A stretch of 64,000 nucleotides of DNA, from contig NZ_JANQAJ010000005.1 in NCBI RefSeq assembly GCF_024707105.1, forward strand, positions 310,001 through 374,000. The letters are read 5' to 3'. The translations under genes and the position numbers were made by a program. Shown here one piece after another: positions 1 through 64,000 of the stretch. A model generated the notes under the pieces. It did not search any database and had not been told where the DNA came from. It saw nothing but the letters and a program-made list of their open reading frames with translations. This DNA is from Devosia ginsengisoli. GTDB lineage: Bacteria > Pseudomonadota > Alphaproteobacteria > Rhizobiales > Devosiaceae. Numbering within the stretch: position 1 is the first letter of the stretch; each line of letters begins with the position of its first letter.

Positions 1-1291
1 CCGTGTGGACATAGTGATCGATGACCTGTTCGCCGAAGGCTGCTTTCAGCATTTTGGACTTGCGCATCGTGTCGGTGGCTTCGCGCAGGGTCTTGGGGAT
101 TTCGCGGAGTTTCTTGGTCGTATAGGCGTCGCCGACAAAGGCGGGTTCGAGATCCAGCCTGTCCTCGATGCCCTTGATGCCGGCGGCGAGCAGGGCCGCT
201 ATGGCCAGATAGGGATTGAGGTCGGCGCCGCCAATGCGGCATTCGACACGGATGGATTTGCTGCCTTCTCCGCAGAGGCGGAAGCCGGCGGTACGGTTGT
301 CGGGCGACCAGATCGCCTTGGTCGGCGCGAATGTACCGGCCTGGAAGCGCTTGTAGCTGTTGATATAGGGCGCGAGGAACCAGGTGATGTCGCGGGCATA
401 GGCGAGCTGGCCGGCCATGAACTGTTTCATCAGCGAGCTCATGCCGCGCTCGTCCTTGGCATCGACGAATAGGGGTTTGCCCGCCTTGTCGGCCAGCGAC
501 ATGTGGATGTGGCTCGAGGAGCCTGCGAGGGCATAATCCCACTTGGCCATGAAGGTTACCGCCTTGCCCGCGGCCCAGGCGATCTCCTTGGTGGCGTTCT
601 TCAGCACCACATGGCGGTCGGCCATGGTGAGGGCGTCGGCATATTTGACATTGATCTCTTCCTGGCCCGGACCCCATTCGCCCTTGGAGGATTCGACGGG
701 AATGCCCGAGGCCTGCAGATGCTTGCGCAGGGCGCGCATCACGCCCTCTTCCTTGGTGGTCTGGAAGATGTGGTAATCCTGGATGTAGTCGCCGGCCGTC
801 TGGGCCTTGGCATGGCCCTTCTGGCTGATCGTGCGGTAATCCTCGTCGAAGAGGTAGAATTCCAGTTCCGTGGCCGCATTGGCGGTATAGCCCATGGCGG
901 CGAGGCGCTCGATCTGGCCCTTGAGGATGGCGCGCGGGCTGTGCGGGATCGGCTCATGGTGATGATGATCGGCGAGGTCGCAGAGCACAATGGCCGTGCC
1001 CTCGAGCCAGCTCGCCTTCATCAGCGTGGTGAGATCGGGCTTCATGACGAAATCGCCATAGCCCTTGCCCCAGTTGGCGGCCGCGTAGCCGGGCACCGGC
1101 TCCATGTCGATATCGTCGGCCAGCAGATAGTCGCAGCCATGCGTCTCGTCATTGGCCGTTTCGAGGAAATATTCGGCCTGGAAACGCTTGCCGATCATCC
1201 GCCCCTGCATGTCGGGGAAGGCGACGAGCACCGTATCCATGCTGCCGGCGGCGACATCCTTGCGCAGGGCGTCCAGGGTATAGGCGGCCAT
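1..1291 (-). CDS. Glutamine synthetase family protein (3' end beyond window)
   Basis: The ORF track misses this gene because its stop lies outside the window. Reading leftwards from the ATG at 1291 gives 430 codons without a stop, beginning MAAYTLDALRKD. Family signatures visible: GKGYGDFVMKPD in the N-terminal beta-grasp part, the substrate-site stretch KGEWGPGQEEIN, the ATP-site SSSHIHMSL, and the late AGFRLCGEGSKSIRVECRIG with NPYLAIAALLAAGI. This is the glutamine synthetase fold, but the divergent branch (gamma-glutamyl-amide ligases such as PuuA-type, or GlnT-type) is more likely than GlnA: it sits last in an operon with N-formylglutamate amidohydrolase and a TRAP importer. The amine substrate cannot be read from sequence. 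It lies 52 bp downstream of the TRAP binding-protein gene, with a hairpin between them. Family is certain; the exact reaction is inferred. Confidence 0.9.
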   Translation of the reverse strand, partial: MAAYTLDALRKDVAAGSMDTVLVAFPDMQGRMIGKRFQAEYFLETANDETHGCDYLLADDIDMEPVPGYAAANWGKGYGDFVMKPDLTTLMKASWLEGTAIVLCDLADHHHHEPIPHSPRAILKGQIERLAAMGYTANAATELEFYLFDEDYRTISQKGHAKAQTAGDYIQDYHIFQTTKEEGVMRALRKHLQASGIPVESSKGEWGPGQEEINVKYADALTMADRHVVLKNATKEIAWAAGKAVTFMAKWDYALAGSSSHIHMSLADKAGKPLFVDAKDERGMSSLMKQFMAGQLAYARDITWFLAPYINSYKRFQAGTFAPTKAIWSPDNRTAGFRLCGEGSKSIRVECRIGGADLNPYLAIAALLAAGIKGIEDRLDLEPAFVGDAYTTKKLREIPKTLREATDTMRKSKMLKAAFGEQVIDHYVHT

Positions 1292-1311
1292 TCAAGTCTC
1301 CGGGCGGTTGT

Positions 1312-1335
1312 GCCGGCCGCGCGAACGCGACCGGC
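1312..1335. other. Intercistronic GC-rich hairpin after dctP-like gene
   Basis: Arms GCCGGCCGCG and CGCGACCGGC (one C-A mismatch) close a 4-base loop. It starts 8 nt after the stop of the TRAP binding-protein gene and has no T-run. Inferred to stabilise the upstream mRNA rather than end transcription. Confidence 0.5.
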
Positions 1336-1343
1336 AAAGCATT

Positions 1344-2402
1344 TCAACTGTAGCGATAGGGTGCGCCGGCCAGTTGCATGTCGGCATTATACTTCTTGAT
1401 GATCTCGACCACGCGGGCGCTCCGGTCGGACTGCTTGGCGATCTCGTCCCAGAAGGCGACGGCATCGGTTTCCACCTGCGCCCATTCGGCGGCGGGAATG
1501 GTGGTCAGTTCGAGATTGCCATTGATGCGGTAATTGGCCTCGCCGGCCCAGTACCAGTGCTGGCGGTAGTAGTGCGAGGTGTCGATCATCATGCGGTAGA
1601 GCTGCTGCAGATGCGGCGGCACTTCGTTCCACTTGGCGGTGTTGACGAAATAGGAACCCGCCCAGGCGCCCGACAGCGGGTTGGTCAGGTAGTATTTGAG
1701 CGCATTGGCCCAGCCCACCGTATGCAGCTCGGTGGTGCCGCACCAGCAGATGCCGTCGAGCTCGCCGGTCTGCAGGGCCGGCTCGACGTCTTCATAGGGC
1801 AGTGAGACCGGAACGACGCCGTATTTGGAGAGGAACTGCCCGGCCGTGGGGAAGGTATAGACCCGCAGCCCGTTGAGGTCGGCCAGCGAATTGATCGGCT
1901 TGGTGGTGCCGAAATTGCACGGATCCCAGGCGCCGGTGGAAAGCCAGGTCACATCGGGGATTTCGGCATAGGCCTCTTCCCAGATTTCCTTGAGGCCCCG
2001 CCAGTGCCACAGGGCCGGCACGTCGAGCGAATAGCGCGAGGCCAGCGGGAAATAGGCACCGAACACCTTGACGTCGACAGGCGCGGCGGCGGAGTCGTCG
2101 TCGCTCTGGGCGGCGTCGATTGTGCCGGTCTGGACGGCACGGAACAGCTCGCCATGCGGCACCAACTGGTCGGCGGTGTAGAGTTCGATGACCATTTCGC
2201 CATTGGCGGCGGTGTTGAACCAGTCGATGGCGTTCTTGACCACATGTTCGGCCAGTGCCGGACCGGCATAGGTCTGCAGGCGCCAGCGGATCGGTGTCTG
2301 TGCCCTGACATAGGGCGTTGCCAGGGCCGTGGCGCCCACGGCGCCGGCGGTGGCGAGGCCTGCCCGCTTCAGAAAGCTACGCTTGTTGAGAAGATCAGTC
2401 AT
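1344..2402 (-). CDS. TRAP transporter substrate-binding protein, DctP family
   Basis: 352 aa, the usual size for periplasmic DctP (TRAP family 7) proteins. The N-terminus MTDLLNKRSFLKRAG followed by a hydrophobic AGAVGATALATPYVRA run looks like a Tat-type signal (KR-SFLK variant), suggesting export in folded form. The mature part starts RWRLQTYAGPALAEHVVKNA. The later stretches GTTKPINSLADLNGLRVYTF and GELDGICWCGTTELHTVGW match the family's ligand-clamp region; the aromatic and Cys-rich second stretch could contact ligand. It is the last part of the importer: the small and large permease genes lie upstream in the same operon. The ligand is unknown. The neighbouring amidohydrolase and glutamine-synthetase-like gene suggest an organic acid or an acylated or glutamylated amino compound. 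Confidence 0.93.
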   Translation of the reverse strand: MTDLLNKRSFLKRAGLATAGAVGATALATPYVRAQTPIRWRLQTYAGPALAEHVVKNAIDWFNTAANGEMVIELYTADQLVPHGELFRAVQTGTIDAAQSDDDSAAAPVDVKVFGAYFPLASRYSLDVPALWHWRGLKEIWEEAYAEIPDVTWLSTGAWDPCNFGTTKPINSLADLNGLRVYTFPTAGQFLSKYGVVPVSLPYEDVEPALQTGELDGICWCGTTELHTVGWANALKYYLTNPLSGAWAGSYFVNTAKWNEVPPHLQQLYRMMIDTSHYYRQHWYWAGEANYRINGNLELTTIPAAEWAQVETDAVAFWDEIAKQSDRSARVVEIIKKYNADMQLAGAPYRYS

Positions 2403-2528
2403 GTCTGCTTATCCCCTGTGATGTGACGCCCCGCGCAGTCTGCCGGAACGCCTGGTTGAACTCGACGTCGGACTAGCTCGGCCAGCGCCCCCTTTTCTGT
2501 GTTGGTTTCCCTCTCACAAAAGTTCTCC

Positions 2529-3854
2529 TCATCGTCCGGCATAAAGGCCGGGCAGCCACAGCGCGATCTGCGGGAAGATCATCAGCAGGATCACGCTGAG
2601 GACCATGAGCAGCACGAAGGGCAGGATGGAGCGATAGATGTCGGCCAGGGTGATCTCGGGCGGCGCCATGGCGCGCATGAGGAAGAGATTGTAGCCGAAG
2701 GGCGGGGTTATGTAGGCGATCTGGCAGGTGATCGTGTAGAGAATGCCGAACCAGATCAGATCGAAGCCGAGCAGGCGCACCAGCGGAATATAGAGCGGCG
2801 CGACGATGACCAGCATGGCCGTGTCGTCGAGGAACATGCCCATGACGATGAAGCTGAGCAGCATCAGGATCAGGATGCCCCAGGGGTCGAGTCCAAAGGT
2901 GTTGAGCAGCAGGTTCTCGATGGCCCGCACGGCGCCCAGCCCGTCATAGACGGACGAGAAACACAGCGCGCCAAGGATGATCCAGAGGAACATGCAACTG
3001 ATCAGCAGCGTGTTGCGCGTGGTGGATTCCAGCACCTGCCAGTTGAGCTTGCCCGACAGCGCCGCCGCGACGGTGGCGAGCAACGCGCCCACGGCCGAGC
3101 TTTCGGTGAGGCTGGTAATGCCGGTGAGGAACAGCGTCATCATGATGGCGAATACCGCCACCGGCATGATGCCCTCGCGCAGCAGCACGAGTTTCTCGCG
3201 CAGGGTGATTTCCGCCAGTTCCTCGGGCGAGATGGGCGGCCCCAGCTCGGGCTGGATGCGGCAGCGGATATAGACATAGACGCCGAAAATGGTGGCCATC
3301 ATCAGGCCGGGCATGATGCCGGCCAGCCAGAGTTCGGTGATCGGCGCCCGCGCGATCATGGCGAACAGCACCAGCACCACGCTGGGCGGGATCAGGATGC
3401 CCAGGGTGGAACCGCCCTGGATGACCCCGGTGACCATGATCTTGTCATAGCCGCGCTTGAGCAGTTCGGGCAGGGCGATGGTGGCGCCGATGGCCATGCC
3501 GGCGACGCTGAGGCCGTTGATGCAGGAAATCAGCACCATCAGCCCCATCGTGCCCAGCGCCAGCCCGCCGCGCACCGGGCCGAACCAGACATGGAACATG
3601 CGATAGAGGTTGGAGGCGATGCCGCTCTCGCTCATCATGTAGCCCATGAACACGAAGAAGGGCACGGTGATCAGCGGGTACCAGTTGAGTACCTGGAAGG
3701 CCTGGTTGAACGGCATTTCGACCGCGCCATTGCCCCAGAGCCAGAGGGCGGCGGCCGAACCGACAAAGCCGATGACGCCGAAGACGCGCTGCCCGGTGAA
3801 GAGCAGCACCATCATGGTGGCGAACATGAAGAGGGTGATGAGTTCAGGTGTCAT
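2529..3854 (-). CDS. TRAP transporter large permease, DctM family
   Basis: 441 aa, full length for DctM, hydrophobic throughout with roughly a dozen membrane segments. Family stretches seen: FTGQRVFGVIGFVG near the start, PFFVFMGYMMSESGIA, NGLSVAGMAIGATIALPELLKRGYD, GGSTLGILIPPSVVLVLF, and near the end LDDTAMLVIVAPLYIPL and IAYITPPFGYNLFLM. It forms the ion-coupled channel with the small subunit and takes ligand from the DctP protein encoded just downstream. Its ATG overlaps the small-subunit stop by 4 bases (ATGA), so translation is coupled. Confidence 0.95.
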   Translation of the reverse strand: MTPELITLFMFATMMVLLFTGQRVFGVIGFVGSAAALWLWGNGAVEMPFNQAFQVLNWYPLITVPFFVFMGYMMSESGIASNLYRMFHVWFGPVRGGLALGTMGLMVLISCINGLSVAGMAIGATIALPELLKRGYDKIMVTGVIQGGSTLGILIPPSVVLVLFAMIARAPITELWLAGIMPGLMMATIFGVYVYIRCRIQPELGPPISPEELAEITLREKLVLLREGIMPVAVFAIMMTLFLTGITSLTESSAVGALLATVAAALSGKLNWQVLESTTRNTLLISCMFLWIILGALCFSSVYDGLGAVRAIENLLLNTFGLDPWGILILMLLSFIVMGMFLDDTAMLVIVAPLYIPLVRLLGFDLIWFGILYTITCQIAYITPPFGYNLFLMRAMAPPEITLADIYRSILPFVLLMVLSVILLMIFPQIALWLPGLYAGR

Positions 3855-4363
3855 GAAATGGGCCTACCCATGGCCTGGGCAATGTCCCGGAACAATTGCG
3901 CGATGACCTGAAGGAGCATGAGGAAAATCCCAAGACTCATGGCGACCTTGACGGGCCAGAGCATGGGCGACCAGGCGGTGTAGTTCTTCTGGCCATACTG
4001 GATGGCATATTGCGTGCTCGAAATGCCGCCCCAGAGCAGCACCACCAGGAAGAAGATGACGGCCAGCAGGGTGATCGCATCCAGAACCGACTGTCCGCGC
4101 CGGGAAAACCGGCTGTAGAACAGGTCCATGCGGACATGCGAGCCGTGCTGGAAGGCATAGGCGCCGCCCAGCAGGTAATAGGCCGAGAGCAGGAACTGGG
4201 TCATTTCCAGCGCCCAGTTGACCGGGGCGCCGAATACGGCGCGCGACACGGTAGACCAGAGCATGATGGCGGCCATGACAAAAAAGATCGCCATCGCAAA
4301 CCGCCCGGCCAGGCGGTTGATGCGATCGACCCATGTAACGAAGAAGACTATCGGCTGTGGCAC
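3851..4363 (-). CDS. TRAP transporter small permease, DctQ family
   Basis: The ORF track starts this frame at 4471, but that adds a polar arginine-rich extension lying inside the upstream amidohydrolase gene. A GTG at 4363 preceded by AGGAAG gives 170 aa beginning VPQPIVFFVTWVDRINRLAG, the normal DctQ length. Four hydrophobic segments are visible: FAMAIFFVMAAIMLWSTV, MTQFLLSAYYLLGGAYAF, AITLLAVIFFLVVLLWGG, and VKVAMSLGIFLMLLQVIAQL, with the usual GSHVRMDLFY stretch between the second and third. It pairs with the large permease, whose start overlaps its stop by 4 bp. Confidence 0.88.
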   Translation of the reverse strand: MPQPIVFFVTWVDRINRLAGRFAMAIFFVMAAIMLWSTVSRAVFGAPVNWALEMTQFLLSAYYLLGGAYAFQHGSHVRMDLFYSRFSRRGQSVLDAITLLAVIFFLVVLLWGGISSTQYAIQYGQKNYTAWSPMLWPVKVAMSLGIFLMLLQVIAQLFRDIAQAMGRPIS

Positions 4364-4401
4364 TGTGCTGCTTCCTGTCTCTTGGTCATGGCTTCCTCTG
4401 C

Positions 4402-5172
4402 CTATCCGTGTTTGGCCGGCCGCAAAGCCTGCCGCGCGGTCTCCAGACACCGCCCGAGCCGGTCGGCCCACAGGGTCACCCCGGTGGGGTCGAGAATTTC
4501 GTCATTGCGGATTTCGATCATCGTGGCGGGAAGGCCCCGTCCATCGCCATGCTTTTCCAGCGTCAGCGTCACCCCGTTGAGGGCCGCATAGGGCTCGTTC
4601 CAGCCCAGGTTGAGATCGGGAGCTTCGTCCTTGAGCGCGTCGAACAGCGCCCGGGTGAAGCCGGTATCCACGCCATGGATCAGCCCGATGGGCCAGGGGC
4701 GGGCAATGCCGAGATAGACGGGGGTGAAGGAATGCATGCAGACCAGGATCGTCTCCTGCCCGGCATGGCGGCGCGCCTCGAGCAGCGTCTCGATGGCGGC
4801 ATGATAGGGCCGGTGGAAATGGTCGATCCGATATTGCCGCTCGGCCGCGTCGAGATGCTCGTTGGCGGCAATGCGGGTGCTTTCGGAGAGTGTCCAGATC
4901 AGGTCGGGCGCGTCGAGTTCGCGATTGCAGTCGATGACGATGCGCGAAACGGTGGACTGCACCAGCGGCGCATCGAGCCGATCGGCCAGGCGCTGGCTGA
5001 CGGCCAATGCGCCAGGGTCCCAGGCGATGTGGCTCAGCCGCTCGGTGGGAGTGAGGCCCAGATCGCCATAGCGGGTGGGAATGCGGTTGCTGGCATGATC
5101 GCAGACGATGACGAAGGGCGACGCCCCGCGCGCATTGGTGACCAACACCGCTTTTTCACCGCTGACGTCCAC
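4402..5172 (-). CDS. N-formylglutamate amidohydrolase family protein
   Basis: 256 aa. The FGase family motifs are present in order: VIVCDHASNRIP near residue 22, WDPGALAVSQRLADRLDAPL, SRIVIDCNRELDAPD, CMHSFTPVY, and a late IEIRNDEI. These hold the metal and catalytic residues of enzymes that hydrolyse N-formyl-L-glutamate to formate and glutamate in histidine catabolism. No hut genes lie nearby; instead it is the first gene of a leftward operon with a TRAP importer and a glutamine-synthetase-like ligase. The real substrate may therefore be another N-acyl or gamma-glutamyl compound. The family call is firm, the substrate is not. RpiR is divergently encoded 94 bp away. Confidence 0.88.
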   Translation of the reverse strand: MDVSGEKAVLVTNARGASPFVIVCDHASNRIPTRYGDLGLTPTERLSHIAWDPGALAVSQRLADRLDAPLVQSTVSRIVIDCNRELDAPDLIWTLSESTRIAANEHLDAAERQYRIDHFHRPYHAAIETLLEARRHAGQETILVCMHSFTPVYLGIARPWPIGLIHGVDTGFTRALFDALKDEAPDLNLGWNEPYAALNGVTLTLEKHGDGRGLPATMIEIRNDEILDPTGVTLWADRLGRCLETARQALRPAKHG

Positions 5173-5240
5173 TGCACCCCCCTACGCAGCATCGGTTAAC
5201 TTCTGTATCAGTAGTTCCACACTGGTCAAAACTGTCAATG

Positions 5241-5258
5241 CTGAAATCATAAATTCAG
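5241..5258. promoter_or_regulatory. Inverted repeat in the rpiR/FGase divergent promoter
   Basis: CTGAA-N8-TTCAG lies 8 bp before the chosen RpiR start, in the only intergenic gap between regulator and catabolic operon. It is a plausible autoregulatory operator, weak on its own. Confidence 0.3.
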
Positions 5259-5266
5259 AGGGCCGC

Positions 5267-6100
5267 ATGGAAGGAAAATCGGTTGCCGGACGTATTCACG
5301 ATGCGATCCACCGGCTGACAGCGGCCGAAAAACGCGCCGCGCGCGGCCTGCTCGGGTCGTATCCGACCCTGGGCCTGGCCCCGGTCGCCGAATTCGCACA
5401 GCAGGCGGGGGCCAGTTCGGCCACGGTGCTGCGCTTCGTGTCGGCGCTGGGCTACAAATCCTATCCCGATTTCCAGCGCGCTTTGCGCGAGGAACTGGAG
5501 GAGCGCTCCAAGTCGCCGCTACAGCGCAGTTCGACCAGCGATGTCAGGGCGGATGCCGATGCGCAGTTCCTCGATCGCTTCGTGGCCCAGGCGGTGGACA
5601 ATCTGCGCGGCTCGGCGGCGCTGATCCCGGCTTCCGAATTCGAGGCAGTCTGCGCCCGGCTCGCCGAGAACCGGGGCGCCTGCTACCTCGCCGGCGGACG
5701 CTTCACCGATTTCCTGGCCGGTTATATGGAAGCCCATCTGCGGGTGATCCGGCCGGGCGTGCGGCGGCTCGACGGCCGGCCGGCGACGCGGGCCGACCAG
5801 ATGATCGACGTGAAGCCCGGAGACCTGGCGATCATCTTCGACGTGCGGCGCTACGATCCGAGCCTGATCGACGTGGCCACCGAACTGGCGGCGCGGCGGG
5901 CGCAGATCGTGCTCATCACCGACGAGTGGATGAGCCCGGTCAGCCGCTTCGCCAAGCTGGTATTGCCCTGCCGGACGGAAATGGGCCGGACCTGGGACGC
6001 CAATGGATCGCTGTTCACGCTGGCCGAAGCGGTGATCGCCCGGACCACGGAACTGAGCTGGCCCACCGCCAGCAAGCGCATAGGGAGTATCGAGGCGTAG
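5267..6100 (+). CDS. MurR/RpiR family transcriptional regulator
   Basis: The track frame opens at 5108 inside the opposite gene; the ATG at 5267 (MEGKSVAGRIHDAIHRLTAAEKR) is the natural start and gives 277 aa. The N-terminal RpiR helix-turn-helix is seen as LTAAEKRAARGLLGSYPTLG then FAQQAGASSATVLRFVSALG. Residues from about 110 on form a SIS sugar-phosphate-binding-like domain (AIIFDVRRYDPSLIDVATEL). Such regulators usually control the neighbouring catabolic operon, here the FGase/TRAP/GS-like genes transcribed away from it. The effector is unknown. Confidence 0.9.
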   Translation: MEGKSVAGRIHDAIHRLTAAEKRAARGLLGSYPTLGLAPVAEFAQQAGASSATVLRFVSALGYKSYPDFQRALREELEERSKSPLQRSSTSDVRADADAQFLDRFVAQAVDNLRGSAALIPASEFEAVCARLAENRGACYLAGGRFTDFLAGYMEAHLRVIRPGVRRLDGRPATRADQMIDVKPGDLAIIFDVRRYDPSLIDVATELAARRAQIVLITDEWMSPVSRFAKLVLPCRTEMGRTWDANGSLFTLAEAVIARTTELSWPTASKRIGSIEA

Positions 6101-6125
6101 CGCCTACCTTACTGGGTGTGGCTTA

Positions 6126-6245
6126 CCCCCACCCTCATTCCCTCCCCACAAGGGGGGAAGCCTGTCCGGTGGGCGATGCAATATTGGACCACTGACGTTG
6201 GTCATGCGCCTCCCTCCCCTTGATGGGGAGGGATTGAGGGTGGGG
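6126..6245. repeat. Palindromic intergenic repeat (REP/BIME-like)
   Basis: The ends are CCCCACCCTCATTCCCTCCC and the near-complement CCCTCCCCTTGATGGGGAGG...GGGTGGGG. Each half also folds on its own, for example CCTCCCC-TTGAT-GGGGAGG. It fills the gap between the convergent rpiR and ppk2 genes. This G/C-run type is common between genes in Hyphomicrobiales; a bidirectional transcription end is likely. Confidence 0.7.
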
Positions 6246-6281
6246 TGACGGGCCCTCCCAGCAACGGGAGGTCAGGAGGCC

Positions 6282-7139
6282 CTATTCTTCCCCGTCTTTG
6301 TGCAAAAAGTCCTTCGCGCTCAGCACGATCTTGCCGTCGACTTCGCCAATGGCCTTGCCGTCCTTGCCCTTGTAGTTCAGCCTGTCGAGCACCGTGCGGA
6401 TGACATTGAGGCGGCTGCGGCGCTTGTCGTTGGCGCGGATCACCGTCCAGGGCGCATGCTTGCTGTCGGTCCGGGTCAGCATGGTATCGGCGGCATCGGA
6501 ATAGGCATCCCACTTGCCCAGCGCTTCCAGATCCACCGGCGAGAGCTTCCAGACCTTGAGCGGATCGTGCCGCCGGTCATGGAACCGCTTGAGCTGCATT
6601 TCTCGGCCTATGGAGAGCCAGAACTTGAAGAGGTGGATGCCGTCCCTGGTGATGCGCTTCTCGAATTCGGGCGCTTCCTCGAGGAAATGCTCGGTCTGTT
6701 CGGGCGTGCAGAAACCCATGACCGGCTCGACGCCGGCCCGGTTATACCAGGAGCGGTCGAACAGCACGGTTTCGCCCGCCGCCGGGAACCAGTCGACATA
6801 GCGCTGGAAATACCACTGTGTGCTTTCCCGGTTGTTGGGCTTGGGCAGGGCGGCGATGATATTGTAGCGGGGATTGAGATTTTCGAGGTAGCGCTTGATC
6901 GTGCCGCCCTTGCCGGCGGCATCGCGGCCCTCGAAGACGATCATCACGCGCTCGCCGCTCTCGGCGAGATGGGCCTGCAACGATACCAACTGCTTCTGTA
7001 ATTCGTACATCTGCTCTTCATAGCTGTCGCTATCGAGCTTATCTTCGTATGGGTAGTTGCCCGAGGCCATGGCGTGTTTCTTGATGGCTTTGGGCAGGTC
7101 GGGATTTTCAAGGTCGAAGCCGGTAAAGGGATCGGTCAT
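6282..7139 (-). CDS. ppk2: Polyphosphate kinase 2 (PPK2)
   Basis: 285 aa, typical of single-domain PPK2. It transfers phosphate between polyphosphate and nucleoside diphosphates in the cytoplasm. Walker A is FEGRDAAGKGGTIKR near residue 70; the lid and Walker B region gives LFDRSWYNRAGVEPVMGF; other conserved stretches are RYNIIAALPKPNNRESTQWYFQRY, LFKFWLSIGREMQLKRF and KWDAYSDAADTMLTRTDSKHAPW. The single catalytic domain with EGRDAAGKGG argues for class I (NDP phosphorylation). It is monocistronic and convergent with rpiR across a palindromic repeat. The gene name is by family; several ppk2 paralogues are usual in these bacteria. Confidence 0.93.
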   Translation of the reverse strand: MTDPFTGFDLENPDLPKAIKKHAMASGNYPYEDKLDSDSYEEQMYELQKQLVSLQAHLAESGERVMIVFEGRDAAGKGGTIKRYLENLNPRYNIIAALPKPNNRESTQWYFQRYVDWFPAAGETVLFDRSWYNRAGVEPVMGFCTPEQTEHFLEEAPEFEKRITRDGIHLFKFWLSIGREMQLKRFHDRRHDPLKVWKLSPVDLEALGKWDAYSDAADTMLTRTDSKHAPWTVIRANDKRRSRLNVIRTVLDRLNYKGKDGKAIGEVDGKIVLSAKDFLHKDGEE

Positions 7140-7228
7140 GCTGTCTCTCCGCTGTCATATCCACCGTGCTATGAGAACGCCCGCGCGCGCAAGGGGCGTC
7201 GCAACTGGTTGATTCCCGGAAACAAAAT

Positions 7229-8512
7229 ATGGACGAGCCGCAAGACAGCCTGCCCGCATCCCGCCTGGCGATAGCCTTGGCGCGTATCACTGCGCAGGCC
7301 GGCCTGCTGGCCGGTATATTCGGCGTATTCGCCGCGCTGGTGCTGTTCGGCGAGCTGGCGCCGGTCGCGGCGCTGGTCGGTTTTCTCGTCATCATGGCCG
7401 GCGTCGCCATCCTGCCGGGCAACACGATCACCGTGACGCGGACGGCGGACCTGCCGCGGCCTGTTCTTGATGATGATGACGACGCGGTCTTCGCTTTTGC
7501 CGACGCGCTGGCCGATCCCTGCCTGGTGCTCGACCGGCGCAGCGTTGTGGTTCACGCCAATGCCGCGGCGCACCGGCAGTTTCCCGCCGTGAGCAATGGC
7601 AACCCCATCACTTTTTCCCTGCGTAACCCCGAACTGGTGCAGGCCATCGACACGGTCATGCGCAATGGCACGGTGCGCAGTATCGAACTGCATGAAACCG
7701 TGCCGTCGGAAACCTGGGATAAGGTGGTGGTGTCACCCCTGCGCCAGCCGGGCCGGGACTGGCTGACCGACGAAGACCGGCAACTGGTAGTCACGGTCCA
7801 GAGCCTGACCGAACTCAAGCGCGTCGAGGCGCTGCGCAGCGATTTCATCGCCAATGCCAGCCACGAATTGCGCACGCCCCTGGCGTCGCTGCTGGGCTTC
7901 ATCGATACGCTGCTCGGCCCGGCGGCCAAGGATGCGGCAGCGCGCGAAAAATTCCTCGGCATCATGCGCGGCCAGGCCGAGCGCATGAGCAAGCTGATCG
8001 ACGATCTCCTCAGCCTGTCGCGCATCGAAATGCACCAGCATGTGCGGCCCACCGGCAGCATCGACCTGGCGGGACTGCTGCGCGAAGTGCGCGAGGGGCT
8101 GATGACGCAGGCCAAGACGGCCGATGTGGAAATCCGCCTGACGCTGTTCGAGGGGCCGAGCAACACGACCGGCGATCGCAGCCAGCTCTATGAAGTGTTC
8201 GAGAACCTGCTCGACAATGCCATCAAATATGGCGCCGGCGGCAAGTTCGTCGAGGTGAGCCTGGCGCCGGCCGAACGCGCCGGCTTCCAGCACCAGGTGA
8301 CGGTCATCGACCATGGGCCGGGTGTGGAGCCCGAACATGTGCCGCGCCTGACCGAACGGTTCTACCGCATCGATGCCGATGCCAGCCGCAAGAAGAAGGG
8401 CACGGGCCTGGGGCTGGCCATCGTCAAGCACATCGTCAACCGCCATCGCGGGCAGATGACCATCAGGAGCAAGCCGGGCGAGGGCATGCGGGTGGATGTG
8501 TTTTTGCCGTAG
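7229..8512 (+). CDS. PhoR-like sensor histidine kinase
   Basis: 427 aa. Two N-terminal membrane segments (AGLLAGIFGVFAALVLFG and VAALVGFLVIMAGVAIL) with almost no periplasmic loop, a PAS-like domain (FADALADPCLVLDRRSVVVHANAA), then HisKA with the phosphorylated His in FIANASHELRTPLASLLGF, and HATPase_c with the N box FENLLDNAIKYG, G1 DHGPGVE and G2 KGTGLGLAIVKHI. This order is PhoR-like (phosphate starvation). No PhoB or pst genes are next to it in the window, so the PhoR label rests on architecture only. The start at 7229 lacks a strong ribosome site. Confidence 0.85.
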   Translation: MDEPQDSLPASRLAIALARITAQAGLLAGIFGVFAALVLFGELAPVAALVGFLVIMAGVAILPGNTITVTRTADLPRPVLDDDDDAVFAFADALADPCLVLDRRSVVVHANAAAHRQFPAVSNGNPITFSLRNPELVQAIDTVMRNGTVRSIELHETVPSETWDKVVVSPLRQPGRDWLTDEDRQLVVTVQSLTELKRVEALRSDFIANASHELRTPLASLLGFIDTLLGPAAKDAAAREKFLGIMRGQAERMSKLIDDLLSLSRIEMHQHVRPTGSIDLAGLLREVREGLMTQAKTADVEIRLTLFEGPSNTTGDRSQLYEVFENLLDNAIKYGAGGKFVEVSLAPAERAGFQHQVTVIDHGPGVEPEHVPRLTERFYRIDADASRKKKGTGLGLAIVKHIVNRHRGQMTIRSKPGEGMRVDVFLP

Positions 8513-8518
8513 GGGATA

Positions 8519-8760
8519 ACCCGCTCCCAGCCTCCCCCTGTCAGGGGGAGAAGCCGTGCTGGTGGGTGGGCGATATTGTGCCGTAGCCGCGATCCCCTTC
8601 TCCCCTCGTGGGAGAAGGTGCCCGAAGGGCGGATGAGGGGGCTTGGAGTGTTCTCCGCTAGCTTTGAAGCATGGGATGGCGCAGAACCCCTCACCCTCGC
8701 AAATCTGCTGAACGCAGATTTTCTATCCCTCTCCCACAAGGGGCGAGGGGGAACTCCACT
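8519..8760. repeat. Composite palindromic repeat block
   Basis: The gap between the PhoR-like gene and gcrA holds several hairpins in a row: CTCCCCC-TGTCA-GGGGGAG (8532-8550), CTTCTCCC-CTCGT-GGGAGAAG, a longer CCCTC...GAGGG arm pair, and AAATCTGC-TGAAC-GCAGATTT (embedded in the third unit). It resembles the alphaproteobacterial intergenic repeats with CTCCCACAAGGGGCGAGG cores. I see no gene in it. Confidence 0.7.
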
Positions 8761-8795
8761 CTTGGCGCGCGCATGGTGCCGCGCACCCAAACGAA

Positions 8796-8818
8796 AAGGG
8801 CGCCTTGCGGGCGCCCTT
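8796..8818. terminator. Bidirectional intrinsic terminator for phoR-like/gcrA
   Basis: Perfect 9-bp arms AAGGGCGCC and GGCGCCCTT with a 5-base loop. T-rich tracts follow on both strands (CTTT on plus, TTTTCGTTT on minus), so it can serve both convergent genes. Confidence 0.75.
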
Positions 8819-8838
8819 CTTTATCCTGCATTCCGCGA

Positions 8839-9423
8839 CTAGCGCCGCTTCTTGTCGACCTGGTGGTAGGCCCGGCGCGAGTGGAATTCGCAATAGGGGC
8901 CGGTTTCCAGGCTATGCTGGCCGCAGAAATAGAAGTCCTTGGTCAGCGGATCGCCGATCGGCCACTTGCAGGTATGCTCGTTGAGTTGCAGCAGGTTGAG
9001 GCGCTTGTCCTCGGGGATGAACAGCTCGGCCACGGCCGGCGCAACATAGAGGTCAGCTTCCAGCTGCGGATCATGCGCCAGGGCCGTGGCACCCACCGAT
9101 TGCGGGCGCGACATGGACGACCGTACCTTGCCGGCGCCACCCATGCCGGAAAGACCGGAAGAGGGGCTGGCAACGCGGCGCGGCGCCGGGCGCGAGGCCG
9201 GACGGGCGCGCGGGGTCGAATTGGTCGGCTTGGCACGCGCCGAGAGCTTGAGGCGATGCACCTTGCCGATCACGGCATTGCGGGTAACCCCTTCGCCGAG
9301 TTCGCCTGCAATCTGGCTGGCCGAGAGACCTTCCATCCAGAGCTTTTTCAAAGTCTCGACGCGCTCGTCAGTCCAGCCCGCCGGTTGTGCTCCTGAAACC
9401 ATCGTCAAAACAGAATCCTTCAT
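8839..9423 (-). CDS. gcrA: GcrA cell cycle regulator
   Basis: The GcrA N-terminal DNA-binding helix set is clear: WTDERVETLKKLWMEGLSAS followed by QIAGELGEGVTRNAVIGKVH. GcrA binds sigma-70 RNA polymerase and activates promoters carrying CcrM-methylated GANTC sites. A proline/arginine-rich linker (TPRARPASRPAPRR) separates this from the C-terminal RNA-polymerase-binding part (CKWPIGDPLTKDFYFCGQHS, Cys/His-rich as in the family). Two starts are possible, ATG 9423 (194 aa, chosen) and ATG 9402 (187 aa, closer to Caulobacter GcrA and preceded by AAGGAT 13 nt away). The track start at 9489 is unlikely. The promoter contains a CtrA-type site and several GANTC sites. Confidence 0.95.
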   Translation of the reverse strand: MKDSVLTMVSGAQPAGWTDERVETLKKLWMEGLSASQIAGELGEGVTRNAVIGKVHRLKLSARAKPTNSTPRARPASRPAPRRVASPSSGLSGMGGAGKVRSSMSRPQSVGATALAHDPQLEADLYVAPAVAELFIPEDKRLNLLQLNEHTCKWPIGDPLTKDFYFCGQHSLETGPYCEFHSRRAYHQVDKKRR

Positions 9424-9610
9424 TGCGCCGCCAAATGATAAATGGCAGCCATCAAACGCTAGGCGTCGTATGTCAGGTGGGTCCGCCACACGAGATATCG
9501 TGTTCCCAATGCCATGGAGTTTACGACATCGGCGGAATCGGGATCAAGAGTCGGGCTCGACTTTCCCCGTAAATTCACTGGTTAAAATTGTCCTAACAAA
9601 CTCCCGAGTC
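9413..9610. promoter_or_regulatory. gcrA/argD divergent control region with GANTC and CtrA-type sites
   Basis: Of the roughly 350 bp between gcrA and argD, this part carries four GANTC sites (9413, 9535, 9548, 9606) and a CtrA-like element TTAA-N7-CTAAC at 9582-9597, one base off TTAA-N7-TTAAC. In Caulobacter CtrA represses gcrA and CcrM methylates GANTC, so the sites fit the known circuit. Base content is lower in GC than the flanking genes. Confidence 0.55.
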
Positions 9611-9673
9611 AAATCAGGCACTTGGGGCATAATCATTGACTTATCTGGCAAAATTGGCCTAACTCTGACGCCG

Positions 9674-9704
9674 AAACGCGCTGCGCAACGAGCGCGTTTT
9701 TGGT
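9674..9704 (+). terminator. Terminator-like hairpin in the argD leader
   Basis: Perfect arms AAACGCGCT and AGCGCGTTT (8-base loop) followed by TTGGTTTTT, 67 bp upstream of the argD ATG. It is on the argD strand, where no upstream gene runs in the same direction. It must therefore end a short unlabelled transcript or attenuate argD. Confidence 0.55.
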
Positions 9705-9770
9705 TTTTGTGGCGCTATTGTCACGCTGCGCCGCTAACCTGCTTTCAACCCGCCACAGAAGGAAATAACC

Positions 9771-10970
9771 ATGTCTGCGCTCTACGGCACCTATGCCCGG
9801 TCCGATCTCGCTTTCGAGCGGGGCGAGGGTATGCGCCTGTACGACCAGCATGGCCGAGACTATCTCGATTTCCATTCCGGCATCGCGGTCAACGCGCTGG
9901 GCCATGGCGACCCGCATATCGTGTCAGCGCTGAAAACGGCGGCCGACAAGGTGTGGCACACCTCCAATGTCTTCACCATTCCCGAGCAGGAAAAGCTCGG
10001 CCAGCGGCTGGTCGATGCCACTTTCGCGGATTCGGTATTCTTCACCAATTCGGGCGCCGAGGCGCTGGAATGCGCCATCAAGACGGCGCGGCACTATTTC
10101 TGGGCCAAGGGCGAGACCGACCGCTACGAGATCATCGCCTTTACCGGCTCCTTCCATGGCCGGACCATGGGCACGATCGCGGCTGGCGGCAATCCGAGCT
10201 ATCTCGAAGGCTTCGGCCCGCCGATGGGCGGCTTCAAGCATACCAAGCCGGGTGACCTCGACGCGGTCAAGGCGCTGATCACGCCGCAGACCTGCGCCAT
10301 CCTGATCGAAACGGTGCAGGGCGAGGGCGGGGTAACCGCCATGACCCCCGAATTCATGCAGGGCCTGCGCGCGCTGTGCGACGAGCACGGCATGCTGTTG
10401 GTGCTCGATGAAGTGCAGTGCGGCTATGGAAGGACGGGGCGGTTCTTCGCCTTCGAATGGGCCGGCATCACCCCCGATATCGTGGCGGTGGCCAAGGCCA
10501 TTGGCGGTGGCTTCCCGCTCGGCGCGTGCCTCGCCAGGGGCGATGTCGCGGCCTCCATGGTGCCGGGCACGCATGGCTCGACCTATGGCGGCAATCCGCT
10601 GGCCACGACGGTGGGCAATGCCGTGCTCGACCGCATTCTCGCGCCGGGCTTCCTCGACCATGTCAACCAGATGGGCCAGAAGCTGGCCTGGCACCTGCAG
10701 CAACTGGCGCAGAAATATCCTGATTATGTGCTGGAATTGCGTGGCAAGGGCCTGCTGGCCGGCATCAAGATCACCCCGCCCGTGCGGGACTTCGTGGCGC
10801 GGTTGCGCGACGATCACCGCCTGCTGGCCATCGGCGCCGGGGACAATGTGCTGCGGCTGATCCCGCCGCTGATCGTCACCGAGGCCGATATCGAGGAAGC
10901 CATGGGCAAGCTCGCCGCCGCTTTCGATGCGATCGAGGCGGAGACGGCTTCGGTTCCGGCGGTGGGATAG
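9771..10970 (+). CDS. argD: Acetylornithine aminotransferase
   Basis: 399 aa class-III PLP aminotransferase, converting N-acetylglutamate semialdehyde to N-acetylornithine in arginine synthesis. Seen in order: YARSDLAFERGEGMRLYDQHGRDYLDF, VFFTNSGAEALECAIK (phosphate-binding GA), AFTGSFHGRTMG, LVLDEVQCGYGRTG (cofactor Asp), and the Schiff-base lysine in VAVAKAIGGGFPLGA. The start has AGAAGGAAATAACC before it. argF follows after 117 bp in the same direction, a frequent alphaproteobacterial pairing that distinguishes it from AstC/GabT-type relatives. Confidence 0.94.
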   Translation: MSALYGTYARSDLAFERGEGMRLYDQHGRDYLDFHSGIAVNALGHGDPHIVSALKTAADKVWHTSNVFTIPEQEKLGQRLVDATFADSVFFTNSGAEALECAIKTARHYFWAKGETDRYEIIAFTGSFHGRTMGTIAAGGNPSYLEGFGPPMGGFKHTKPGDLDAVKALITPQTCAILIETVQGEGGVTAMTPEFMQGLRALCDEHGMLLVLDEVQCGYGRTGRFFAFEWAGITPDIVAVAKAIGGGFPLGACLARGDVAASMVPGTHGSTYGGNPLATTVGNAVLDRILAPGFLDHVNQMGQKLAWHLQQLAQKYPDYVLELRGKGLLAGIKITPPVRDFVARLRDDHRLLAIGAGDNVLRLIPPLIVTEADIEEAMGKLAAAFDAIEAETASVPAVG

Positions 10971-11087
10971 ATGGATCTGAGCGTGCGCTATTACGGTCGG
11001 CGACGACGCGGCCTGTTTCCTCCTCCCTGAGGGGAGCGAAGACTTGCGTATGCACCGAACCCATAGCGTCATAAAGGAACCCGGCCC

Positions 11088-12020
11088 ATGACCTCGACCG
11101 GCACCCCAAGGCATTTTCTATCGATCGACGATTTCACCTATCCCGAACTGCGCGGCATGCTCGACACCGCCGCATCGCTCAAGGCGCGCCTCAAGGAAGG
11201 TGACCGCCCGCAACCGCTCAAGGACAAGGTCCTGGCGATGATCTTCGAGCGGCAATCCACCCGCACCCGTGTCAGCTTCGATGTCGGCATGCGCCAGCTT
11301 GGCGGCGAGACCATCATGCTATCAGGCCAGGAAATGCAGCTCAGCCGCGAGGAGACTCTGGAAGACACGGCCAAAGTGATGAGCCGCTATGTCGATGCCA
11401 TCATGATCCGCATCCTCAGCCATGCCGACCTGCTCGAACTGGCCGAAGGCGCCACCGTGCCCGTCATCAACGGGCTGACGCGCCGCGCCCATCCCTGCCA
11501 GATCATGGCGGACCTGCAGACTTTCGAGGAATATCGCGGCAATATCCGGGGTGCCAAGGTGGCCTGGGTCGGCGACAGCAACAATGTGCTGCATTCCTGG
11601 GTGAATGCCGCCGAACTGTTCGAATGCGACCTGACCATCGCCACGCCGGAAGAATACAGCCCCGAAAAGGACCTGATGGACGACATCCGCCGGGCCGGCG
11701 ACCGCGTCCGGTTGATCGAGGACCCGCGCGAGGCGGTCGAGGGCGCCGATCTCGTCATCACCGACACCTGGGTATCGATGGGCGACGTGGACGCCGCCGA
11801 GCGCCGGCGGGTCTTGAAACCCTACCAGGTCAATACCAATTTGATGGGCTTGGCGGCCAAGGACGCCCTCTTCATGCACTGCCTGCCCGCCCATCGCGGC
11901 GATGAGGTGACCGACGAGGTTATCGACGGTCCCCAATCGGTGGTGTTCGACGAGGCCGAAAACCGCCTCCACGCGCAGAAAGCCATCCTGTGCTGGGCCT
12001 TCGGGGTCGACGTCAACTAA
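11088..12020 (+). CDS. argF: Ornithine carbamoyltransferase
   Basis: 310 aa. It makes citrulline from ornithine and carbamoyl phosphate. The carbamoyl-phosphate site [19 protein letters not shown], the [11 protein letters not shown] motif, the [10 protein letters not shown] ornithine-site region, DTWVSMGD and the [15 protein letters not shown] loop with the catalytic Cys are all present and complete. Preceded by argD and followed, after a palindromic repeat, by hslO. Confidence 0.96.
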
Positions 12021-12044
12021 ACCCTGATATTGACCGGATTCATG

Positions 12045-12136
12045 AGTAGACCTCATGGTGAGCCTGTCGAACCACGAGGTTGTGCCGCCATGGTGCCACG
12101 CCCTCGTCCTTCGACAAGCTCAGGATGAGGTCTACT
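12045..12136. repeat. Long inverted repeat with GAGCCTGTCGAA core, copy 1
   Basis: The 12-bp outer arms AGTAGACCTCAT and ATGAGGTCTACT match exactly; inside are GGTGAGCCTGTCGAACCACG and the near-complement CGTCCTTCGACAAGCTCAGG. It sits between argF and hslO. A second copy lies at 63364-63450. Elements of this sequence are widespread in alphaproteobacterial genomes as non-coding interspersed repeats. Confidence 0.8.
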
Positions 12137-12203
12137 GGTATTTCCGGCCGGGCCGAGCCGACCTGAAAGCCACGTGACCACGATGACCACGGATACGACT
12201 GCC

Positions 12204-13205
12204 ATGAGCGAGAACCTGATGAGTGCCCTCGGGCTCGACCGGCCGGAAAGCGGCGACGACACCGTCGTGCCGTTCACCCTCGACCAGCTCGATACGCGCG
12301 GCCGCAGCGTGCGGCTGGGCGAGGCGCTGGACACCATCCTCAGCCGCCACAACTATCCCGCCCCGGTCGCCCGCCTGCTTGGCGAGGCGGTGCTGCTGGC
12401 CGCCCTGATCGGCTCGTCGCTCAAATTCGAGGGCAAGTTCATCATGCAGACCCAGACCGATGGGCCGGTGAACCTGCTGGTGGTCGATTTCGACGCGCCG
12501 GACGGGCTGCGCGGCTATGCGCGCTTCGACCATGACGCGGTGCTCAAGGCCGCCGAAGAGGGGCGCATTCAGCCTGGCGAACTGCTGGGCAAGGGCCACC
12601 TGGCCATGACCATCGACCAGGGCCCCAATACCGAGCGCTACCAGGGCATCGTCGCCCTGGAAGGCAATTCGCTCGAGGAAGTGGCGCATACCTATTTCAT
12701 GCAGTCCGAACAGATCCCGACCCAGGTCCGCCTCGCGGTGGCCGAGTTCACCAGAAAAGGCGATCACCGGCCGCATTGGCGTGCCGGCGGGGTGCTGATC
12801 CAGCATCTGCCCGAGCATGGCATGTCGCAAATGGCCGATCTGCCGGGTGACGGCAATTTCGACAATCCGGAAACGGCCGACCCCGACTTCGAGGAGGCCG
12901 ATGGCTGGACCGAGGCGCGGGTGATGCTGGCAACGGTCGATGACCTGGAGCTGGCCGACCCTGATCTGAGTTCGGAACGGCTGCTGTTCCGGCTCTACCA
13001 CGAAACGGGCGTGCGGGTGTTCACCCCGCTCCCCATGGTGGAGCGCTGCACCTGCTCGGCCGATCGCATCGAGGACATGCTGGCCACCAGCTTCACCGCC
13101 GAGGATCGCGAGGAAATGGCCGTGAATGGCGAGATCGAAGTGGTCTGCGAATTCTGCTCGACCGCCTATCACTTCAATCCGCATCATTTCGACACCAAGC
13201 ACTGA
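12204..13205 (+). CDS. hslO: Redox-regulated chaperone Hsp33
   Basis: 333 aa from the ATG at 12204 (MSENLMSALGL); GTG 12174 and ATG 12183 are upstream in-frame alternatives. The Hsp33 fold is recognised by VRLGEALDTILSRHNYPAPV, LLGEAVLLAALIGSSLKFEG, QTDGPVNLLVVDF and YFMQSEQIPT. The C-terminal redox switch has the CxC and CxxC zinc cysteines: ERCTCSADRIEDML and VVCEFCSTAYHF. Oxidation releases zinc and turns on holdase activity in the cytoplasm. The argF-hslO neighbourhood is common in this order. Confidence 0.95.
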   Translation: MSENLMSALGLDRPESGDDTVVPFTLDQLDTRGRSVRLGEALDTILSRHNYPAPVARLLGEAVLLAALIGSSLKFEGKFIMQTQTDGPVNLLVVDFDAPDGLRGYARFDHDAVLKAAEEGRIQPGELLGKGHLAMTIDQGPNTERYQGIVALEGNSLEEVAHTYFMQSEQIPTQVRLAVAEFTRKGDHRPHWRAGGVLIQHLPEHGMSQMADLPGDGNFDNPETADPDFEEADGWTEARVMLATVDDLELADPDLSSERLLFRLYHETGVRVFTPLPMVERCTCSADRIEDMLATSFTAEDREEMAVNGEIEVVCEFCSTAYHFNPHHFDTKH

Positions 13206-13214
13206 CACAGAGAA

Positions 13215-13238
13215 AAACGGCCGCTCCGGCGACCGTTT
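13215..13238. terminator. Hairpin after hslO
   Basis: Arms AAACGGCCGC and GCGACCGTTT (one C-A mismatch) with a TCCG loop, 9 bp after the hslO stop. The short T-run is within the stem end. Likely transcription end before luxR. Confidence 0.5.
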
Positions 13239-13260
13239 CCGATCGGCTTGCCAAGACTCT

Positions 13261-13279
13261 CGAATATGATCAGTATTCG
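13261..13279. promoter_or_regulatory. Lux-box-like inverted repeat upstream of luxR
   Basis: CGAATA-N7-TATTCG, 19 bp, 31 bp before the luxR start. Size and spacing suit binding by a LuxR-type dimer, but it does not match a canonical lux box. Confidence 0.35.
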
Positions 13280-13309
13280 AACATAAGTATCCGGGTGTAG
13301 GGGTAACCG

Positions 13310-14029
13310 GTGAACGCCGATTTCATGTCGATTATCGAGGCAATCCAGCAGCAGACCGATAGTGCTGGCATCCGCGAAATCATGTATGGTGCCATCGAGA
13401 ATTACGGCTTCAGGAGTTTCATTATTTCCGGCCTGCCGGATCGCGGGCAGGACGTGCGGCCCTTCGTGCTGCTCTCGGGCTGGAACGAGGAATGGTACGA
13501 GCGCTATGCGGATCTGGGCTATGTGCATCTCGACCCGGTGGCGCGGAACTGCTTTTCCACCACCAAGCCCTTCGACTGGTCCGACGCGCCCTATGACCGC
13601 GAGGCCGACCTGCCGGCCCGAAGGGTGATGGAGGAAGCGCGCGATTTCGGCATGGATGAGGGCTTTTGCGTGCCTATCCACATGGAAGGCGGCATGCAGG
13701 GTGCGGTATCGCTGGTGGGCGGGACGCAGGAGCTCGACGACAAGAGGCGGCTGGAACTGCACATGCTGGCGCTCTACGCCCATGGCCAGTTGCGCTTTCT
13801 CAGCAGCAGTCGCCCCGACCTGGCGCCGCGCCGCGCCATTACCGGTCGCGAGAGCGAAGTGCTCAAATGGGTGGCGGCCGGCAAGACGGCCGGAGAGATT
13901 GCCGACATTACCGGGCTTTCCACCCGCACGGTGAACCAGCATTGCGAGAATGCACAGCAGCGGCTGGGTACCAATAACAGGGTGCATACCGTAGTCGAGG
14001 CGATCCGGCACAAGCTCATTACACTCTGA
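13310..14029 (+). CDS. LuxR-type quorum-sensing transcriptional regulator
   Basis: 239 aa. The N-terminal autoinducer-binding domain shows the hallmark aromatic/Asp positions: WNEEWYERYADLGYVHLDPV (conserved W, Y, D) and GFCVPIHMEGGMQGAVSLVG. The C-terminal GerE-type helix-turn-helix starts ITGRESEVLKWVAAGKTAGE and contains TGLSTRTVNQHCENAQQRLG. It should sense the N-acyl-homoserine lactone made by the product of the adjacent luxI gene. GTG at 13310 follows a GGGGTAACC stretch; ATG 13325 is an alternative. Confidence 0.92.
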   Translation: MNADFMSIIEAIQQQTDSAGIREIMYGAIENYGFRSFIISGLPDRGQDVRPFVLLSGWNEEWYERYADLGYVHLDPVARNCFSTTKPFDWSDAPYDREADLPARRVMEEARDFGMDEGFCVPIHMEGGMQGAVSLVGGTQELDDKRRLELHMLALYAHGQLRFLSSSRPDLAPRRAITGRESEVLKWVAAGKTAGEIADITGLSTRTVNQHCENAQQRLGTNNRVHTVVEAIRHKLITL

Positions 14030-14063
14030 CCGAGCCTGCCTGCTGTAATGATGCGGGTGTGGC

Positions 14064-14079
14064 CAGCAGTTTTCTGCTG
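14064..14079. promoter_or_regulatory. Lux-box-like palindrome upstream of luxI
   Basis: CAGCAG-TTTT-CTGCTG is a perfect dyad in the luxR-luxI gap. A TATACC hexamer 11 bp downstream (14091-14096) could be the -10, placing the dyad over the -35, where LuxR proteins often bind. Also near a possible luxR 3' hairpin, so it could instead end that transcript. Confidence 0.45.
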
Positions 14080-14162
14080 TCATTGTGATTTATACCAATA
14101 TCGCTCGCCTTGAGGGACGTGCCTAACTGGCGCGTCATCTTGTGCTGTGGGGGGCAGAAGCG

Positions 14163-14816
14163 ATGAGGGTATATTCGATCCGCGCGCCTGCGGACCGCTA
14201 TTCTATTGACCTGCTGGAACGCAATTACCGACTGAGACACACGATTTTCGTCGATATGCAGGGTTGGGAGGCGATCCGTCGCCCCGACCGGCGCGATATC
14301 GATGCCTTCGACACTGGTGACGCGACCCACCTCCTGCTGCTCGATGGCGAGGAGCTGGTGGGTGGTTCCCGCTTCACCCCGCTCGACAAACCGAACTTGC
14401 TGCAGACTGTCTTTCCCGGACTTGTGCAAGGAACATTCCCCGCTCCGCCCTCGCATGGGGCCGATTGGACGCGCTTTTACGTGCGACCCGATCGACGCGA
14501 GGGCCGGCGGCGCGCGCCGGAGTCTGCAGCCCTTTTCTGCGCGATGATGGAATATGCCCTGCTGGAGGGCTATTGCTTCATCACTTTCGTCTCGACCATC
14601 TACATGCTCGAGCATGGCGTGAGCATGGGCTGGCGCATCACGCCGCTGGGCGCACCGGCACTGATCGACGGCAAGCCCACCTTGGCCGCGTGGATCGAGG
14701 TGAGCGAAGAGGCGCTGGCCAATGTCCGCCGCGTCACAGGACAGACCGCGCCCATGCTGGTCGAGCGCGGCATGAGCCATGACACCCTGCCGGCACCGGC
14801 CGCCGCGCGCCACTGA
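14163..14816 (+). CDS. Acyl-homoserine-lactone synthase (LuxI family)
   Basis: 217 aa from ATG 14163 (MRVYSIRAPAD), preferred over the upstream GTG at 14142 because LuxI proteins begin at this point. Invariant residues are visible: RLRHTIFVDMQGWEAI (R, F, W), DIDAFDTGDATHLLLLDGEE (D, D), VGGSRFTPLDKPNLL (R) and WTRFYVRPDRREGRR (E/R). It makes a diffusible AHL from SAM and an acyl donor; chain length cannot be predicted. Its stop lies 2 bp before the start of the glycosyltransferase gene, so the two were one operon before the transposon entered. Confidence 0.92.
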   Translation: MRVYSIRAPADRYSIDLLERNYRLRHTIFVDMQGWEAIRRPDRRDIDAFDTGDATHLLLLDGEELVGGSRFTPLDKPNLLQTVFPGLVQGTFPAPPSHGADWTRFYVRPDRREGRRRAPESAALFCAMMEYALLEGYCFITFVSTIYMLEHGVSMGWRITPLGAPALIDGKPTLAAWIEVSEEALANVRRVTGQTAPMLVERGMSHDTLPAPAAARH

Positions 14817-14818
14817 CC

Positions 14819-15602
14819 ATGTCGGACGCGCTGGAATTGATCAGGGCCATCCTCGCCGTGGATGGCCTGGAGGAAGCTGCCGCCCTGGAGGTGCTGGAGG
14901 CCGCGCTGGGGCGCGAGGTCGATGTGCTGCGCTATTGCGCCGCCACGCTCGGCCTGGGCGCGACCCTGGTGATGCAGCGCGCCGCCGCCTGGGCCGGCTA
15001 TGCCTGTTTCGACCGCGTGCCGCGCGGGCTGAAAGGGCGGACCGAACCGACGCGGCTGGAGGCACTGGCCGATGTCCGCATGTTCCGGGTGCAATTGCTG
15101 GACCGGGAAATCGCCGTCGCTTCCCCGGACTTTTTCGGCATCATCCGCCTCAAGCACCGGCTGGCCACCACGCCGCGCCTGAGCAATCTGCTCTGCCTCG
15201 TGCCCGAGCCGGCTTTGCGCGATTACCTTGCCGAGGCGGCGGCGCCGGCACTGATCGACGCGGCCCGCCAGACCCTGGCGCGACGCTGGCCCTATGCTTC
15301 CGCTCATCTCGAACTCACCCGGCCGGCGCGTGCCGGCTTTGTCGGCGCCCTGGCGCTGCTCGTTGGCCTGCTGTTGCTGGCGCCCTACTTCGCCCAGCTC
15401 TGGCTGCTGCCGCTGGCCTGCGCGACATTGCTGGCGCCGGCCGCAATCCGGCTTGCCGCACTGTTCAATCCCGTCCCGCCCTGCCCGCCGCCGCATCGCC
15501 CGCCGGATGAGGAACTGCCCGATTATTCGGTGCTGATCCCGCTGCGCAGCGAGGCCGATATGGTGCCTCAGCTTTTCGCCGCCATGGCAGCATTGGACTA
15601 TC
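14819..15602 (+). pseudogene. Family-2 glycosyltransferase, 5' fragment (split by transposon)
   Basis: The first 261 codons of a glycosyltransferase. They contain an alpha-helical N-terminal region (LIRAILAVDGLEEAAALEVL, similar in style to type II secretion GspE-N domains), two membrane segments (GFVGALALLVGLLLLAPYFA and LWLLPLACATLLAPAAIRLA) and the beginning of the GT2 fold, DYSVLIPLRSEADMVPQLFA. It breaks at ALDY, where the 4,040-bp element is inserted. Read-through into the element would add about 32 foreign residues and stop at 15700. Joining it to 19651-20717 with one target copy restores the frame and the family stretch DYPPERLDIKFVVEA, giving a 616-aa protein. ATG is 2 bp after the luxI stop. 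Confidence 0.93.
15595..15602. repeat. Target-site duplication, left copy
   Basis: GGACTATC directly before the left inverted end; the identical 8 bp follow the right end at 19643-19650. Confidence 0.93.
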
Positions 15603-15627
15603 CGGCCTTATGTATCAAACGCACCAA
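15603..15627. repeat. Left terminal inverted repeat of the transposon
   Basis: 25 bp, exact reverse complement of 19618-19642. Read inwards it carries an ATG (ATGTATCAAACGCACCAA) at both ends of the element. Confidence 0.93.
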
Positions 15628-15662
15628 GCCGGTGGGCCGTCATGATTGCGGCGGCACTCGTC

Positions 15663-16472
15663 TTAGTCGCTTCGGTTGTTCATGGCGCTGGCGTCAATGA
15701 AGGGCCTCCCGTCAGGGAAGAACGACAGATTGCCGCGCATTATGAGGCGGTGCCTCTTGCCGAAAACATCCTCATATCTCAGCAGCGCACCGACGATGAT
15801 GAAATACTTCTTATTGGTGAACATCCATTTGGCTTCTTCATCCAGAGGGATGGCCCCTGTACAGGCGGCGGTATATGTCTCGCCGGGCCCGATCTCAATA
15901 TACCCTACTCGCCAATCCTCACTTCTGAATTTGCCGATGGGGAACTTTGCTCCCGCGAGGCTTCTCACCCCAATCGTCAGGAAGGACAGCTTTACGCGCT
16001 TAGCAGGTGTCTGCCCGGCATTGACGAACACGGCCTCGATTCTCGTGTTCTGCCCTATCCCAAAAGTGACGACGTCAACTCTCCGGACGCCGACATAGGC
16101 CCTCAACTGGCGGGTGGTGGTTTCGCGGGCGATTTTGTTCGCCTCAACAGCAGCCTCGGCGGTCCGCTCGGTCTCAATGAAAGTGCGACGGATCAGCACC
16201 AACGCGCGCCAACTAACGCCAGTGGCGACGAGAGCGAAGATTGCCATGACCCATTGCGCTGCCCCGTCACCAAAGATCAGGTGATCTTCCGGGCAGACGG
16301 GTTCGTATTGCTGCTGGCCGCTTTCATTTACTTCGGTGGGAGCGTAGCAGCCTACTTGATAATTAGCCTCGTGACGGGCGTAGAGCCCCATAAACGAGAC
16401 AAGGACGATCGAGGCGATAAGAAGCGCTAGAACTACAAGCGCAGGTCGGTCGTTTCTATCGCCGCTAAACAT
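15663..16472 (-). CDS. Unknown two-helix membrane protein (transposon cargo)
   Basis: 269 aa. Two N-terminal membrane segments (ALVVLALLIASIVLVSFMGLY and QWVMAIFALVATGVSWRALVL) flank a short external loop with two cysteines (VGCYAP and PVCPED). A helical TFIETERTAEAAVEANKIARE stretch leads to RQLRAYVGVRRVDV, which I recognise as a recurrent feature of hypothetical membrane proteins on mobile elements, and then a beta-rich cytosolic domain. Its start overlaps the end of the DUF6471-like gene by 40 bp, so the two are one leftward operon. Function unknown. The plus-strand ORF over the same bases (15642-16430) is taken as its shadow. Confidence 0.75.
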   Translation of the reverse strand: MFSGDRNDRPALVVLALLIASIVLVSFMGLYARHEANYQVGCYAPTEVNESGQQQYEPVCPEDHLIFGDGAAQWVMAIFALVATGVSWRALVLIRRTFIETERTAEAAVEANKIARETTTRQLRAYVGVRRVDVVTFGIGQNTRIEAVFVNAGQTPAKRVKLSFLTIGVRSLAGAKFPIGKFRSEDWRVGYIEIGPGETYTAACTGAIPLDEEAKWMFTNKKYFIIVGALLRYEDVFGKRHRLIMRGNLSFFPDGRPFIDASAMNNRSD

Positions 16473-16654
16473 TGCAGTAGAAACGCCGCCGTGAATTTGC
16501 CCCTAGAGAGCTTATTGCGCACGTTGGCCTCTTTCTCGTCAACGCCTATCGCCGCAAGCTTGTCCACCAGGCCCGCATAGGTCACGCCTTTGCGCTTCAA
16601 TTCAGCTTTGAGAAGGTTGGCCGCCTTCATTTCGAAGTCGGTTTTTTCGACCAT
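16433..16654 (-). CDS. DUF6471-like small protein (transposon cargo)
   Basis: 73 aa: MVEKTDFEMKAANLLKAELK, then KGVTYAGLVDKLAAIGVDEK and a C-terminal SRGKFTAAFLLQCLAAIET. From memory this matches the DUF6471 family, short helical proteins with a helix-turn-helix-like layout (VTYAGLVDKLAAIG, VRNKLSRGKF). It may be a transcription regulator of the element. It is transcribed away from the transposase across a gap holding two palindromes and overlaps the membrane-protein gene downstream. Confidence 0.7.
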   Translation of the reverse strand: MVEKTDFEMKAANLLKAELKRKGVTYAGLVDKLAAIGVDEKEANVRNKLSRGKFTAAFLLQCLAAIETTDLRL

Positions 16655-16710
16655 GTAATCACCTGCGATGCAAAATGTATCGTAAATGATGACATAGGCC
16701 CTTGCGCCCA

Positions 16711-16747
16711 GTACGTCAACGTACTATATCCGATACATAGGTATCGG
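16711..16747. promoter_or_regulatory. Two palindromes in the transposase/DUF6471 divergent promoter
   Basis: GTACGT-CA-ACGTAC (16711-16724) and CCGATAC-ATAG-GTATCGG (16730-16747) lie side by side in the 105-bp divergent gap. The second ends 12 bp before the transposase ATG. Probable operators controlling transposition. Confidence 0.5.
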
Positions 16748-16759
16748 AGACGATGACAA

Positions 16760-17719
16760 ATGGCCGTACATTTCCTGCTCAGCGCACAGGCCCGCACCCT
16801 GTCCCTCAAGGAAATCTACAAGGGTGGCGAAGAAGCCGCCTACGAGACGTTCAAGTCCATTCGCTGGGCTGCGAACGAAGGTCATGCCGTTTGCCCGCGT
16901 TGCGGCTCTGTTGAGAGCTACGAAATCACCACCCGCCGCAAGTTCAAGTGCGCCGGTTGCGGGCACCAGTTCAGCGTCACCAGTGGCACGATCTTCGCCA
17001 GCCGCAAGATGGCGTTTGTCGATCTGCTGGCCGCGATCTGCATTTTCGTCAACGCTGTGAAGGGCCTCAGCGCCTTGCAGCTCAGCCGCGATCTGGACGT
17101 CCAGTACAAGACCGCCTTCGTCCTGTCGCACAAGCTGCGCGAGGCGCTTGCCGCCGAAGTGGCTGGCCACACTCTGGACGGTGAAGTTGAAATCGACGGC
17201 GCTTACTTCGGTGGCTATATCCGCCCGGCGAACCTCAAGGACGACCGGATCGACCGCCGCCTTGCCCAGCACCAGACCGGCGCCCGCCGTGTCGTGGTGG
17301 CCCTGCGCCAGCGTCAGGGCCGCACCCTGACGTTCGTTCGTCCGACCGAAGCCCATGGCGTCGAAATCGCAATGCAGGTCGTGTCGCGCAAGTCGGTGAT
17401 CTTCGCTGACGAGGCAGGCCATTGGGACAACCTTCACGAAGGCTGGACCACTGGCCGCATCAATCACAGTGAGGCTTACTCACAGGACGGCGCGAACACC
17501 AATCAGGTTGAGAGCTTCTTTAGCCGCCTGCGCCGCATGGTCACTGGCCAGCACCACGGCGTTTCGCCCAAGTACCTGCACCAGTACAGCGCCCATGCTG
17601 CTTGGCTGGAAGATCACCGCCGCCGCTCGAATGGCGACAATGCCAACGCTGCACTGGCGAACGCCATGGCGCACCCGGTGAGCCGCAATTGGGCGGGGTA
17701 TTGGCAGCGGGCGCAGTAA
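16760..17719 (+). CDS. IS1595-family transposase
   Basis: 319 aa. The N-terminal zinc ribbon is seen as CPRCGSVESYEITTRRKFKC and CAGCGHQFSVTSGTIFASRK, the signature of the IS1595/ISXO2-like group. The catalytic domain has the first Asp in EVEIDGAYFGGYIRPANLKD, the second in VIFADEAGHWDNLH, and the third acidic position in TNQVESFFSRLRRMVTGQHH, followed by YLHQYSAHAAWLEDHR. Length is normal and no frameshift is seen, so it is probably active. It should act on the 25-bp ends at 15603 and 19642. Confidence 0.93.
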   Translation: MAVHFLLSAQARTLSLKEIYKGGEEAAYETFKSIRWAANEGHAVCPRCGSVESYEITTRRKFKCAGCGHQFSVTSGTIFASRKMAFVDLLAAICIFVNAVKGLSALQLSRDLDVQYKTAFVLSHKLREALAAEVAGHTLDGEVEIDGAYFGGYIRPANLKDDRIDRRLAQHQTGARRVVVALRQRQGRTLTFVRPTEAHGVEIAMQVVSRKSVIFADEAGHWDNLHEGWTTGRINHSEAYSQDGANTNQVESFFSRLRRMVTGQHHGVSPKYLHQYSAHAAWLEDHRRRSNGDNANAALANAMAHPVSRNWAGYWQRAQ

Positions 17720-17805
17720 GCCGTTGAACTAATTGAACATTAATAACCCCTTGAATCTCAAGGAAGAATCCATTATCTTCCACATTCAACAGAGGGTGCA
17801 TCCCA

Positions 17806-18315
17806 ATGACCGACACGCCTACTTATCTTTATAAGCCAGCGTGGGTCGCAAACTCTTTCCTCGTCCGCGCCAAGGATGAGAATGACTATATCGACCCACT
17901 GAAAATACAGAAGCTTGTGTACAATCTTCACGGTTGGCACCTAGCCACTACAGGTATGCCCGCAGTTGGCGAGCGTTTTGAAGCTTGGCCAAAAGGCCCA
18001 GTCTTGTCGTCGTTGTACCATCGCTTCAAGCAGTATCGCTGGGACCCAATTGCTCGCCTTGCGGCGGACATCAATCCGACCACTGGGCAATTTGAGGCAG
18101 TGACAGTGCCTGCGTCCGATGAGCAGTTTCAGCGCATTTTTGACCTAGTGTGGAACCGCTATAAGGGATTGAACGGCACCCAGCTTTCGGCCCTGACGCA
18201 TGCGGACGGCACACCGTGGACTAGGGCTCGATCTGCTCAGCTTGAATATATTCCAGACGCCTGGATACGCGACCATTTCGTTGAAATAGCGTCTAGAGAC
18301 GCAGCTCCCGCGTAA
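17806..18315 (+). CDS. Panacea-domain (DUF4065/SocA-like) putative antitoxin
   Basis: 169 aa. The domain's signature is clear: VANSFLVRAKDENDYIDPLK (the A-x-x-[FL] helix), IQKLVYNLHGWHLATTGMPA, FEAWPKGPVLSSLYHRFKQY, and the C-terminal LNGTQLSALTHADGTPWTRA. Panacea proteins are promiscuous antitoxins (PanA) that neutralise very different toxins encoded next to them; SocA of Caulobacter is a related adaptor. Here the partner is the 126-aa two-helix membrane protein starting 8 bp after the stop. The antitoxin role is inferred from family and context. The gene is transposon cargo, downstream of the transposase by 86 bp. Confidence 0.85.
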   Translation: MTDTPTYLYKPAWVANSFLVRAKDENDYIDPLKIQKLVYNLHGWHLATTGMPAVGERFEAWPKGPVLSSLYHRFKQYRWDPIARLAADINPTTGQFEAVTVPASDEQFQRIFDLVWNRYKGLNGTQLSALTHADGTPWTRARSAQLEYIPDAWIRDHFVEIASRDAAPA

Positions 18316-18323
18316 GGAACAAT

Positions 18324-18704
18324 ATGCGGGACCAGCCTCCTGGTAGAACAGACAATGAAAAAACGGTCCCGATTGATAAAATCGGGACCGCTCCTTTACG
18401 TGAGATTCCCGATGAACCGGCCCCTAAAGGGGTAGATCCACTTACCGGACGTCAGACCTTCAGGGATGAGTTGGGATGGGTCGGCAAGTTCATCGGCGGT
18501 CGCACTGAGAAGGCCGGAAACATAGCGTTTATGGTGGTATTTGTGGCTGCCATTCTGCTTCTAGTCGTAATGGTTGGCTGGATAACCTACGACCCGGCTA
18601 GAGGTGAATACCCGCTGAGCGGTATGGTGACACCTCTTATTGGGCTACTTGGAACCGCCATGGGGTACATGTTCGGCAAGGGCAGCAACGGCAAGGATGA
18701 CTAG
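18324..18704 (+). CDS. Small two-helix membrane protein, putative PanT-type toxin
   Basis: 126 aa, ATG preceded by AAGGAACAAT. The first 65 residues are polar and proline-rich (PDEPAPKGVDPLTGRQTFRD). Then come two membrane segments: AFMVVFVAAILLLVVMVGWI and MVTPLIGLLGTAMGYMFG, ending GKGSNGKDD. I know no enzyme family for it. Its place 8 bp after a Panacea antitoxin candidate and its small membrane-inserting form match the membrane-toxin class reported for PanTA systems. It could instead be a holin-like or unrelated protein. Stop codons overlap with the convergent gene on the other strand. Confidence 0.6.
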   Translation: MRDQPPGRTDNEKTVPIDKIGTAPLREIPDEPAPKGVDPLTGRQTFRDELGWVGKFIGGRTEKAGNIAFMVVFVAAILLLVVMVGWITYDPARGEYPLSGMVTPLIGLLGTAMGYMFGKGSNGKDD

Positions 18705-19126
18705 ACGACCTGCCACACCACCACATTGCTCACCTTGCCCGCCCTCTCTATCCCCGCGCCGCGCTTGGCCTGCATGGTGAGCGCCTGAACAACCCGCAAC
18801 GCCACAGCCGTCCGCAAGTAGCGGTCGTCACCGTCCAGACCCTTGTGCTGGATCACCCACAACGCCAGCTCCCGCGTATTCATCGGGCCGTTGGCCAGCG
18901 CCTGCTTGCAAAGGCTGGCCAGTTCCCGGCGCCGGAACAGCGCATTGACGTTCATATAGGACGGCTGGCCGTTTTCGCGCGGCGCTTCAAACAGCGTCAT
19001 AGTCGCGTGAACATGGGCCAGGTCTTTGCGGGCGCGGTCAATGTCTCGCTCAGCCTTGGCAATGAATGCCTCTAGCTGGCTGGCCTTGGTTCGGAGTGTG
19101 TTGATAACCTGTGGTGTGTCGGTCAT
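18701..19126 (-). CDS. Unknown coiled-coil protein (transposon cargo)
   Basis: 141 aa from ATG 19126 (MTDTPQVINTLRTKASQLEA); the track start at 19153 is a TTG just above the opposite gene and has no ribosome site, but the ATG is not well supported either. Residues 8-45 predict a coiled coil (TKASQLEAFIAKAERDIDRA). The second half reads like a winged-helix fold (RRELASLCKQALANGPMNTR, ELALWVIQHKGLDGDDRYLR). Proteins of this layout are often annotated hypothetical in Hyphomicrobiales. Divergent from the WYL-like gene (26 bp between starts) and tail-to-tail with the putative toxin gene. Confidence 0.65.
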   Translation of the reverse strand: MTDTPQVINTLRTKASQLEAFIAKAERDIDRARKDLAHVHATMTLFEAPRENGQPSYMNVNALFRRRELASLCKQALANGPMNTRELALWVIQHKGLDGDDRYLRTAVALRVVQALTMQAKRGAGIERAGKVSNVVVWQVV

Positions 19127-19152
19127 GGTCTGAGTCCATTGGAGGGGCGGCA

Positions 19153-19467
19153 ATGAACCAGCAGACGCTTTGCGCGGCGATACGTGAGCGGAAGAACGTT
19201 CTGATCAAGTACGACGACGATATCGTTGAGCGAACCTTTTCACCCTACATCGTCTATACGTCCAGCAAGGACAACGAGACCGTTGCCGGATACCAAGTCA
19301 GCAACCCAGCCGACCCTCTAGAGCGCGATAAGTGGCGCATGCTCACTATTGCCAAGCTCACTAGCGTCCGCCCCGGCACGACCACATTCACGGTCAATCA
19401 GAGCTTCAATCCGGCTGACAAGGTTTACGGCAACCGGGTCGTCTGCCACGTAAAGCAGAATGTCTGA
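19153..19467 (+). CDS. Small WYL-like protein (transposon cargo)
   Basis: 104 aa from the ATG at 19153, which has a strong GGAGGGG six bases upstream; the track start at 19111 is too early. The sequence runs LCAAIRERKNVLIKYDDDIV, ERTFSPYIVYTSSKDNETVA, GYQVSNPADPLERDKWRMLT, IAKLTSVRP, the strand order of a WYL ligand-sensing domain (AI-x-x-R-K, Y, R-x-x-x-P, W-R-x-x-x). WYL domains regulate many defence and stress systems, usually fused to a DNA-binding domain; here there is none. The call is by pattern only. Confidence 0.55.
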   Translation: MNQQTLCAAIRERKNVLIKYDDDIVERTFSPYIVYTSSKDNETVAGYQVSNPADPLERDKWRMLTIAKLTSVRPGTTTFTVNQSFNPADKVYGNRVVCHVKQNV

Positions 19468-19566
19468 TAGGCCAAGCATGGCGTGGTAGGTCGCGTCGTC
19501 TCTGTCCAGCGTCTCAAATACTCCTAGCGCCTGTTCCGCCATGAAGCGGACTTTCTCAACGTCCAT
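19318..19566 (-). CDS. Unknown 82-aa protein overlapping the WYL-like gene
   Basis: ATG at 19566 has CGGGAG eight bases upstream and gives MDVEKVRFMAEQALGVFETL, DRDDATYHAMLGLSDILLYV, ADDPVAVNLVSRIEALIDRE, a plausible helical protein. Its last 150 bp lie antisense to the 3' half of the WYL-like gene, which is unusual. The track start at 19635 lies inside the terminal repeat and is unlikely. Function unknown; existence moderately supported. Confidence 0.45.
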   Translation of the reverse strand: MDVEKVRFMAEQALGVFETLDRDDATYHAMLGLSDILLYVADDPVAVNLVSRIEALIDRECGRAGADASELGNSEHAPLIAL

Positions 19567-19617
19567 TGGTTTACTCCCGAAGTATGGTGATTTACGTCGC
19601 GTTATGCGATACGTTTG

Positions 19618-19642
19618 TTGGTGCGTTTGATACATAAGGCCG
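19618..19642. repeat. Right terminal inverted repeat of the transposon
   Basis: TTGGTGCGTTTGATACATAA plus GGCCG, exact reverse complement of the left end. Confidence 0.93.
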
Positions 19643-19650
19643 GGACTATC
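19643..19650. repeat. Target-site duplication, right copy
   Basis: GGACTATC, identical to 15595-15602. Confidence 0.93.
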
Positions 19651-20717
19651 CGCCCGAACGACTCGACATCAAATTCGTGGTCGAGGCGAAATCGACCACG
19701 ACGATCGCGGCCGTCCGTGCCCGGCTTGGCGATCCGCGCTTTTCCCTGGTTTCGGTGCCTGATGCGCTGCCGCGCACCAAGCCCAAGGCGCTCGATTTCG
19801 CCCTGCCATTGTGTCGGGGCGAATATGTGGTCGTCTACGATGCCGAGGACGTGCCGGACACGGACCAGTTATGGAAGGCCGCTTTGCGGTTTCGCGACGC
19901 CCCGGACATTGTGTGCCTGCAAGCGAAACTGGTGATCGACAATGGCCAGCGGAACTGGCTGACGGCCCTGTTCGCGGGGGAATATGCCGGCCTCTTTACC
20001 GTGCTGCTGCCGGCATTGGCCCGCTGGCGGCTGCCCATGCCGCTGGGTGGCACCTCCAACCATTTCCGGCTCAAGGCGCTGCGCGAACTGGGCGGCTGGG
20101 ACGCCTATAACGTCACCGAAGATGCCGATCTGGGCATGCGGTTGGCCCGGCTGCGGCTGCGCGTCGAAGTGCTGGATTCGGTGACCAGCGAAGCGGCGCC
20201 GGTGCACCTGCTGCCCTGGATCGGGCAGCGCACACGCTGGATGAAAGGCTGGATGCAGACCTTCATCGTTCACAATCGCGACCCCGGAAAGCTGCTGGCG
20301 GAAATGGGCCTGCCCGCCATGCTGGCCTTCGAGGCCCTGGTGCTCGGCATGATCATCACGCCGATCCTGCATTGCGGCTTCGCCCTGGTGCTGTTGCTGG
20401 TCTGGATCACCGGGGCCGGAGGCGTCGACGGCGCTGCCTGGACCCTGTTCTACCTGGCCGTGCTGGCCCTGGGCTATGGCAGCGCCCTGGCCATGACGAC
20501 ACTCGGACTGATGCGCCTGAAGCGGACCGGGCTGTTGCCGGCCCAGCTGCTGCTGCCGCTCTACTGGCTGTTGATCGGCTTTGCCAGCATGCGCGCCGCC
20601 CACGACCTGATGGTGCGGCCCTTCTACTGGTTCAAATCACCCCATCGCCCGGAAGCGAGCGTCAAACCCCGGCGCGGTGAGCCGGCGCAACCCGCGGGGC
20701 GTCGCGTTCCCACTTAA
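19651..20717 (+). pseudogene. Family-2 glycosyltransferase, 3' fragment (split by transposon)
   Basis: Continues the 5' fragment in frame. Catalytic motifs of processive membrane GT2 enzymes (cellulose-synthase-like) are here: the DxD-region YVVVYDAEDVPDTDQLWKAA, the TED motif in NVTEDADLGMRLARLRLRVE, and QxxRW in IGQRTRWMKGWMQTFIVH. Three to four membrane segments follow (ALVLGMIITPILHCGFALVL, FYLAVLALGYGSALAMTTLG, LLLPLYWLLIGFASM). Acceptor and donor binding should have been on this half, so neither half can work alone unless the element excises. The GTG at 19677 in the track is not a natural start. Probably an exopolysaccharide or glycan polymerising enzyme under quorum control before disruption. 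Confidence 0.93.
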
Positions 20718-20723
20718 GTAACT

Positions 20724-20738
20724 TGACTAGAAGTATCA
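20724..20738. promoter_or_regulatory. RirA-type iron-responsive operator (IRO box)
   Basis: TGA-CTAGAAGTA-TCA fits TGA-N9-TCA exactly, in an A/T-rich stretch 89 bp upstream of the siderophore-interacting protein gene and right after the glycosyltransferase stop. RirA is the main iron regulator in Hyphomicrobiales. The motif is short, but its position in front of an iron operon supports it. Confidence 0.6.
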
Positions 20739-20779
20739 TAATATGTAGCACCGGCCGGGATCGAAATCAGCCAGACAGG

Positions 20780-20830
20780 ATGATCGCCATGCCGGAACTG
20801 CACGCCCCTCTGCCCCTGGGCCGGCCATGA
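20780..20830 (+). other. Leader mini-ORF coupled to the SIP gene
   Basis: A 16-codon ORF (MIAMPELHAPLPLGRP) with ACAGG upstream ends at a TGA overlapping the ATG of the next gene (ATGA). It may couple translation. No attenuation hairpin is evident. Confidence 0.3.
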
Positions 20831-21714
20831 GGCAGATGTTCCACGAAGCGACGGTGCTGGCCCGCCAGATTTTGACGCCGGGCATGATCCGGTTGACTTT
20901 CGGTGGGCCTGGACTCACCGCATTCCGGACGACCGGCATTGGCGACGAATATCTGCGGCTGTTCTTTCCCAACGAAAAAACCGGCAAGCTGCATCTGCCC
21001 CACATCACCGAGGATGGCCGCTGGACCTATCCGGACGGGCAGGATGCCATTCGCTGCTCGACCTATACGGTGCGCCGTTTCCGCGCCGATGCGGGCGAGG
21101 TCGATATCGACTTCGTGGTGCATGAGGGCGGCCTGGCCAGCGAATGGGCGCAGCAGGCCAATCCGGGCGATCGGGTGACCATCAACAATCCGCGCGGGCT
21201 TTATGCGCCGCCATCCGATATCGCCTGGCAATTGCTGGTGGCCGATGCCACCGGCCTGCCGGCCCTGTCGCGGCTGCTGGAGCAGACCCCGCGGCATGTG
21301 CAGTCGCGTGTCTTCGTCGAGGTGGCGCAAGCCGAGGACGAACAGAAATTGCCGGCCCATCCCGGCGCCACCGTGACCTGGCTGCACAAGAGCGGCAATG
21401 GCGTGGCGCCCAGCCGCATGGGCGAAGTGGTGCGCGCCGTGCCGATGCCGGCGACGCCGGGCTATGTCTGGGTGGCGGGCGAGCAGAAAGTGGTGCGCGC
21501 CATCCGTAAATATGTGCGCCAGGAGCTCAAACTCCCCGCCGAGCGCTACGAACTGGTCGGTTACTGGACCGCCCAGGGCGAGGAATGGGACGCCAAGTGG
21601 GACGCGCTCGATCCGGCCATCAAGGCGAAGATCGACGCTGCCTGGGATTCGGGACGCGACCGCGAGGAAGTGCGCGACGAATATGAGGCAGTGCTGGAGA
21701 AGTTCGGCCTCTGA
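20827..21714 (+). CDS. Siderophore-interacting protein (FAD-dependent ferric reductase)
   Basis: 295 aa, ViuB/SIP family, which reduces iron in imported ferric siderophores in the cytoplasm using NAD(P)H and FAD. The FAD-binding signature appears as RCSTYTVRRFRADAGEVDID (usual form R-x-Y-T-x-R), with FVVHEGGLASEWAQQANPGD and VTINNPRGLY after it. The NAD(P)H side gives GYVWVAGEQKVVRAIRKYVR and YELVGYWTAQGEEWD. It begins the iron operon: two permeases and an ATPase follow. The C-terminal extension WDALDPAIKAKIDAAWDSGR is common in alphaproteobacterial members. Confidence 0.92.
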   Translation: MRQMFHEATVLARQILTPGMIRLTFGGPGLTAFRTTGIGDEYLRLFFPNEKTGKLHLPHITEDGRWTYPDGQDAIRCSTYTVRRFRADAGEVDIDFVVHEGGLASEWAQQANPGDRVTINNPRGLYAPPSDIAWQLLVADATGLPALSRLLEQTPRHVQSRVFVEVAQAEDEQKLPAHPGATVTWLHKSGNGVAPSRMGEVVRAVPMPATPGYVWVAGEQKVVRAIRKYVRQELKLPAERYELVGYWTAQGEEWDAKWDALDPAIKAKIDAAWDSGRDREEVRDEYEAVLEKFGL

Positions 21715-21792
21715 CCGTAATTTGACGACTGATGCCCTGAGGCAGCGGAGCACGGACATGATCGGACGATTTCGCGCGGCGGGCCAGCCGAG

Positions 21793-22854
21793 ATGAGCCT
21801 CACCGCCACCAGCCAGGATCTGGCACGCCAGGATGCACGGCGCCCCGGCGTCGCTCAGACCAATGCCCTGCGGCTGGGCTGGCTGCTGCTGGCTATTGCG
21901 GTGCTGGCCGCGGTGCTGGTGGCCAGCATAGCCGTCGGCTCCAAGGATATTCCGGTGTCGACCGTGTTCGACGCGCTCTTTGCCTATGACGACAGCGACG
22001 ACCACGCCATCATCCAGGCCTTGCGCGTGCCGCGTACGATGATGGGCCTGGCTGTGGGCGCTGCGCTCGGCATGGCCGGGGCGCTGATCCAGGCACTGAC
22101 GCGCAATCCACTGGCCGATCCGGGCATTCTCGGCGTCAATGCGGGGGCGGCCTTCTTCGTGGTGCTGGCGGTGGGCCTGTTCGGTCTCACCTCCATCCAG
22201 GGTTATATCTGGTTCGCCTTTCTCGGCGCCATCGTGACCACGGTGCTGGTCTATGCCGTCGGCTCGGCCGGGCGCGGCGGGGCGACGCCGGTGCGGCTGA
22301 CGCTGGCGGGCGTGGCCATCGGCGCGGTGCTGGGTGGTATTTCCTCGGGCATTACCCTGCTCAACCCCACGACATTCGACCGCATGCGCCAATGGGGTGC
22401 CGGCTCGCTGGTGGCGCCGGGCTATGAAACGCTGTGGGCCGTATTGCCCTTCATCGCCATCGGGCTGGTCATATCAATGCTGGTGGCGCGGCCGCTCAAT
22501 GCCGTCGCCCTGGGCGATGACCTGGCGGCGGCTTTGGGTGCCAACATGGCGCGCACCCGCGCGCTGGTGGTGGTCGCGACGACCCTGCTGGCCGGGGCGG
22601 CGACGGCAGCGGCCGGTCCCATCGGCTTTGTCGGGCTGATGGTGCCGCATGTGGCACGCTGGATCGTCGGACCCGACCAGCGCTGGATTTTCCTTTTCAC
22701 CGTGGTGCTGGCGCCCATTCTGCTGCTGACGGCCGATATTGTCGGCCGGGTGGTAATGCGGCCCGGCGAATTGCAGGTGGGCATCGTCACCGCCTTTGTC
22801 GGCGCGCCGGTGCTGATCGCGCTGGCCCGGCGACGCAGGGTGAGCGGGCTATGA
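21793..22854 (+). CDS. Iron-siderophore ABC transporter permease (FecCD family), first
   Basis: 353 aa with about ten membrane segments. Family stretches: LRVPRTMMGLAVGAALGMAG, ALIQALTRNPLADPGILGVN (the contact loop for the ATPase and the usual NPLADP motif), RLTLAGVAIGAVLGGISSGI, and AAGPIGFVGLMVPHVARWIV. ATG overlaps the stop of a 12-codon mini-ORF (21758-21796, MIGRFRAAGQPR). Forms a heterodimer with the next permease; their genes overlap by 4 bp. FepD-like in position. Confidence 0.93.
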   Translation: MSLTATSQDLARQDARRPGVAQTNALRLGWLLLAIAVLAAVLVASIAVGSKDIPVSTVFDALFAYDDSDDHAIIQALRVPRTMMGLAVGAALGMAGALIQALTRNPLADPGILGVNAGAAFFVVLAVGLFGLTSIQGYIWFAFLGAIVTTVLVYAVGSAGRGGATPVRLTLAGVAIGAVLGGISSGITLLNPTTFDRMRQWGAGSLVAPGYETLWAVLPFIAIGLVISMLVARPLNAVALGDDLAAALGANMARTRALVVVATTLLAGAATAAAGPIGFVGLMVPHVARWIVGPDQRWIFLFTVVLAPILLLTADIVGRVVMRPGELQVGIVTAFVGAPVLIALARRRRVSGL

Positions 22855-23921
22855 GCGTGATCGAGCAGCCAAAGGGCATCGACTTCGGCCGGCCGATGCG
22901 GGCCGTGCGCTGGTTCGGCGATGCCGTGTCGCATCGGCTTGATGTCCGGACTATCAGCGTCTGCCTGGTGCTGCTGGCCATTGCGCTGGCCGTGGCGCTG
23001 GTAACGCTGGCCAGCGGGGAATATCAGGTGCCACTGCCCGATGTGGTCAAGGCTTTGCTGGGGCAGGCCGAAGGCCGCATCCACATGGTGGTGGTGGAGT
23101 GGCGCCTGCCGCGGACCGCGCTGGCGCTGATCCTGGGGGCGGCTCTGGGCATGGGCGGGGCGATCTTCCAGTCGCTGACCCGCAATCCGCTGGGCAGCCC
23201 GGATATTATCGGCTTCGATGCCGGCGCCTATACCGGCGCACTGGTCGTGATCATTCTGCTGCAGGGCGGCTATTATGCCATTGCCGGCGGCGCGCTGGCC
23301 GGCGGGCTCTGCACGGCCCTGCTGGTCTATGTGCTGGCCTATAGCCGGGGCGTGCAGGGGTTTCGGCTGATCATCGTCGGCATTGGTGTCTCGGCCATGC
23401 TGACCTCGCTCAATACCTGGATGCTGCTGCGCGCCAAGCTGGAAGTGGCCATGGCGGCCGCCATCTGGGGCGCGGGCACGCTGAACGGGCTGGGGCTCGA
23501 CCGGCTGGGGCCGGCGGCGCTGATCCTGGCCGTACTGATCCCGCTGGCGCTGTTGATGAGCCGGCCCATGGCGCAGCTCGAACTGGGTGATGACGCGGCG
23601 CGGGCGCTCGGTGTCAATGCCGAGCGTACCCGATTGGCTTTGCTGGTGCTGGGCGTGGCACTGACCGCGACCGTGACCGCCACGGCCGGCCCCATTGGCT
23701 TCGTCGCCCTGGCGGCGCCGCAACTGGCGCGGCGGCTGACCGGGTCGGCCGGCGTTTCCATGTTGCCTGCGGCCGCCATGGGCGCACTGCTGCTGGCAGC
23801 GGCCGATTATCTGGCGCAGCGCGCTTTCGCACCGACGCAGATTCCTGTTGGCATCGTCACGGTCAGTCTGGGCGGGGTCTATTTCGTCTGGCTGCTGCTG
23901 CGCGAAGCGCGACGGCAATGA
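22851..23921 (+). CDS. Iron-siderophore ABC transporter permease (FecCD family), second
   Basis: 356 aa. WRLPRTALALILGAALGMGG, FQSLTRNPLGSPDIIGFDAG, GFRLIIVGIGVSAMLTSLNT and TAGPIGFVALAAPQLARRLT place it as the FepG-like partner (NPLGSPDIIGF is typical of this half). Start and stop overlap the neighbouring genes by 4 bp each (ATGA), so the operon is translationally coupled. Confidence 0.93.
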   Translation: MSVIEQPKGIDFGRPMRAVRWFGDAVSHRLDVRTISVCLVLLAIALAVALVTLASGEYQVPLPDVVKALLGQAEGRIHMVVVEWRLPRTALALILGAALGMGGAIFQSLTRNPLGSPDIIGFDAGAYTGALVVIILLQGGYYAIAGGALAGGLCTALLVYVLAYSRGVQGFRLIIVGIGVSAMLTSLNTWMLLRAKLEVAMAAAIWGAGTLNGLGLDRLGPAALILAVLIPLALLMSRPMAQLELGDDAARALGVNAERTRLALLVLGVALTATVTATAGPIGFVALAAPQLARRLTGSAGVSMLPAAAMGALLLAAADYLAQRAFAPTQIPVGIVTVSLGGVYFVWLLLREARRQ

Positions 23922-24751
23922 GGGACAAGAACATGAACCGACACGATCCAGCCCTCAGCAGCGACACGCCGCGCCTTTATGCCGAAGGCGTCACCATCGG
24001 CTATGACAGCCGGGTCATTTCAAAGGACCTGTCGGTGGCCATTCCCGACCGCTCCTTTACGGTCATCGTCGGCGCCAATGCTTGCGGCAAGTCCACGCTG
24101 CTGCGGGCACTGTCGCGGCTGATCAAGCCGTCGACGGGCAGCGTAGTGCTGGACGGGCAATCGATATCGAGCTTCCCCGCCAAGGAAGTGGCGCGGCGGC
24201 TGGGCCTCTTGCCCCAGACCTCCATTGCGCCCGAGGGTATTTCGGTGGCCGACCTCATCGCGCGTGGCCGCTATCCGCACCAGAAGCTGCTGCGGCAATG
24301 GTCGCGCGAGGACGAGGCGGCGGTGGTCGCTGCCATGGAGGCCACCAAGGTCACCGAACTCAGCCATCGGCTGGTCGATGAACTTTCGGGTGGCCAGCGC
24401 CAGCGCGTCTGGGTCGCCATGGTCCTGGCGCAGGAAACTCCGCTGCTGCTGCTGGACGAGCCGACCACATTCCTCGATATCACCCACCAGATCGAACTGC
24501 TCGACCTGCTGGGCGGGCTCAACCGGCGCAACGGGCAGACCATCGTCGCCGTGCTGCATGATCTCAACCACGCCTGCCGCTACGCGACCCACATCATCGC
24601 CATGCGCGACGGCGCGGTGATTGCCGAAGGCCCGCCGCGCGAGATCGTCACCGCCGAAATGGTCGAGGCCGTATTCGGCCTGCCCTGCATCATCATCGAC
24701 GACCCGATCGCGCATACGCCGCTGGTCATTCCGCGCGGCGCGGCGCTTTAG
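23918..24751 (+). CDS. Iron-siderophore ABC transporter ATP-binding protein
   Basis: 277 aa (or 272 aa from ATG 23933). Walker [18 protein letters not shown] (Ala-Cys inside the loop is seen in FepC-like proteins), Q-loop LLPQTSIAPEGISVADLIAR, signature [17 protein letters not shown], Walker B LLLLDEPTTFLDITHQIELL and switch His VLHDLNHACRYA. Energises the two permeases. No periplasmic binding protein gene is present in the cluster or elsewhere nearby, so the receptor must be encoded at another locus. Its end overlaps the convergent ABC-F gene by 4 bp. Confidence 0.93.
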   Translation: MRDKNMNRHDPALSSDTPRLYAEGVTIGYDSRVISKDLSVAIPDRSFTVIVGANACGKSTLLRALSRLIKPSTGSVVLDGQSISSFPAKEVARRLGLLPQTSIAPEGISVADLIARGRYPHQKLLRQWSREDEAAVVAAMEATKVTELSHRLVDELSGGQRQRVWVAMVLAQETPLLLLDEPTTFLDITHQIELLDLLGGLNRRNGQTIVAVLHDLNHACRYATHIIAMRDGAVIAEGPPREIVTAEMVEAVFGLPCIIIDDPIAHTPLVIPRGAAL

Positions 24752-26370
24752 CTCCTGAGGCCGGGGGCTTCCTGGCCGGTGCTCTGCACATATTCGGTAT
24801 AGCCGCCGCCATAGGTGCGGACGCCTTCGGGCGTCAGTTCCAGCACGCGATTGGAGAGCGCAGCGAGGAAATGGCGGTCGTGGCTGACGAACAGCATCGT
24901 GCCCTCATACTGGCTGAGCGCTGATATCAACATTTCCTTGGTGGCGATGTCGAGATGGTTGGTCGGCTCGTCCAGCACGAGGAAATTCGGCGGATCGAAC
25001 AGCATGATGGCCATGACCAGCCGCGCCTTTTCGCCACCTGACAGGACGCGGCATTTCTTGTCGATCTCGTCGCCGGAAAAGCCGAAGCATCCCGCCAGCG
25101 CCCGCAAAGGTGCCTGTCCGGCCTGCGGGAAACTGTCCTGTAACTGCTCGAACACGGTGCGGTCGCCGTCGAGCACATCCATGGCGTGCTGGGCAAAGTA
25201 GCCCATCTTGACGCTGGGACCGCGCGAGACGGTGCCGCTGTCCGGATCGGCGGTGCCGGTGACCAGCTTGAGCAGGGTGGACTTGCCGGCACCGTTGACG
25301 CCCATGATGCACCAGCGCTCCCTGCGGCGGACATGGAAATCGAGCCCGTCATAGATGGTGCGGCTGCCATAGCTCTTGCCGACGCCCTTGAGCAAAGCGA
25401 CGTCCTCGCCCGAGCGCGGGGCAGGGCGGAATTCGAAATTGACGGTCTGCCGGCGCTTGGGTGGCTCGACGCGGTCGATCTTGTCGAGCTTTTTCACCCG
25501 GCTCTGCACCTGGGCGGCATGGCTGGCGCGGGCCTTGAAGCGGGCGATGAAGTCGAGCTCCTTGGCCAGCATGGCCTGCTGCCGCTCGAACTGCGCCTGC
25601 TGGTTCTTCTCGGCAATGGCACGCTGCTGCTGGTAGAATTCGTAATTGCCCGAATAGGTGGTGAGCGAGCCGGCATCGATCTCGACGATCTTGGTGCAGA
25701 TGCGGTTCATGAATTCGCGGTCATGGCTGGTCATGAACAGGGCGCCGGAATAGTTCTGCAGGAAATCTTCGAGCCAGATCAGGCTTTCGATATCGAGGTG
25801 GTTGCTCGGCTCGTCCAGCAGCAAAGCATCGGGGCGCATGAGCAGGATGCGGGCGAGCGCCACGCGCATCTTCCAGCCGCCACTGAGCGCGCCGACATCG
25901 CCGTCCATCATTTCCTGGGAAAAGCCGAGGCCGTCGAGCACTTCGCGGGCGCGGCCGTCGAGCGAATAGCCGTCCAGCTCCTCGAACTGATGCTGCACCT
26001 CGCCATAGCGCTCGATGATGGCGTCCATCTCGTCTGATTTGTCGGGGTCGCCCATATCGGCTTCGAGCGCGCGCATCTCGGTAATGAGGGCGCTGACCGG
26101 GCCGGCGCCGTCCATGACTTCGGCCACGACGCTGCGGCCAGCCATCTCGCCCACATCCTGGCTGAAATAACCGATCGTGGTGCCGCGATCGATGGAGACC
26201 TGGCCTTCGTCGGGCTGCTCCTCGCCGGTAATCATGCGGAACAGGGTGGTCTTGCCGGCGCCATTGGGACCGACCAGGCCGATCTTCTCGCCCTTCTGCA
26301 ACGTGGCCGACGCCTCGATGAAGACGATCTGCTTGCCGTTCTGCTTGCCGATGCTTTCGAGACGTATCAT
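24748..26370 (-). CDS. ABC-F family ATPase (YbiT-like)
   Basis: 540 aa, two ABC domains and no membrane part. First: Walker A GLVGPNGAGKTTLFRMITGE, signature ALSGGWKMRVALARILL, Walker B LLLDEPSNHLDIESLIWLED. Second: MGVNGAGKSTLLKLVTGT, VLSGGEKARLVMAIMLF, FLVLDEPTNHLDIATKEML. Between them is the charged linker QQQRAIAEKNQQAQFERQQA reaching the ribosomal P/E site in this family. ABC-F proteins act on stalled or special ribosomes. Lack of a long C-terminal coiled coil argues against Uup; YbiT-like is closest by length and linker. Confidence 0.9.
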   Translation of the reverse strand: MIRLESIGKQNGKQIVFIEASATLQKGEKIGLVGPNGAGKTTLFRMITGEEQPDEGQVSIDRGTTIGYFSQDVGEMAGRSVVAEVMDGAGPVSALITEMRALEADMGDPDKSDEMDAIIERYGEVQHQFEELDGYSLDGRAREVLDGLGFSQEMMDGDVGALSGGWKMRVALARILLMRPDALLLDEPSNHLDIESLIWLEDFLQNYSGALFMTSHDREFMNRICTKIVEIDAGSLTTYSGNYEFYQQQRAIAEKNQQAQFERQQAMLAKELDFIARFKARASHAAQVQSRVKKLDKIDRVEPPKRRQTVNFEFRPAPRSGEDVALLKGVGKSYGSRTIYDGLDFHVRRRERWCIMGVNGAGKSTLLKLVTGTADPDSGTVSRGPSVKMGYFAQHAMDVLDGDRTVFEQLQDSFPQAGQAPLRALAGCFGFSGDEIDKKCRVLSGGEKARLVMAIMLFDPPNFLVLDEPTNHLDIATKEMLISALSQYEGTMLFVSHDRHFLAALSNRVLELTPEGVRTYGGGYTEYVQSTGQEAPGLRS

Positions 26371-26472
26371 GCGGTGGGGATTCCTGCGTGCCGCACCGAG
26401 GGGCGCAGCGAAAGCGCCCGTAAAGCATTGCCGGCGCGCAGGCGCAAGGCCGCCTGTGTCACAGGGGGTATG

Positions 26473-27552
26473 CTAGCGCGGATGCCGCGCCACGCCGTCC
26501 GATCCGAAGATGATGGCGCGGGCGGGGTCGAAGGTCAGGTCGACACTCCCGCCGGGCTTGAGATCGTGGTCGCCGTCGAGCACCACCAGCCATGATGTTC
26601 CCGAGGGCAGCTTGAGGCTGATATTGGTTTCGTTGCCCAAACGCTCGACCAGCATCACTTCCCCGACGATGGTGCCGGCCCGGTTGAGCAGGTCATGCGG
26701 GCGGATGCCGAGCGTGACCGTGTCGCCCGGCTTGATGCCCGTGCCATCGGCCGGGATGGCCATGGTGGCAAGGTCCTTGCCCGCTACGGTGATCGTGTCG
26801 GCGACAACCGATTCCACCGTCACGCCGATGAAGTTCATCTTGGGCGAGCCGATGAAGCCGGCAACGAAGAGATTGGCTGGGCGCTGGTAGAGCTCGATGG
26901 GTGCGCCCACCTGCTGCACCACCCCGCCATTAAGCACCACGATCTTGTCCGCCAGCGTCATGGCCTCGACCTGGTCATGCGTCACATAGACCATGGTGGC
27001 GCCGAGATCCTGATGGAGTTTGGCCAGTTCCATGCGCATGTCGACGCGCAGGGCGGCGTCGAGGTTGGACAGGGGTTCGTCGAACAGGAACACTTCCGGC
27101 TGGCGCACGATGGCGCGACCGATGGCGACGCGCTGGCGCTGGCCGCCGGAAAGCTGGCTCGGCTTGCGTTCGAGCAGATGTTCCATCTGCAGGATTTTCG
27201 CGGCTTCGCGAATTTTCTGGTCGCGCACATCCCTGGGCGTCTTCGCCAGTTTCAGCCCGAAACCGACATTGTCGTAGACCGTCATATGCGGGTAGAGCGC
27301 ATAATTCTGGAACACCATGGCGATGCCGCGGTCGCGCGGCTCGACGGCGTTGCACAGCTTGTCGGCGATCCAGAGTTCGCCCCCGGTTATATCTTCCAGC
27401 CCCGCGATCATGCGCAGCAGGGTGGACTTGCCGCAGCCCGATGGGCCGACAAAGACGACGAATTCGCCATGGGTGACGCTGAGATCGACGCCCTTGATGA
27501 CTTCGACTTCGCCATAGCTCTTGTGGAGCGCTTTCAGTTCGAGGCCAGCCAT
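26473..27552 (-). CDS. Sugar ABC transporter ATP-binding protein (UgpC/MalK type)
   Basis: 359 aa. Walker [22 protein letters not shown]-loop [20 protein letters not shown], signature [20 protein letters not shown], Walker [21 protein letters not shown], switch [20 protein letters not shown], and a C-terminal OB-fold regulatory domain from residue 240 ([20 protein letters not shown]). Last gene of the leftward sugar-import operon; drives the two permeases encoded upstream. Confidence 0.94.
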
Positions 27553-27556
27553 GGGT

Positions 27557-28384
27557 CTATCCTTTGACGGCGCCAGCGGTCATCCCCGCCACGATCTGCC
27601 GGTTGAAGAACAGGAAGACCAGCAGGGGCGGGATGGTGATGAGGGCGATATTGGTGAAGAGCAGGTTGTAGGACGTCTGGAACTGGCTCTGGAAATTGTA
27701 GAGCGTCAGCTGCACCGTCGCATTGGCATTGCCCGGCAGATAGTAGAGCGGATTGGTGAAGTCGTTGAAGACGGCCACCGACTGCACCACGATATTGGTG
27801 ACCGTCACCGGCCAGAGCAGTGGCAGGATGACCCGGAAGAACACGTCGAACGGCCGGGCGCCATCGATGATCGCCGCCTCGTCCAGCTCGCGCGGAATGG
27901 TGGCGATGAAGGCGCGGTAGAGGATGATGGAGAAGGGCAGGCCATAGGCCACCTCGATCAGGATCATGCCATGCAGCTTGCCGAAGAGGCCGATGCCCTG
28001 CAGCAGCCAGATGGTGGGGACCACGGCCGGCGGGATCATCAATCCGGCCAGGATCAGGAATTCGATAAGCCCGTTGAAGCGCGTCTTGCGGCGCTGCAGC
28101 ACGAAGCCGACCATGGCGGCGAAAATGACCAGCAGAGTGACGCTGGCGACCGTCAGGATGGTCGAATTGATGAAGGCGGTGAGCAGCATCCAGTTGCGGG
28201 TGGTGACCACCTCGAGGATGTTGCTCCACAGATGATTGCCGTCCGGCCAGGAGAAGTCGCGCAGGGCAGACTGCTTCTGATCCTTGAACGTGGTGAGGAT
28301 GATGAAGGCGAAGGGCACGAGAAACACCACGCCCGAAGCGAGAATGGCGACGGCACCCAGCCAGTAGCGGCGAACGAAACTCAT
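27557..28384 (-). CDS. Sugar ABC transporter permease (MalG type)
   Basis: 275 aa from ATG 28384 ([20 protein letters not shown]). The track begins at 28765, but that part is an out-of-frame reading of the upstream permease. Six membrane segments; the EAA loop is seen in [20 protein letters not shown] followed by [11 protein letters not shown]. The start overlaps the MalF-type stop by 4 bp, and the ATPase gene follows 4 bp after its stop. The substrate is probably a rhamnoside or rhamnose-containing sugar, given the alpha-L-rhamnosidase gene in the operon. Confidence 0.93.
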
Positions 28385-29292
28385 TCGTGCCCCTCCCGGC
28401 GGTTGAGCAGCATGGTCAGCGGCACCACCAGCACGGCGATGAGAATGAACAGCACCACATTGCCGGCGGTGGAGAGGCCATAGAAGCCGGCCTGGTATTG
28501 CTTGTAGATCACCGAGGCGACGGTGTCGGAGGCAAAGCCCGGCCCGCCACGCGTCATGGCCCAGATGAGATCGAAGGTGCGCAGCCCGCCGATAAAGCTG
28601 AGGATGATGACGGTGACCGTCGCCGGCCGGCACAGGGGCAGGGTGATGTAGAGAAAATTCTGGAAGCTGGTGGCGCCGTCGATGCGAGCGGCCTCGTAAT
28701 AATCCTTGGGAATGGCGACGATGCCGGCAATGTAGATGACGGTGGCGAGACCCACCCCCTTCCACACATCGACCAGAGCCACCGAGAACAGCGCCAGATT
28801 GGGATCGACCAGCCAGCCTGGCCCCTTGATGCCGAGCAGCGCCAGTCCTTCATTGATCATGCCCTGGGTGGGGTGCATCAGCACGGTGAAGGTGATGCCG
28901 ACGCCGACGGTAGAGACCAGCACCGGAAAGAACACCACCGAGCGCAGATAGCCCCGCGCCGCGATCTGGCTGGTGAGCAATACGGCGAGCAGCAGGCCGA
29001 GCACGACCTTGAGCCCCGATGTCACCACCGCATAGATCACGGTATTGACCAGCCCCTTGATGAGAAAGGGCTCGCGCAGGAATTGCGCGAAATTGTCGAA
29101 GCCGATGAAGGTGGAACTGAAGAGGTTCCAGCGGGTGAGGCTGAAATAGAGCGATGCCACAGTCGGCAGCAGGAACAGCACGCCGTAAATGATGGCGGCG
29201 GGCAGGAAGAACCAGCCCGGATAGGGCGAGCGGCGCTTCATGGCCGGAAGGGGAACAGCACTGGCCGTTCCGGTCTCAGTCATCACAGCCAT
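28381..29292 (-). CDS. Sugar ABC transporter permease (MalF type)
   Basis: 303 aa from ATG 29292 (MAVMTETGTASAVPLP), which has GGAG six bases upstream; the track start at 29337 lies inside the intercistronic hairpin. Six membrane segments; the EAA loop is IPKDYYEAARIDGATSFQNF followed by LYITLPLCRPATV. Pairs with the MalG-type permease. Confidence 0.92.
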   Translation of the reverse strand: MAVMTETGTASAVPLPAMKRRSPYPGWFFLPAAIIYGVLFLLPTVASLYFSLTRWNLFSSTFIGFDNFAQFLREPFLIKGLVNTVIYAVVTSGLKVVLGLLLAVLLTSQIAARGYLRSVVFFPVLVSTVGVGITFTVLMHPTQGMINEGLALLGIKGPGWLVDPNLALFSVALVDVWKGVGLATVIYIAGIVAIPKDYYEAARIDGATSFQNFLYITLPLCRPATVTVIILSFIGGLRTFDLIWAMTRGGPGFASDTVASVIYKQYQAGFYGLSTAGNVVLFILIAVLVVPLTMLLNRREGHE

Positions 29293-29312
29293 GGGCGACT
29301 CCGTTGGAAGTT

Positions 29313-29348
29313 GGCGGCTCCGGGTGAGACCAGGCACCCGAAGCCGCC
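29313..29348. other. Intercistronic hairpin after the sugar-binding-protein gene
   Basis: Arms GGCGGCTCCGGGTG and CACCCGAAGCCGCC (one mismatch), 8-base loop, between the binding-protein stop and the MalF-type start, without a T-run. Probably protects the binding-protein mRNA. Confidence 0.55.
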
Positions 29349-29361
29349 CATGTGCAAGAGC

Positions 29362-30660
29362 TTACCAGCCCGGGAGGCCAAGCTGCTGGGCCTGCTTGCG
29401 CACGTCCTCGTCATAGAGCGCGGCGCCATCGGCAGCCGGGCGGATGCCCGAACCGACTTCGACAGTGATCTGCTCGAGTGCCGGCCCCTTGATCGGCGAC
29501 AGGAATTCGAGCGCCGGGCCGTTCTGCCCGCCTTCGGCGAAATAGGGCAGCATGTCGCTCACCGCCGGCGGCACGTCATCGGGCAGGGTGCAGCCATTGA
29601 CCAGGTAGGGGCCGGAGGCGCCGCCGGCACGGGTCTGGGCTTCGCAGCCCTCGACGCTGGCGACGAAGGCCACGAACTTCTTGGCGGCATCGAGGTTCGA
29701 AGTGGTGTTGGGGATATAGAGCCCGTCGGGCATCCACACCGTCAGGCCGTTGAGGTCGGCCTCGTCGCCGGGCTGGGCGAAAAAGCCGACATTGTCGAGC
29801 ATGTCGGGATAGGACGCGGCGATGGCCGTGGTGGCAAAGGTCAGCATGGGATAATGCGCGCCTTCCCCGGAGGCTACCATGCGCAGGCCGTCGTCATACG
29901 TGGCGGCGCCGAAATCCTCATTGAACAGGCCCGCATCATGGGTTTCCTGCAGCTTCTCGAAGCCGCGCAGGGCGGCTGCATCGCTGGCAAACTTGGCCTC
30001 GCCCGCCGTATACCGGCTGGCAAAGCTGGGATCCTTGGCCGAGACATTGTAATAGTCGGCCAGCACGAATAGCTGGCTGGTCCAGGTGTCGCCATAGGTC
30101 TGGATCACGGCGACCTTGCCGGCTTCCTTGATCTTCTCGTTATTGGCCATGAATTCGGCCCAGGTCTTGGGAACGGAGAGGCCCAGCTCTTCATAGATGG
30201 CCTTGTTGTAGTAGATGCCGCCGCCCATGGCCGCACCCATCGGCGCACCGCGCACGGTGCCATCGGGCGCCGTCACCACCTGCTTGAACGAGGCCTGCAC
30301 ATCGGCCTGCCAGGGCTCGTTGGTCAGGTCGACCAGGAACTGGGCCGGATTGATCGCCTGGAACAGCGAGCCGGAATTGTAGCGGAAGATATCGGCCATG
30401 GAACTGGTGGCCAGCCGCGTCTTGACGAGGTTGTCGCCTTCCGAACCACCGGGGCGGGTTTCGATGTCGATATTGATGTCGGGATTGGCCGCCTCGAACG
30501 ACTTCACCAGTTCCTCGGCCACCGCCACGCCGTCGGCGCCGCTGGGAATGAGGTAGGTGAGGTTGATGCTCTGGGCATGGGCTACGCCCGTCAACGCCGT
30601 CATTGCCATGAGGCCTGCCGACAGGCAGGCCAGGGCAATCCTGCGGGAAGTCTTGGTCAT
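29362..30660 (-). CDS. Sugar ABC transporter substrate-binding protein (family 1)
   Basis: 432 aa from ATG 30660, preceded by GGGAGAGAG; the track start at 31107 runs into the GH78 gene. Signal peptide MTKTSRRIALACLSAGLMAM, cleavage near GVAHAQ. Family-1 (MalE-like) features: SFEAANPDINIDIETRPGGS, TRLATSSMADIFRYNSGSLF, YNKAIYEELGLSVPKTWAEF, and AAKKFVAFVASVEG near the end. Captures the sugar in the periplasm for the permeases downstream. Confidence 0.93.
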   Translation of the reverse strand: MTKTSRRIALACLSAGLMAMTALTGVAHAQSINLTYLIPSGADGVAVAEELVKSFEAANPDINIDIETRPGGSEGDNLVKTRLATSSMADIFRYNSGSLFQAINPAQFLVDLTNEPWQADVQASFKQVVTAPDGTVRGAPMGAAMGGGIYYNKAIYEELGLSVPKTWAEFMANNEKIKEAGKVAVIQTYGDTWTSQLFVLADYYNVSAKDPSFASRYTAGEAKFASDAAALRGFEKLQETHDAGLFNEDFGAATYDDGLRMVASGEGAHYPMLTFATTAIAASYPDMLDNVGFFAQPGDEADLNGLTVWMPDGLYIPNTTSNLDAAKKFVAFVASVEGCEAQTRAGGASGPYLVNGCTLPDDVPPAVSDMLPYFAEGGQNGPALEFLSPIKGPALEQITVEVGSGIRPAADGAALYDEDVRKQAQQLGLPGW

Positions 30661-30718
30661 TGGTCTCTCTCCCATTGCGCCCGCACCATGCGGGCAGTCC
30701 AAGCCGCCGCCTGTTCGA

Positions 30719-33106
30719 TCAGGGCGTGCGGGCATTGATGCTGTGTTCGGCGCGCGCCTGCCGCGCGACCGGCATGTAGGTGAAGGTGATCGTGTGCTTG
30801 CCTGATGCGAGGGCGTGGTCGCCCTTGCCATCCCAGGCGGTGCCATCGATCTGTGCATTGCGATAGTCGGGCTTGAAGCGCAGCAGGCCGCGCGACCCGG
30901 CGGGCACCTCGACCTCGTAGCGGACCTGGTCGCCCTCGGCCGTCCATTCGGTACGGATATCGCCGCGCGGGCTGGCATGGCTGGCCTTGACCGGTGACAG
31001 GTCGGCGATGATGGTTGGTTCGAAGATGATGGTGGCAAAGCCCGGATCGGTCTCGTCCGGCCGGAAGCCGGCCACGCCTTCCAGCAGCCACTGGCACACC
31101 GCGCCATAGGCGTAGTGATTGTAGGAATTCATCTGCGGATTGTAGATCGAGCCATCGGCCTGGATGGCGTCCCACCGCTCCCAGATGGTCGTCGCGCCCA
31201 TCTTGACCTGATAGAGCCAGCCGGGGACGTCCTCTTGCAGGAACACATCGGCGGCGAGCCCGGTCTCGCCGATCTTGACCAGAGCCGGCAGCAAGGCCGG
31301 GGTGCCGATGAAGCCGGTGCCGATGCGGCCGTCCGAGCGGGCAATGGTGGCCTTGAAATAGCGTTTGGCTGCTTCGTATTTGTCCTCGGGAATGAGGTCA
31401 TGGAGGAACGCGAGCGCATAGGAGGTCTGGTCGTCATAGGCCAGTCGCCCCGAAGGCGTGATGAATTCACGGGCGAAGGCCGCCTTGACCTCGGATGCCA
31501 TCTTTTCGAGACGCGTGGCGATATCGGTTTTGCCGGTAATGCGGGCGATACGGGCGACCAGCGTAGACGTGATGAACAGATAGATGGTCGCGGCGGCATC
31601 GTCGCCAATGGTCGGCAGCGGCTTGGCCGAAGGCCCGCCCGGCTGTAGCCAGTCCCCGAAGGAGAAGCCGCGCCCGCCCCATTCGCGTGGTGGTGAGACC
31701 ACCGGGCCATCGCTGATCGACCAGACGAAATCGACCCACCTGACCATGGAAGGTAGCGCTTCGCTGAGAAAGGCCTTGTCGCCGTAGTGCAGGTAGAGCT
31801 GCCAGGGAATGACCGCGACGGCATCACCCCAGCCGGTGCTGCCATAGAAGCCCGGATAATCCTTGGGATTAAGCTTGGTCGGGTCGGGCACGACATGGGG
31901 CACGGCGCCGTCCGGCCGCTGGTCGGCCATCAGGTCGCGCATCCATTTGTGGAAGAAGCCCTGTACCTCCCCGAAATAGGCGGCGGTGCCGGCAAAGACC
32001 TGCGCATCGCCGGTCCAGCCTAGGCGCTCGTCGCGCTGCGGGCAATCGGTGGGCACTTCGATGAAGTTGGCGCGCTGCGACCAGACGGTGTTGAGCACCA
32101 GCCGGTTGACCAGTTCATTGCCGGAGGTGAAGGCGGCCCTGACCTCGGTGACCGAGCTGATCGGCACCGAGACGATGCTGTCGAGCTTTGCCCTGCCCTT
32201 GATGGTGACGCGAGCGTAGCGGAAGCCCTGGAAGGTGAAATAGGGCCGGTAATGCTCCCGGTCGGTACCGGCCAGGGTATATTCCAGCCGCGCCGCGGCG
32301 GTGCGGAAGTTCACGTTGTAGAATTCGCCGTCCTGGTTCAGCACTTCGGCATGTTCCACCGTGACAGTGGCCCCGGCCTCGCCACTCACGTCGAAGGCGA
32401 CATAGCCGCCGCTGTTCTGGCCGAAGTCGTAGACCATGCGGCCTTCGGCATCCGTCCAGCTCTTGACCACGGGGAGCGGGGCGAGTTCGCGGACCGGCGT
32501 CGTTTCATGGGCAATGAGCTTGCTGTTGTCGAAGACGATGGCGGCGCTGCCGGCCGTGACCTTGGGCGTGAAGCGTGCATCGAAGATTTCGCCGAAATAG
32601 ATGCCCGACTTGCGCACCGGCAATTCGCCGCTGTCCCAGCTTGCGTCTGTGACCAGCAGCGGGGCGCCATCGCCCTTGCCCGAATGCAGTTCGGCGATGG
32701 CGGCGATCTCGCTGCCCCAGGTGTTGAAGATCGGGAATTTGCCCCACATCATCTGCGAGCGCAGCCAGCCATCGGCCAGCCAGATTTCGATGCGGTTCTC
32801 GCCCGGCGCCAGCAGGTCGCCCACGGCATAGGTCTGGTAGCTCAGGCGGACGTCATAGCTCGTCCAGCCCGGCGTCAGCAGATCGTTGCCGACGCGCTTG
32901 CCATTGATGAAGCAGCGATAGAGGCCGAGCGCCGAGATATAGAGCACTTCGCGGCCGCCGACGCTGTCGAGCGTGAAGCTCTTGCTGAGGAAACTGGCTG
33001 GCGTTTCGACGCCCTTGTCGGCCAGGGGCCGAACCATCTGTGCGGACCAGTTGCGCCCGGAAATAGTGCCCTGCGCCGATGCAGACGGTGCCAATGCGTC
33101 GTTCAC
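30719..33106 (-). CDS. Alpha-L-rhamnosidase, GH78 family
   Basis: 795 aa from GTG 33106 (VNDALAPSASAQ), chosen because GGGAGGATCGGC precedes it; the track start at 33358 crosses the LacI gene promoter. Domain order of GH78: N-terminal beta domain (LYISALGLYRCFINGKRVGN, DLLTPGWTSYDVRLSYQTYA), concanavalin-like domain with VYDFGQNSGGYVAFDVSGEA, then the (alpha/alpha)6 barrel with the catalytic-region stretch IEVPTDCPQRDERLGWTGDA (acidic residues expected to be general acid and partners) and a C-terminal beta domain (NSYNHYAYGAVCQWLLEGVA). No signal peptide is visible, so it works in the cytoplasm on imported rhamnosides. First gene of the leftward operon. Confidence 0.92.
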   Translation of the reverse strand: MNDALAPSASAQGTISGRNWSAQMVRPLADKGVETPASFLSKSFTLDSVGGREVLYISALGLYRCFINGKRVGNDLLTPGWTSYDVRLSYQTYAVGDLLAPGENRIEIWLADGWLRSQMMWGKFPIFNTWGSEIAAIAELHSGKGDGAPLLVTDASWDSGELPVRKSGIYFGEIFDARFTPKVTAGSAAIVFDNSKLIAHETTPVRELAPLPVVKSWTDAEGRMVYDFGQNSGGYVAFDVSGEAGATVTVEHAEVLNQDGEFYNVNFRTAAARLEYTLAGTDREHYRPYFTFQGFRYARVTIKGRAKLDSIVSVPISSVTEVRAAFTSGNELVNRLVLNTVWSQRANFIEVPTDCPQRDERLGWTGDAQVFAGTAAYFGEVQGFFHKWMRDLMADQRPDGAVPHVVPDPTKLNPKDYPGFYGSTGWGDAVAVIPWQLYLHYGDKAFLSEALPSMVRWVDFVWSISDGPVVSPPREWGGRGFSFGDWLQPGGPSAKPLPTIGDDAAATIYLFITSTLVARIARITGKTDIATRLEKMASEVKAAFAREFITPSGRLAYDDQTSYALAFLHDLIPEDKYEAAKRYFKATIARSDGRIGTGFIGTPALLPALVKIGETGLAADVFLQEDVPGWLYQVKMGATTIWERWDAIQADGSIYNPQMNSYNHYAYGAVCQWLLEGVAGFRPDETDPGFATIIFEPTIIADLSPVKASHASPRGDIRTEWTAEGDQVRYEVEVPAGSRGLLRFKPDYRNAQIDGTAWDGKGDHALASGKHTITFTYMPVARQARAEHSINARTP

Positions 33107-33147
33107 GCCGATCCTCCCAGTCAAAAAGCTGCGAGCTGTATGCTCGT

Positions 33148-33179
33148 CTGTAGAATGTTCTACGTGTATCGTTCTACAG
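33148..33179. promoter_or_regulatory. Nested inverted repeats: LacI-type operator candidate
   Basis: CTGTAGAA (33148-33155) and TTCTACAG (33172-33179) form an 8-bp inverted pair, and the left arm also belongs to the tighter palindrome GTAGAA-TG-TTCTAC (33150-33163). It lies in the divergent gap between the GH78 and LacI genes. TTCTAC occurs twice and GTAGAA once, so two overlapping sites are possible. Confidence 0.55.
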
Positions 33180-33266
33180 ATTTGTCGACTTGGCAATGGT
33201 CTTTTTGAAACGCCGTGTGATAAGGCTGGCGACGGGCCGAATCCCGGCATCTGGGGACAGCAGCGC

Positions 33267-34310
33267 ATGGACAGGACGGCGTCAGGCCGCGCGAGTGGAC
33301 GCGTCACCATAAGGGAGGTGGCCGAGGATGCCGGCGTGTCCGTGGCCGCCGTGTCCAAGGTGTTGCGCGACGCCTATGGCGTCAGCGACCTCATGCAGGC
33401 CAAGGTGCGGGCCTCCATGGCCAAGCTGGGCTATCGCCCGCATACGGCCGCCCGCGGCATGCGCGGCCAGACCTATACGATCGGCGTGCTGCTGGCCGAT
33501 GTACGGAACCCGTTCTTTCCCCAGCTCATCGACGGCATCGACGATGGCCTGGCAGGTACGCAATATGTGCCGCTATTCGGCATCGGCCACGGCTCCACCA
33601 CCACCGAAGAGGCCATCGTGCATGCCATGGTGGATCGCCGGATGGATGGGCTGATCATGATCGGCCAGCGCCTGACCAATGCCGAGGTGGAAGCCACGGC
33701 CCGCGAGGCCGCCATCGCCGTGATCGGCCATCATGCGCCGCAGGCGACGCTGTTCGACTCGGCGAACAATGATGACGAGCGTGGCGGCGCCCTCGTGGTC
33801 GAGCACCTGCTGTCCCAGGGCTACAAGCGCCCCGCCATGATCACCCTGCGCCGGGCCGATCTGGGCCAGGCCGATGTTTCCCAGCGCCGCGAGGCCGGCT
33901 TCATCGCGGCCATGCGCGCAGCCGGTTTCGAGGGCAGTGCGATCCGCATCGCGCCTGCGGCTGATGATATCGACAATGTCACGGCCACGGTGCGCCTGCT
34001 GCTCGAAGGGCCAAACCCGCCCGACGCCATCTTCGGCTGGGCCGACTACTACGCGCTCGAAGTGCTGAGTGCGGTGCGCTCGCTTGGCCTGCGCGTGCCC
34101 GAGGATGTCGGCGTCATCGGCTACGACAATTCCCCGCCCTGCGCCTATACGCAGAACGATCTTACCAGCATCGACCAGTCGGGCAGGGAGATCGGCCGCA
34201 ACGCGGCGCGCCTGCTGCTGGAGCGTATCGCGGGCCGGACGACGGCCGAGCATTTCGTGGTGCAGCCGCAGGTGGTCGCCCGCAGGAGCACGGCTCGCCG
34301 ACCGGATTGA
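33267..34310 (+). CDS. LacI family transcriptional regulator
   Basis: 347 aa from ATG 33267 (MDRTASGRASGRVTIREVAE); the track start at 32973 lies in the GH78 gene. LacI helix-turn-helix VTIREVAEDAGVSVAAVSKV with the hinge helix region LGYRPHTAARGMRGQ, then a periplasmic-binding-like sensor domain (IGVLLADVRNPFFPQLIDGI, ending VIGYDNSPPCAYTQNDLTSI). Probably represses the divergent rhamnoside operon and itself through the palindromes at 33148-33179. Confidence 0.93.
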   Translation: MDRTASGRASGRVTIREVAEDAGVSVAAVSKVLRDAYGVSDLMQAKVRASMAKLGYRPHTAARGMRGQTYTIGVLLADVRNPFFPQLIDGIDDGLAGTQYVPLFGIGHGSTTTEEAIVHAMVDRRMDGLIMIGQRLTNAEVEATAREAAIAVIGHHAPQATLFDSANNDDERGGALVVEHLLSQGYKRPAMITLRRADLGQADVSQRREAGFIAAMRAAGFEGSAIRIAPAADDIDNVTATVRLLLEGPNPPDAIFGWADYYALEVLSAVRSLGLRVPEDVGVIGYDNSPPCAYTQNDLTSIDQSGREIGRNAARLLLERIAGRTTAEHFVVQPQVVARRSTARRPD

Positions 34311-34312
34311 TT

Positions 34313-35185
34313 TCAGCCCAATTCCTCGGCTAGCAGGTCGAAGACCAGCCTGATGCGCCGGCTGGTATGGAGTTCGCGGTGCACCGCCAGCCAGATCGGC
34401 ACGTCGAGCGGGGCCAGGTCGGGTAGTACGGGTTCGACACCCGCTGCGCCCTCGGCGACGTCGCGGAACATGACGCCGATGCCCAACCCCTGGCGGATCA
34501 TTTCCCAGGCCGTGACGACGCTGCCCGTGGTCCATCTGAAATTGCGGCGCGTGATCGGTACGCCGCGGGCATTGAGCTCGGCGACAAGCCCGTCAGCTTC
34601 GGAATAGCCGATGAAATTTGCCGCCGAGAGATCAGCGCCCGAACGCGGACGGCCGTGGCTGTCGAGATAGAGGCTGGCACCATAGAGATGCGCCGTGGTG
34701 CCGCGGCAGCGCCGGGCGATGAGATCGGGCTGCTCGGGCCGCACATGCCGGATGGCGATGTCGGCCTCGCGCCGCATCAGGTCGCGCACATCGTTGGCGG
34801 CCACGACATCCACCTCGATGCCCGGCGCGATGGCGTGCAACCGCTTCAGGATCGGCGGCAAAGTATGGGCCGCCACGACGTCGCTGGCGGTGATGCGCAC
34901 CAGGCCCTCGATGGCCTGTGACTGGCCCGAGGCGATGATCGGCAGGCGCTCGGCGACCTCGCCCATCGGGCGGGCGGATTCGAACAGTTCCTGCCCCGCC
35001 CGGGTCAGCACCAGCGAGCGGCCAACCCGCTCGAACAGCAGCACGCCCAGTTCCTGCTCCAGCGCCGCCACCTGCCGCCCCAAAGTGGGCTGCGTCAGCC
35101 CTAGACTGCGCGCGGCACCCGATAGCGAGCCCGTTTCGACCGTGGCGAGAAAGGCGCGGAGATGGTTCCAGTCCGGCTGTTTCAT
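34313..35185 (-). CDS. LysR family transcriptional regulator
   Basis: 290 aa. N-terminal LysR helix-turn-helix: WNHLRAFLATVETGSLSGAA, RSLGLTQPTLGRQVAALEQE, LGVLLFERVGRSLVLTRAG. The effector domain from about 90 on (VRITASDVVAAHTLPPILKR, IAIRHVRPEQPDLIARRCRG) is of the usual type 2 periplasmic-binding fold. Divergent from a methyltransferase gene, the likely target. Ends 2 bp from the LacI stop, convergent. Confidence 0.92.
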   Translation of the reverse strand: MKQPDWNHLRAFLATVETGSLSGAARSLGLTQPTLGRQVAALEQELGVLLFERVGRSLVLTRAGQELFESARPMGEVAERLPIIASGQSQAIEGLVRITASDVVAAHTLPPILKRLHAIAPGIEVDVVAANDVRDLMRREADIAIRHVRPEQPDLIARRCRGTTAHLYGASLYLDSHGRPRSGADLSAANFIGYSEADGLVAELNARGVPITRRNFRWTTGSVVTAWEMIRQGLGIGVMFRDVAEGAAGVEPVLPDLAPLDVPIWLAVHRELHTSRRIRLVFDLLAEELG

Positions 35186-35273
35186 ACGGATATGTATATC
35201 GCTCGAACAAAATTCTGCAATTTTGTTGCAAGCGGCGGCTTGGTATCGTCATCGCGAACAGATGAGGCAGGTC

Positions 35274-35936
35274 ATGGGCGAAGACAGATTCTGGGACAAG
35301 ATGGCCGACAGCTATGCGCGGCAGCCAATTGCCGACGAAGCCGCCTACCAGACCAAGTTGCAGGTGACGCGCGGCTATCTGCGGCCGGATATGGAAGTAC
35401 TGGAATTCGGCTGTGGCACAGGCGGCACGGCGATCATCCACGCGCCGCATGTGCGGCACATCAGGGCCATCGACTTCTCCGAAGCCATGCTGACCATTGC
35501 GCGGGGCAAGGCGGCATCGGCGGGGGTGGAGAATGTGACCTTCGAGCGCGCCGACATCTCCAGCTTCGTCGCGCCCGATGGCAGCTTCGATATGATCCTG
35601 GGAATGAGCATATTGCACCTGCTGGCCGACAAGGATGCGGTCATCGCCAAGGTGTTCCGCCTGCTCAAGCCAGGCGGCCTCTTCATCAGCAGCACGACCT
35701 GCCTGGGGGACACGATGGGTCTGTTCAAGCTCATCGCCCCGATCGGCAAGGCGCTGGGCCTGCTGCCGCAGCTTGACGTGATGACCACGGCGGACCTGGT
35801 GCGGAGCCTGAACGGCGCCGGATTTTCCATCGAGCACCAATGGCAGCCGGGCATGGGGAAAGCGGTATTCATCGTCGCGCGGGCTGGTGCGGCGCCAGCG
35901 ACGCTTCCGGCCAGCATGGACCAACACACAGCCTGA
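35274..35936 (+). CDS. Class I SAM-dependent methyltransferase
   Basis: 220 aa from ATG 35274 (MGEDRFWDKMADSYARQPIA), with GAGG seven to eight bases upstream; ATG 35262 is an alternative and the track start at 34695 is wrong. SAM-binding motif I VLEFGCGTGGTAI, motif II acidic RAIDFSEAMLTIARGKA, post-motif FDMILGMSILHLLADKDAVI, and LLKPGGLFISSTTCLGDTMG. Methyltransf_11/25 type. The substrate is unknown; small-molecule or quinone-like acceptors are usual. Divergent from LysR. Confidence 0.88.
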   Translation: MGEDRFWDKMADSYARQPIADEAAYQTKLQVTRGYLRPDMEVLEFGCGTGGTAIIHAPHVRHIRAIDFSEAMLTIARGKAASAGVENVTFERADISSFVAPDGSFDMILGMSILHLLADKDAVIAKVFRLLKPGGLFISSTTCLGDTMGLFKLIAPIGKALGLLPQLDVMTTADLVRSLNGAGFSIEHQWQPGMGKAVFIVARAGAAPATLPASMDQHTA

Positions 35937-36091
35937 CCAGGCTTAACTAGCTGAAAGATAGTGCGTTTTCCCCTCGTGGACTGAGGTTGCTTTAATCATA
36001 CTTTTTGCTATTTACATATAATAGTACTTTATGTAGCGTCCTCTCATCGTCGCAGGTGAACACGCCGCGACGTCCACATTGGGAGGACATC

Positions 36092-37066
36092 GTGACCATC
36101 ATTTCCAAGCTCGCCATCGCGGCGAGCCTCGCTACCGCTTTGACTTCCGTCAGCATTGCCCAGGAAAACCTGCAGGGCCTGACCGTCGGTTTCAGCCAGA
36201 TCGGCTCGGAATCCGGCTGGCGCGCCGCCGAAACCTCGGTGACCAAGCAGCAGGCCGAAGCCCTTGGCGTCGATCTCAAATTCGCCGACGCGCAGCAGAA
36301 GCAGGAAAACCAGATCAAGGCGATCCGCGGCTTCATCGCCCAGGGCGTCGATGCCATCCTGGTGGCGCCCGTCGTTGCCACCGGCTGGGATGACGTGCTG
36401 GCCGAAGCCAAGGAAGCCGAAATCCCCGTCCTGCTGCTCGACCGCGGCGTCGATGCGCCGGACGATCTCTATCTGACCGCCGTCATGTCCGATCAGATTC
36501 TCGAAGGCCGCGTGGCCGGAGATTGGCTGGTGGGTGAAGTGGGCGACGCCGACTGCAGGGTCGTGGAACTCCAGGGCACCGTGGGCTCGACCCCGGCCAT
36601 CGACCGCAAGGCAGGCTTCGAGCAAGCCATTGCCGGCCATGACAACATCACCATCGTCCGCAGCCAGACCGGCGACTTTACCCGCGCCAAGGGCAAGGAA
36701 GTGATGGAGGGCTTCATCAAGGCCGAAAATGGCGGCGCCGATATCTGCGCGGTTTATGCCCACAATGACGACATGGCGGTGGGTGCCATCCAGGCCATCA
36801 AGGATGCCGGCCTCAAGCCCGGCACCGACATCAAGGTGGCCTCCATCGACGGCGTGCCCGATATCTTCGCGGCCATGGCGGCCGGCGAGGCCAATGCCAC
36901 GGTGGAACTGACCCCTGATATGGCCGGCCCAGCCTTCGCCGCGCTCTCGACCTACCTCGCCGACGGTACGGAGCCTGAAAAGCTTATCATCACCGAATCC
37001 AAGCTCTATACGCCGGCCGACGATCCGCAGGGCGAATATGACCGCCGCAAGGATTTGGGCTACTAA
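36092..37066 (+). CDS. ytfQ: Galactofuranose-type sugar ABC transporter substrate-binding protein (YtfQ-like)
   Basis: 324 aa from GTG 36092, preceded by GGGAGGAC; the track start at 36005 adds a leader that is not a signal peptide. Signal peptide VTIISKLAIAASLATALTSV, cleavage after SIAQ. YtfQ traits: LTVGFSQIGSESGWRAAETS, FADAQQKQENQIKAIRGFIA, DAILVAPVVATGWDDVLAEA, RAKGKEVMEGFIKA, CAVYAHNDDMAVGAIQAIKD, ending with the usual P-ADDPQGEYDRRKDLGY. The gap upstream has a TATAAT (36017-36022) inside ACATA-N11-TATGT. The sugar may be galactofuranose or a related furanose. Confidence 0.9.
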   Translation: MTIISKLAIAASLATALTSVSIAQENLQGLTVGFSQIGSESGWRAAETSVTKQQAEALGVDLKFADAQQKQENQIKAIRGFIAQGVDAILVAPVVATGWDDVLAEAKEAEIPVLLLDRGVDAPDDLYLTAVMSDQILEGRVAGDWLVGEVGDADCRVVELQGTVGSTPAIDRKAGFEQAIAGHDNITIVRSQTGDFTRAKGKEVMEGFIKAENGGADICAVYAHNDDMAVGAIQAIKDAGLKPGTDIKVASIDGVPDIFAAMAAGEANATVELTPDMAGPAFAALSTYLADGTEPEKLIITESKLYTPADDPQGEYDRRKDLGY

Positions 37067-37079
37067 TCGATGTGAACAG

Positions 37080-37105
37080 GGTTCCGCCGGTCGACCGGCG
37101 GAACC
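37080..37105. other. Perfect hairpin between ytfQ and ytfR
   Basis: Perfect palindrome with arm GGTTCCGCCGG and a TCGA centre, 14 bp after the ytfQ stop. No T-run. Likely sets higher expression of the binding protein than of the ATPase. Confidence 0.6.
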
Positions 37106-37156
37106 ACTTCCGCGACAATGCCGGAACGGCGGCGGGGACGACCGGGGGAGACTCGC

Positions 37157-38674
37157 ATGGCAGACGGCGACTACGTGCTTGAAGCGCGCGGTGTCCTCAA
37201 GATTTTCGGCAACCATATTGCCCTCGACAATGTCGATTTCGGGCTCCGCTCCGGCGAGGTGCATGCCCTGCTCGGCGAAAACGGCGCCGGCAAATCCACG
37301 CTCATCAAGATTCTGACCGGTGCCTACCAGCCCGATGGCGGCAGCGTCCATGTCGATGGCATTGAAGTGTCGCTTGACAATCCCCTGCATGCCCAGACCT
37401 TCGGCATCGGCACGGTCTACCAGGAGGTCAATCTCCTGCCCAACCGATCGGTGGCCGAGAATCTGTTTCTGGGGCACCAGCCACGCCGCTTCGGTTTCGT
37501 CGATTTCCGCAGGATGGAGGCCGATGCCCGCATATTGCTGGCCCACTATGACCTGCATATCGATCCGTCGAGCGAATTGGGCACGCATTCCGTCGCGGTG
37601 CAGCAGATCGTCGCCATCGCCCGCGCCGTGCAACTGTCAGGCAAGGTGCTGATCCTCGACGAGCCCACCGCGAGCCTCGACCGCAATGAGGTCGAGCGCC
37701 TGTTCGACGTAGTCCGCGGCCTCAAGGCCGGGGGCCTCGCCATTATCTTCATCACCCATTTCCTCGACCAGGTCTTCGCCATTGCCGACCGGGTGACCGT
37801 GCTGCGCAATGGCCGGCTGATCGAGACCCGCCCGCTCGATGCCCTGAGCCGCACCGACGTGGTCCGTCTCATGCTGGGCAAGGACATCGCCTTTTCCGGC
37901 GCCACCGATGTCGAGCCAAGCGAAACGCCGGACGAAGTCCTGCTCGATTTCAAGGGCTACGGCCGCAAGCGCAGCGTGCTGCCATTCGATCTGACCATCC
38001 ACAAGGGCGAAGTGATCGGCGTCGCCGGCCTGCTCGGTTCGGGTCGCACCGAAGTGGCGCGCATCATGTTTGGCGCCGACCCGGCCGATCAGGGCGAGGT
38101 GACCGTCAATGGCAAGCCGACAAGCCTGCGCAGCACCAGCGATGCGATCAGGCACGGCTTCGGCTTCTGTCCGGAGGACCGCAAGGCCGAGGGCATATTG
38201 GGCGACCTCAGCGTGCGCGAAAATATTGTCATCGCGTTGCAGGGCAAGCTGGGTTGGTTCAAGGCGCTCAACCGCGACGAACAGCTCGAAATCGCCGGCC
38301 GGTTCGGTGAGGCCATGGATATCCGCGCCGCCTCGCTCGACATGCCGGTCAAGCTCCTCTCGGGCGGCAACCAGCAGAAGGTGATCCTGTCGCGCTGGCT
38401 GGCCACCGACCCGGCCTTCCTCATTCTCGATGAACCGACGCGGGGCATCGATGTCGGTGCCCATGCCGAAATCGTCCGCACCATCAATCGCCTGCGCGAA
38501 GATGGCATGGCCATGCTGGTCATCTCCTCGGAGCTCGACGAGGTCGTTGCCTATAGCTCGCGCATCGTGGTGATGCGCGACCGCGAAATGGTCGCCGAAC
38601 TGCGCGGCAGGAACATCAACCCCGGAGTGATCGTGCAGGCCATCGCCAACAATACCGACGAGGCCGTCGCATGA
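37157..38674 (+). CDS. ytfR: Sugar ABC transporter ATP-binding protein (YtfR-like, double ABC)
   Basis: 505 aa from ATG 37157 with CGGGGGAGA upstream. Two ABC cassettes as in RbsA/YtfR: first Walker A LLGENGAGKSTLIKILTGAY and Walker B VLILDEPTASLDRNEVERLF; second cassette with the degenerate loop IGVAGLLGSGRTEVARIMFG, signature LLSGGNQQKVILSRWLATDP and LILDEPTRGIDVGAHAEIVR. The first signature is replaced by LGTHSVAVQQIVAIARAV, normal for YtfR. Overlaps the next gene by 4 bp. Confidence 0.93.
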   Translation: MADGDYVLEARGVLKIFGNHIALDNVDFGLRSGEVHALLGENGAGKSTLIKILTGAYQPDGGSVHVDGIEVSLDNPLHAQTFGIGTVYQEVNLLPNRSVAENLFLGHQPRRFGFVDFRRMEADARILLAHYDLHIDPSSELGTHSVAVQQIVAIARAVQLSGKVLILDEPTASLDRNEVERLFDVVRGLKAGGLAIIFITHFLDQVFAIADRVTVLRNGRLIETRPLDALSRTDVVRLMLGKDIAFSGATDVEPSETPDEVLLDFKGYGRKRSVLPFDLTIHKGEVIGVAGLLGSGRTEVARIMFGADPADQGEVTVNGKPTSLRSTSDAIRHGFGFCPEDRKAEGILGDLSVRENIVIALQGKLGWFKALNRDEQLEIAGRFGEAMDIRAASLDMPVKLLSGGNQQKVILSRWLATDPAFLILDEPTRGIDVGAHAEIVRTINRLREDGMAMLVISSELDEVVAYSSRIVVMRDREMVAELRGRNINPGVIVQAIANNTDEAVA

Positions 38675-39675
38675 AGCGGCTTCACCTCGAACGCCTCGCC
38701 AATCCGCAATTGCTGGCGCTGGTCGCTGTCCTGCTCATCAACTGGCTGCTGTTTCCCAATTTCTTCCGCATCACCTGGCAGGACGGGCGCCTGTTCGGCA
38801 GCGTCATCGACGTGCTCAATCGCGGCGCCCCGGTGGCCATCCTGGCCATCGGCATGACCGCGGTCATCGCCACCAAGGGCGTCGACCTGTCGGTTGGCGC
38901 CATCATGGCGGTTTGCGGCGCGGTTGCGGCGACCATGGTCGTGGCGGGCTACCCCACGCCGGTCGCCGTGATTGCCGCGCTCGCGGTGGGCCTAGCCTGC
39001 GGGTTGTGGAACGGGTTCCTGGTGGCCGTGCTCGACATCCAGCCCATCGTGGCGACACTGGTGCTGATGGTGGCGGGGCGCGGCATCGCCCAGCTCATCA
39101 CGGAGGGCTATATCGTCACCTTCAACGATCCGGCACTGATCTTCATCGGCACCGGCTCCTTCCTCGGCTTTCCCATGGCCGCTGTCATCGCGCTGGTGCT
39201 GATGCTGCTGGTGACCTTGCTGGTGCGGCGCACCGCCATCGGGCTCTTCATCCAGGCCATCGGCGTCAACCGGGCCGCCGCTTCCCTGGCGGGCATCCAT
39301 AGCCGCATGTTGCTGGTGCTGGTCTACGCGCTTTCCGGCTTCTGCGCCGCCATTGCCGGCATCATCGTCGCCGCCGATATCAGGGGCGCCGATGCCAACA
39401 ATTCCGGCCTCTGGCTCGAACTCGACGCCATCCTCGCCGTGGTCATCGGCGGCACCTCGCTGTTGGGCGGCAAGTTTTCCATCCCCCTGGCCGTGGTTGG
39501 TGCCCTCATCATCCAGGCCATGAATACCGGCATCCTGGTCTCGGGCTTCCCGCCCGAATTCAATCTCATCGTCAAGGCGGGGATGATCATCCTCATCCTG
39601 ATGCTGCAATCGCCCCTGGTCGGCACCGTGATGGGTTTCTTCAAACGCGATACCAGGCAGGCGGCCCCGAAATGA
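38671..39675 (+). CDS. ytfT: Sugar ABC transporter permease (YtfT-like)
   Basis: 334 aa, about ten membrane segments, BPD_transp_2 family. Seen: NRGAPVAILAIGMTAVIATK, GVDLSVGAIMAVCGAVAATM, IQPIVATLVLMVAGRGIAQL, IGVNRAAASLAGIHSRMLL, and ELDAILAVVIGGTSLLGGKF. Partner of the YjfF-like permease. Overlaps neighbours by 4 bp on each side (ATGA). Confidence 0.92.
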   Translation: MKRLHLERLANPQLLALVAVLLINWLLFPNFFRITWQDGRLFGSVIDVLNRGAPVAILAIGMTAVIATKGVDLSVGAIMAVCGAVAATMVVAGYPTPVAVIAALAVGLACGLWNGFLVAVLDIQPIVATLVLMVAGRGIAQLITEGYIVTFNDPALIFIGTGSFLGFPMAAVIALVLMLLVTLLVRRTAIGLFIQAIGVNRAAASLAGIHSRMLLVLVYALSGFCAAIAGIIVAADIRGADANNSGLWLELDAILAVVIGGTSLLGGKFSIPLAVVGALIIQAMNTGILVSGFPPEFNLIVKAGMIILILMLQSPLVGTVMGFFKRDTRQAAPK

Positions 39676-40649
39676 AACGCAGTCTTCGCCCGCTGGCCGC
39701 CACCGCCGTCATCTTCCTCATCGCCTATGCGCTCAGCGTCGCGCAGTTTCCCGGCATGCTCTCGACGCGGGTGCTGGGAAATTTCCTCACCGACAATGCC
39801 TTTCTGGGCATTGCCGCTGTGGGCATGACCTTCGTCATCATTTCCGGCGGCATCGATCTGTCGGTGGGCGCGGTGATCGGCTTCACTGGCGTCCTCGTCG
39901 CCGTGCTCATTTCCTGGCTGGGCTTCCATCCGCTGGCCGCCTTCGCCATCGCGCTGGGCGTGGCGGCCCTGTTCGGCGCGGCCATGGGCGTCACCATCCA
40001 TTATCTGCAGGTGCCCAGTTTCATCGTCACCCTGGCCGGCATGTTCCTGGCGCGGGGCGGCGCTTCGGTCATCACCCAGGATTCGGTTCCAATCAATCAC
40101 GACTTCTATAGCGCCATTTCCGACCTCATCATCCGCCTGCCGGGTGGCGGCCGGCTGAGCTTCATCGGGCTGTTGATGGTTGCCGTCTTCCTGTTTGGCG
40201 CGCTGCTGGCGCATCGCACGCGGTTCGGCTCCTACGTCTATGCGCTGGGCGGTAATCCTGTCTCGGCCTCGCTGATGGGCGTACCGGTGGCCCGCACCAC
40301 GATCCAGATCTACATGCTGTCGAGCACCCTGGCCGCCTTGGCGGGAATCGTCTTTTCGCTTTACACCTCGGCCGGCTATCCGCTGGCGGCGGTGGGCGTG
40401 GAGCTCGACGCGATCAGCGCCGTGGTCATCGGGGGCACGCTGCTGACCGGGGGCTATGGCTTTGTGCTGGGCACGTTCGTCGGCGTCATGCTGCTGGGCC
40501 TGGTGCAGACCTACATCATCTTCGACGGCACCTTGTCGAGCTGGTGGACCAAGATCGTGATTGGCGTGCTGCTGTTCTTGTTCATCGTGCTGCAACGCGT
40601 CATATTCGCCGCCTCTGCACCCCGGGAAGAGCAGCCCGAGAAAGTCTAG
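39672..40649 (+). CDS. yjfF: Sugar ABC transporter permease (YjfF-like)
   Basis: 325 aa, BPD_transp_2 family. FVIISGGIDLSVGAVIGFTG, QVPSFIVTLAGMFLARGGAS, DFYSAISDLIIRLPGGGRLS, YALGGNPVSASLMGVPVART, ELDAISAVVIGGTLLTGGYG. The four-gene set ytfQ-ytfR-ytfT-yjfF is complete and in the standard order. The next gene, a FadR-type regulator, begins 1 bp after its stop. Confidence 0.92.
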   Translation: MKRSLRPLAATAVIFLIAYALSVAQFPGMLSTRVLGNFLTDNAFLGIAAVGMTFVIISGGIDLSVGAVIGFTGVLVAVLISWLGFHPLAAFAIALGVAALFGAAMGVTIHYLQVPSFIVTLAGMFLARGGASVITQDSVPINHDFYSAISDLIIRLPGGGRLSFIGLLMVAVFLFGALLAHRTRFGSYVYALGGNPVSASLMGVPVARTTIQIYMLSSTLAALAGIVFSLYTSAGYPLAAVGVELDAISAVVIGGTLLTGGYGFVLGTFVGVMLLGLVQTYIIFDGTLSSWWTKIVIGVLLFLFIVLQRVIFAASAPREEQPEKV

Positions 40650-40650
40650 C

Positions 40651-41391
40651 ATGATCGAAGCAGGCAGCCTTATTCGCTCGCTATCCGGGCGACCCGCTGC
40701 ACGGAATTTCCACACCTTCGTCATCAACGAAATCGGCCACGGCATCGTCACGGGCAAGTTTCCGGTCGGCTCCATCCTCGCCAGCGATGCTGTCATGATG
40801 GAAACCTATGGCGTGTCCCGCACCGTGCTACGCGAGGCGCTCAAGACGCTCGAAGCCAAGGGCCTGGTGGAGGCGCGACCCAAGGTGGGCACCCGCGTGT
40901 CCCCGCCCAGCCGCTGGAGCTTCTTCGATCCGCAGGTTCTGTCCTGGCATTTCTATGCCGAGCCCGATCGGCAATTCTATCAGAGCCTGTTCGATGTGCG
41001 CCGCGCGCTGGCAAGCCGCGCTGCCGCTTTGGCGGCCCAGCGGCGCACCGCCGAGAATATCCGCGTCATGAAATACTGGCTGCACCAGATGGAATCGGTC
41101 GGCGGGGACCTCGAGAACCACGGCATAGCCGCGCTCGAAATCCACCGCACCATTGCCGAGACCTCGGGCAATGCCCTGCTGCGCTCGGTGACCGGCATTG
41201 TCGAACTCACCCTGGCCCTGGCGCTCAAGCAGTGCCAGATCGCCGGGGCAGGGGACTATCTGGGCGCGACGCACCGGGCGCTGACGCGGCTGGTCACCGC
41301 CATTGGCGACGCCGACACCGTGGCGGCCACTGAGGGTGTCGCCGAAGCCATCGATCTCGACGAGGCCCAGGTCATGGCTTTGCTGCCGTAA
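40651..41391 (+). CDS. GntR/FadR family transcriptional regulator
   Basis: 246 aa from ATG 40651 (MIEAGSLIRSLSGRPAARNF); the track start lies in yjfF. Winged helix: NEIGHGIVTGKFPVGSILAS, then YGVSRTVLREALKTLEAKGL, VEARPKVGTRV. FCD effector domain from about 95: SLFDVRRALASRAAALAAQR, HRTIAETSGNALLRSVTGIV with the His residues expected to hold metal. Probably controls the sugar-import operon it terminates, perhaps in response to a sugar acid. Confidence 0.9.
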   Translation: MIEAGSLIRSLSGRPAARNFHTFVINEIGHGIVTGKFPVGSILASDAVMMETYGVSRTVLREALKTLEAKGLVEARPKVGTRVSPPSRWSFFDPQVLSWHFYAEPDRQFYQSLFDVRRALASRAAALAAQRRTAENIRVMKYWLHQMESVGGDLENHGIAALEIHRTIAETSGNALLRSVTGIVELTLALALKQCQIAGAGDYLGATHRALTRLVTAIGDADTVAATEGVAEAIDLDEAQVMALLP

Positions 41392-41486
41392 CCCGCTGCG
41401 CCCGCGCCATTGCCAGCGTCCCCGATCTGAGGTCAACTTGCAGCAAGCAACGCCGGAAAGAACCGGCGGATCGGAGGGGTTTAGAG

Positions 41487-43292
41487 GTGCGAGGAGAAAT
41501 CCAGCGCCATTTCTGGCTGGCTTTGCTGGCCATGTTTGCCATTGCCGGCGTGGCCTTGGGCTTCTGGTGGCTCACCTATGTCAGGCAGATGGGCGAGCTG
41601 GAGCGGCAGGTGGGGGACCGCCTGACGCTCAACGTGCGCGCCGTCGAAAGCGAAATCGAACGGTTCCGCTACCTGTCCGGCGTCATCGGCCAGGATGGGC
41701 GCGTGGTCGACATGCTACAGCAACCGCAGGCCGCCGCCGTGGCGGAGACCAATGCCTATCTGCAGGCCGTGCGGGACATGTCGGGCGCCGACGAACTCTA
41801 CGTCCTCGACCTGTCGGGCGAGACGCTGGCCGCCAGCAACTGGAACGAACCAGGCAGTTTCGTGGGCCACAACTATGCCTTCCGCCCCTATTTCGAAAAC
41901 GCCATGGCGTCGGGCAGCGGCCGCTTCTATGCCGTTGGCGTGACCACAGGCAAGCCGGGCTACTTTCTCTCCAGCCGGATCGATGCCGCCAGCGGGCCGA
42001 TCGGCGTTGTCGTGGCCAAGGTCGACATGGCGCCTCTGGCGCTCGCCTGGGCGGCGGCCGGGGAGATGAGCGCCATTGCCGACGGGGATGGCATCGTCTT
42101 CCTGTCCGGCGATCCGGGCTGGATGTATCGACCGCTGCAGGCGCTGCCGGTCGATACCGTGGAATTGCTGAAAGTGCAGCGCCGCTATGACGGTATCGAC
42201 ATCGGCAGAGCGGCCCCACTGGCGCCGGCCGCCGATACCGGCGGGGCCAGCCTGATCCTCAATGCCGGGGAGCGCCACCTGCTCGGTCGCCGCACTGTCG
42301 AGCCCGATGGCTGGCAGGTGCTGTCGGCCCTGCCGCTCGAACCGATGGAGCGTGAGGCGCGGTTGATCGGCGGGCTGGCCGCTTCGGTCGCGGTGCTGGC
42401 TCTTGGCGCCCTGGTCTTTTTCAACCAGCGCCGCCAGATCATCCGACTCAAGCTCGACCAGAATGCCGTGCTGGAGCGCCGCGTTGCCGAGCGCACCAGG
42501 GCGCTGGCCCATGAGGTGGAAGAGCGGCGGCGGACGGAAATGGAACTGCGCGCCACCCAGGAAAACCTGATCCACGCCGCCAAGCTCGCCGCTTTGGGTC
42601 GCATGTCGGCGGCCATCGTGCATGAGGTCAGCCAGCCGCTCTCGGCGCTCGACAATACGCTGGCGGCGGCGGACCTGCATGCGCAGCGCGATGCGCGCGA
42701 CGAGGTGCATCGCAACCTGGGCAATGCGCGCAACCTGCTGCGGCGCATGCAGCGCACGGTCAAGCATTTGCGCACCTTCTCCTCCCGCCGCGATCCCGGT
42801 CCGCCCGAGGCGGTCAACCTGGCCGGGGTGATCGAGGCGGCGCTCGATATCGTGACGCCACAGGCGCGGAACGATGCCGTTCATATCGAAGCTGCCGTGG
42901 CGCCGGACCTGCCGCTGGTGGCCGGCAATGCGGTGCGGCTGGAACAGGTCTTCATCAACCTGCTGCTCAACGCCATCGAGGCCACTGCTTCGGCCGGGCA
43001 CAATCAGGTGCAGGTGTCGGCGCGCCGAGGCGAAGCGGGACTGACCGTGGAGGTCGGCGATACCGGCCCCGGCATTCCCGAAGGCGTGCGCGAGCGGCTG
43101 TTCGAGCCCTTCTTCACCACCAAGAGCACCGGCGAAAGCCTGGGGTTGGGCCTCTCCATCACGCGTACGCTGCTGGAGGAATTCGGCGGCAGCCTGCGCT
43201 TCGAGCCGCGCGCCGGCGGCGGCACCATTGTCAGCGTCGCCCTGCCGCTCTACCAGCCGCAGCCGGCGCGCAAAGTGGCGGAGGCGGTATGA
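41487..43292 (+). CDS. dctB: DctB-like sensor histidine kinase
   Basis: 601 aa. Membrane segment LALLAMFAIAGVALGFWWLT, a periplasmic double-PAS/dCache domain of about 270 residues (ELYVLDLSGETLAASNWNEP, FRPYFENAMASGSGRFYAVG), a second membrane segment IGGLAASVAVLALGALVFF, a coiled coil, HisKA with GRMSAAIVHEVSQPLSALDN (His in VHEVSQP), N box INLLLNAIEATA, and G boxes GDTGPGIPEG and SLGLGLSITRTLLEEFGG. Senses C4-dicarboxylates or a related organic acid outside and phosphorylates DctD, whose gene overlaps by 4 bp. The gene name is by architecture and context; the target here is a TAXI-TRAP importer rather than dctA. Confidence 0.88.
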   Translation: MRGEIQRHFWLALLAMFAIAGVALGFWWLTYVRQMGELERQVGDRLTLNVRAVESEIERFRYLSGVIGQDGRVVDMLQQPQAAAVAETNAYLQAVRDMSGADELYVLDLSGETLAASNWNEPGSFVGHNYAFRPYFENAMASGSGRFYAVGVTTGKPGYFLSSRIDAASGPIGVVVAKVDMAPLALAWAAAGEMSAIADGDGIVFLSGDPGWMYRPLQALPVDTVELLKVQRRYDGIDIGRAAPLAPAADTGGASLILNAGERHLLGRRTVEPDGWQVLSALPLEPMEREARLIGGLAASVAVLALGALVFFNQRRQIIRLKLDQNAVLERRVAERTRALAHEVEERRRTEMELRATQENLIHAAKLAALGRMSAAIVHEVSQPLSALDNTLAAADLHAQRDARDEVHRNLGNARNLLRRMQRTVKHLRTFSSRRDPGPPEAVNLAGVIEAALDIVTPQARNDAVHIEAAVAPDLPLVAGNAVRLEQVFINLLLNAIEATASAGHNQVQVSARRGEAGLTVEVGDTGPGIPEGVRERLFEPFFTTKSTGESLGLGLSITRTLLEEFGGSLRFEPRAGGGTIVSVALPLYQPQPARKVAEAV

Positions 43293-44623
43293 GCCGGGGC
43301 AGCATTGTCTTCATCGATGACGAGGCCGAGCTCTGCGCCGCCGCCGAGGCGTGGCTGGGCGTTTCCGGCTTCGCCGTCACCAGCTTCACCGCGCCGCAAC
43401 AGGCGCTGGATCGCGTCGAGCCGGGCAATGTCGATTGCGTCGTGACCGATGTGCGCATGCCGGGCCTGTCGGGTATTGACGTGCTGCGCCATTTCCGGGC
43501 GATGGCACCCGATCTGCCGGTGGTCCTGCTGACCGGGCATGGCGATGTTGCCCTGGCGGTAGGCGCCATGCGTGACGGCGCGCATGACTTCATCGAAAAG
43601 CCCTATGATGCCGACCATCTCGTCGCCGTGCTGGACCGGGCCACCGAGCGGCGGCGGCTGGGGCGCGAACTCCATCGCTTGCGGCAGGCGGCGGGTGGGG
43701 CAGAGCTCGAGGACCGGCTGGTCGGCCTCGCCCCCGATATGGACAGCCTGCGCCAATCCATCCTGCAACTCGCCGATATCGATGTCGATGTGCTGATCAA
43801 TGGCGAGACCGGCACCGGCAAGGAAGTGGTCGCGCGGGCGCTGCATGATTACGGCAGCCGTGCCAAGGGGCAGTTCGTCGCCATCAATTGCGCCGCCATT
43901 CCCGAAACCATCTTTGAAAGCGAGATGTTCGGCCATGCCAGTGGCGCCTTTACCGGCGCGGCCGGCGACCGCGTCGGCAAGCTCGACTTTGCCAGGGGCG
44001 GCACGGTGTTTCTCGACGAGATCGAATCCATGCCGCTGGCCTTGCAGGCCAAGGTGCTGCGCGCCATCCAGGAGCGCAGCATCGAGCCATTGGGCAGCAA
44101 TGCGTCCCGCCCGATCGATGTGCGTTTCATTGCCGCCACCAAGGTTGATCTCAAGGCCGAAAGCGAAGCCGGCCGCTTCCGGGCCGATCTCTATTTCCGC
44201 CTCGCCACGGTCGAACTCGCCATCCCGCCTTTGCGCCAGCGGCGCGAGGATGTGCCGCTGCTGTTCAACCTCTTCGCCGCCAATGCTGCGCGGCGCTTCA
44301 AGCTGCCCGAAGCGACCATCCCGCCGCTGCCGGCCGGGCTTGCCGCGTCGGATTGGCCGGGCAATGTGCGCGAACTCAAGGCCGTGGCCGAGCGCGCGGT
44401 GCTGGGCATGACGCGGCAGGGCGCAGTTCAGCAGAAGGCCCGGTCGCCCGAGACGCTGGCCGATCGTGTCGCCCGCTTCGAAGCCGCGGCCATCGAAGCA
44501 GCGCTGCAGGATGCCGGTGGCTCTACTGCCGAGGCGGCCGAACGGCTGGGCCTCGCCCGCCGCACGCTGAACGAGAAGATTGTCCGCTACGGGCTGCGCG
44601 CCACGGCCGAGCCTGTCCGGTAG
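43289..44623 (+). CDS. dctD: DctD-like sigma-54-dependent response regulator
   Basis: 444 aa. Receiver with phosphorylated Asp54 (VVTDVRMPGLSGIDVL), AAA+ domain with Walker A NGETGTGKEVVARALH, the sigma-54 contact loop FGHASGAFTGAAG (GAFTGA intact), Walker B GGTVFLDEIESMP and R fingers (GRFRADLYFRL), then a Fis-type helix-turn-helix (AGGSTAEAAERLGLARRTLN). It should bind palindromic upstream sites and start sigma-54 transcription; two such sites and a -24/-12 promoter lie directly downstream. Confidence 0.92.
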   Translation: MSRGSIVFIDDEAELCAAAEAWLGVSGFAVTSFTAPQQALDRVEPGNVDCVVTDVRMPGLSGIDVLRHFRAMAPDLPVVLLTGHGDVALAVGAMRDGAHDFIEKPYDADHLVAVLDRATERRRLGRELHRLRQAAGGAELEDRLVGLAPDMDSLRQSILQLADIDVDVLINGETGTGKEVVARALHDYGSRAKGQFVAINCAAIPETIFESEMFGHASGAFTGAAGDRVGKLDFARGGTVFLDEIESMPLALQAKVLRAIQERSIEPLGSNASRPIDVRFIAATKVDLKAESEAGRFRADLYFRLATVELAIPPLRQRREDVPLLFNLFAANAARRFKLPEATIPPLPAGLAASDWPGNVRELKAVAERAVLGMTRQGAVQQKARSPETLADRVARFEAAAIEAALQDAGGSTAEAAERLGLARRTLNEKIVRYGLRATAEPVR

Positions 44624-44669
44624 CTGGCGGAAATCCGCCAGCGCTCCGGTTTTTCGAGCGGAATGCCGC
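44624..44669. promoter_or_regulatory. Tandem palindromes, putative DctD upstream activating sites
   Basis: CTGGCGGA-AA-TCCGCCAG (44624-44641) contains GCGGAAATCCGC; a second GCGG-AATG-CCGC follows at 44658-44669. The two cores are 31 bp apart, about three helical turns, so dimers would sit on the same face. They lie 56-98 bp before the -24 element of the TAXI gene. The first starts right at the dctD stop and could also work as a hairpin. Confidence 0.6.
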
Positions 44670-44724
44670 CAAATTCACCAGCGTGTTGGTCCACCAGGCG
44701 CCTGAATTCCGGCGTCTGGCACGT

Positions 44725-44740
44725 TGGCATGGCGGTTGCA
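44725..44740 (+). promoter_or_regulatory. Sigma-54 (-24/-12) promoter of the TAXI-TRAP operon
   Basis: TGGCATGGCGGTTGCA fits TGGCAY-N5-TTGCA with the exact GG/GC spacing, 74 bp before the TAXI gene ATG and just after the sigma-54 activator gene. Confidence 0.75.
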
Positions 44741-44813
44741 AGGACATGGCCGATCCCGTCGCGTGGAGGCGGCGGGGCATTGTTGCAGAACATGTTCAGG
44801 GAGGACTTTTCGC

Positions 44814-45773
44814 ATGTCACTTCTTCTTACCCGCGGCGTCGCGGGTCTTGCCGCCGGCGCGCTGCTGGCCGTCAGCGGCAGCGCCGCTGTCAACGCGCAG
44901 GAATTCATCAACATCCTGACCGGCGGCACCTCCGGCGTCTATTACCCGCTCGGCGTTGCCCTGTCGGAAATCTATGCCGAGGAAATCGACGGCGCCCGCA
45001 CCCAGGTGCAGGCCACCAAGGCTTCGGTCGAAAACTTGAACCTCTTGCAGCAGGGCAAGGGTGAACTCGCCTTCGCCCTCGGCGATTCCGTGCAGGCGGG
45101 CTGGGATGGCGTGGAGGAAGCCGGCTTCCCCGCGCCACTGACCGAGCTGCGCGCCATCGCGGCGATCTATCCCAACTACGTGCAGATCGTGGCCAGTGCC
45201 GAAAGCGGCATCACCACGCTCGAAGAACTGAAGGGTCGTTCGATCTCGGTCGGCGCCCCGGCCTCGGGCACCGAACTCAATGCCCGTGCCATCTTCGCCG
45301 CCGCCGGCATGAGCTATGACGATATGGGCAAGGTCGAATACCTGCCCTATGCGGAATCCGCCGAACTCATCAAGAACCGCCAGCTCGACTCGACCCTGCA
45401 GTCTTCCGGCCTCGGCGTCGCCTTCATCAAGGACCTGTCGGCGACCATGGATATCAACATCGTCGCCATCCCGGCCGAGACGGTCGAGAGCATCGGTGCA
45501 CCCTATGTCGCTTCGATCATTCCCGCCGGCACCTATGACGGCCAGGACGCCGACGTCCCCACCGCCGCCATCGGCAATATCCTGGTCACCCATGCCGGCG
45601 TCAGCGACGAAACGGCCTACCAGATGACCAAGCTGCTGTTCGAAAATCTCGAGCGGCTGAAGGCCTCGCACTCGGCCGCCGCTGCCATCGATCCGGCCAA
45701 GGCCCTCGAAGGCCTGTCGATCCCGCTGCATCCAGGCGCCGAGCGCTACTACAAGGAAGCGGGCCTGCTCTAG
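44814..45773 (+). CDS. TAXI family TRAP transporter substrate-binding protein
   Basis: 319 aa from ATG 44814 (GGGAGGA eight bases upstream); the track start at 44724 is out of place. Signal peptide MSLLLTRGVAGLAAGALLAV with cleavage near VNAQ. TAXI hallmarks: FINILTGGTSGVYYPLGVAL, VQATKASVENLNLLQQGKGE, LAFALGDSV, LKGRSISVGAPASGTELNAR, and IPLHPGAERYYKEAGLL at the end. Ligands of such proteins are often glutamate or 2-oxoglutarate; the DctBD pair suggests a dicarboxylate. Expressed from the sigma-54 promoter. Confidence 0.93.
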   Translation: MSLLLTRGVAGLAAGALLAVSGSAAVNAQEFINILTGGTSGVYYPLGVALSEIYAEEIDGARTQVQATKASVENLNLLQQGKGELAFALGDSVQAGWDGVEEAGFPAPLTELRAIAAIYPNYVQIVASAESGITTLEELKGRSISVGAPASGTELNARAIFAAAGMSYDDMGKVEYLPYAESAELIKNRQLDSTLQSSGLGVAFIKDLSATMDINIVAIPAETVESIGAPYVASIIPAGTYDGQDADVPTAAIGNILVTHAGVSDETAYQMTKLLFENLERLKASHSAAAAIDPAKALEGLSIPLHPGAERYYKEAGLL

Positions 45774-45781
45774 GTTCCGAT

Positions 45782-45808
45782 GCGTCCGGGGCCCGGGGCT
45801 CCGGACGC
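45782..45808. other. Intercistronic hairpin after the TAXI binding-protein gene
   Basis: Arms GCGTCCGG and CCGGACGC, 11-base G/C loop, 8 bp after the stop codon. No T-run; mRNA-stabilising role inferred. Confidence 0.55.
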
Positions 45809-45841
45809 GCCCTATCAGCCGAGTCCTGGGGAGGAAACTCG

Positions 45842-47943
45842 ATGACGACAGTTCCGCCGACCACCATGGTGCCCGACAGCGCCGAAGAAGCCGTGGAGGG
45901 CCTGCCGCCGGGCTTCGGCCCGGGCCTCATGGGCCACATCGCCTTCGGCATCGCCGTAGCCTTCACACTGTTCCAGCTATGGACGGCCGCCTATGGCACG
46001 CTGCCCAGCCAGGTGGTGCGCGCCATGCATGTCGGCTTCCTGCTGCTGCTCGGCTTCGGGCTGATCGGCAACCTGGTGGCCAAGACGGTCTGGAGCCGCA
46101 TTTTCTTCTGGACCCTGGCCGTGCTCGGTTTCCTCACCGGGATCTACAACTGGGTATTCTATGCCGACCTGCTCAAGCGCAGCAGCTTCCTGACACCACT
46201 CGACCTGGTAGCGGGCAGTGTTGTCGTCGTGCTGGTCTTCGAGGCGGCGCGGCGCCTGATGGGGCTGCCGCTGGCCATCATTTCCGGCATTTTCCTCGCC
46301 TACTGCTTCTTCGGCCAATACATGCCCGGCCCGTTCGTGCATCGTGGCTATGACTTCGCGCAGATCGTCGAGCATTTCGGCTTCGGCACGGAAGGCATTT
46401 ACGGCACGCCGGTCTATGTTTCCTCGGCCTATATTTTTATCTTCGTGGTCTTTGCCGCCTTCCTCGAACGCGCCGGCATGATCCGCCTGTTCAACGATTT
46501 CGCGCTGGGCATGGTCGGCGGCTGGCGCGGCGGGCCGGCCCAGGTCTGCACATTGTCCTCGGCGCTGATGGGCACCATTTCGGGCTCCGGCATCGCCAAT
46601 GTGGTGGCGAGCGGCCAGTTCACCATTCCGCTGATGAAGCGTTTCGGCTTCCGCTCCGCCTTTGCCGGCGGGGTCGAGGCAACCTCCTCCATGGGTGGCC
46701 AGATCATGCCGCCGATCATGGGGGCGGTGGCCTTTATCATGGCCGAGACGCTCGACGTGCCCTACAGCACCATCGTCATCGCCGCGCTAATCCCCGCCAT
46801 GCTCTATTTTGCCACCTGCTTCTGGGTGGTCCACCTCGAGGCCGGCAAGGCCGGGCTGCGCGGCATGAGCAAGGCCGAATTGCCCAATCCCTGGCATGCC
46901 GTGCGCGATCACTGGCCGCTGGTGCTGCCATTGGCGGCTCTGGTCTACCTGCTGTTTGCCGGCTACACGCCGATCTTCGCCGGCACGATGGGCCTGGCCC
47001 TGGTCGTGGTGCTGATCCTGGGCACGCCGCTGGCCGCCGCCATCGGGCCGCGCGTGTTCCGCTATGTGTTCTGGATTGCGCTGGGCCTGGCCTCGGCCGC
47101 CTTCCTGCGCTTTGGCGTCAACCTGCTGATGATCGTCATCGCGGCATTGGTGCTGGCCTGTGTCTTCGTCAATGGCGGGCGCGAGACCCTGCTCATCGTG
47201 CGCGACTCCCTGGCCGAGGAGCCCGCAATGCGCTGCCGGTCGGCGTTGCCTGCGCTGTCGTCGGCATCGTCATCGGCACGCTGACCCTGACCGGCATCGC
47301 CTCGACCTTCATCGGCGCCATCATCGCCATCGGCGAGAATAACCTGTTCCTGTCGCTGGTGCTGACCATGTGCACCTGCCTTGTGCTGGGCATGGGCATT
47401 CCCACCATTCCCAACTATATCATCACCTCGTCACTGGCCGGGCCGGCTTTGCTGGAACTGGGCGTGCCGCTGCTGGTCAGCCATATGTTCGTCTTCTATT
47501 TCGGCATCATGGCGGACCTGACCCCGCCCGTGGCCTTGGCCTGTTTCGCGGCGGCCCCCATGGCCAAGACGTCGGGGCTCAAGATCTCCATCCAGGCCAC
47601 CAAGCTGGCTGCCGCTGGCTTCATCGTGCCCTTCATGGCGGTCTATACGCCGTCGCTGATGTTGCAGGATGGCGGAGCCATCGCCGCCCAGTTCGGCTAT
47701 CCGGTGGAAGTCGTCTACATCGTCTTCAAGACGGTGCTGGCCATTGGCCTGCTGGGCGTGGCCGTAGTCGGCTATCTCTTCGGGCCGGCCAACTGGCTCG
47801 AGCGTATCGCGGCCTTTGCCATTGGCGTTCTGCTGATGCTGGCTTTGCCGCTGACCGACGAGGCCGGCTTCGTGCTTGCGCTATTGCTGATCGGCCAGCA
47901 CTGGTGGCGCATGCGGCGGCCCGCTTTGGGGGCGGCGTCCTGA
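45842..47943 (+). CDS. TRAP fused permease (TAXI type), interrupted by a -1 frameshift
   Basis: A fused small-plus-large TRAP permease of about 700 aa if read through. The frame runs from ATG 45842 (AGTCCTGGGGAGGAAACTCG upstream) to about 47218, then the matching sequence continues in the -1 frame: RDSLAE, then GARNALPVGVACAVVGIVIG. One G appears missing in GCCGAGGAGCCC (47216-47221). Left frame: SALMGTISGSGIANVVASGQ, FTIPLMKRFGFRSAFAGGVE, ATSSMGGQIMPPIMGAVAFI; right frame: CTCLVLGMGIPTIPNYIITS, YFGIMADLTPPVALACFAAA. Both halves are complete for the family, so it is either a sequence error or a very recent mutation. As given, the product would stop at 47284 after 480 aa. Confidence 0.88.
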
Positions 47944-48311
47944 TGTTGTGCATCGCAGCGGCCGGCGTGGTGACCGCGCTGGCCGCGACCAGCTTCACCC
48001 TGAGCTGGACCCACTCGGTGGAACACACCCAATGGCGGGAAAGCTGGGTGATAGAGGAGAACCGGCTGCAACTGGTGGAAGCCAGCGTGGAAGGGTCAGG
48101 GGCGGGCATTGCCGTCCCGCCCGACGCGACATGGGCCGATGGGCGCTGGACCTACACGCCCGACCTGCCACCGCTGTCCAACCTGAACCTGGCCGCGTCA
48201 GGCATGACCCCCAGCCCATGGACCCTGTGCACACCAGGCAACGAATGCCTGACGCTGGGCGCCGAGCCGGCCGCCACCATAAGGCTCTGGGCCGCCGAAA
48301 CCTGCGACTGA
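47943..48311 (+). CDS. DUF1850 domain protein
   Basis: 122 aa from ATG 47943, overlapping the permease stop by one base (TGATG); the track start at 47370 reads another frame of the permease. N-terminal hydrophobic LCIAAAGVVTALAATSFTLS and FTLSWTHSVEHTQWRESWVI, the usual DUF1850 start, with ASVEGSGAGIAVPPDATWAD and a C-terminal CTPGNECLTL. DUF1850 genes commonly follow TAXI-TRAP permeases; their function is unknown, possibly an accessory exported factor. Two late cysteine pairs (CTPGNEC and ETCD) are notable. Confidence 0.85.
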   Translation: MLCIAAAGVVTALAATSFTLSWTHSVEHTQWRESWVIEENRLQLVEASVEGSGAGIAVPPDATWADGRWTYTPDLPPLSNLNLAASGMTPSPWTLCTPGNECLTLGAEPAATIRLWAAETCD

Positions 48312-48341
48312 TGCCATAGCTACACAATGATCGGGAAATTT

Positions 48342-48415
48342 TGGAGCGGGTGAAGGGAATCGAACCCTCGTCGTAAGCTTGGGAAGCTTCTGCTCTACCA
48401 TTGAGCTACACCCGC
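48342..48415 (-). tRNA. tRNA-Gly (anticodon CCC)
   Basis: 74 nt on the minus strand including an encoded CCA: acceptor GCGGGTG/CACCCGC, D arm GCTCAATGGTAGAGC, anticodon loop TTCCCAA, T loop GGTTCGATTCC. The anticodon stem is GAAGC/GCTTA with an outer G-A mismatch. Reads GGG. Confidence 0.92.
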
Positions 48416-48519
48416 GACCGGCCACTAGATGCGTGAAATCCTTCGAGGCGTCAAGGCATGGCGATTAACAGTCGCATAACTGCTGTCGCCCTATGCTTCC
48501 GGCAAATCCGGGGGCGGAT

Positions 48520-49567
48520 ATGCGCGTATTGATTGTTGACGACAGCCGGTCGAGCCTTGCCATGATCGGCACGATCATCAAGGCGGCGACCAATGCGGAT
48601 ATCGACTCCTGCCTGTCGCCGCGCGAAGCGCTCGAGCGCAGCGAGACTACACAATACGATCTGGTCCTGGTCGACCACATCATGCCCGAAATGGACGGCG
48701 TGCAATTCACCAGCGCTTTGCGGGCGCGCGAGGCCTACCGGCTGGTGCCCATCATCATGGTCACCTCGGACATGGACCGCAACACGCGCATCGAGGCGAT
48801 CAGGGCCGGCGCGACCGATTTCGTCAACAAGCCGTTCGACCCTACCGAATTGCAGGCGCGCGTCGCCAACCTGCTGACCCTGCGCACTGCCCAGGTCGAA
48901 CTGGCCGACCGCGCCAACTGGCTGGCGCGCGAGGTCGAGCTGGCCACGGCGCACCTTGTTGGCGCGCGAGGAAGAAATCATCTGGCGGCTGGCCCGCGCC
49001 ATCGAATATCGCGACGGCGACACCGGCGAGCATGTCTCGCGCGTGGCCCAGATCAGCCAGCTCATCGCCAGTGGTATCGGGCTCAGCCCGCAACGCTGCC
49101 GCATGATCTATCTGGCGGCGCCCCTGCACGATATCGGCAAGATCGGCATTGCCGATGCCATATTGGGCAAGCCCGGCAAGCTGACGCCGGAAGAGTTCAG
49201 CATCATGCGCGAGCATGTGACTATCGGCGCCCGCATTCTCGAAAACGGTTCGTCCGAACTGATCCGCACCGCCGAACTGATCGCCCAGAGCCATCACGAG
49301 CGCTGGGACGGCGCGGGTTATCCCGACAGGCTGTCGGGCACCGACATTCCGATCGAAGCCCGCGTCGTCGCCATTGCCGACGTCTTCGACGCCCTGTGCT
49401 CGGAACGGCCCTACAAGGCGGCCTGGCCCATCGACAAGGCTTATGCCGAAATCGTCGCCTGCAGCGGCACGCATTTCGACCCAGCCTGCGTTGCCGCCTT
49501 CTGCGCCAAGTGGCCCGAGATCGAAGCCATCATGGGTGGCACGCAGGCCGAGGCCGTCGGCCTCTAG
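48520..49567 (+). CDS. RpfG-like response regulator with HD-GYP domain, frameshifted
   Basis: Receiver domain from ATG 48520: [20 protein letters not shown], phosphorylated Asp in LVLVDHIMPEMDGVQF, then a linker ANWLAREVELATAHL. The HD-GYP domain continues in the +1 frame: LAREEEIIWRLARAIEYRDG, AAPLHDIGKIGIADAILGKP (HD), and SHHERWDGAGYPDRLSGTDI (GYP). One extra T in CACCTTGTTGG (48955-48959) accounts for the shift; without it the protein is 348 aa. HD-GYP enzymes degrade cyclic di-GMP, and receivers of this type link signals to motility. Its position beside the chemotaxis operon fits. As given, the receiver frame continues in a nonsense reading to 49731. Confidence 0.88.
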
Positions 49568-50086
49568 GCGTTCAGCTCCGTCATTGCCATCGCGACCCGA
49601 CGCCTGCAGGCAGTGCTGCGCTACGTGCGTCAGTTGGTGATGACGAATGGGGGGCAGTCGCGAGTTCTCGGTTGGGCAGAAACAGCCATACAAGAACAGC
49701 GGCCCGGATCACGCCGTTCCGCGCGGCATGATACTGCGCAATATTGCAAGTATTACTTGAATCGAGATTCACATCCGACTCACCGCGCTGAATCGAAGAC
49801 TCATGACACCAGAGTCATGATTCACTGGATTCACTGATCAGGCTTCCATGACTCTGAATCAAGAGAGCAATACTTATTTGCCAATCGAAATAAAGATTTG
49901 ATTGGCGAAAGTAGGCTAAAGTAAGACAGCTTTAATCAACTGCGCTTACCTTCTGTAATGCATCGGATGGGAATACGATGCGTGTAGTCGAAGTCAACGG
50001 AAACGTAAGATCACGCCTTAAGAAACTGGTAATATGACTGGTTTCCCGCGGCCGTGATCCCCATCCCCGCGGTATAAAGTCATGTA
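49568..50086. promoter_or_regulatory. Non-coding control region before the chemotaxis operon
   Basis: 519 bp without a convincing gene. It is more A/T-rich than the neighbours. Contents: the GANTC cluster (49759-49860), an inverted repeat GCCAATC-N13-GATTGGC (49880-49906), a weak CtrA-like TTAA-N7-GTAA (50018-50032), and a 13-codon mini-ORF from ATG 50082 whose stop overlaps the alternative GTG start of the STAS gene. Confidence 0.6.
49759..49860. promoter_or_regulatory. Cluster of ten GANTC (CcrM) sites
   Basis: GANTC begins at 49759, 49766, 49777, 49790, 49798, 49812, 49819, 49828, 49850 and 49856. That is ten in 102 bp, against roughly 0.4 expected if bases were random. Spacings are irregular (6-22 bp). 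Parts also fold, such as GAATC-GA-GATTC and ATGAC-ACCAGA-GTCAT. Confidence 0.8.
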
Positions 50087-50455
50087 TTGCTTCCTGTGCT
50101 CCACGACTCGGTCATTGCCGTGACCAGAGGTAGTGTCCACGTCGTCAAAATTTCCGGTGATGCCGGATTGCGCGCAGCGCAGGATATAGCCGCGTCGCTA
50201 AGCGAGGCGCTTGCCGGCCATGACAAGGTTGCCATCGCCACCGAGGCGATATCAGGCGCCGATATCACCACCATTCAGCTTCTGCTGGCCGCCCGCAAAC
50301 AGGCTCTGGCCTCTGGAAAGTCGCTGTCGCTTGCGGCGCCGCCGACCGGCGTGCTGCGCGATCTGCTGATCCAGAGCGGGTGTCTCTCTGCCGATGGCCG
50401 ACCGCTTACGCAAGACGGCGACTTCTGGACACCAGCCAAGGGCAAGGCAGCATGA
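50087..50455 (+). CDS. STAS domain protein of the chemotaxis operon
   Basis: 122 aa from TTG 50087, or 111 aa from GTG 50120, which overlaps the stop of a mini-ORF; neither has a strong ribosome site. The STAS pattern is visible: VHVVKISGDAGLRAAQDIAA, SLSEALAGHDKVAIATEAIS, GADITTIQLLLAARKQALAS, GKSLSLAAPPTGVLRDLLIQ. STAS proteins at the head of che operons are common in Hyphomicrobiales; a role in signal tuning is inferred. In the usual phosphorylated position (before the ITT stretch) it has GADITT rather than the DSSG of anti-sigma antagonists. cheY overlaps by 4 bp. Confidence 0.8.
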   Translation: MLPVLHDSVIAVTRGSVHVVKISGDAGLRAAQDIAASLSEALAGHDKVAIATEAISGADITTIQLLLAARKQALASGKSLSLAAPPTGVLRDLLIQSGCLSADGRPLTQDGDFWTPAKGKAA

Positions 50456-50820
50456 CAAAGACTATCCTGACCATCGACGATTCAGCATCCATCCGCCAGA
50501 TGGTGGTGATGACGCTGTCCGGTGCCGGGCTCGATGTCATCGAGGCCATCAACGGCGCCGATGGCTACACCAAGGCCACCAGCCAGACGGTCCATGCCGT
50601 CATCACCGACCTCAACATGCCGGTCATGAACGGCATCGAATTTATCAGAAAATACCGCCAGCACCCGTCCAGCAAGGGTGTGCCGATCATCCTGCTGACC
50701 ACCGAGTCCGACGAAGAGCTCAAGCGCCAGGCCAAGGAAGCCGGTGCCACCGGCTGGATCGTCAAGCCCTTCAAGCAGGACCAGTTGTTGGCCGTCATCA
50801 AGAAGGTCACCGGCGCATGA
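50452..50820 (+). CDS. cheY: Chemotaxis response regulator CheY
   Basis: 122 aa single receiver domain. Acidic pair DD9-10 in LTIDDSASIRQMV, phosphorylated Asp53 in VITDLNMPVMNGIEF, switch Thr in ILLTTESDEE and Lys in WIVKPFKQDQ. Phosphorylated by CheA (next gene, 4-bp overlap); binds the flagellar motor switch. It is the only CheY in the window, so there is no obvious phosphate-sink CheY here. Confidence 0.94.
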   Translation: MTKTILTIDDSASIRQMVVMTLSGAGLDVIEAINGADGYTKATSQTVHAVITDLNMPVMNGIEFIRKYRQHPSSKGVPIILLTTESDEELKRQAKEAGATGWIVKPFKQDQLLAVIKKVTGA

Positions 50821-52832
50821 GCTTCCCCGATCCGTCAGAGACATTCCGCCAGGAAGCCCGCGAGCTGCTCGAACAGCTCGAACTGGGCCTGCTCGACCTG
50901 GAGCAGAACCCGGCCAATGACGACCTGATCAATTCCACCTTCCGGGCGCTGCACACCATCAAGGGCTCCGGCGCCATGTTCGGCTTCACCGCCGTCGCCG
51001 CCTTCGTGCATGAATTCGAGACGGCTTTCGACCAGGTGCGCAAGGGGCATAGCCCCGCCACCTCGGAACTGATCGCCGTGGCGCTTGACGCCAAGGATCA
51101 TATCCACAAGCTGATCGAACAGCCCGACGCGCCTCAGGCCGGCGGCGAAGGCATTCTCGAAGCCCTGCGTATCGTCCTCACGGCAGCCGATATCGAAGCC
51201 GCCGCGCCGGTCGAGGTTGAAACACCGGAGCCGGTCGCCGCGCCGGCTACGGCCGCAAATGGTCGCTGGCGTATCCGCTTCCGCCTGCCGGGCGATGCGC
51301 TGGTCTATGGCACCAATCCGCTGCTGCTGCTCGACGAAATCAAGGCTATCGGCCCCTGCACCATCGTGGCGCTGACCGATACCATTCCGCCGCTCGACGT
51401 GATCGACCCCGAAGTGCCCTATATGGGCTGGCAGGTCGATCTCACGGCCGACGATCCGCGCGCCGCCATCGACGACGTCTTCCTGTTCCTCAAGGACGGC
51501 ATGGAATTGTCGGTGGAGCCGCTGGAGGCGGAGGCCGTTGCGGTCCAACCCGAGCCCGAGCCTGAACCTGCGCCCGTGGCGACGCCCGCCAAACCGGGCA
51601 AGGCGCCGAAGGCCGCCAAATCGGTCGAGAAGGAAGCGCCGGCCAATGCCGAGCGCGCGGCATCCTCCTCCATGCGCGTTGATGCCGAACGGCTCGACGA
51701 ACTCATGGATCGGGTCGGCGAACTGGTCATCGCCCAGGCGCGCCTGACCCAGATCGCCGCCATGAGCAGCGACGGCAATCTCAAGACCATTGCCGAAGAA
51801 CTCGAACGCCTGAGCTCGGGCCTGCGCGACACCACGATGGGCATCCGCATGGTGCCCATCGGCACCCTGTTCAGCCGCTTCCGCCGCCTGATCCACGACC
51901 TCAGCCGCGATCTCGGCAAGGAGATCGACTTCATCACCTCGGGCGAAGACACCGAACTCGACAAGACCATGATCGAGCGCCTGGCCGATCCGCTGGTCCA
52001 CCTGATCCGCAATTCGGTCGACCATGGCCTCGAACCGGCCGAAAAGCGCCTCGCCGCCGGCAAGCCTGCCAAGGGCACGGTGCGACTTTCGGCCGTCTAT
52101 GCCGGTGCCGAAGTCGCCATTTCGGTCACCGATGACGGGGCAGGGCTCAACGCGGACCGTATCCGCGCCAAGGCCGAGGAAGCGGGCCTGCTCGCCCCCG
52201 ATGCCAAGATCGCCGACCAGGATCTCTGGCAGATGATCTTCGCCCCCGGTTTCTCCACCGCCAAGGAAGTCACCTCCCTGTCGGGCCGCGGTGTCGGTAT
52301 GGACGTGGTCAAGCGCATCATAGACGGGCTGCGCGGCAGCATCGATGTCGCTACCACGCCGGGCAGCGGCTCGACCATGACCCTGCGCCTGCCGCTCACG
52401 CTGGCTATCATCGACGGCATGCTCGTGCGGGTCGGCAATGGCCGCTACACCATCCCGCTCGCGGCGGTCGAGGAATGCGTCGAACTGCCCGAGGGCATCG
52501 AAGCCAATGCCCGTGGCCGCAACTTCCTCGATATCCGCGGCAGCCTCGTACCCTTCCTGCGCCTGCGCGAAGTGTTCGGCACCAAAGCCCCGGCCGAGCC
52601 GCACCAGAAGGTGGTGATCGTCTCCTCCGGCGAGGGCCGCGTCGGCCTCGTGGTCGATCAGATCATTGGCAACAACCAGACAGTCATCAAGCAACTGAGC
52701 AAGCTCCACTCTTCCATCAAGTCGTTCTCCGGGGCGACGATACTGGGCGACGGCACGGTCGCGCTCATCCTCGATACCGCCCACCTGGTCCAGTTCGGCC
52801 AGGGCTATGTCGACCAGGGGAGGGCAGCATGA
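50817..52832 (+). CDS. cheA: Chemotaxis histidine kinase CheA
   Basis: 671 aa from ATG 50817; the track start lies in cheY. P1 phosphotransfer domain with His46 ([18 protein letters not shown]), a short P2-like region then a linker rich in Pro/Ala/Glu ([20 protein letters not shown]), P3 dimer helices ([20 protein letters not shown]), P4 ATPase ([53 protein letters not shown]) and P5 ([40 protein letters not shown]). Complete. Couples to receptors through the CheW proteins. Confidence 0.95.
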
Positions 52833-53329
52833 GCACCACCGAAACCGGCTCCATGAAGGCGCTGACATTGCGCCTGCAGGACGAACTGTTCGCCATCGAG
52901 GCGGGCAGCGTGCGCGAAATCCTCGATCTCGTGCCGATCACCGAAGTGCCCAATGCCTCGCCCTTCGTCAGCGGCCTCATCAATGTGCGCGGCCGCGTCG
53001 TGCCGCTCGCCGATCTGCGCGTGATGTTCGGCATGGACCGGCCCGAGCCGGACGAGGACACCCGCATCGTGGTGATGGAAGTCGATATCGACGGCGAACC
53101 CACCGTGGCCGGCATTCTCGCCGACAAGGTCCACGACGTCACCGATATCGAAGCCGCCTCCATCGAGGAGGCTCCCAGGGTCGGCATGCGCTGGCGGCCG
53201 GAATTCATCCGCGGCATCGGCAAGCGCAACGGCGGCTTCATCATCATCCCCGATCTGGGGCGAATTTTCGAGACACAGGGCGCCAGAACCGCGTCCCCGG
53301 CAGCATCAGAAGAAAGGTCTGCAACGTGA
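52829..53329 (+). CDS. cheW: Chemotaxis coupling protein CheW (first copy)
   Basis: 166 aa. [91 protein letters not shown] cover both CheW beta barrels. The start overlaps cheA by 4 bp, its stop overlaps the GTG of the first receptor gene. A second, more divergent CheW is at 56558. Confidence 0.94.
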
Positions 53330-55419
53330 GACTGACAATCAAAACCAAACTGGCGGCGGTGTTCACCGTGGTCGTGGCCCTTTCGGGCGCCAGCATGTTC
53401 ATCGCCCTGCAGAATCTCGGGCAACTCAATGACAACCTCGAGCACATCATCACCGGGCCGGCGGCGCGTTCCATCGCGCTCAAGGAAATGCAGGAAGATC
53501 TGACCGGACTGAGCAACAATCTGCGCGCCATGATCCTGAGCTCGAGCGCTGAAGAGCTTGCGGCGGACCAGCAGGCGCTGAGCGTTCTGTACGGCGAACT
53601 GCTTGCAGATGCCGAGGGCATGAGCGGCACGTTCACGGTGGAGGAATCCAACCGTGACATGGAAAGTTTTGTCACCGCTCTCGAACAGTATTGGGCGGTG
53701 TCCGTGCAGGTGCAGGACTACGCCAAGCTGAATTCCGATACGGTGGCCTTCGAAATCACCACCAGCGAAGGCAGCGCGTCCATCACGGCCCTGGAAGAAA
53801 CCATGGGCAGCCTGATCGGCGCCCTTGGCCGTCGGCTGAATGCCGGGGACCTGTCGGCGGTGCCCGCCTATGACACCGCCAACGCCATGTTCCTCAAGGC
53901 CAGCGATGCCTTCCGGCAGCAGCGCAATATCCTGCTGGCCGACGGGAATCCTGCCAAACAGGACGAGTGGCTCAACGACTACCACACGGCCGTGGCCGAT
54001 CTGGAAGGCGGATTCGCCCAGTTGGTTCGCATTGTCGGCCCTGCCGAAGCAGGCCTCGCCACCCAGGCACAGGCCGACTATCAGGCGATGATCGTCGCCA
54101 TGAACAAGGCCGTCGATGTGGCGGTCCAGCGCTCGCAATATTACGCCGTGGAACTTGCCGATGGCGAGGGCGCAACGCTGCGCGCTGCCGCCGTCGATCT
54201 GCTCGAGACCATCGTCGAGCGCAACGACGCGCTGCTGCGCCAGGCGGCCGTGGACGCCGATGCACTCTACGAATCCAGCCGCATGCTGCTGATCGGCATC
54301 CTGGTCGGCTCGGTACTGATCGCGCTCATCGCCGCGCTCTGGATCGTCATCTCGATCTCGCGTGCCCTGACCAGCGCTGTCCGCCTCGCCAACGAGGTGG
54401 CCGATGGCAATCTCAGCGCCACCGTGGTCAGCAAGAGCGACGACGAGGTCGGCGACCTGATCAAGGCGCTCAATTCCATGACGCAGAAGCTGCGCGAAGT
54501 GGTGAGCGAAGTCACGGTCGCCACCCGCAATGTCGCGGCGGGCAGCCAGGAAATGTCGGCCACGGCCGAACAGTTGAGCCAGGGCGCGACCGAACAGGCC
54601 TCCTCGACCGAAGAGGCTTCGGCCTCGATGGAAGAAATGGCCTCGACCATCAAGCAGTCGGCCGACAATGCCAGCCAGACCGAGAAGATCGCCCGCCAGT
54701 CCGCGGCCGATGCCATCGCCTCGGGCGAAGCGGTGAACAATGCCGTGGAAGCCATGCAGACCATCGCCGAGAAGATCATTGTGGTGCAGGAAATCGCCCG
54801 GCAGACCGACCTGCTGGCCCTCAACGCGGCGGTCGAAGCGGCGCGCGCCGGCGAACATGGCCGCGGTTTTGCGGTCGTGGCCTCCGAAGTGCGCAAGCTC
54901 GCCGAACGCAGCCAGGCTGCCGCAGCGGAGATTTCCACACTGTCGGGAACGACCGTAAAGGCGGCCCAATCGGCCGGCGAAATGCTCGGCAAGCTGGTGC
55001 CCGATATCCAGCGCACGGCCGAACTGGTGGAGGAAATCTCCGCCGGCAGCCGCGAGCAGAATGCCGGTGCGGCCCAGATCAACACCGCCATCCAGCAGCT
55101 CGACAAGGTGACCCAGCAGAACACTTCGGCCGCCGAGGAAATGTCGGCGACATCAGAAGAGCTGGCCAGCCAGGCTGAACAGCTCCAGGCCGCCATCAGC
55201 TACTTCCGCATCGACGCCTCGTCGATCCCGGTCGCGGCGAACAAGAGCGAAGCCAAGGCCACCGGCGATCTCAAGCAGGCCATCCTGGCCAAGGCGCCGC
55301 ATATGGCGCCGCGCAAGACCGGCGGGAAGGCCAAGGCCCCCAATTCGGGCGGCTTCGACCTCGATCTGGATGACGGGCACGACGAGCTCGACGGGGATTT
55401 CACCCGCCGCAGCGCCTGA
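53326..55419 (+). CDS. Methyl-accepting chemotaxis protein (full length)
   Basis: 697 aa from GTG 53326, overlapping the cheW stop (GTGA). Membrane segment [20 protein letters not shown], a large helical periplasmic sensor of about 280 residues (four-helix type, two predicted bundles), second segment around residues 319-343 ([20 protein letters not shown]), HAMP ([20 protein letters not shown]), then the signalling hairpin with tip [40 protein letters not shown]. Gln/Glu methylation-type pairs flank it. C-terminal tail [20 protein letters not shown] shares its form with the truncated receptor downstream. Ligand unknown. Confidence 0.93.
54528..55218 (+). repeat. Direct repeat, copy A (receptor signalling domain)
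   Basis: 691 bp, nearly identical to 55661-56351 at a constant offset of 1,133 bp. Differences are scattered and mostly silent. Confidence 0.85.
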
Positions 55420-55439
55420 CCCGACAGCTATCTGCCCGG

Positions 55440-55472
55440 GCATCGGGACCGGCTCCTCTCCGGCCCCGATGC
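55440..55472. other. Hairpin between the two receptor genes
   Basis: GCATCGGG-A-CCGG and CCGG-C-CCCGATGC form a 12-pair stem with one mismatch and a 7-base loop, 20 bp after the first receptor stop. No T-run, so processing or attenuation rather than full termination. Confidence 0.5.
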
Positions 55473-55550
55473 ACCCCGAATATTCCAAGCGTCATTAGTC
55501 GACTCTGGAGGACCGCAGAAGCGTGCCCTCAAGCCAAGAAAGGCACGTTT

Positions 55551-56546
55551 ATGCGTTTGACCATAAAGGTAAAACTGGCTGCGACATTCCTCGGGCTGGC
55601 ACTCGAGCGCATGGTCTCCAAGCTGCGCGACGTCATCACCGAAGCCATTTCCTCCGCCAACAATGTCGCGGCGGGCAGCCAGGAAATGTCGGCCACGGCC
55701 GAACAGTTGAGCCAGGGCGCGACCGAACAGGCCTCCTCGACCGAAGAGGCTTCGGCCTCGATGGAAGAAATGGCTGCCACCATCAAGCAGTCGGCAGATA
55801 ACGCTTCGCAAACCGAGAAGATCGCCCGTCAGTCCGCCGCAAACGCCATCGCCTCGGGCGAGGCCGTGGACAACGCGGTCGCGGCCATGCAAACCATCGC
55901 CGAAAAGATCATGGTGGTGCAGGAAATCGCCCGCCAGACCGACCTGCTGGCCCTCAACGCGGCGGTAGAAGCGGCGCGCGCCGGCGAACATGGCCGCGGT
56001 TTTGCGGTCGTGGCCTCCGAAGTGCGCAAGCTGGCGGAGCGCAGCCAGGCTGCCGCGGCCGAAATCTCGACGCTGTCGGGAACAACCGTAAAGGCGGCCC
56101 AATCAGCCGGCGAAATGCTCGGCAAGCTGGTGCCCGATATCCAGCGCACGGCCGAGTTGGTGGAGGAAATCTCCGCCGGCAGCCGCGAGCAGAATGCCGG
56201 TGCCGCGCAGATCAACACTGCTATCCAGCAGCTCGACAAGGTGACCCAGCAGAACACTTCGGCCGCCGAGGAAATGTCGGCGACATCAGAAGAGCTGGCC
56301 AGCCAGGCCGAACAGCTCCAGACCGCCATCAGCTACTTCCGCATCGACGCCAGCCCGACCAGCCAGGCCGCCGCCAAGGCCAAACCGGCTCGGGCTGGCC
56401 TGCGCGACGCGATCATGGCCAAAGCCCCCCATATGGGAGAGGCCAGGTCCGGCACGCGGAGCGGCAAGGGCGGTGGTTTCGATCTCGACCTCGATGATGG
56501 CCATGATGAACTCGACGGCGAATTCACCCGTCGCGGCGCGGCATAA
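55551..56546 (+). CDS. Receptor signalling protein without sensor domain
   Basis: 331 aa. Starts [15 protein letters not shown] like a receptor's first membrane helix, then jumps to [20 protein letters not shown] and the complete methylation and signalling hairpin ([20 protein letters not shown]). The periplasmic domain, second membrane helix and HAMP are missing, consistent with an in-frame deletion of about 470 codons after a receptor duplication. The 15-residue N-terminal remnant is too short to span the membrane, so it should be cytoplasmic. The C-terminal tail [20 protein letters not shown] is the same as in the full receptor. It could form arrays but not sense externally. Confidence 0.9.
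55661..56351 (+). repeat. Direct repeat, copy B (receptor signalling domain)
   Basis: Partner of 54528-55218; see there. A substrate for homologous recombination that would delete 1,133 bp. Confidence 0.85.
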
Positions 56547-56557
56547 GGAGAAGAACC

Positions 56558-57019
56558 ATGGCCGAACGGGCTCAATACGTCACTCTCGGCGTGGCTGAGG
56601 AACTCTTCGCCGCCCCGGTGGAGAAGGTACAGGAAATCCTCGACATGCGGCCCATTGCGCGCCTGCCGCAGGCGCCCGAAACCCTGCTCGGCATGATCGA
56701 CGTGCGCGGGCAGGGCATTCCGGTGGTCGACCTGCGCCTCACCCTCGGCCTGCCGCCGGCGCCGGACAATGAGAATACCCGTATTCTCGTCCTCTCTCTC
56801 GCCGGACGCGATGGCGACCTGCGGCTGGGCCTGCGGGCCGACCGGGTGTTCGAGGTGACCGTGCTCGACGACGACGACCTCGATCCGCCGCCTTCGGTCA
56901 GCGGCACCTGGGCCGGTCATTGCATTGCCGGCATCGGCCGGCGCAACGGACGGTTCGTCACCGTGCTCGATCTCGAGCGCCTGCTGGGTTCGTTCGAGGA
57001 CACCGCCCGCGCTGCCTGA
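56558..57019 (+). CDS. cheW: Chemotaxis coupling protein CheW (second copy)
   Basis: 153 aa. VTLGVAEELFAAPVEKVQEI, LDMRPIARLPQAPETLLGMI, DVRGQGIPVVDLRLTLGLPP, LRLGLRADRVFEVTVLDDDD, WAGHCIAGIGRRNGRFVTVL show a complete CheW fold, but it is clearly diverged from the first copy. Ribosome site AAGGAGAAGAACC is strong. It may serve a different receptor subset or fill CheW-only rings. Confidence 0.92.
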   Translation: MAERAQYVTLGVAEELFAAPVEKVQEILDMRPIARLPQAPETLLGMIDVRGQGIPVVDLRLTLGLPPAPDNENTRILVLSLAGRDGDLRLGLRADRVFEVTVLDDDDLDPPPSVSGTWAGHCIAGIGRRNGRFVTVLDLERLLGSFEDTARAA

Positions 57020-57074
57020 GCAAGCGGCATGCGACCACCCGGCCGCATGCCCCCTTCGCCCTGGAGATACTCCA

Positions 57075-57959
57075 TTGCCCTTTTCCGCCCATCAGGCTGC
57101 CGCCCGCCTGGACCATGCCGACGACGACCACCTGTCCCCGCGCGATTTCAAGCGTATCGCTGACCTGATCAGCACGGAGGTGGGCATCAAGCTGCCGCCG
57201 ACCAAGCGCCTGATGGTGGAAGGCCGCCTGCGCAAGCGTGTGCGCGCCCTGGGGCTGGCCAGCCTCGATCACTACGGCGCCTATCTGTTCCAGCGCGACG
57301 GTCTGGCCGCCGAACGCATCTACCTGATCAACGCCGTCACCACCAACAAGACCGATTTCTTTCGCGAACCCGAGCATTTCGACCTGCTCGAGCAGCGCCT
57401 GGTGCCTGACCTGATCGAATTGCGCCGCGGCGAACGCAAGCCGCTGCTCAAGATCTGGAGCGCTGCCAGCTCGACCGGCGCCGAAGCCTATACTCTGGCC
57501 ATGGTTCTGGCCGATCTTCTGGCGCAACGGCAGGACTTCCGCTTCGCCATTCTCGGCACCGACATTTCCACTGCCGTGCTGGAACAGGGCGTGCGGGCCA
57601 TCTATCCGACCGAACTGCTCGCGCCGGTGCCGCCGGCCAAGCAGCAGCGCTACCTGATGCATGCCCGCAAGCCCGGCATGCGGCCCGAAGTGCGCATCGT
57701 GCCCGAATTGCGCCGGCTGGTGCATTTCGCGCGGCTCAACCTGATGGATACCAGCTATCCCTTCGACCGCGACGTGGACGTGATCTTCCTGCGCAATGTG
57801 CTGATCTATTTCGACAAGGCCGACCAGGAAAAGGTGATCCTGCGGTTGGTCAGTCATTTGCGGCCCGGCGGTTATCTCATTCTTGGTCATTCTGAATCCA
57901 TGATCGGCACCACGGTGACCATGCGCCAGGTTGCCCCCGCCGTATTCCAGAAGGCCTGA
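57075..57959 (+). CDS. cheR: Chemoreceptor methyltransferase CheR
   Basis: 294 aa from TTG 57075 ([20 protein letters not shown]), preceded by GGAG; the track start at 56925 overlaps cheW. N-terminal helical domain ([40 protein letters not shown]), then the SAM domain: [20 protein letters not shown] (SAM loop, slightly unlike the usual STGEEPYSLAM), [20 protein letters not shown], and [20 protein letters not shown]. Methylates glutamates on the receptors of this operon. Confidence 0.93.
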
Positions 57960-57969
57960 AAGCAAGACC

Positions 57970-59100
57970 ATGCCTGCAACCCACCGCAAGATCCGTGTGC
58001 TCATCGTCGATGACAGCGCCTCGGTGCGCATGACGCTGAGCGAGATCATCGACGGTGACCCTGACCTCGAAGTCATGGCGACCGCGGCCGACCCCTATGT
58101 CGCGGTGGAGCGCATCCGGCAGGAAGTGCCCGATGTGATGTTCCTCGATATCGAGCTGCCGCGCATGGACGGGCTGACCTTCCTGCGCAAGATCATGAGC
58201 CAGCGGCCCATTCCGGTGGTGATCTGCTCGAGCCTGGCCGAGGCCGGTTCCGATACGCTGATGCAGGCGCTCGAAGCCGGCGCTGTCGATGTCGTGGCCA
58301 AGCCGCGCGTCGACACCACCCAGTTCCTGCAGGAATCGCGCATGCGCATCTGCGACGCCGCCAAGGCGGCCGCCCATGCCAAATTCCGCGGCGTGAAGAA
58401 GGCGCCGCCGCCGCCGATCAATGTCGAGGCCAAGCTCACCGCCGACGCGATCATTCCGCCTCTGTCGGAAGCACGGGCCGCCTCGCTGCGCGCCAAACAG
58501 CCGCAGACCGAGCCGATCATCTGCATCGGCGCCTCCACCGGCGGCACCGAAGCCTTGCGCGACGTGTTGGAAAAGCTGCCCGCCGACAGCCCCGCCATTG
58601 TCATCGTCCAGCACATGCCCGAAAAATTCACCGGGGCCTTTGCCCGCCGCCTCGACGGTCTCTGCGCCATCGCGGTCAAGGAAGCCGAGGATGGCGATGT
58701 GGTGCAGGCGGGCAGGGCGCTCATTGCCCCCGGCAACCAGCATATGGTGCTGCACCGCGCCGGCAGCCGCTACACGGTCAATATCGTGGACGGGCCGCAT
58801 GTGTCCCGCCATCGCCCCTCGGTCGATGTGATGTTCCGCTCGGCCTCGCAAGTGGCGGGTCGCAATGCCATGGGCATCATCCTCACCGGCATGGGCGATG
58901 ACGGCGCCAGGGGCCTGCTCGAAATGCGGCAGGCCGGCAGCCACACCATCGCGCAGGACGAAGAGAGTTGCGTGGTTTTCGGCATGCCCAAGGAAGCCAT
59001 CCAGCGCAACGCCGCGGTCAAGATATTGCCGCTGAGCCGCGTCGCCACCGAAATCGAAACCTATGGCCGTAACGCCCAGCGCACGGGGACTTCACTATGA
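57970..59100 (+). CDS. cheB: Chemotaxis methylesterase CheB
   Basis: 376 aa from ATG 57970, 10 bp after cheR. Receiver with phosphorylated Asp in [16 protein letters not shown], linker [10 protein letters not shown], and the esterase with the catalytic Ser in [20 protein letters not shown], His in [18 protein letters not shown] and Asp in [16 protein letters not shown]. Removes receptor methyl groups when phosphorylated by CheA. Overlaps the next gene by 4 bp. Confidence 0.94.
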
Positions 59101-60839
59101 GCGCATTGGCGCAATCACTGCCGGCCAAAGCCGCCGATGCCACCGCCTTGCGGGCTGTCGGCGTGGCACTGGCCGCACCGCGCGAGCAGATCGAAAGCAC
59201 TTTCGTCACCGTAGGCGCCCGCCTGACCGAAGGCGCGGCTATGCTCAACCGCGTCACCAAGGTGTTCGAGGCGCTGCCGGCCCAGTTGCAGAGCCCCGAA
59301 CTGGTCGAAGCCTCGACGCGTCTCGCCGATGTCGGCAAGCAGGCCCAGACCATCTCGGCCCTGTTCGCCACCGAACAGGCCGACCTGACGCGGCTGGTCG
59401 AAGTGGTTCGCGCCGCCGACCATCCGATTTCCGAATTGCGCCGCACCGTCAAGATGATGGGCATCGTCGCCATCAATGCCCGCGTCGTGGCGGCCAGCGT
59501 GGTGGGCGATGGCGATGATTTCGACGTGTTCACCACCGATATCGCCAAGCTCTCGGAAAGCGCCAGCAGCACCATCCAGCAGTTCACCGCCGCCTATCGG
59601 CAGCTCACCGACGAGGTCGGCCAGGCCGCCCGCCAGCGCAGCCAGTTCGAGAATGCCCATGCCGATACGCTGAGCACCCTCGCCGCCGGCATGGACACCG
59701 CTTTGGCCGAGCTTGCGCGACAGCGCGCCATTTCCGTCGATGGCAGCGCCGAGACCGGCCGGGTCTCCCGCCAGATCGTCACCCGCATTGCCAGCGCCGT
59801 CATGGCCCTGCAGGTGGGCGACGCCACCCGCCAGCGCATCGAACATATCGAAAGCGGCATAGCGGCGCTTGTCGACCTGCTGGACGGCGGCGAGTTACCG
59901 GAAACCGACAGGCAGGCTGCCGCCTCGATCGTGGGCGGCCTGCAGGTTGCCCAGCTCTCCGCCGCGACCGCTGCTTTCGAAGGCGACGTGGTCGAGGCGG
60001 GTGACGCCCTGCGCGACCTCGCTGCCGATGCCCGCGCCATTACCGATCAGAGCCAGGCCATTTACGGCCAGGGCGACGAGGCCGGCGCCTCCTCGCTGGC
60101 CGCGCTGAGCAAGGCGGTACGCCATGCCGCTGTGGTCCTGCGCGATTGCGAGGCCGAGCGCAGCAAGCTGGAACTGGTGGCCGGCGCCGTATTGGGAACC
60201 GTCGGCGTGCTGCTGAGCCATGTCGAGGCCGTGCAGGAAATCGAGGCCAATATGCGCCTTGTCAGCCTCAATGCCGCAGTCAAATGCGCCCAGCTCGGCC
60301 CGCGCGGGGCCGCCCTCAACGTCATCGCCAGGCAATTGCGCGAACTGACCGGCGAGACGGTGAGCGCGGCCGAAGCCTCCATGGCCGGACTGCATGAAGC
60401 AGCCGGTCTCGCGAAGTCTTTCGGCGCTGCTGCCAATGGCGATGCGGCCGGCCGCGTCGGCCAGCTCGAACAGGAAGCGACGGCCGCGCTGGTCCTGCTG
60501 CAGGGTGTCGATGCCGCACTGGCCGAGGCCTTGGCGACGCTCAACCGCGATGGCCCCAATGTCATTGCCCTCCTGGGTACGGCAGCCGAGACCTTCGTCA
60601 GCCAGGCAGCAATTTCCGAAACCATGCGCGATCTCGAAATGCAGCTCGTAGCAGCATGTCCGCTGATGGCGTCGGCCACTCAGACGGAGTCGATTTCCGA
60701 CATGTTGGCCGCTCACCGCGCTCGCTACACGATGGATGCCGAGCGCAAGATTCACGAGAAACTGTTCGGCGCCGACACGACAGCGCCGGCCGTCGAAGCG
60801 GCCACGGAGAGCGAAGACCTCGACGCGCTGTTCTTCTAG
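59097..60839 (+). CDS. Unrecognised chemotaxis-operon protein with CheZ-like features
   Basis: 580 aa, soluble, almost all helical; no membrane segment. It starts inside the cheB stop (ATGA), so it is the last chemotaxis gene. Three things stand out. Two stretches look like degenerate receptor tips: [20 protein letters not shown] (about 120) and [20 protein letters not shown] (about 385) with [16 protein letters not shown] motif [20 protein letters not shown] (about 235) is similar in form to the CheZ-type QDLTGQ catalytic helix. It ends in an acidic tail SEDLDALFF, like the CheY-binding C-terminus of CheZ (DDLLDSLGF). I know no named family; CheY-phosphate phosphatase or receptor-like adaptor are guesses. 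Confidence 0.85.
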
Positions 60840-61948
60840 CCCGAATAGGGCCTGAAGTGCTTGGACAGCTTGAGCGTCTGCGCCTGGTAGTTAGAACCCA
60901 AGGCCGTGCCATAGAGCCGGTCCGGTGCTTCGGCCAGCCGCTCATAGATCAGCCTGCCGATTGTCTGGCCATGGCCCAGCAGGAAGGGCACTTCGCGGCT
61001 GCGCACTTCCAGCACGGCACGGCTGCCGCTGCCCCCGGCCGATGAATGGCCGAAGCCCGGATCGAAGAAGCCGGCATAGTGGACGCGGAATTCGCCCACC
61101 AGCGGATCGAAGGGCACCATTTCGGCGGCATGGGTCGGCGGCACATGCACCGCCTCATCGCTGACCAGGATGTAGAATTCGTCCGGATCGAGGATCAGCT
61201 CTTCCCGCCCGCGATTGACCAGCGGGTCCCAGAAATCCAGCACGTCGAGCGCAGCCTTCTTGTCCACATCCACCACCGCCGTATGGCGCTTGGAGCGGAA
61301 TCCGATCAGCCCGTTGCGGCCCTCGCCCTTGAGATCGATGGAGAGCGCCACGCCCTCGCCGACCGGCACGTTATTGTCGAACACCAGCGTGTCGGAAGCG
61401 TGCAAGGCCTGATGCTCGGCAACCGTGAGCCGGTTATCGCCGGAACGGAACCGCATCTGGCTGAGCCGCGAGCCGGTGCGCACCAGCACCGGGAAGGTCC
61501 GCGGACTGACTTCGAGATAGAGCGGCCCCTTGTAGCCATTGGGCATCTGGTCGAAGCCCCGCGCCCGGTCGCCGATGACGCGGGTGAACACGTCCAGCCG
61601 CCCGGTGGAACTCTTGGGGTTGGCCGAGGCGCTGACCGCATCGGGCAGGTCGAGGCTTTCCTGCAAAGGCACCAGATAGACGCAGCCGCGCTCCAGCACG
61701 GCGCCACGCGTCAGGTCGATCTCATGCAGCTTGAGCGCCTCGATGCGCTCGGCCACCGAATGGCTGGGGCCGGGCAGGAAGCTGGAGCGCACGCGATAGG
61801 CCACGTCGCCGAGCCGCAGATCGAGGCTGGCCGGCTGCACCTGATCGACGTCGAACGGCCGTGCCGCGGCGATGCTGCCCTGCTTGTGCAGGCTCTCGAT
61901 CAACCGCGCCGGAAAGACGCCCTGCGGCCAGGCCTGTTGCTTGTCCAT
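60836..61948 (-). CDS. dcd: 2'-deoxycytidine 5'-triphosphate deaminase
   Basis: 370 aa from ATG 61948 (MDKQQAWPQGVFPARLIESL); the track start at 62005 is less likely. This is the long alphaproteobacterial form with two dUTPase/Dcd-like halves: VQPASLDLRLGDVAYRVRSS with PDAVSASANPKSSTGRLDVF in the first, and GRNGLIGFRSKRHTAVVDVD, VGEFRVHYAGFFDPGFGHSS and EVPFLLGHGQTIGRLIYERL in the second. It deaminates dCTP to dUTP for thymidylate synthesis. Its stop overlaps the stop of the convergent chemotaxis gene. Confidence 0.88.
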   Translation of the reverse strand: MDKQQAWPQGVFPARLIESLHKQGSIAAARPFDVDQVQPASLDLRLGDVAYRVRSSFLPGPSHSVAERIEALKLHEIDLTRGAVLERGCVYLVPLQESLDLPDAVSASANPKSSTGRLDVFTRVIGDRARGFDQMPNGYKGPLYLEVSPRTFPVLVRTGSRLSQMRFRSGDNRLTVAEHQALHASDTLVFDNNVPVGEGVALSIDLKGEGRNGLIGFRSKRHTAVVDVDKKAALDVLDFWDPLVNRGREELILDPDEFYILVSDEAVHVPPTHAAEMVPFDPLVGEFRVHYAGFFDPGFGHSSAGGSGSRAVLEVRSREVPFLLGHGQTIGRLIYERLAEAPDRLYGTALGSNYQAQTLKLSKHFRPYSG

Positions 61949-62029
61949 GCTCTCGCGTCCCAGGAAACCGTGGCTACCCCTACCAATCCACGCAATTGAC
62001 GCCAACAGGCAATTGGCCTTACATCACAA

Positions 62030-62084
62030 CCCAGTGGTGATTTGGCCGGTCGCTTGCAGCCACTTAAAAGAAATCGCTAAAGAC
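62030..62084 (+). ncRNA. SAM-II riboswitch upstream of metZ
   Basis: The conserved order is present: GTGG, TGATTTGGCCGG, CTTGCAGCCAC (closing P1 with GTGG), TTAAAAGAAATCGCTAAAGA; GATTT pairs with AAATC to make the pseudoknot. SAM binding usually hides the ribosome site; here a terminator-like hairpin also follows at 62094-62120. Confidence 0.88.
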
Positions 62085-62093
62085 CGTCGTGGG

Positions 62094-62130
62094 AACCGGC
62101 CGCCCTTTTGGGTGCCGGTTTTTTGTTTTT
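62094..62130 (+). terminator. Intrinsic terminator in the metZ leader
   Basis: AACCGGC-CG-CCC, TTTT loop, GGG-T-GCCGGTT, then TTTTGTTTTT. It lies between the SAM-II aptamer and the metZ start, so transcription can be stopped there, unusual because SAM-II is mostly described as translational. Confidence 0.75.
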
Positions 62131-62142
62131 GAAGGCGTGACC

Positions 62143-63351
62143 ATGTCCCGAGATAAGAACCCCCTCCTCGATCCGAACCGGCGAGCCGCTGCCACCCAGA
62201 TGGTGCATGGCGGCGGCAAGCGCACCGATTTCAACGAGACGAGCGAGGCCATCTTTCTCAATTCGGGCTATTCCTATCCCAGCTCCGAACATGCCGAACT
62301 GCTGTTCCAGAACAAGATTCCCGGCGGCCACAACTATTCCCGCTTCGCCAACCCTACGGTGGATATGTTCCAGGAGCGCATGGCGCTGATCGAAGGGGCC
62401 GAAGCCGGGCGTGCCTTTGCCTCGGGCATGGCCGCGGTCACCAATGCGGTGATGAGCCAGGTCCGCGCAGGCGACCACATCGTCGCCGCTCAGGCGCTGT
62501 TCGGCGGCTGTCGTTATGTCGTGGAAGATTACGCGCCGCGCTTCGGCGTGGAATCGACGCTGGTCGATGGCCGTGACCCCGAAAACTTCGCCCGCGCCAT
62601 GCGCCCCAATACCAAGGTCGTCTTCCTGGAGACGCCGACCAATCCGACGCTGGAGCTGGTCGACATCAAGGCCGTCGCCGACATCGCCCACGCCCATGGC
62701 GCAAAACTGATCGTCGACAATGTCTTTTCCACCGCGCTCTACCAGAAGCCGCTGCAACTCGGCGCCGATCTCGTCACCTATTCGGCCACCAAGCATATCG
62801 ATGGGCAGGGCAGGGTGCTCGGCGGCGTGGTGCTGGGGTCCAGGGAACTGATCGAGGGCGACGTCCACACCTTCCTGCGCCAGACCGGCGCCACGCTCAG
62901 CGCCTTCAATGCCTGGGTGCTGCTCAAGGGGCTCGAAACCTACGAGCTGCGCATCAGGCAGATGACCGACAGCGCCGAAAAGATCGTGGCGGCCCTGGCC
63001 AGCCATCCGAGGATCAACCGGGTCATCTATCCGCACCATCCCAGCCATCCGCAATATGAACTGGCCAAACGCCAGATGCAGCGCGGCTCCACCATCATCG
63101 CCCTCGACGTCAAGGGCGGTCAGGAAGGAGCCTTCACCCTGTCGGACAGCCTGGCGGTGATCCTGATTTCCAACAATCTGGGCGACGCCAAGTCGCTCAT
63201 CACCCATCCGCGCACCACCACCCACGCGCGCTTTACCGAGGAGGTGCGGTTGGAAACCGGCGTCACCCCGGGCCTGCTGCGGCTGTCGGTGGGGTTGGAA
63301 AGCCCCGACGACCTGATTGCCGACCTGATGTATGGGCTGGATCAGGTTTGA
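62143..63351 (+). CDS. metZ: O-succinylhomoserine sulfhydrylase
   Basis: 402 aa from ATG 62143; the track start at 62089 lies in the leader. PLP Cys/Met-metabolism family: NYSRFANPTVDMFQERMALI (phosphate-binding Y-x-R), FASGMAAVTNAVMSQVRAGD, FLETPTNPTLELVDIKAVAD, IVDNVFSTALYQKPLQLGAD, and the Schiff-base Lys in TYSATKHIDGQGRVLGGVVL. Makes homocysteine from O-succinylhomoserine and sulfide. The SAM-II riboswitch supports a methionine role (MetZ rather than cystathionine lyases). Confidence 0.93.
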   Translation: MSRDKNPLLDPNRRAAATQMVHGGGKRTDFNETSEAIFLNSGYSYPSSEHAELLFQNKIPGGHNYSRFANPTVDMFQERMALIEGAEAGRAFASGMAAVTNAVMSQVRAGDHIVAAQALFGGCRYVVEDYAPRFGVESTLVDGRDPENFARAMRPNTKVVFLETPTNPTLELVDIKAVADIAHAHGAKLIVDNVFSTALYQKPLQLGADLVTYSATKHIDGQGRVLGGVVLGSRELIEGDVHTFLRQTGATLSAFNAWVLLKGLETYELRIRQMTDSAEKIVAALASHPRINRVIYPHHPSHPQYELAKRQMQRGSTIIALDVKGGQEGAFTLSDSLAVILISNNLGDAKSLITHPRTTTHARFTEEVRLETGVTPGLLRLSVGLESPDDLIADLMYGLDQV

Positions 63352-63363
63352 AATCCTGCCACG

Positions 63364-63450
63364 CCTCGTGGTTCGACAGGCTCACCATGAGGCTACTGAA
63401 CTTGCGAAATGAAGCAGTAGACCTCATCCTGAGCCTGTCGAAGGACGAGG
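63364..63450. repeat. Long inverted repeat with GAGCCTGTCGAA core, copy 2
   Basis: CCTCGTGGTTCGACAGGCTC...ATGAGGCTACTG and its near-complement CAGTAGACCTCATCCTGAGC...GGACGAGG. Same element as 12045-12136, opposite halves shared almost completely. Confidence 0.8.
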
Positions 63451-63470
63451 TCGTGCCCCCGGTGCAGTCA

Positions 63471-64000
63471 ATGACGTCAAAGCTCCGCCTGCTGCTTGCG
63501 CTTGGCTTATGCGCTGCGCTTTCTACGCCCGTCTTCGCCCAGTCTCTGCCCTATCATTCCGACCCCAGCGCCCGCGAAATTCTGCCGAGCCTGACGCCGG
63601 TGCCGGCCATCCGCTTCCTGACCACGGCCGATTTCCCGCCCTTCAATTTCCGCGATGCGGGGGCGAGTTGATCGGCTTCAATGTCGATCTGGCCAAGCGC
63701 ATCTGCGCCGAGGTCAATGTCGCCTGCACCATCCAGGCCTGGCCCTGGGAGCAAGCCGCGAGCGCTCTTGGCGATGGCCAGGGCGATGCGCTGATCGCCG
63801 GGCTGGCGATGACGGACGAGAACGGCGCGCTGTTCGATTTTTCCGCCACCTACCTGGCGCTGCCCGGCCGCTTCGTGACGCGCGCCGCCGATATCGGCCT
63901 GTTCGATGCCAATGCGCTGGCAGGCAAGACCGTTTCGGTGCGTCGGGGCAGTGCACACGAAACCTTCGTCACCCGCTATCTGCCCGAGGCCGAGGTCGCG
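63471..64000 (+). CDS. Family-3 solute-binding protein (partial, frameshifted)
   Basis: Runs off the window. From ATG 63471: signal peptide MTSKLRLLLALGLCAALSTP with cleavage near VFAQ, then SLTPVPAIRFLTTADFPPFN. After FRDAG the frame stops at TGA 63669-63671, but the matching sequence continues in another frame: ELIGFNVDLAKRICAEVNVA, GDALIAGLAMTDENGALFDF, LAGKTVSVRRGSAHETFVTR, typical of amino-acid-binding SBP_bac_3 proteins. One G is missing from a G-run (63659-63663). The track start at 63348 lies in the repeat and is wrong. Ligand unknown, probably an amino acid or small polar compound. Confidence 0.85.

Follow-up and report, generated by a model that had tools for sequence, protein, structure and literature searches.

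A conserved, helically phased array of GANTC sites upstream of a CtrA-type chemosensory promoter in Devosiaceae, a probable methylation-responsive control element

Gene content and promoter region of the che locus

The window (the whole 64-kb stretch of DNA that was analysed) includes a chemosensory gene cluster, and the nearest named genomes are those of Devosia. The cluster is preceded by a gap bounded by an HD-GYP response-regulator gene (end 49567) and a STAS gene (start ~50087). The genes that follow the gap are:

50087–50455, + strand: STAS-domain gene, the first of the operon (ORF list; Pfam STAS_2, 4e-11)
50455–50820, + strand: cheY (Pfam Response_reg)
50817–52832, + strand: cheA (Pfam Hpt, H-kinase_dim, HATPase_c, CheW)
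52829–53329, + strand: cheW (Pfam CheW)
53326–55419, + strand: mcp (Pfam MCPsignal, HAMP, 4HB_MCP)
55551–56546, + strand: second mcp, short, with the MCP signalling domain only (Pfam MCPsignal)

The STAS gene starts at a TTG in the ORF list; a more internal GTG could serve as the start codon instead. Past the second mcp gene, ORFs resembling cheW, cheR and cheB were recognised from their translations, as judged by eye.

The following features were assigned within the gap:

49748–49758, no strand assigned: AT-rich box AAGTATTACTT at the upstream edge of the array (recurrence of AGTATT/AATACT)
49759–49860, no strand assigned: array of ten GANTC (CcrM) sites, ~60–160 bp upstream of the CtrA box (count, conservation, phasing)
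49869–49875, no strand assigned: AT-rich box AATACTT at the downstream edge of the array (recurrence of AATACT/AAGTAATA)
49880–49906, no strand assigned: inverted repeat GCCAATC-N13-GATTGGC, not conserved
49921–49935, + strand: CtrA box GTAA-N7-TTAA (GTAAGACAGCTTTAA), at a place shared by Devosia loci
49954–49959, + strand: possible -10 element TGTAAT, from its spacing to the CtrA box
49960–49981, + strand: hairpin GCATCGGATGGGAATACGATGC at the presumed 5' end of the mRNA, with a conserved loop (GATGGGAATA) and a covarying stem

No reading frame is conserved or remains open across relatives, which ruled out the array as a coding sequence and bore out its placement in a non-coding gap before the STAS-cheY-cheA operon. 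An Rfam scan of positions 49560–50200 gave a single match at chance level only, and there was no real Rfam match for the hairpin at 49960–49981. In the hairpin stem, 15 double-change cells were counted, as compared with 6.3 in shuffles; the loop of ten bases is conserved in relatives, and the exact 14-base core of the hairpin occurs only once in its own genome.

The CtrA box is presumed to be an activator site at the -35 region. In all Devosia loci with enough upstream sequence except one (L141, see below), a GTAA/TTAA-N7-TTAA box was found at a constant distance to cheA, about 880–920 bp before the gene. The genome encodes CtrA, which is 83% identical to Caulobacter CtrA, and the combination of box and ortholog would be that of a CtrA-regulated promoter. 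The site had originally been described as weak and CtrA-like; the site itself stands, but the box is conserved at a fixed place and does not merit the term weak. In both Caulobacter and S. meliloti, the CtrA regulon includes chemotaxis (PMC7987155). Motility and chemotaxis promoters activated by CtrA resemble the present one in having a GTAA-N7-TTAA box before a che operon, whereas Devosia adds a fixed GANTC array upstream.

The AT-rich boxes recur at both edges of the array: roughly half of the relatives have AGTATT/AATACT near -171 relative to the CtrA box, and many have AATACT/AAGTAATA near -50; in part of the loci the boxes are displaced or missing. The inverted repeat, which the original prediction had placed beside the array, differs by a single mismatch in the closest relative and is missing from the five others inspected. 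It was rejected as a part of the element for want of conservation and probably lies outside it.

Density, conservation and selection of the GANTC sites

All ten predicted GANTC sites were found within 102 bp at the positions claimed, with starts at 49759, 49766, 49777, 49790, 49798, 49812, 49819, 49828, 49850, and 49856; the array thus consists of the exact CcrM motif, as would be required of a methylation target region. The window as a whole is depleted of GANTC (76 sites versus 265 ± 14 expected from dinucleotide shuffles), the usual situation in Alphaproteobacteria that have CcrM (PMC3973325). Given the GANTC rate of the window itself, the Poisson probability of at least ten sites in 102 bp is ~1e-16. 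When the 140-bp stretch with the array was dinucleotide-shuffled 5000 times, the mean was 1.4 GANTC and the maximum seven.

A genome-wide count of clusters, proposed earlier as a check, was run on the 4.37-Mb genome as a pattern search for chains of three GANTC sites with gaps of up to 30 bp. Such triplets occur at 30 places, eight of them within the array cluster, and the largest group found elsewhere by this search has four sites. The GANTC cluster is therefore unique in its genome, and the many similar clusters that had been named at the outset as grounds for refutation were not seen.

The detailed comparison included 51 Devosiaceae che loci, with cheA loci taken from named genomes and STAS loci from relatives. 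The loci were anchored on the CtrA box, which is therefore an inclusion criterion of the set and not a result of it. Upstream of the box, at ~60–190 bp, these loci contain 3–10 GANTC sites (median 7). Of the 51, 48 contain four or more sites and two contain three; the remaining locus (L080) is truncated by the end of its contig. Eight orthologous loci came from an additional search, which overlapped the set by three loci, and seven of the eight have the array. It is also present in a Pelagibacterium MAG (L110).

The eighth of these loci (L141 in genome G076) belongs to a Devosia species whose CheA is 69% identical; it has three scattered GANTC sites and no strict CtrA box. This locus is a possible case of natural loss.

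Operons that are homologous but lie outside Devosiaceae (Ciceribacter, Aquibium, Rhodovulum, Fulvimarina, Bradyrhizobium, and others) carry at most three GANTC per 110 bp and have no CtrA box in the corresponding position. More distant cheA copies, which probably belong to the flagellar system, also have no array within ~0.8 kb upstream (no more than three GANTC per 110 bp). The array was hence rejected as a general feature of cheA genes. As judged by these comparisons, it is tied to the che promoter and, among the homologues examined, to Devosiaceae only.

Comparison of related genomes, also suggested at the outset, revealed that the GANTC sites are kept while the surrounding sequence drifts, the reverse of the refuting outcome named there. 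In 21 close pairs, which are partly non-independent, GANTC was kept at 266 of 307 sites (87%), as compared with 995 of 3307 (30%) for other words of like form. In loci L048 and L050, which are 47% identical, 12 of 15 GANTC sites were kept versus none of 142 other words. Among 20 pairs examined for indels, the array is free of gaps in 15 and has one gap in five; the stretch just upstream, which is somewhat more diverged, has gaps in 17 of the 20.

GANTC occurs in the array region at 9.45 times expectation, while the six one-mismatch words are at 0.36–0.95 of expectation, none being enriched. The centre base of the array sites is nearly free. From these two features together, it is the methylase motif itself that is under selection, and the pattern is that expected of a methylase target, not of a tolerant transcription-factor site. 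CcrM has been reported to have at least 1e6-fold lower specificity for AANTC (PMC10359602), and the exact GANTC pattern of the array matches this preference. The flanks are mildly biased: T precedes 42% of the array sites (25% expected), A is favoured after the site, and TGANTC makes up 62% of the sites in the array versus 26% of other GANTC sites.

Spacing of the sites along the helix

The distances between sites peak at 5–6, 11, 15–16, 21, 26, 31–32, 36–37, 42, 47, and 52–53 bp. In 35 representatives, the periodicity gave z = 12 at 5.3 bp and z = 5.5 at 10.6 bp. To reduce the effect of common ancestry, the shared 21-bp backbone was removed and each distinct remaining offset was entered a single time; the observed value was then not reached in any of 20000 draws, and a weighted permutation gave p = 0.0004. 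The strength of the phasing comes from the whole set, the members of which share ancestry, and it is modest in single sequences. Several clades are individually significant; the source window is not (p = 0.16 at 5.25 bp and 0.08 at 10.5 bp). From clade to clade, the register of the array shifts by a few bases relative to the CtrA box.

The sites thus tend, as judged by their spacing, toward two opposite faces of the helix. Spacing at half and whole helical turns indicates a protein array, since methylation alone needs no phasing. A protein-binding array, which the original prediction had named as an alternative, therefore gains support and may be methylation-dependent. Whole-turn phasing of methylation sites, as in SeqA-type systems, was also found, with distances of 21, 31–32, 42, and 52 bp prominent alongside the half turns. 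Like the array, the hemimethylated GATC pairs bound by SeqA in E. coli are methylatable palindromes at whole helical turns. The SeqA system differs in its methylase and motif, in its location at the origin and not at a promoter, and in that the phasing in Devosia includes half turns.

Long runs of GANTC spaced by 21 bp were also observed in several genomes of the order, e.g. at G049 C338:4717–4868. From their period, they look like coding repeats of seven codons (heptads), a trap for searches for phased arrays. An order-wide search for phased 21-bp triplets gave many matches and was rejected as evidence for arrays, being uninformative because several matches with a seven-codon period look like coding heptads.

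Candidate readers and competing explanations

The genome encodes a RAMA-domain (CcrM-type) protein, the open frame of which spans 384 aa and which was assigned as CcrM from its RAMA domain; in a control of the RAMA search with 14 genomes, only Caulobacter matched. MucR is also encoded, and a candidate reader lies in the window:

8839–9423, − strand: gcrA, candidate reader of methylated GANTC (PF07750, 2.8e-51)

The relevance of CcrM and GcrA to the locus, assumed in the original prediction, is thus backed by the presence of genes for both.

The sequence comparisons give good support to a real, selected and lineage-specific control element composed of helically phased CcrM sites. Its function most likely depends on methylation, because the methylase motif is kept exactly. 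The array is probably a methylation-responsive cis-regulatory element in helical register, located upstream of a CtrA-type STAS-cheYAW-mcp promoter. CcrM would methylate the array sites, and a GANTC-reading protein with a mild preference for TGANTC would bind them cooperatively on one or both faces of the helix. Occupancy by the reader would be set by the methylation state (full, hemimethylated after replication, or shielded), and expression of the che operon would thereby be coupled to replication and the cell cycle jointly with CtrA. The reader may be GcrA, acting upstream at many sites in an atypical way, or else a different protein.

It is proposed more tentatively, as a reading that may well not hold, that the helix-phased array and a cooperative methylation-sensing reader time or switch the chemosensory operon of Devosiaceae, as a counterpart in the CcrM world of SeqA/GATC or Lrp/pap. 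Heritable on/off switching is possible and is indicated by no result of the analysis, and the original prediction is thus supported in part. In the Dam phase switches pap and agn43, two or three GATC sites lie inside known Lrp or OxyR sites, and heritable switching has been demonstrated. Clustering of methylation sites upstream of a promoter is common to these switches and the array; they differ in the small number of GATC sites, their location within Lrp/OxyR sites and the demonstrated switching.

One alternative, which would be a special case of the preferred reading, is a canonical GcrA activation site, at which GcrA and sigma70 act on methylated GANTC and the many sites only raise occupancy. 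This is somewhat doubtful, even though GcrA and CcrM are both encoded and GcrA binds methylated GANTC (PMC3667746). The GcrA footprint on ctrAP1 corresponds to the core promoter, from -35 to +7, and binding to the methylated GANTC there covers ~12 nt in the hemimethylated and >40 nt in the fully methylated state (PMC3667746). The array is located far upstream of the presumed core promoter, about 100–200 bp before a presumed start that was placed from the CtrA box. The targets tested in PMC3667746 carry none to three GANTC sites, and the array shows no enrichment of YGAKTCG, the GcrA motif of Caulobacter (10% of sites, as compared with 10% elsewhere). GcrA itself stays a possible reader, since Brevundimonas GcrA has no such extended motif; the determinants of GcrA binding are still unclear (PMC7987155). 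Known CcrM/GcrA promoters of Caulobacter (ctrAP1, mipZ, and others) resemble the array in having promoter GANTC in CcrM-encoding Alphaproteobacteria, and conserved promoter GANTC accompanies misregulation in a ccrM mutant (PMC3973325, PMC3667746). However, the ones described in the papers examined carry one to three sites close to the core promoter, as opposed to the Devosia array, in which up to ten phased sites precede the CtrA box.

The array may also be a shielded, hypomethylated region, in which MucR or another protein bound to the AT-rich edge boxes blocks CcrM and provides an environmental override. There is precedent: in Caulobacter and S. meliloti, several promoters are protected from CcrM by MucR, and CtrA is capable of the same protection on a synthetic promoter (PMC5172544). 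The AGTATT/AATACT boxes bracket the array in many loci and therefore leave room for MucR-like shielding. Promoter GANTC together with AT-rich or CtrA sites, and genes for MucR and CtrA, are found here as for the shielded promoters, but no dense phased array was found described for the latter (PMC5172544). Shielding as the sole explanation is unlikely: it requires neither helical phasing nor a large number of sites, and the boxes are not kept at their places in every locus.

A methylation-indifferent transcription factor that binds TGANTC-like sites cooperatively along the helix, the overlap with the CcrM motif being incidental, is rather unlikely. Helical phasing and a preference for T/A flanks are typically seen in protein arrays, and a strict GANTC binder indifferent to methylation would produce most of the same signature. 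Against this, the lack of enrichment of one-mismatch words and the nearly free centre base would be unusual for a transcription factor and fit a methylase site, and GANTC is strongly depleted elsewhere.

Very unlikely is a role in replication, as a SeqA-like hemimethylation platform or a chromosome landmark that adjoins the che genes fortuitously. The phasing is similar to that needed for efficient SeqA binding in vitro, namely GATC pairs two to three turns apart (PMC5145175), but the array is always found beside this che promoter with its CtrA box. The locus is separated from hemE, which we take as the origin marker, by ~13–47% of the replication arm in eight genomes that have a single main chromosome; an origin-proximal landmark was rejected on this basis, and the replication-linked array raised earlier as an alternative is disfavoured. 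Chance, AT-rich composition or a coding repeat is extremely improbable: 21-bp spaced GANTC in some other genomes does resemble coding heptads, but the shuffles, the genome-wide count, retention across species and the absence of a conserved open frame refute this origin for the array.

The methylation-responsive control element favoured here is apparently undescribed so far, and searches of the open-licence literature revealed no account of a GANTC promoter array that is phased or has ten sites. For the most part, CcrM marks are known from promoters with one or a few sites, the reading of which is uncertain. Many selected sites in a fixed register would provide a natural probe of the GANTC reader and of hemimethylation versus full methylation, and could be used to ask whether Alphaproteobacteria exert control by methylation at many sites, as enterobacteria do with GATC. 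Devosia are mostly environmental and cultivable, so the array is directly testable.

Other GANTC groups were observed in the genome. In the window, four GANTC lie at and upstream of the gcrA start (9413–9610), which suggests that gcrA may be under CcrM control. A second group (GAATCATTGACTCGGGAGTC; L012, region of G000 C14:667533) recurs in relatives and is located between maf-like and hemE-like genes, as judged by eye from translations; the maf-hemE interval is the usual place of the alphaproteobacterial origin. A further locus (L013, G000 C14:736205–736231) has four GANTC in 27 bp, and similar strings occur in other Devosia.
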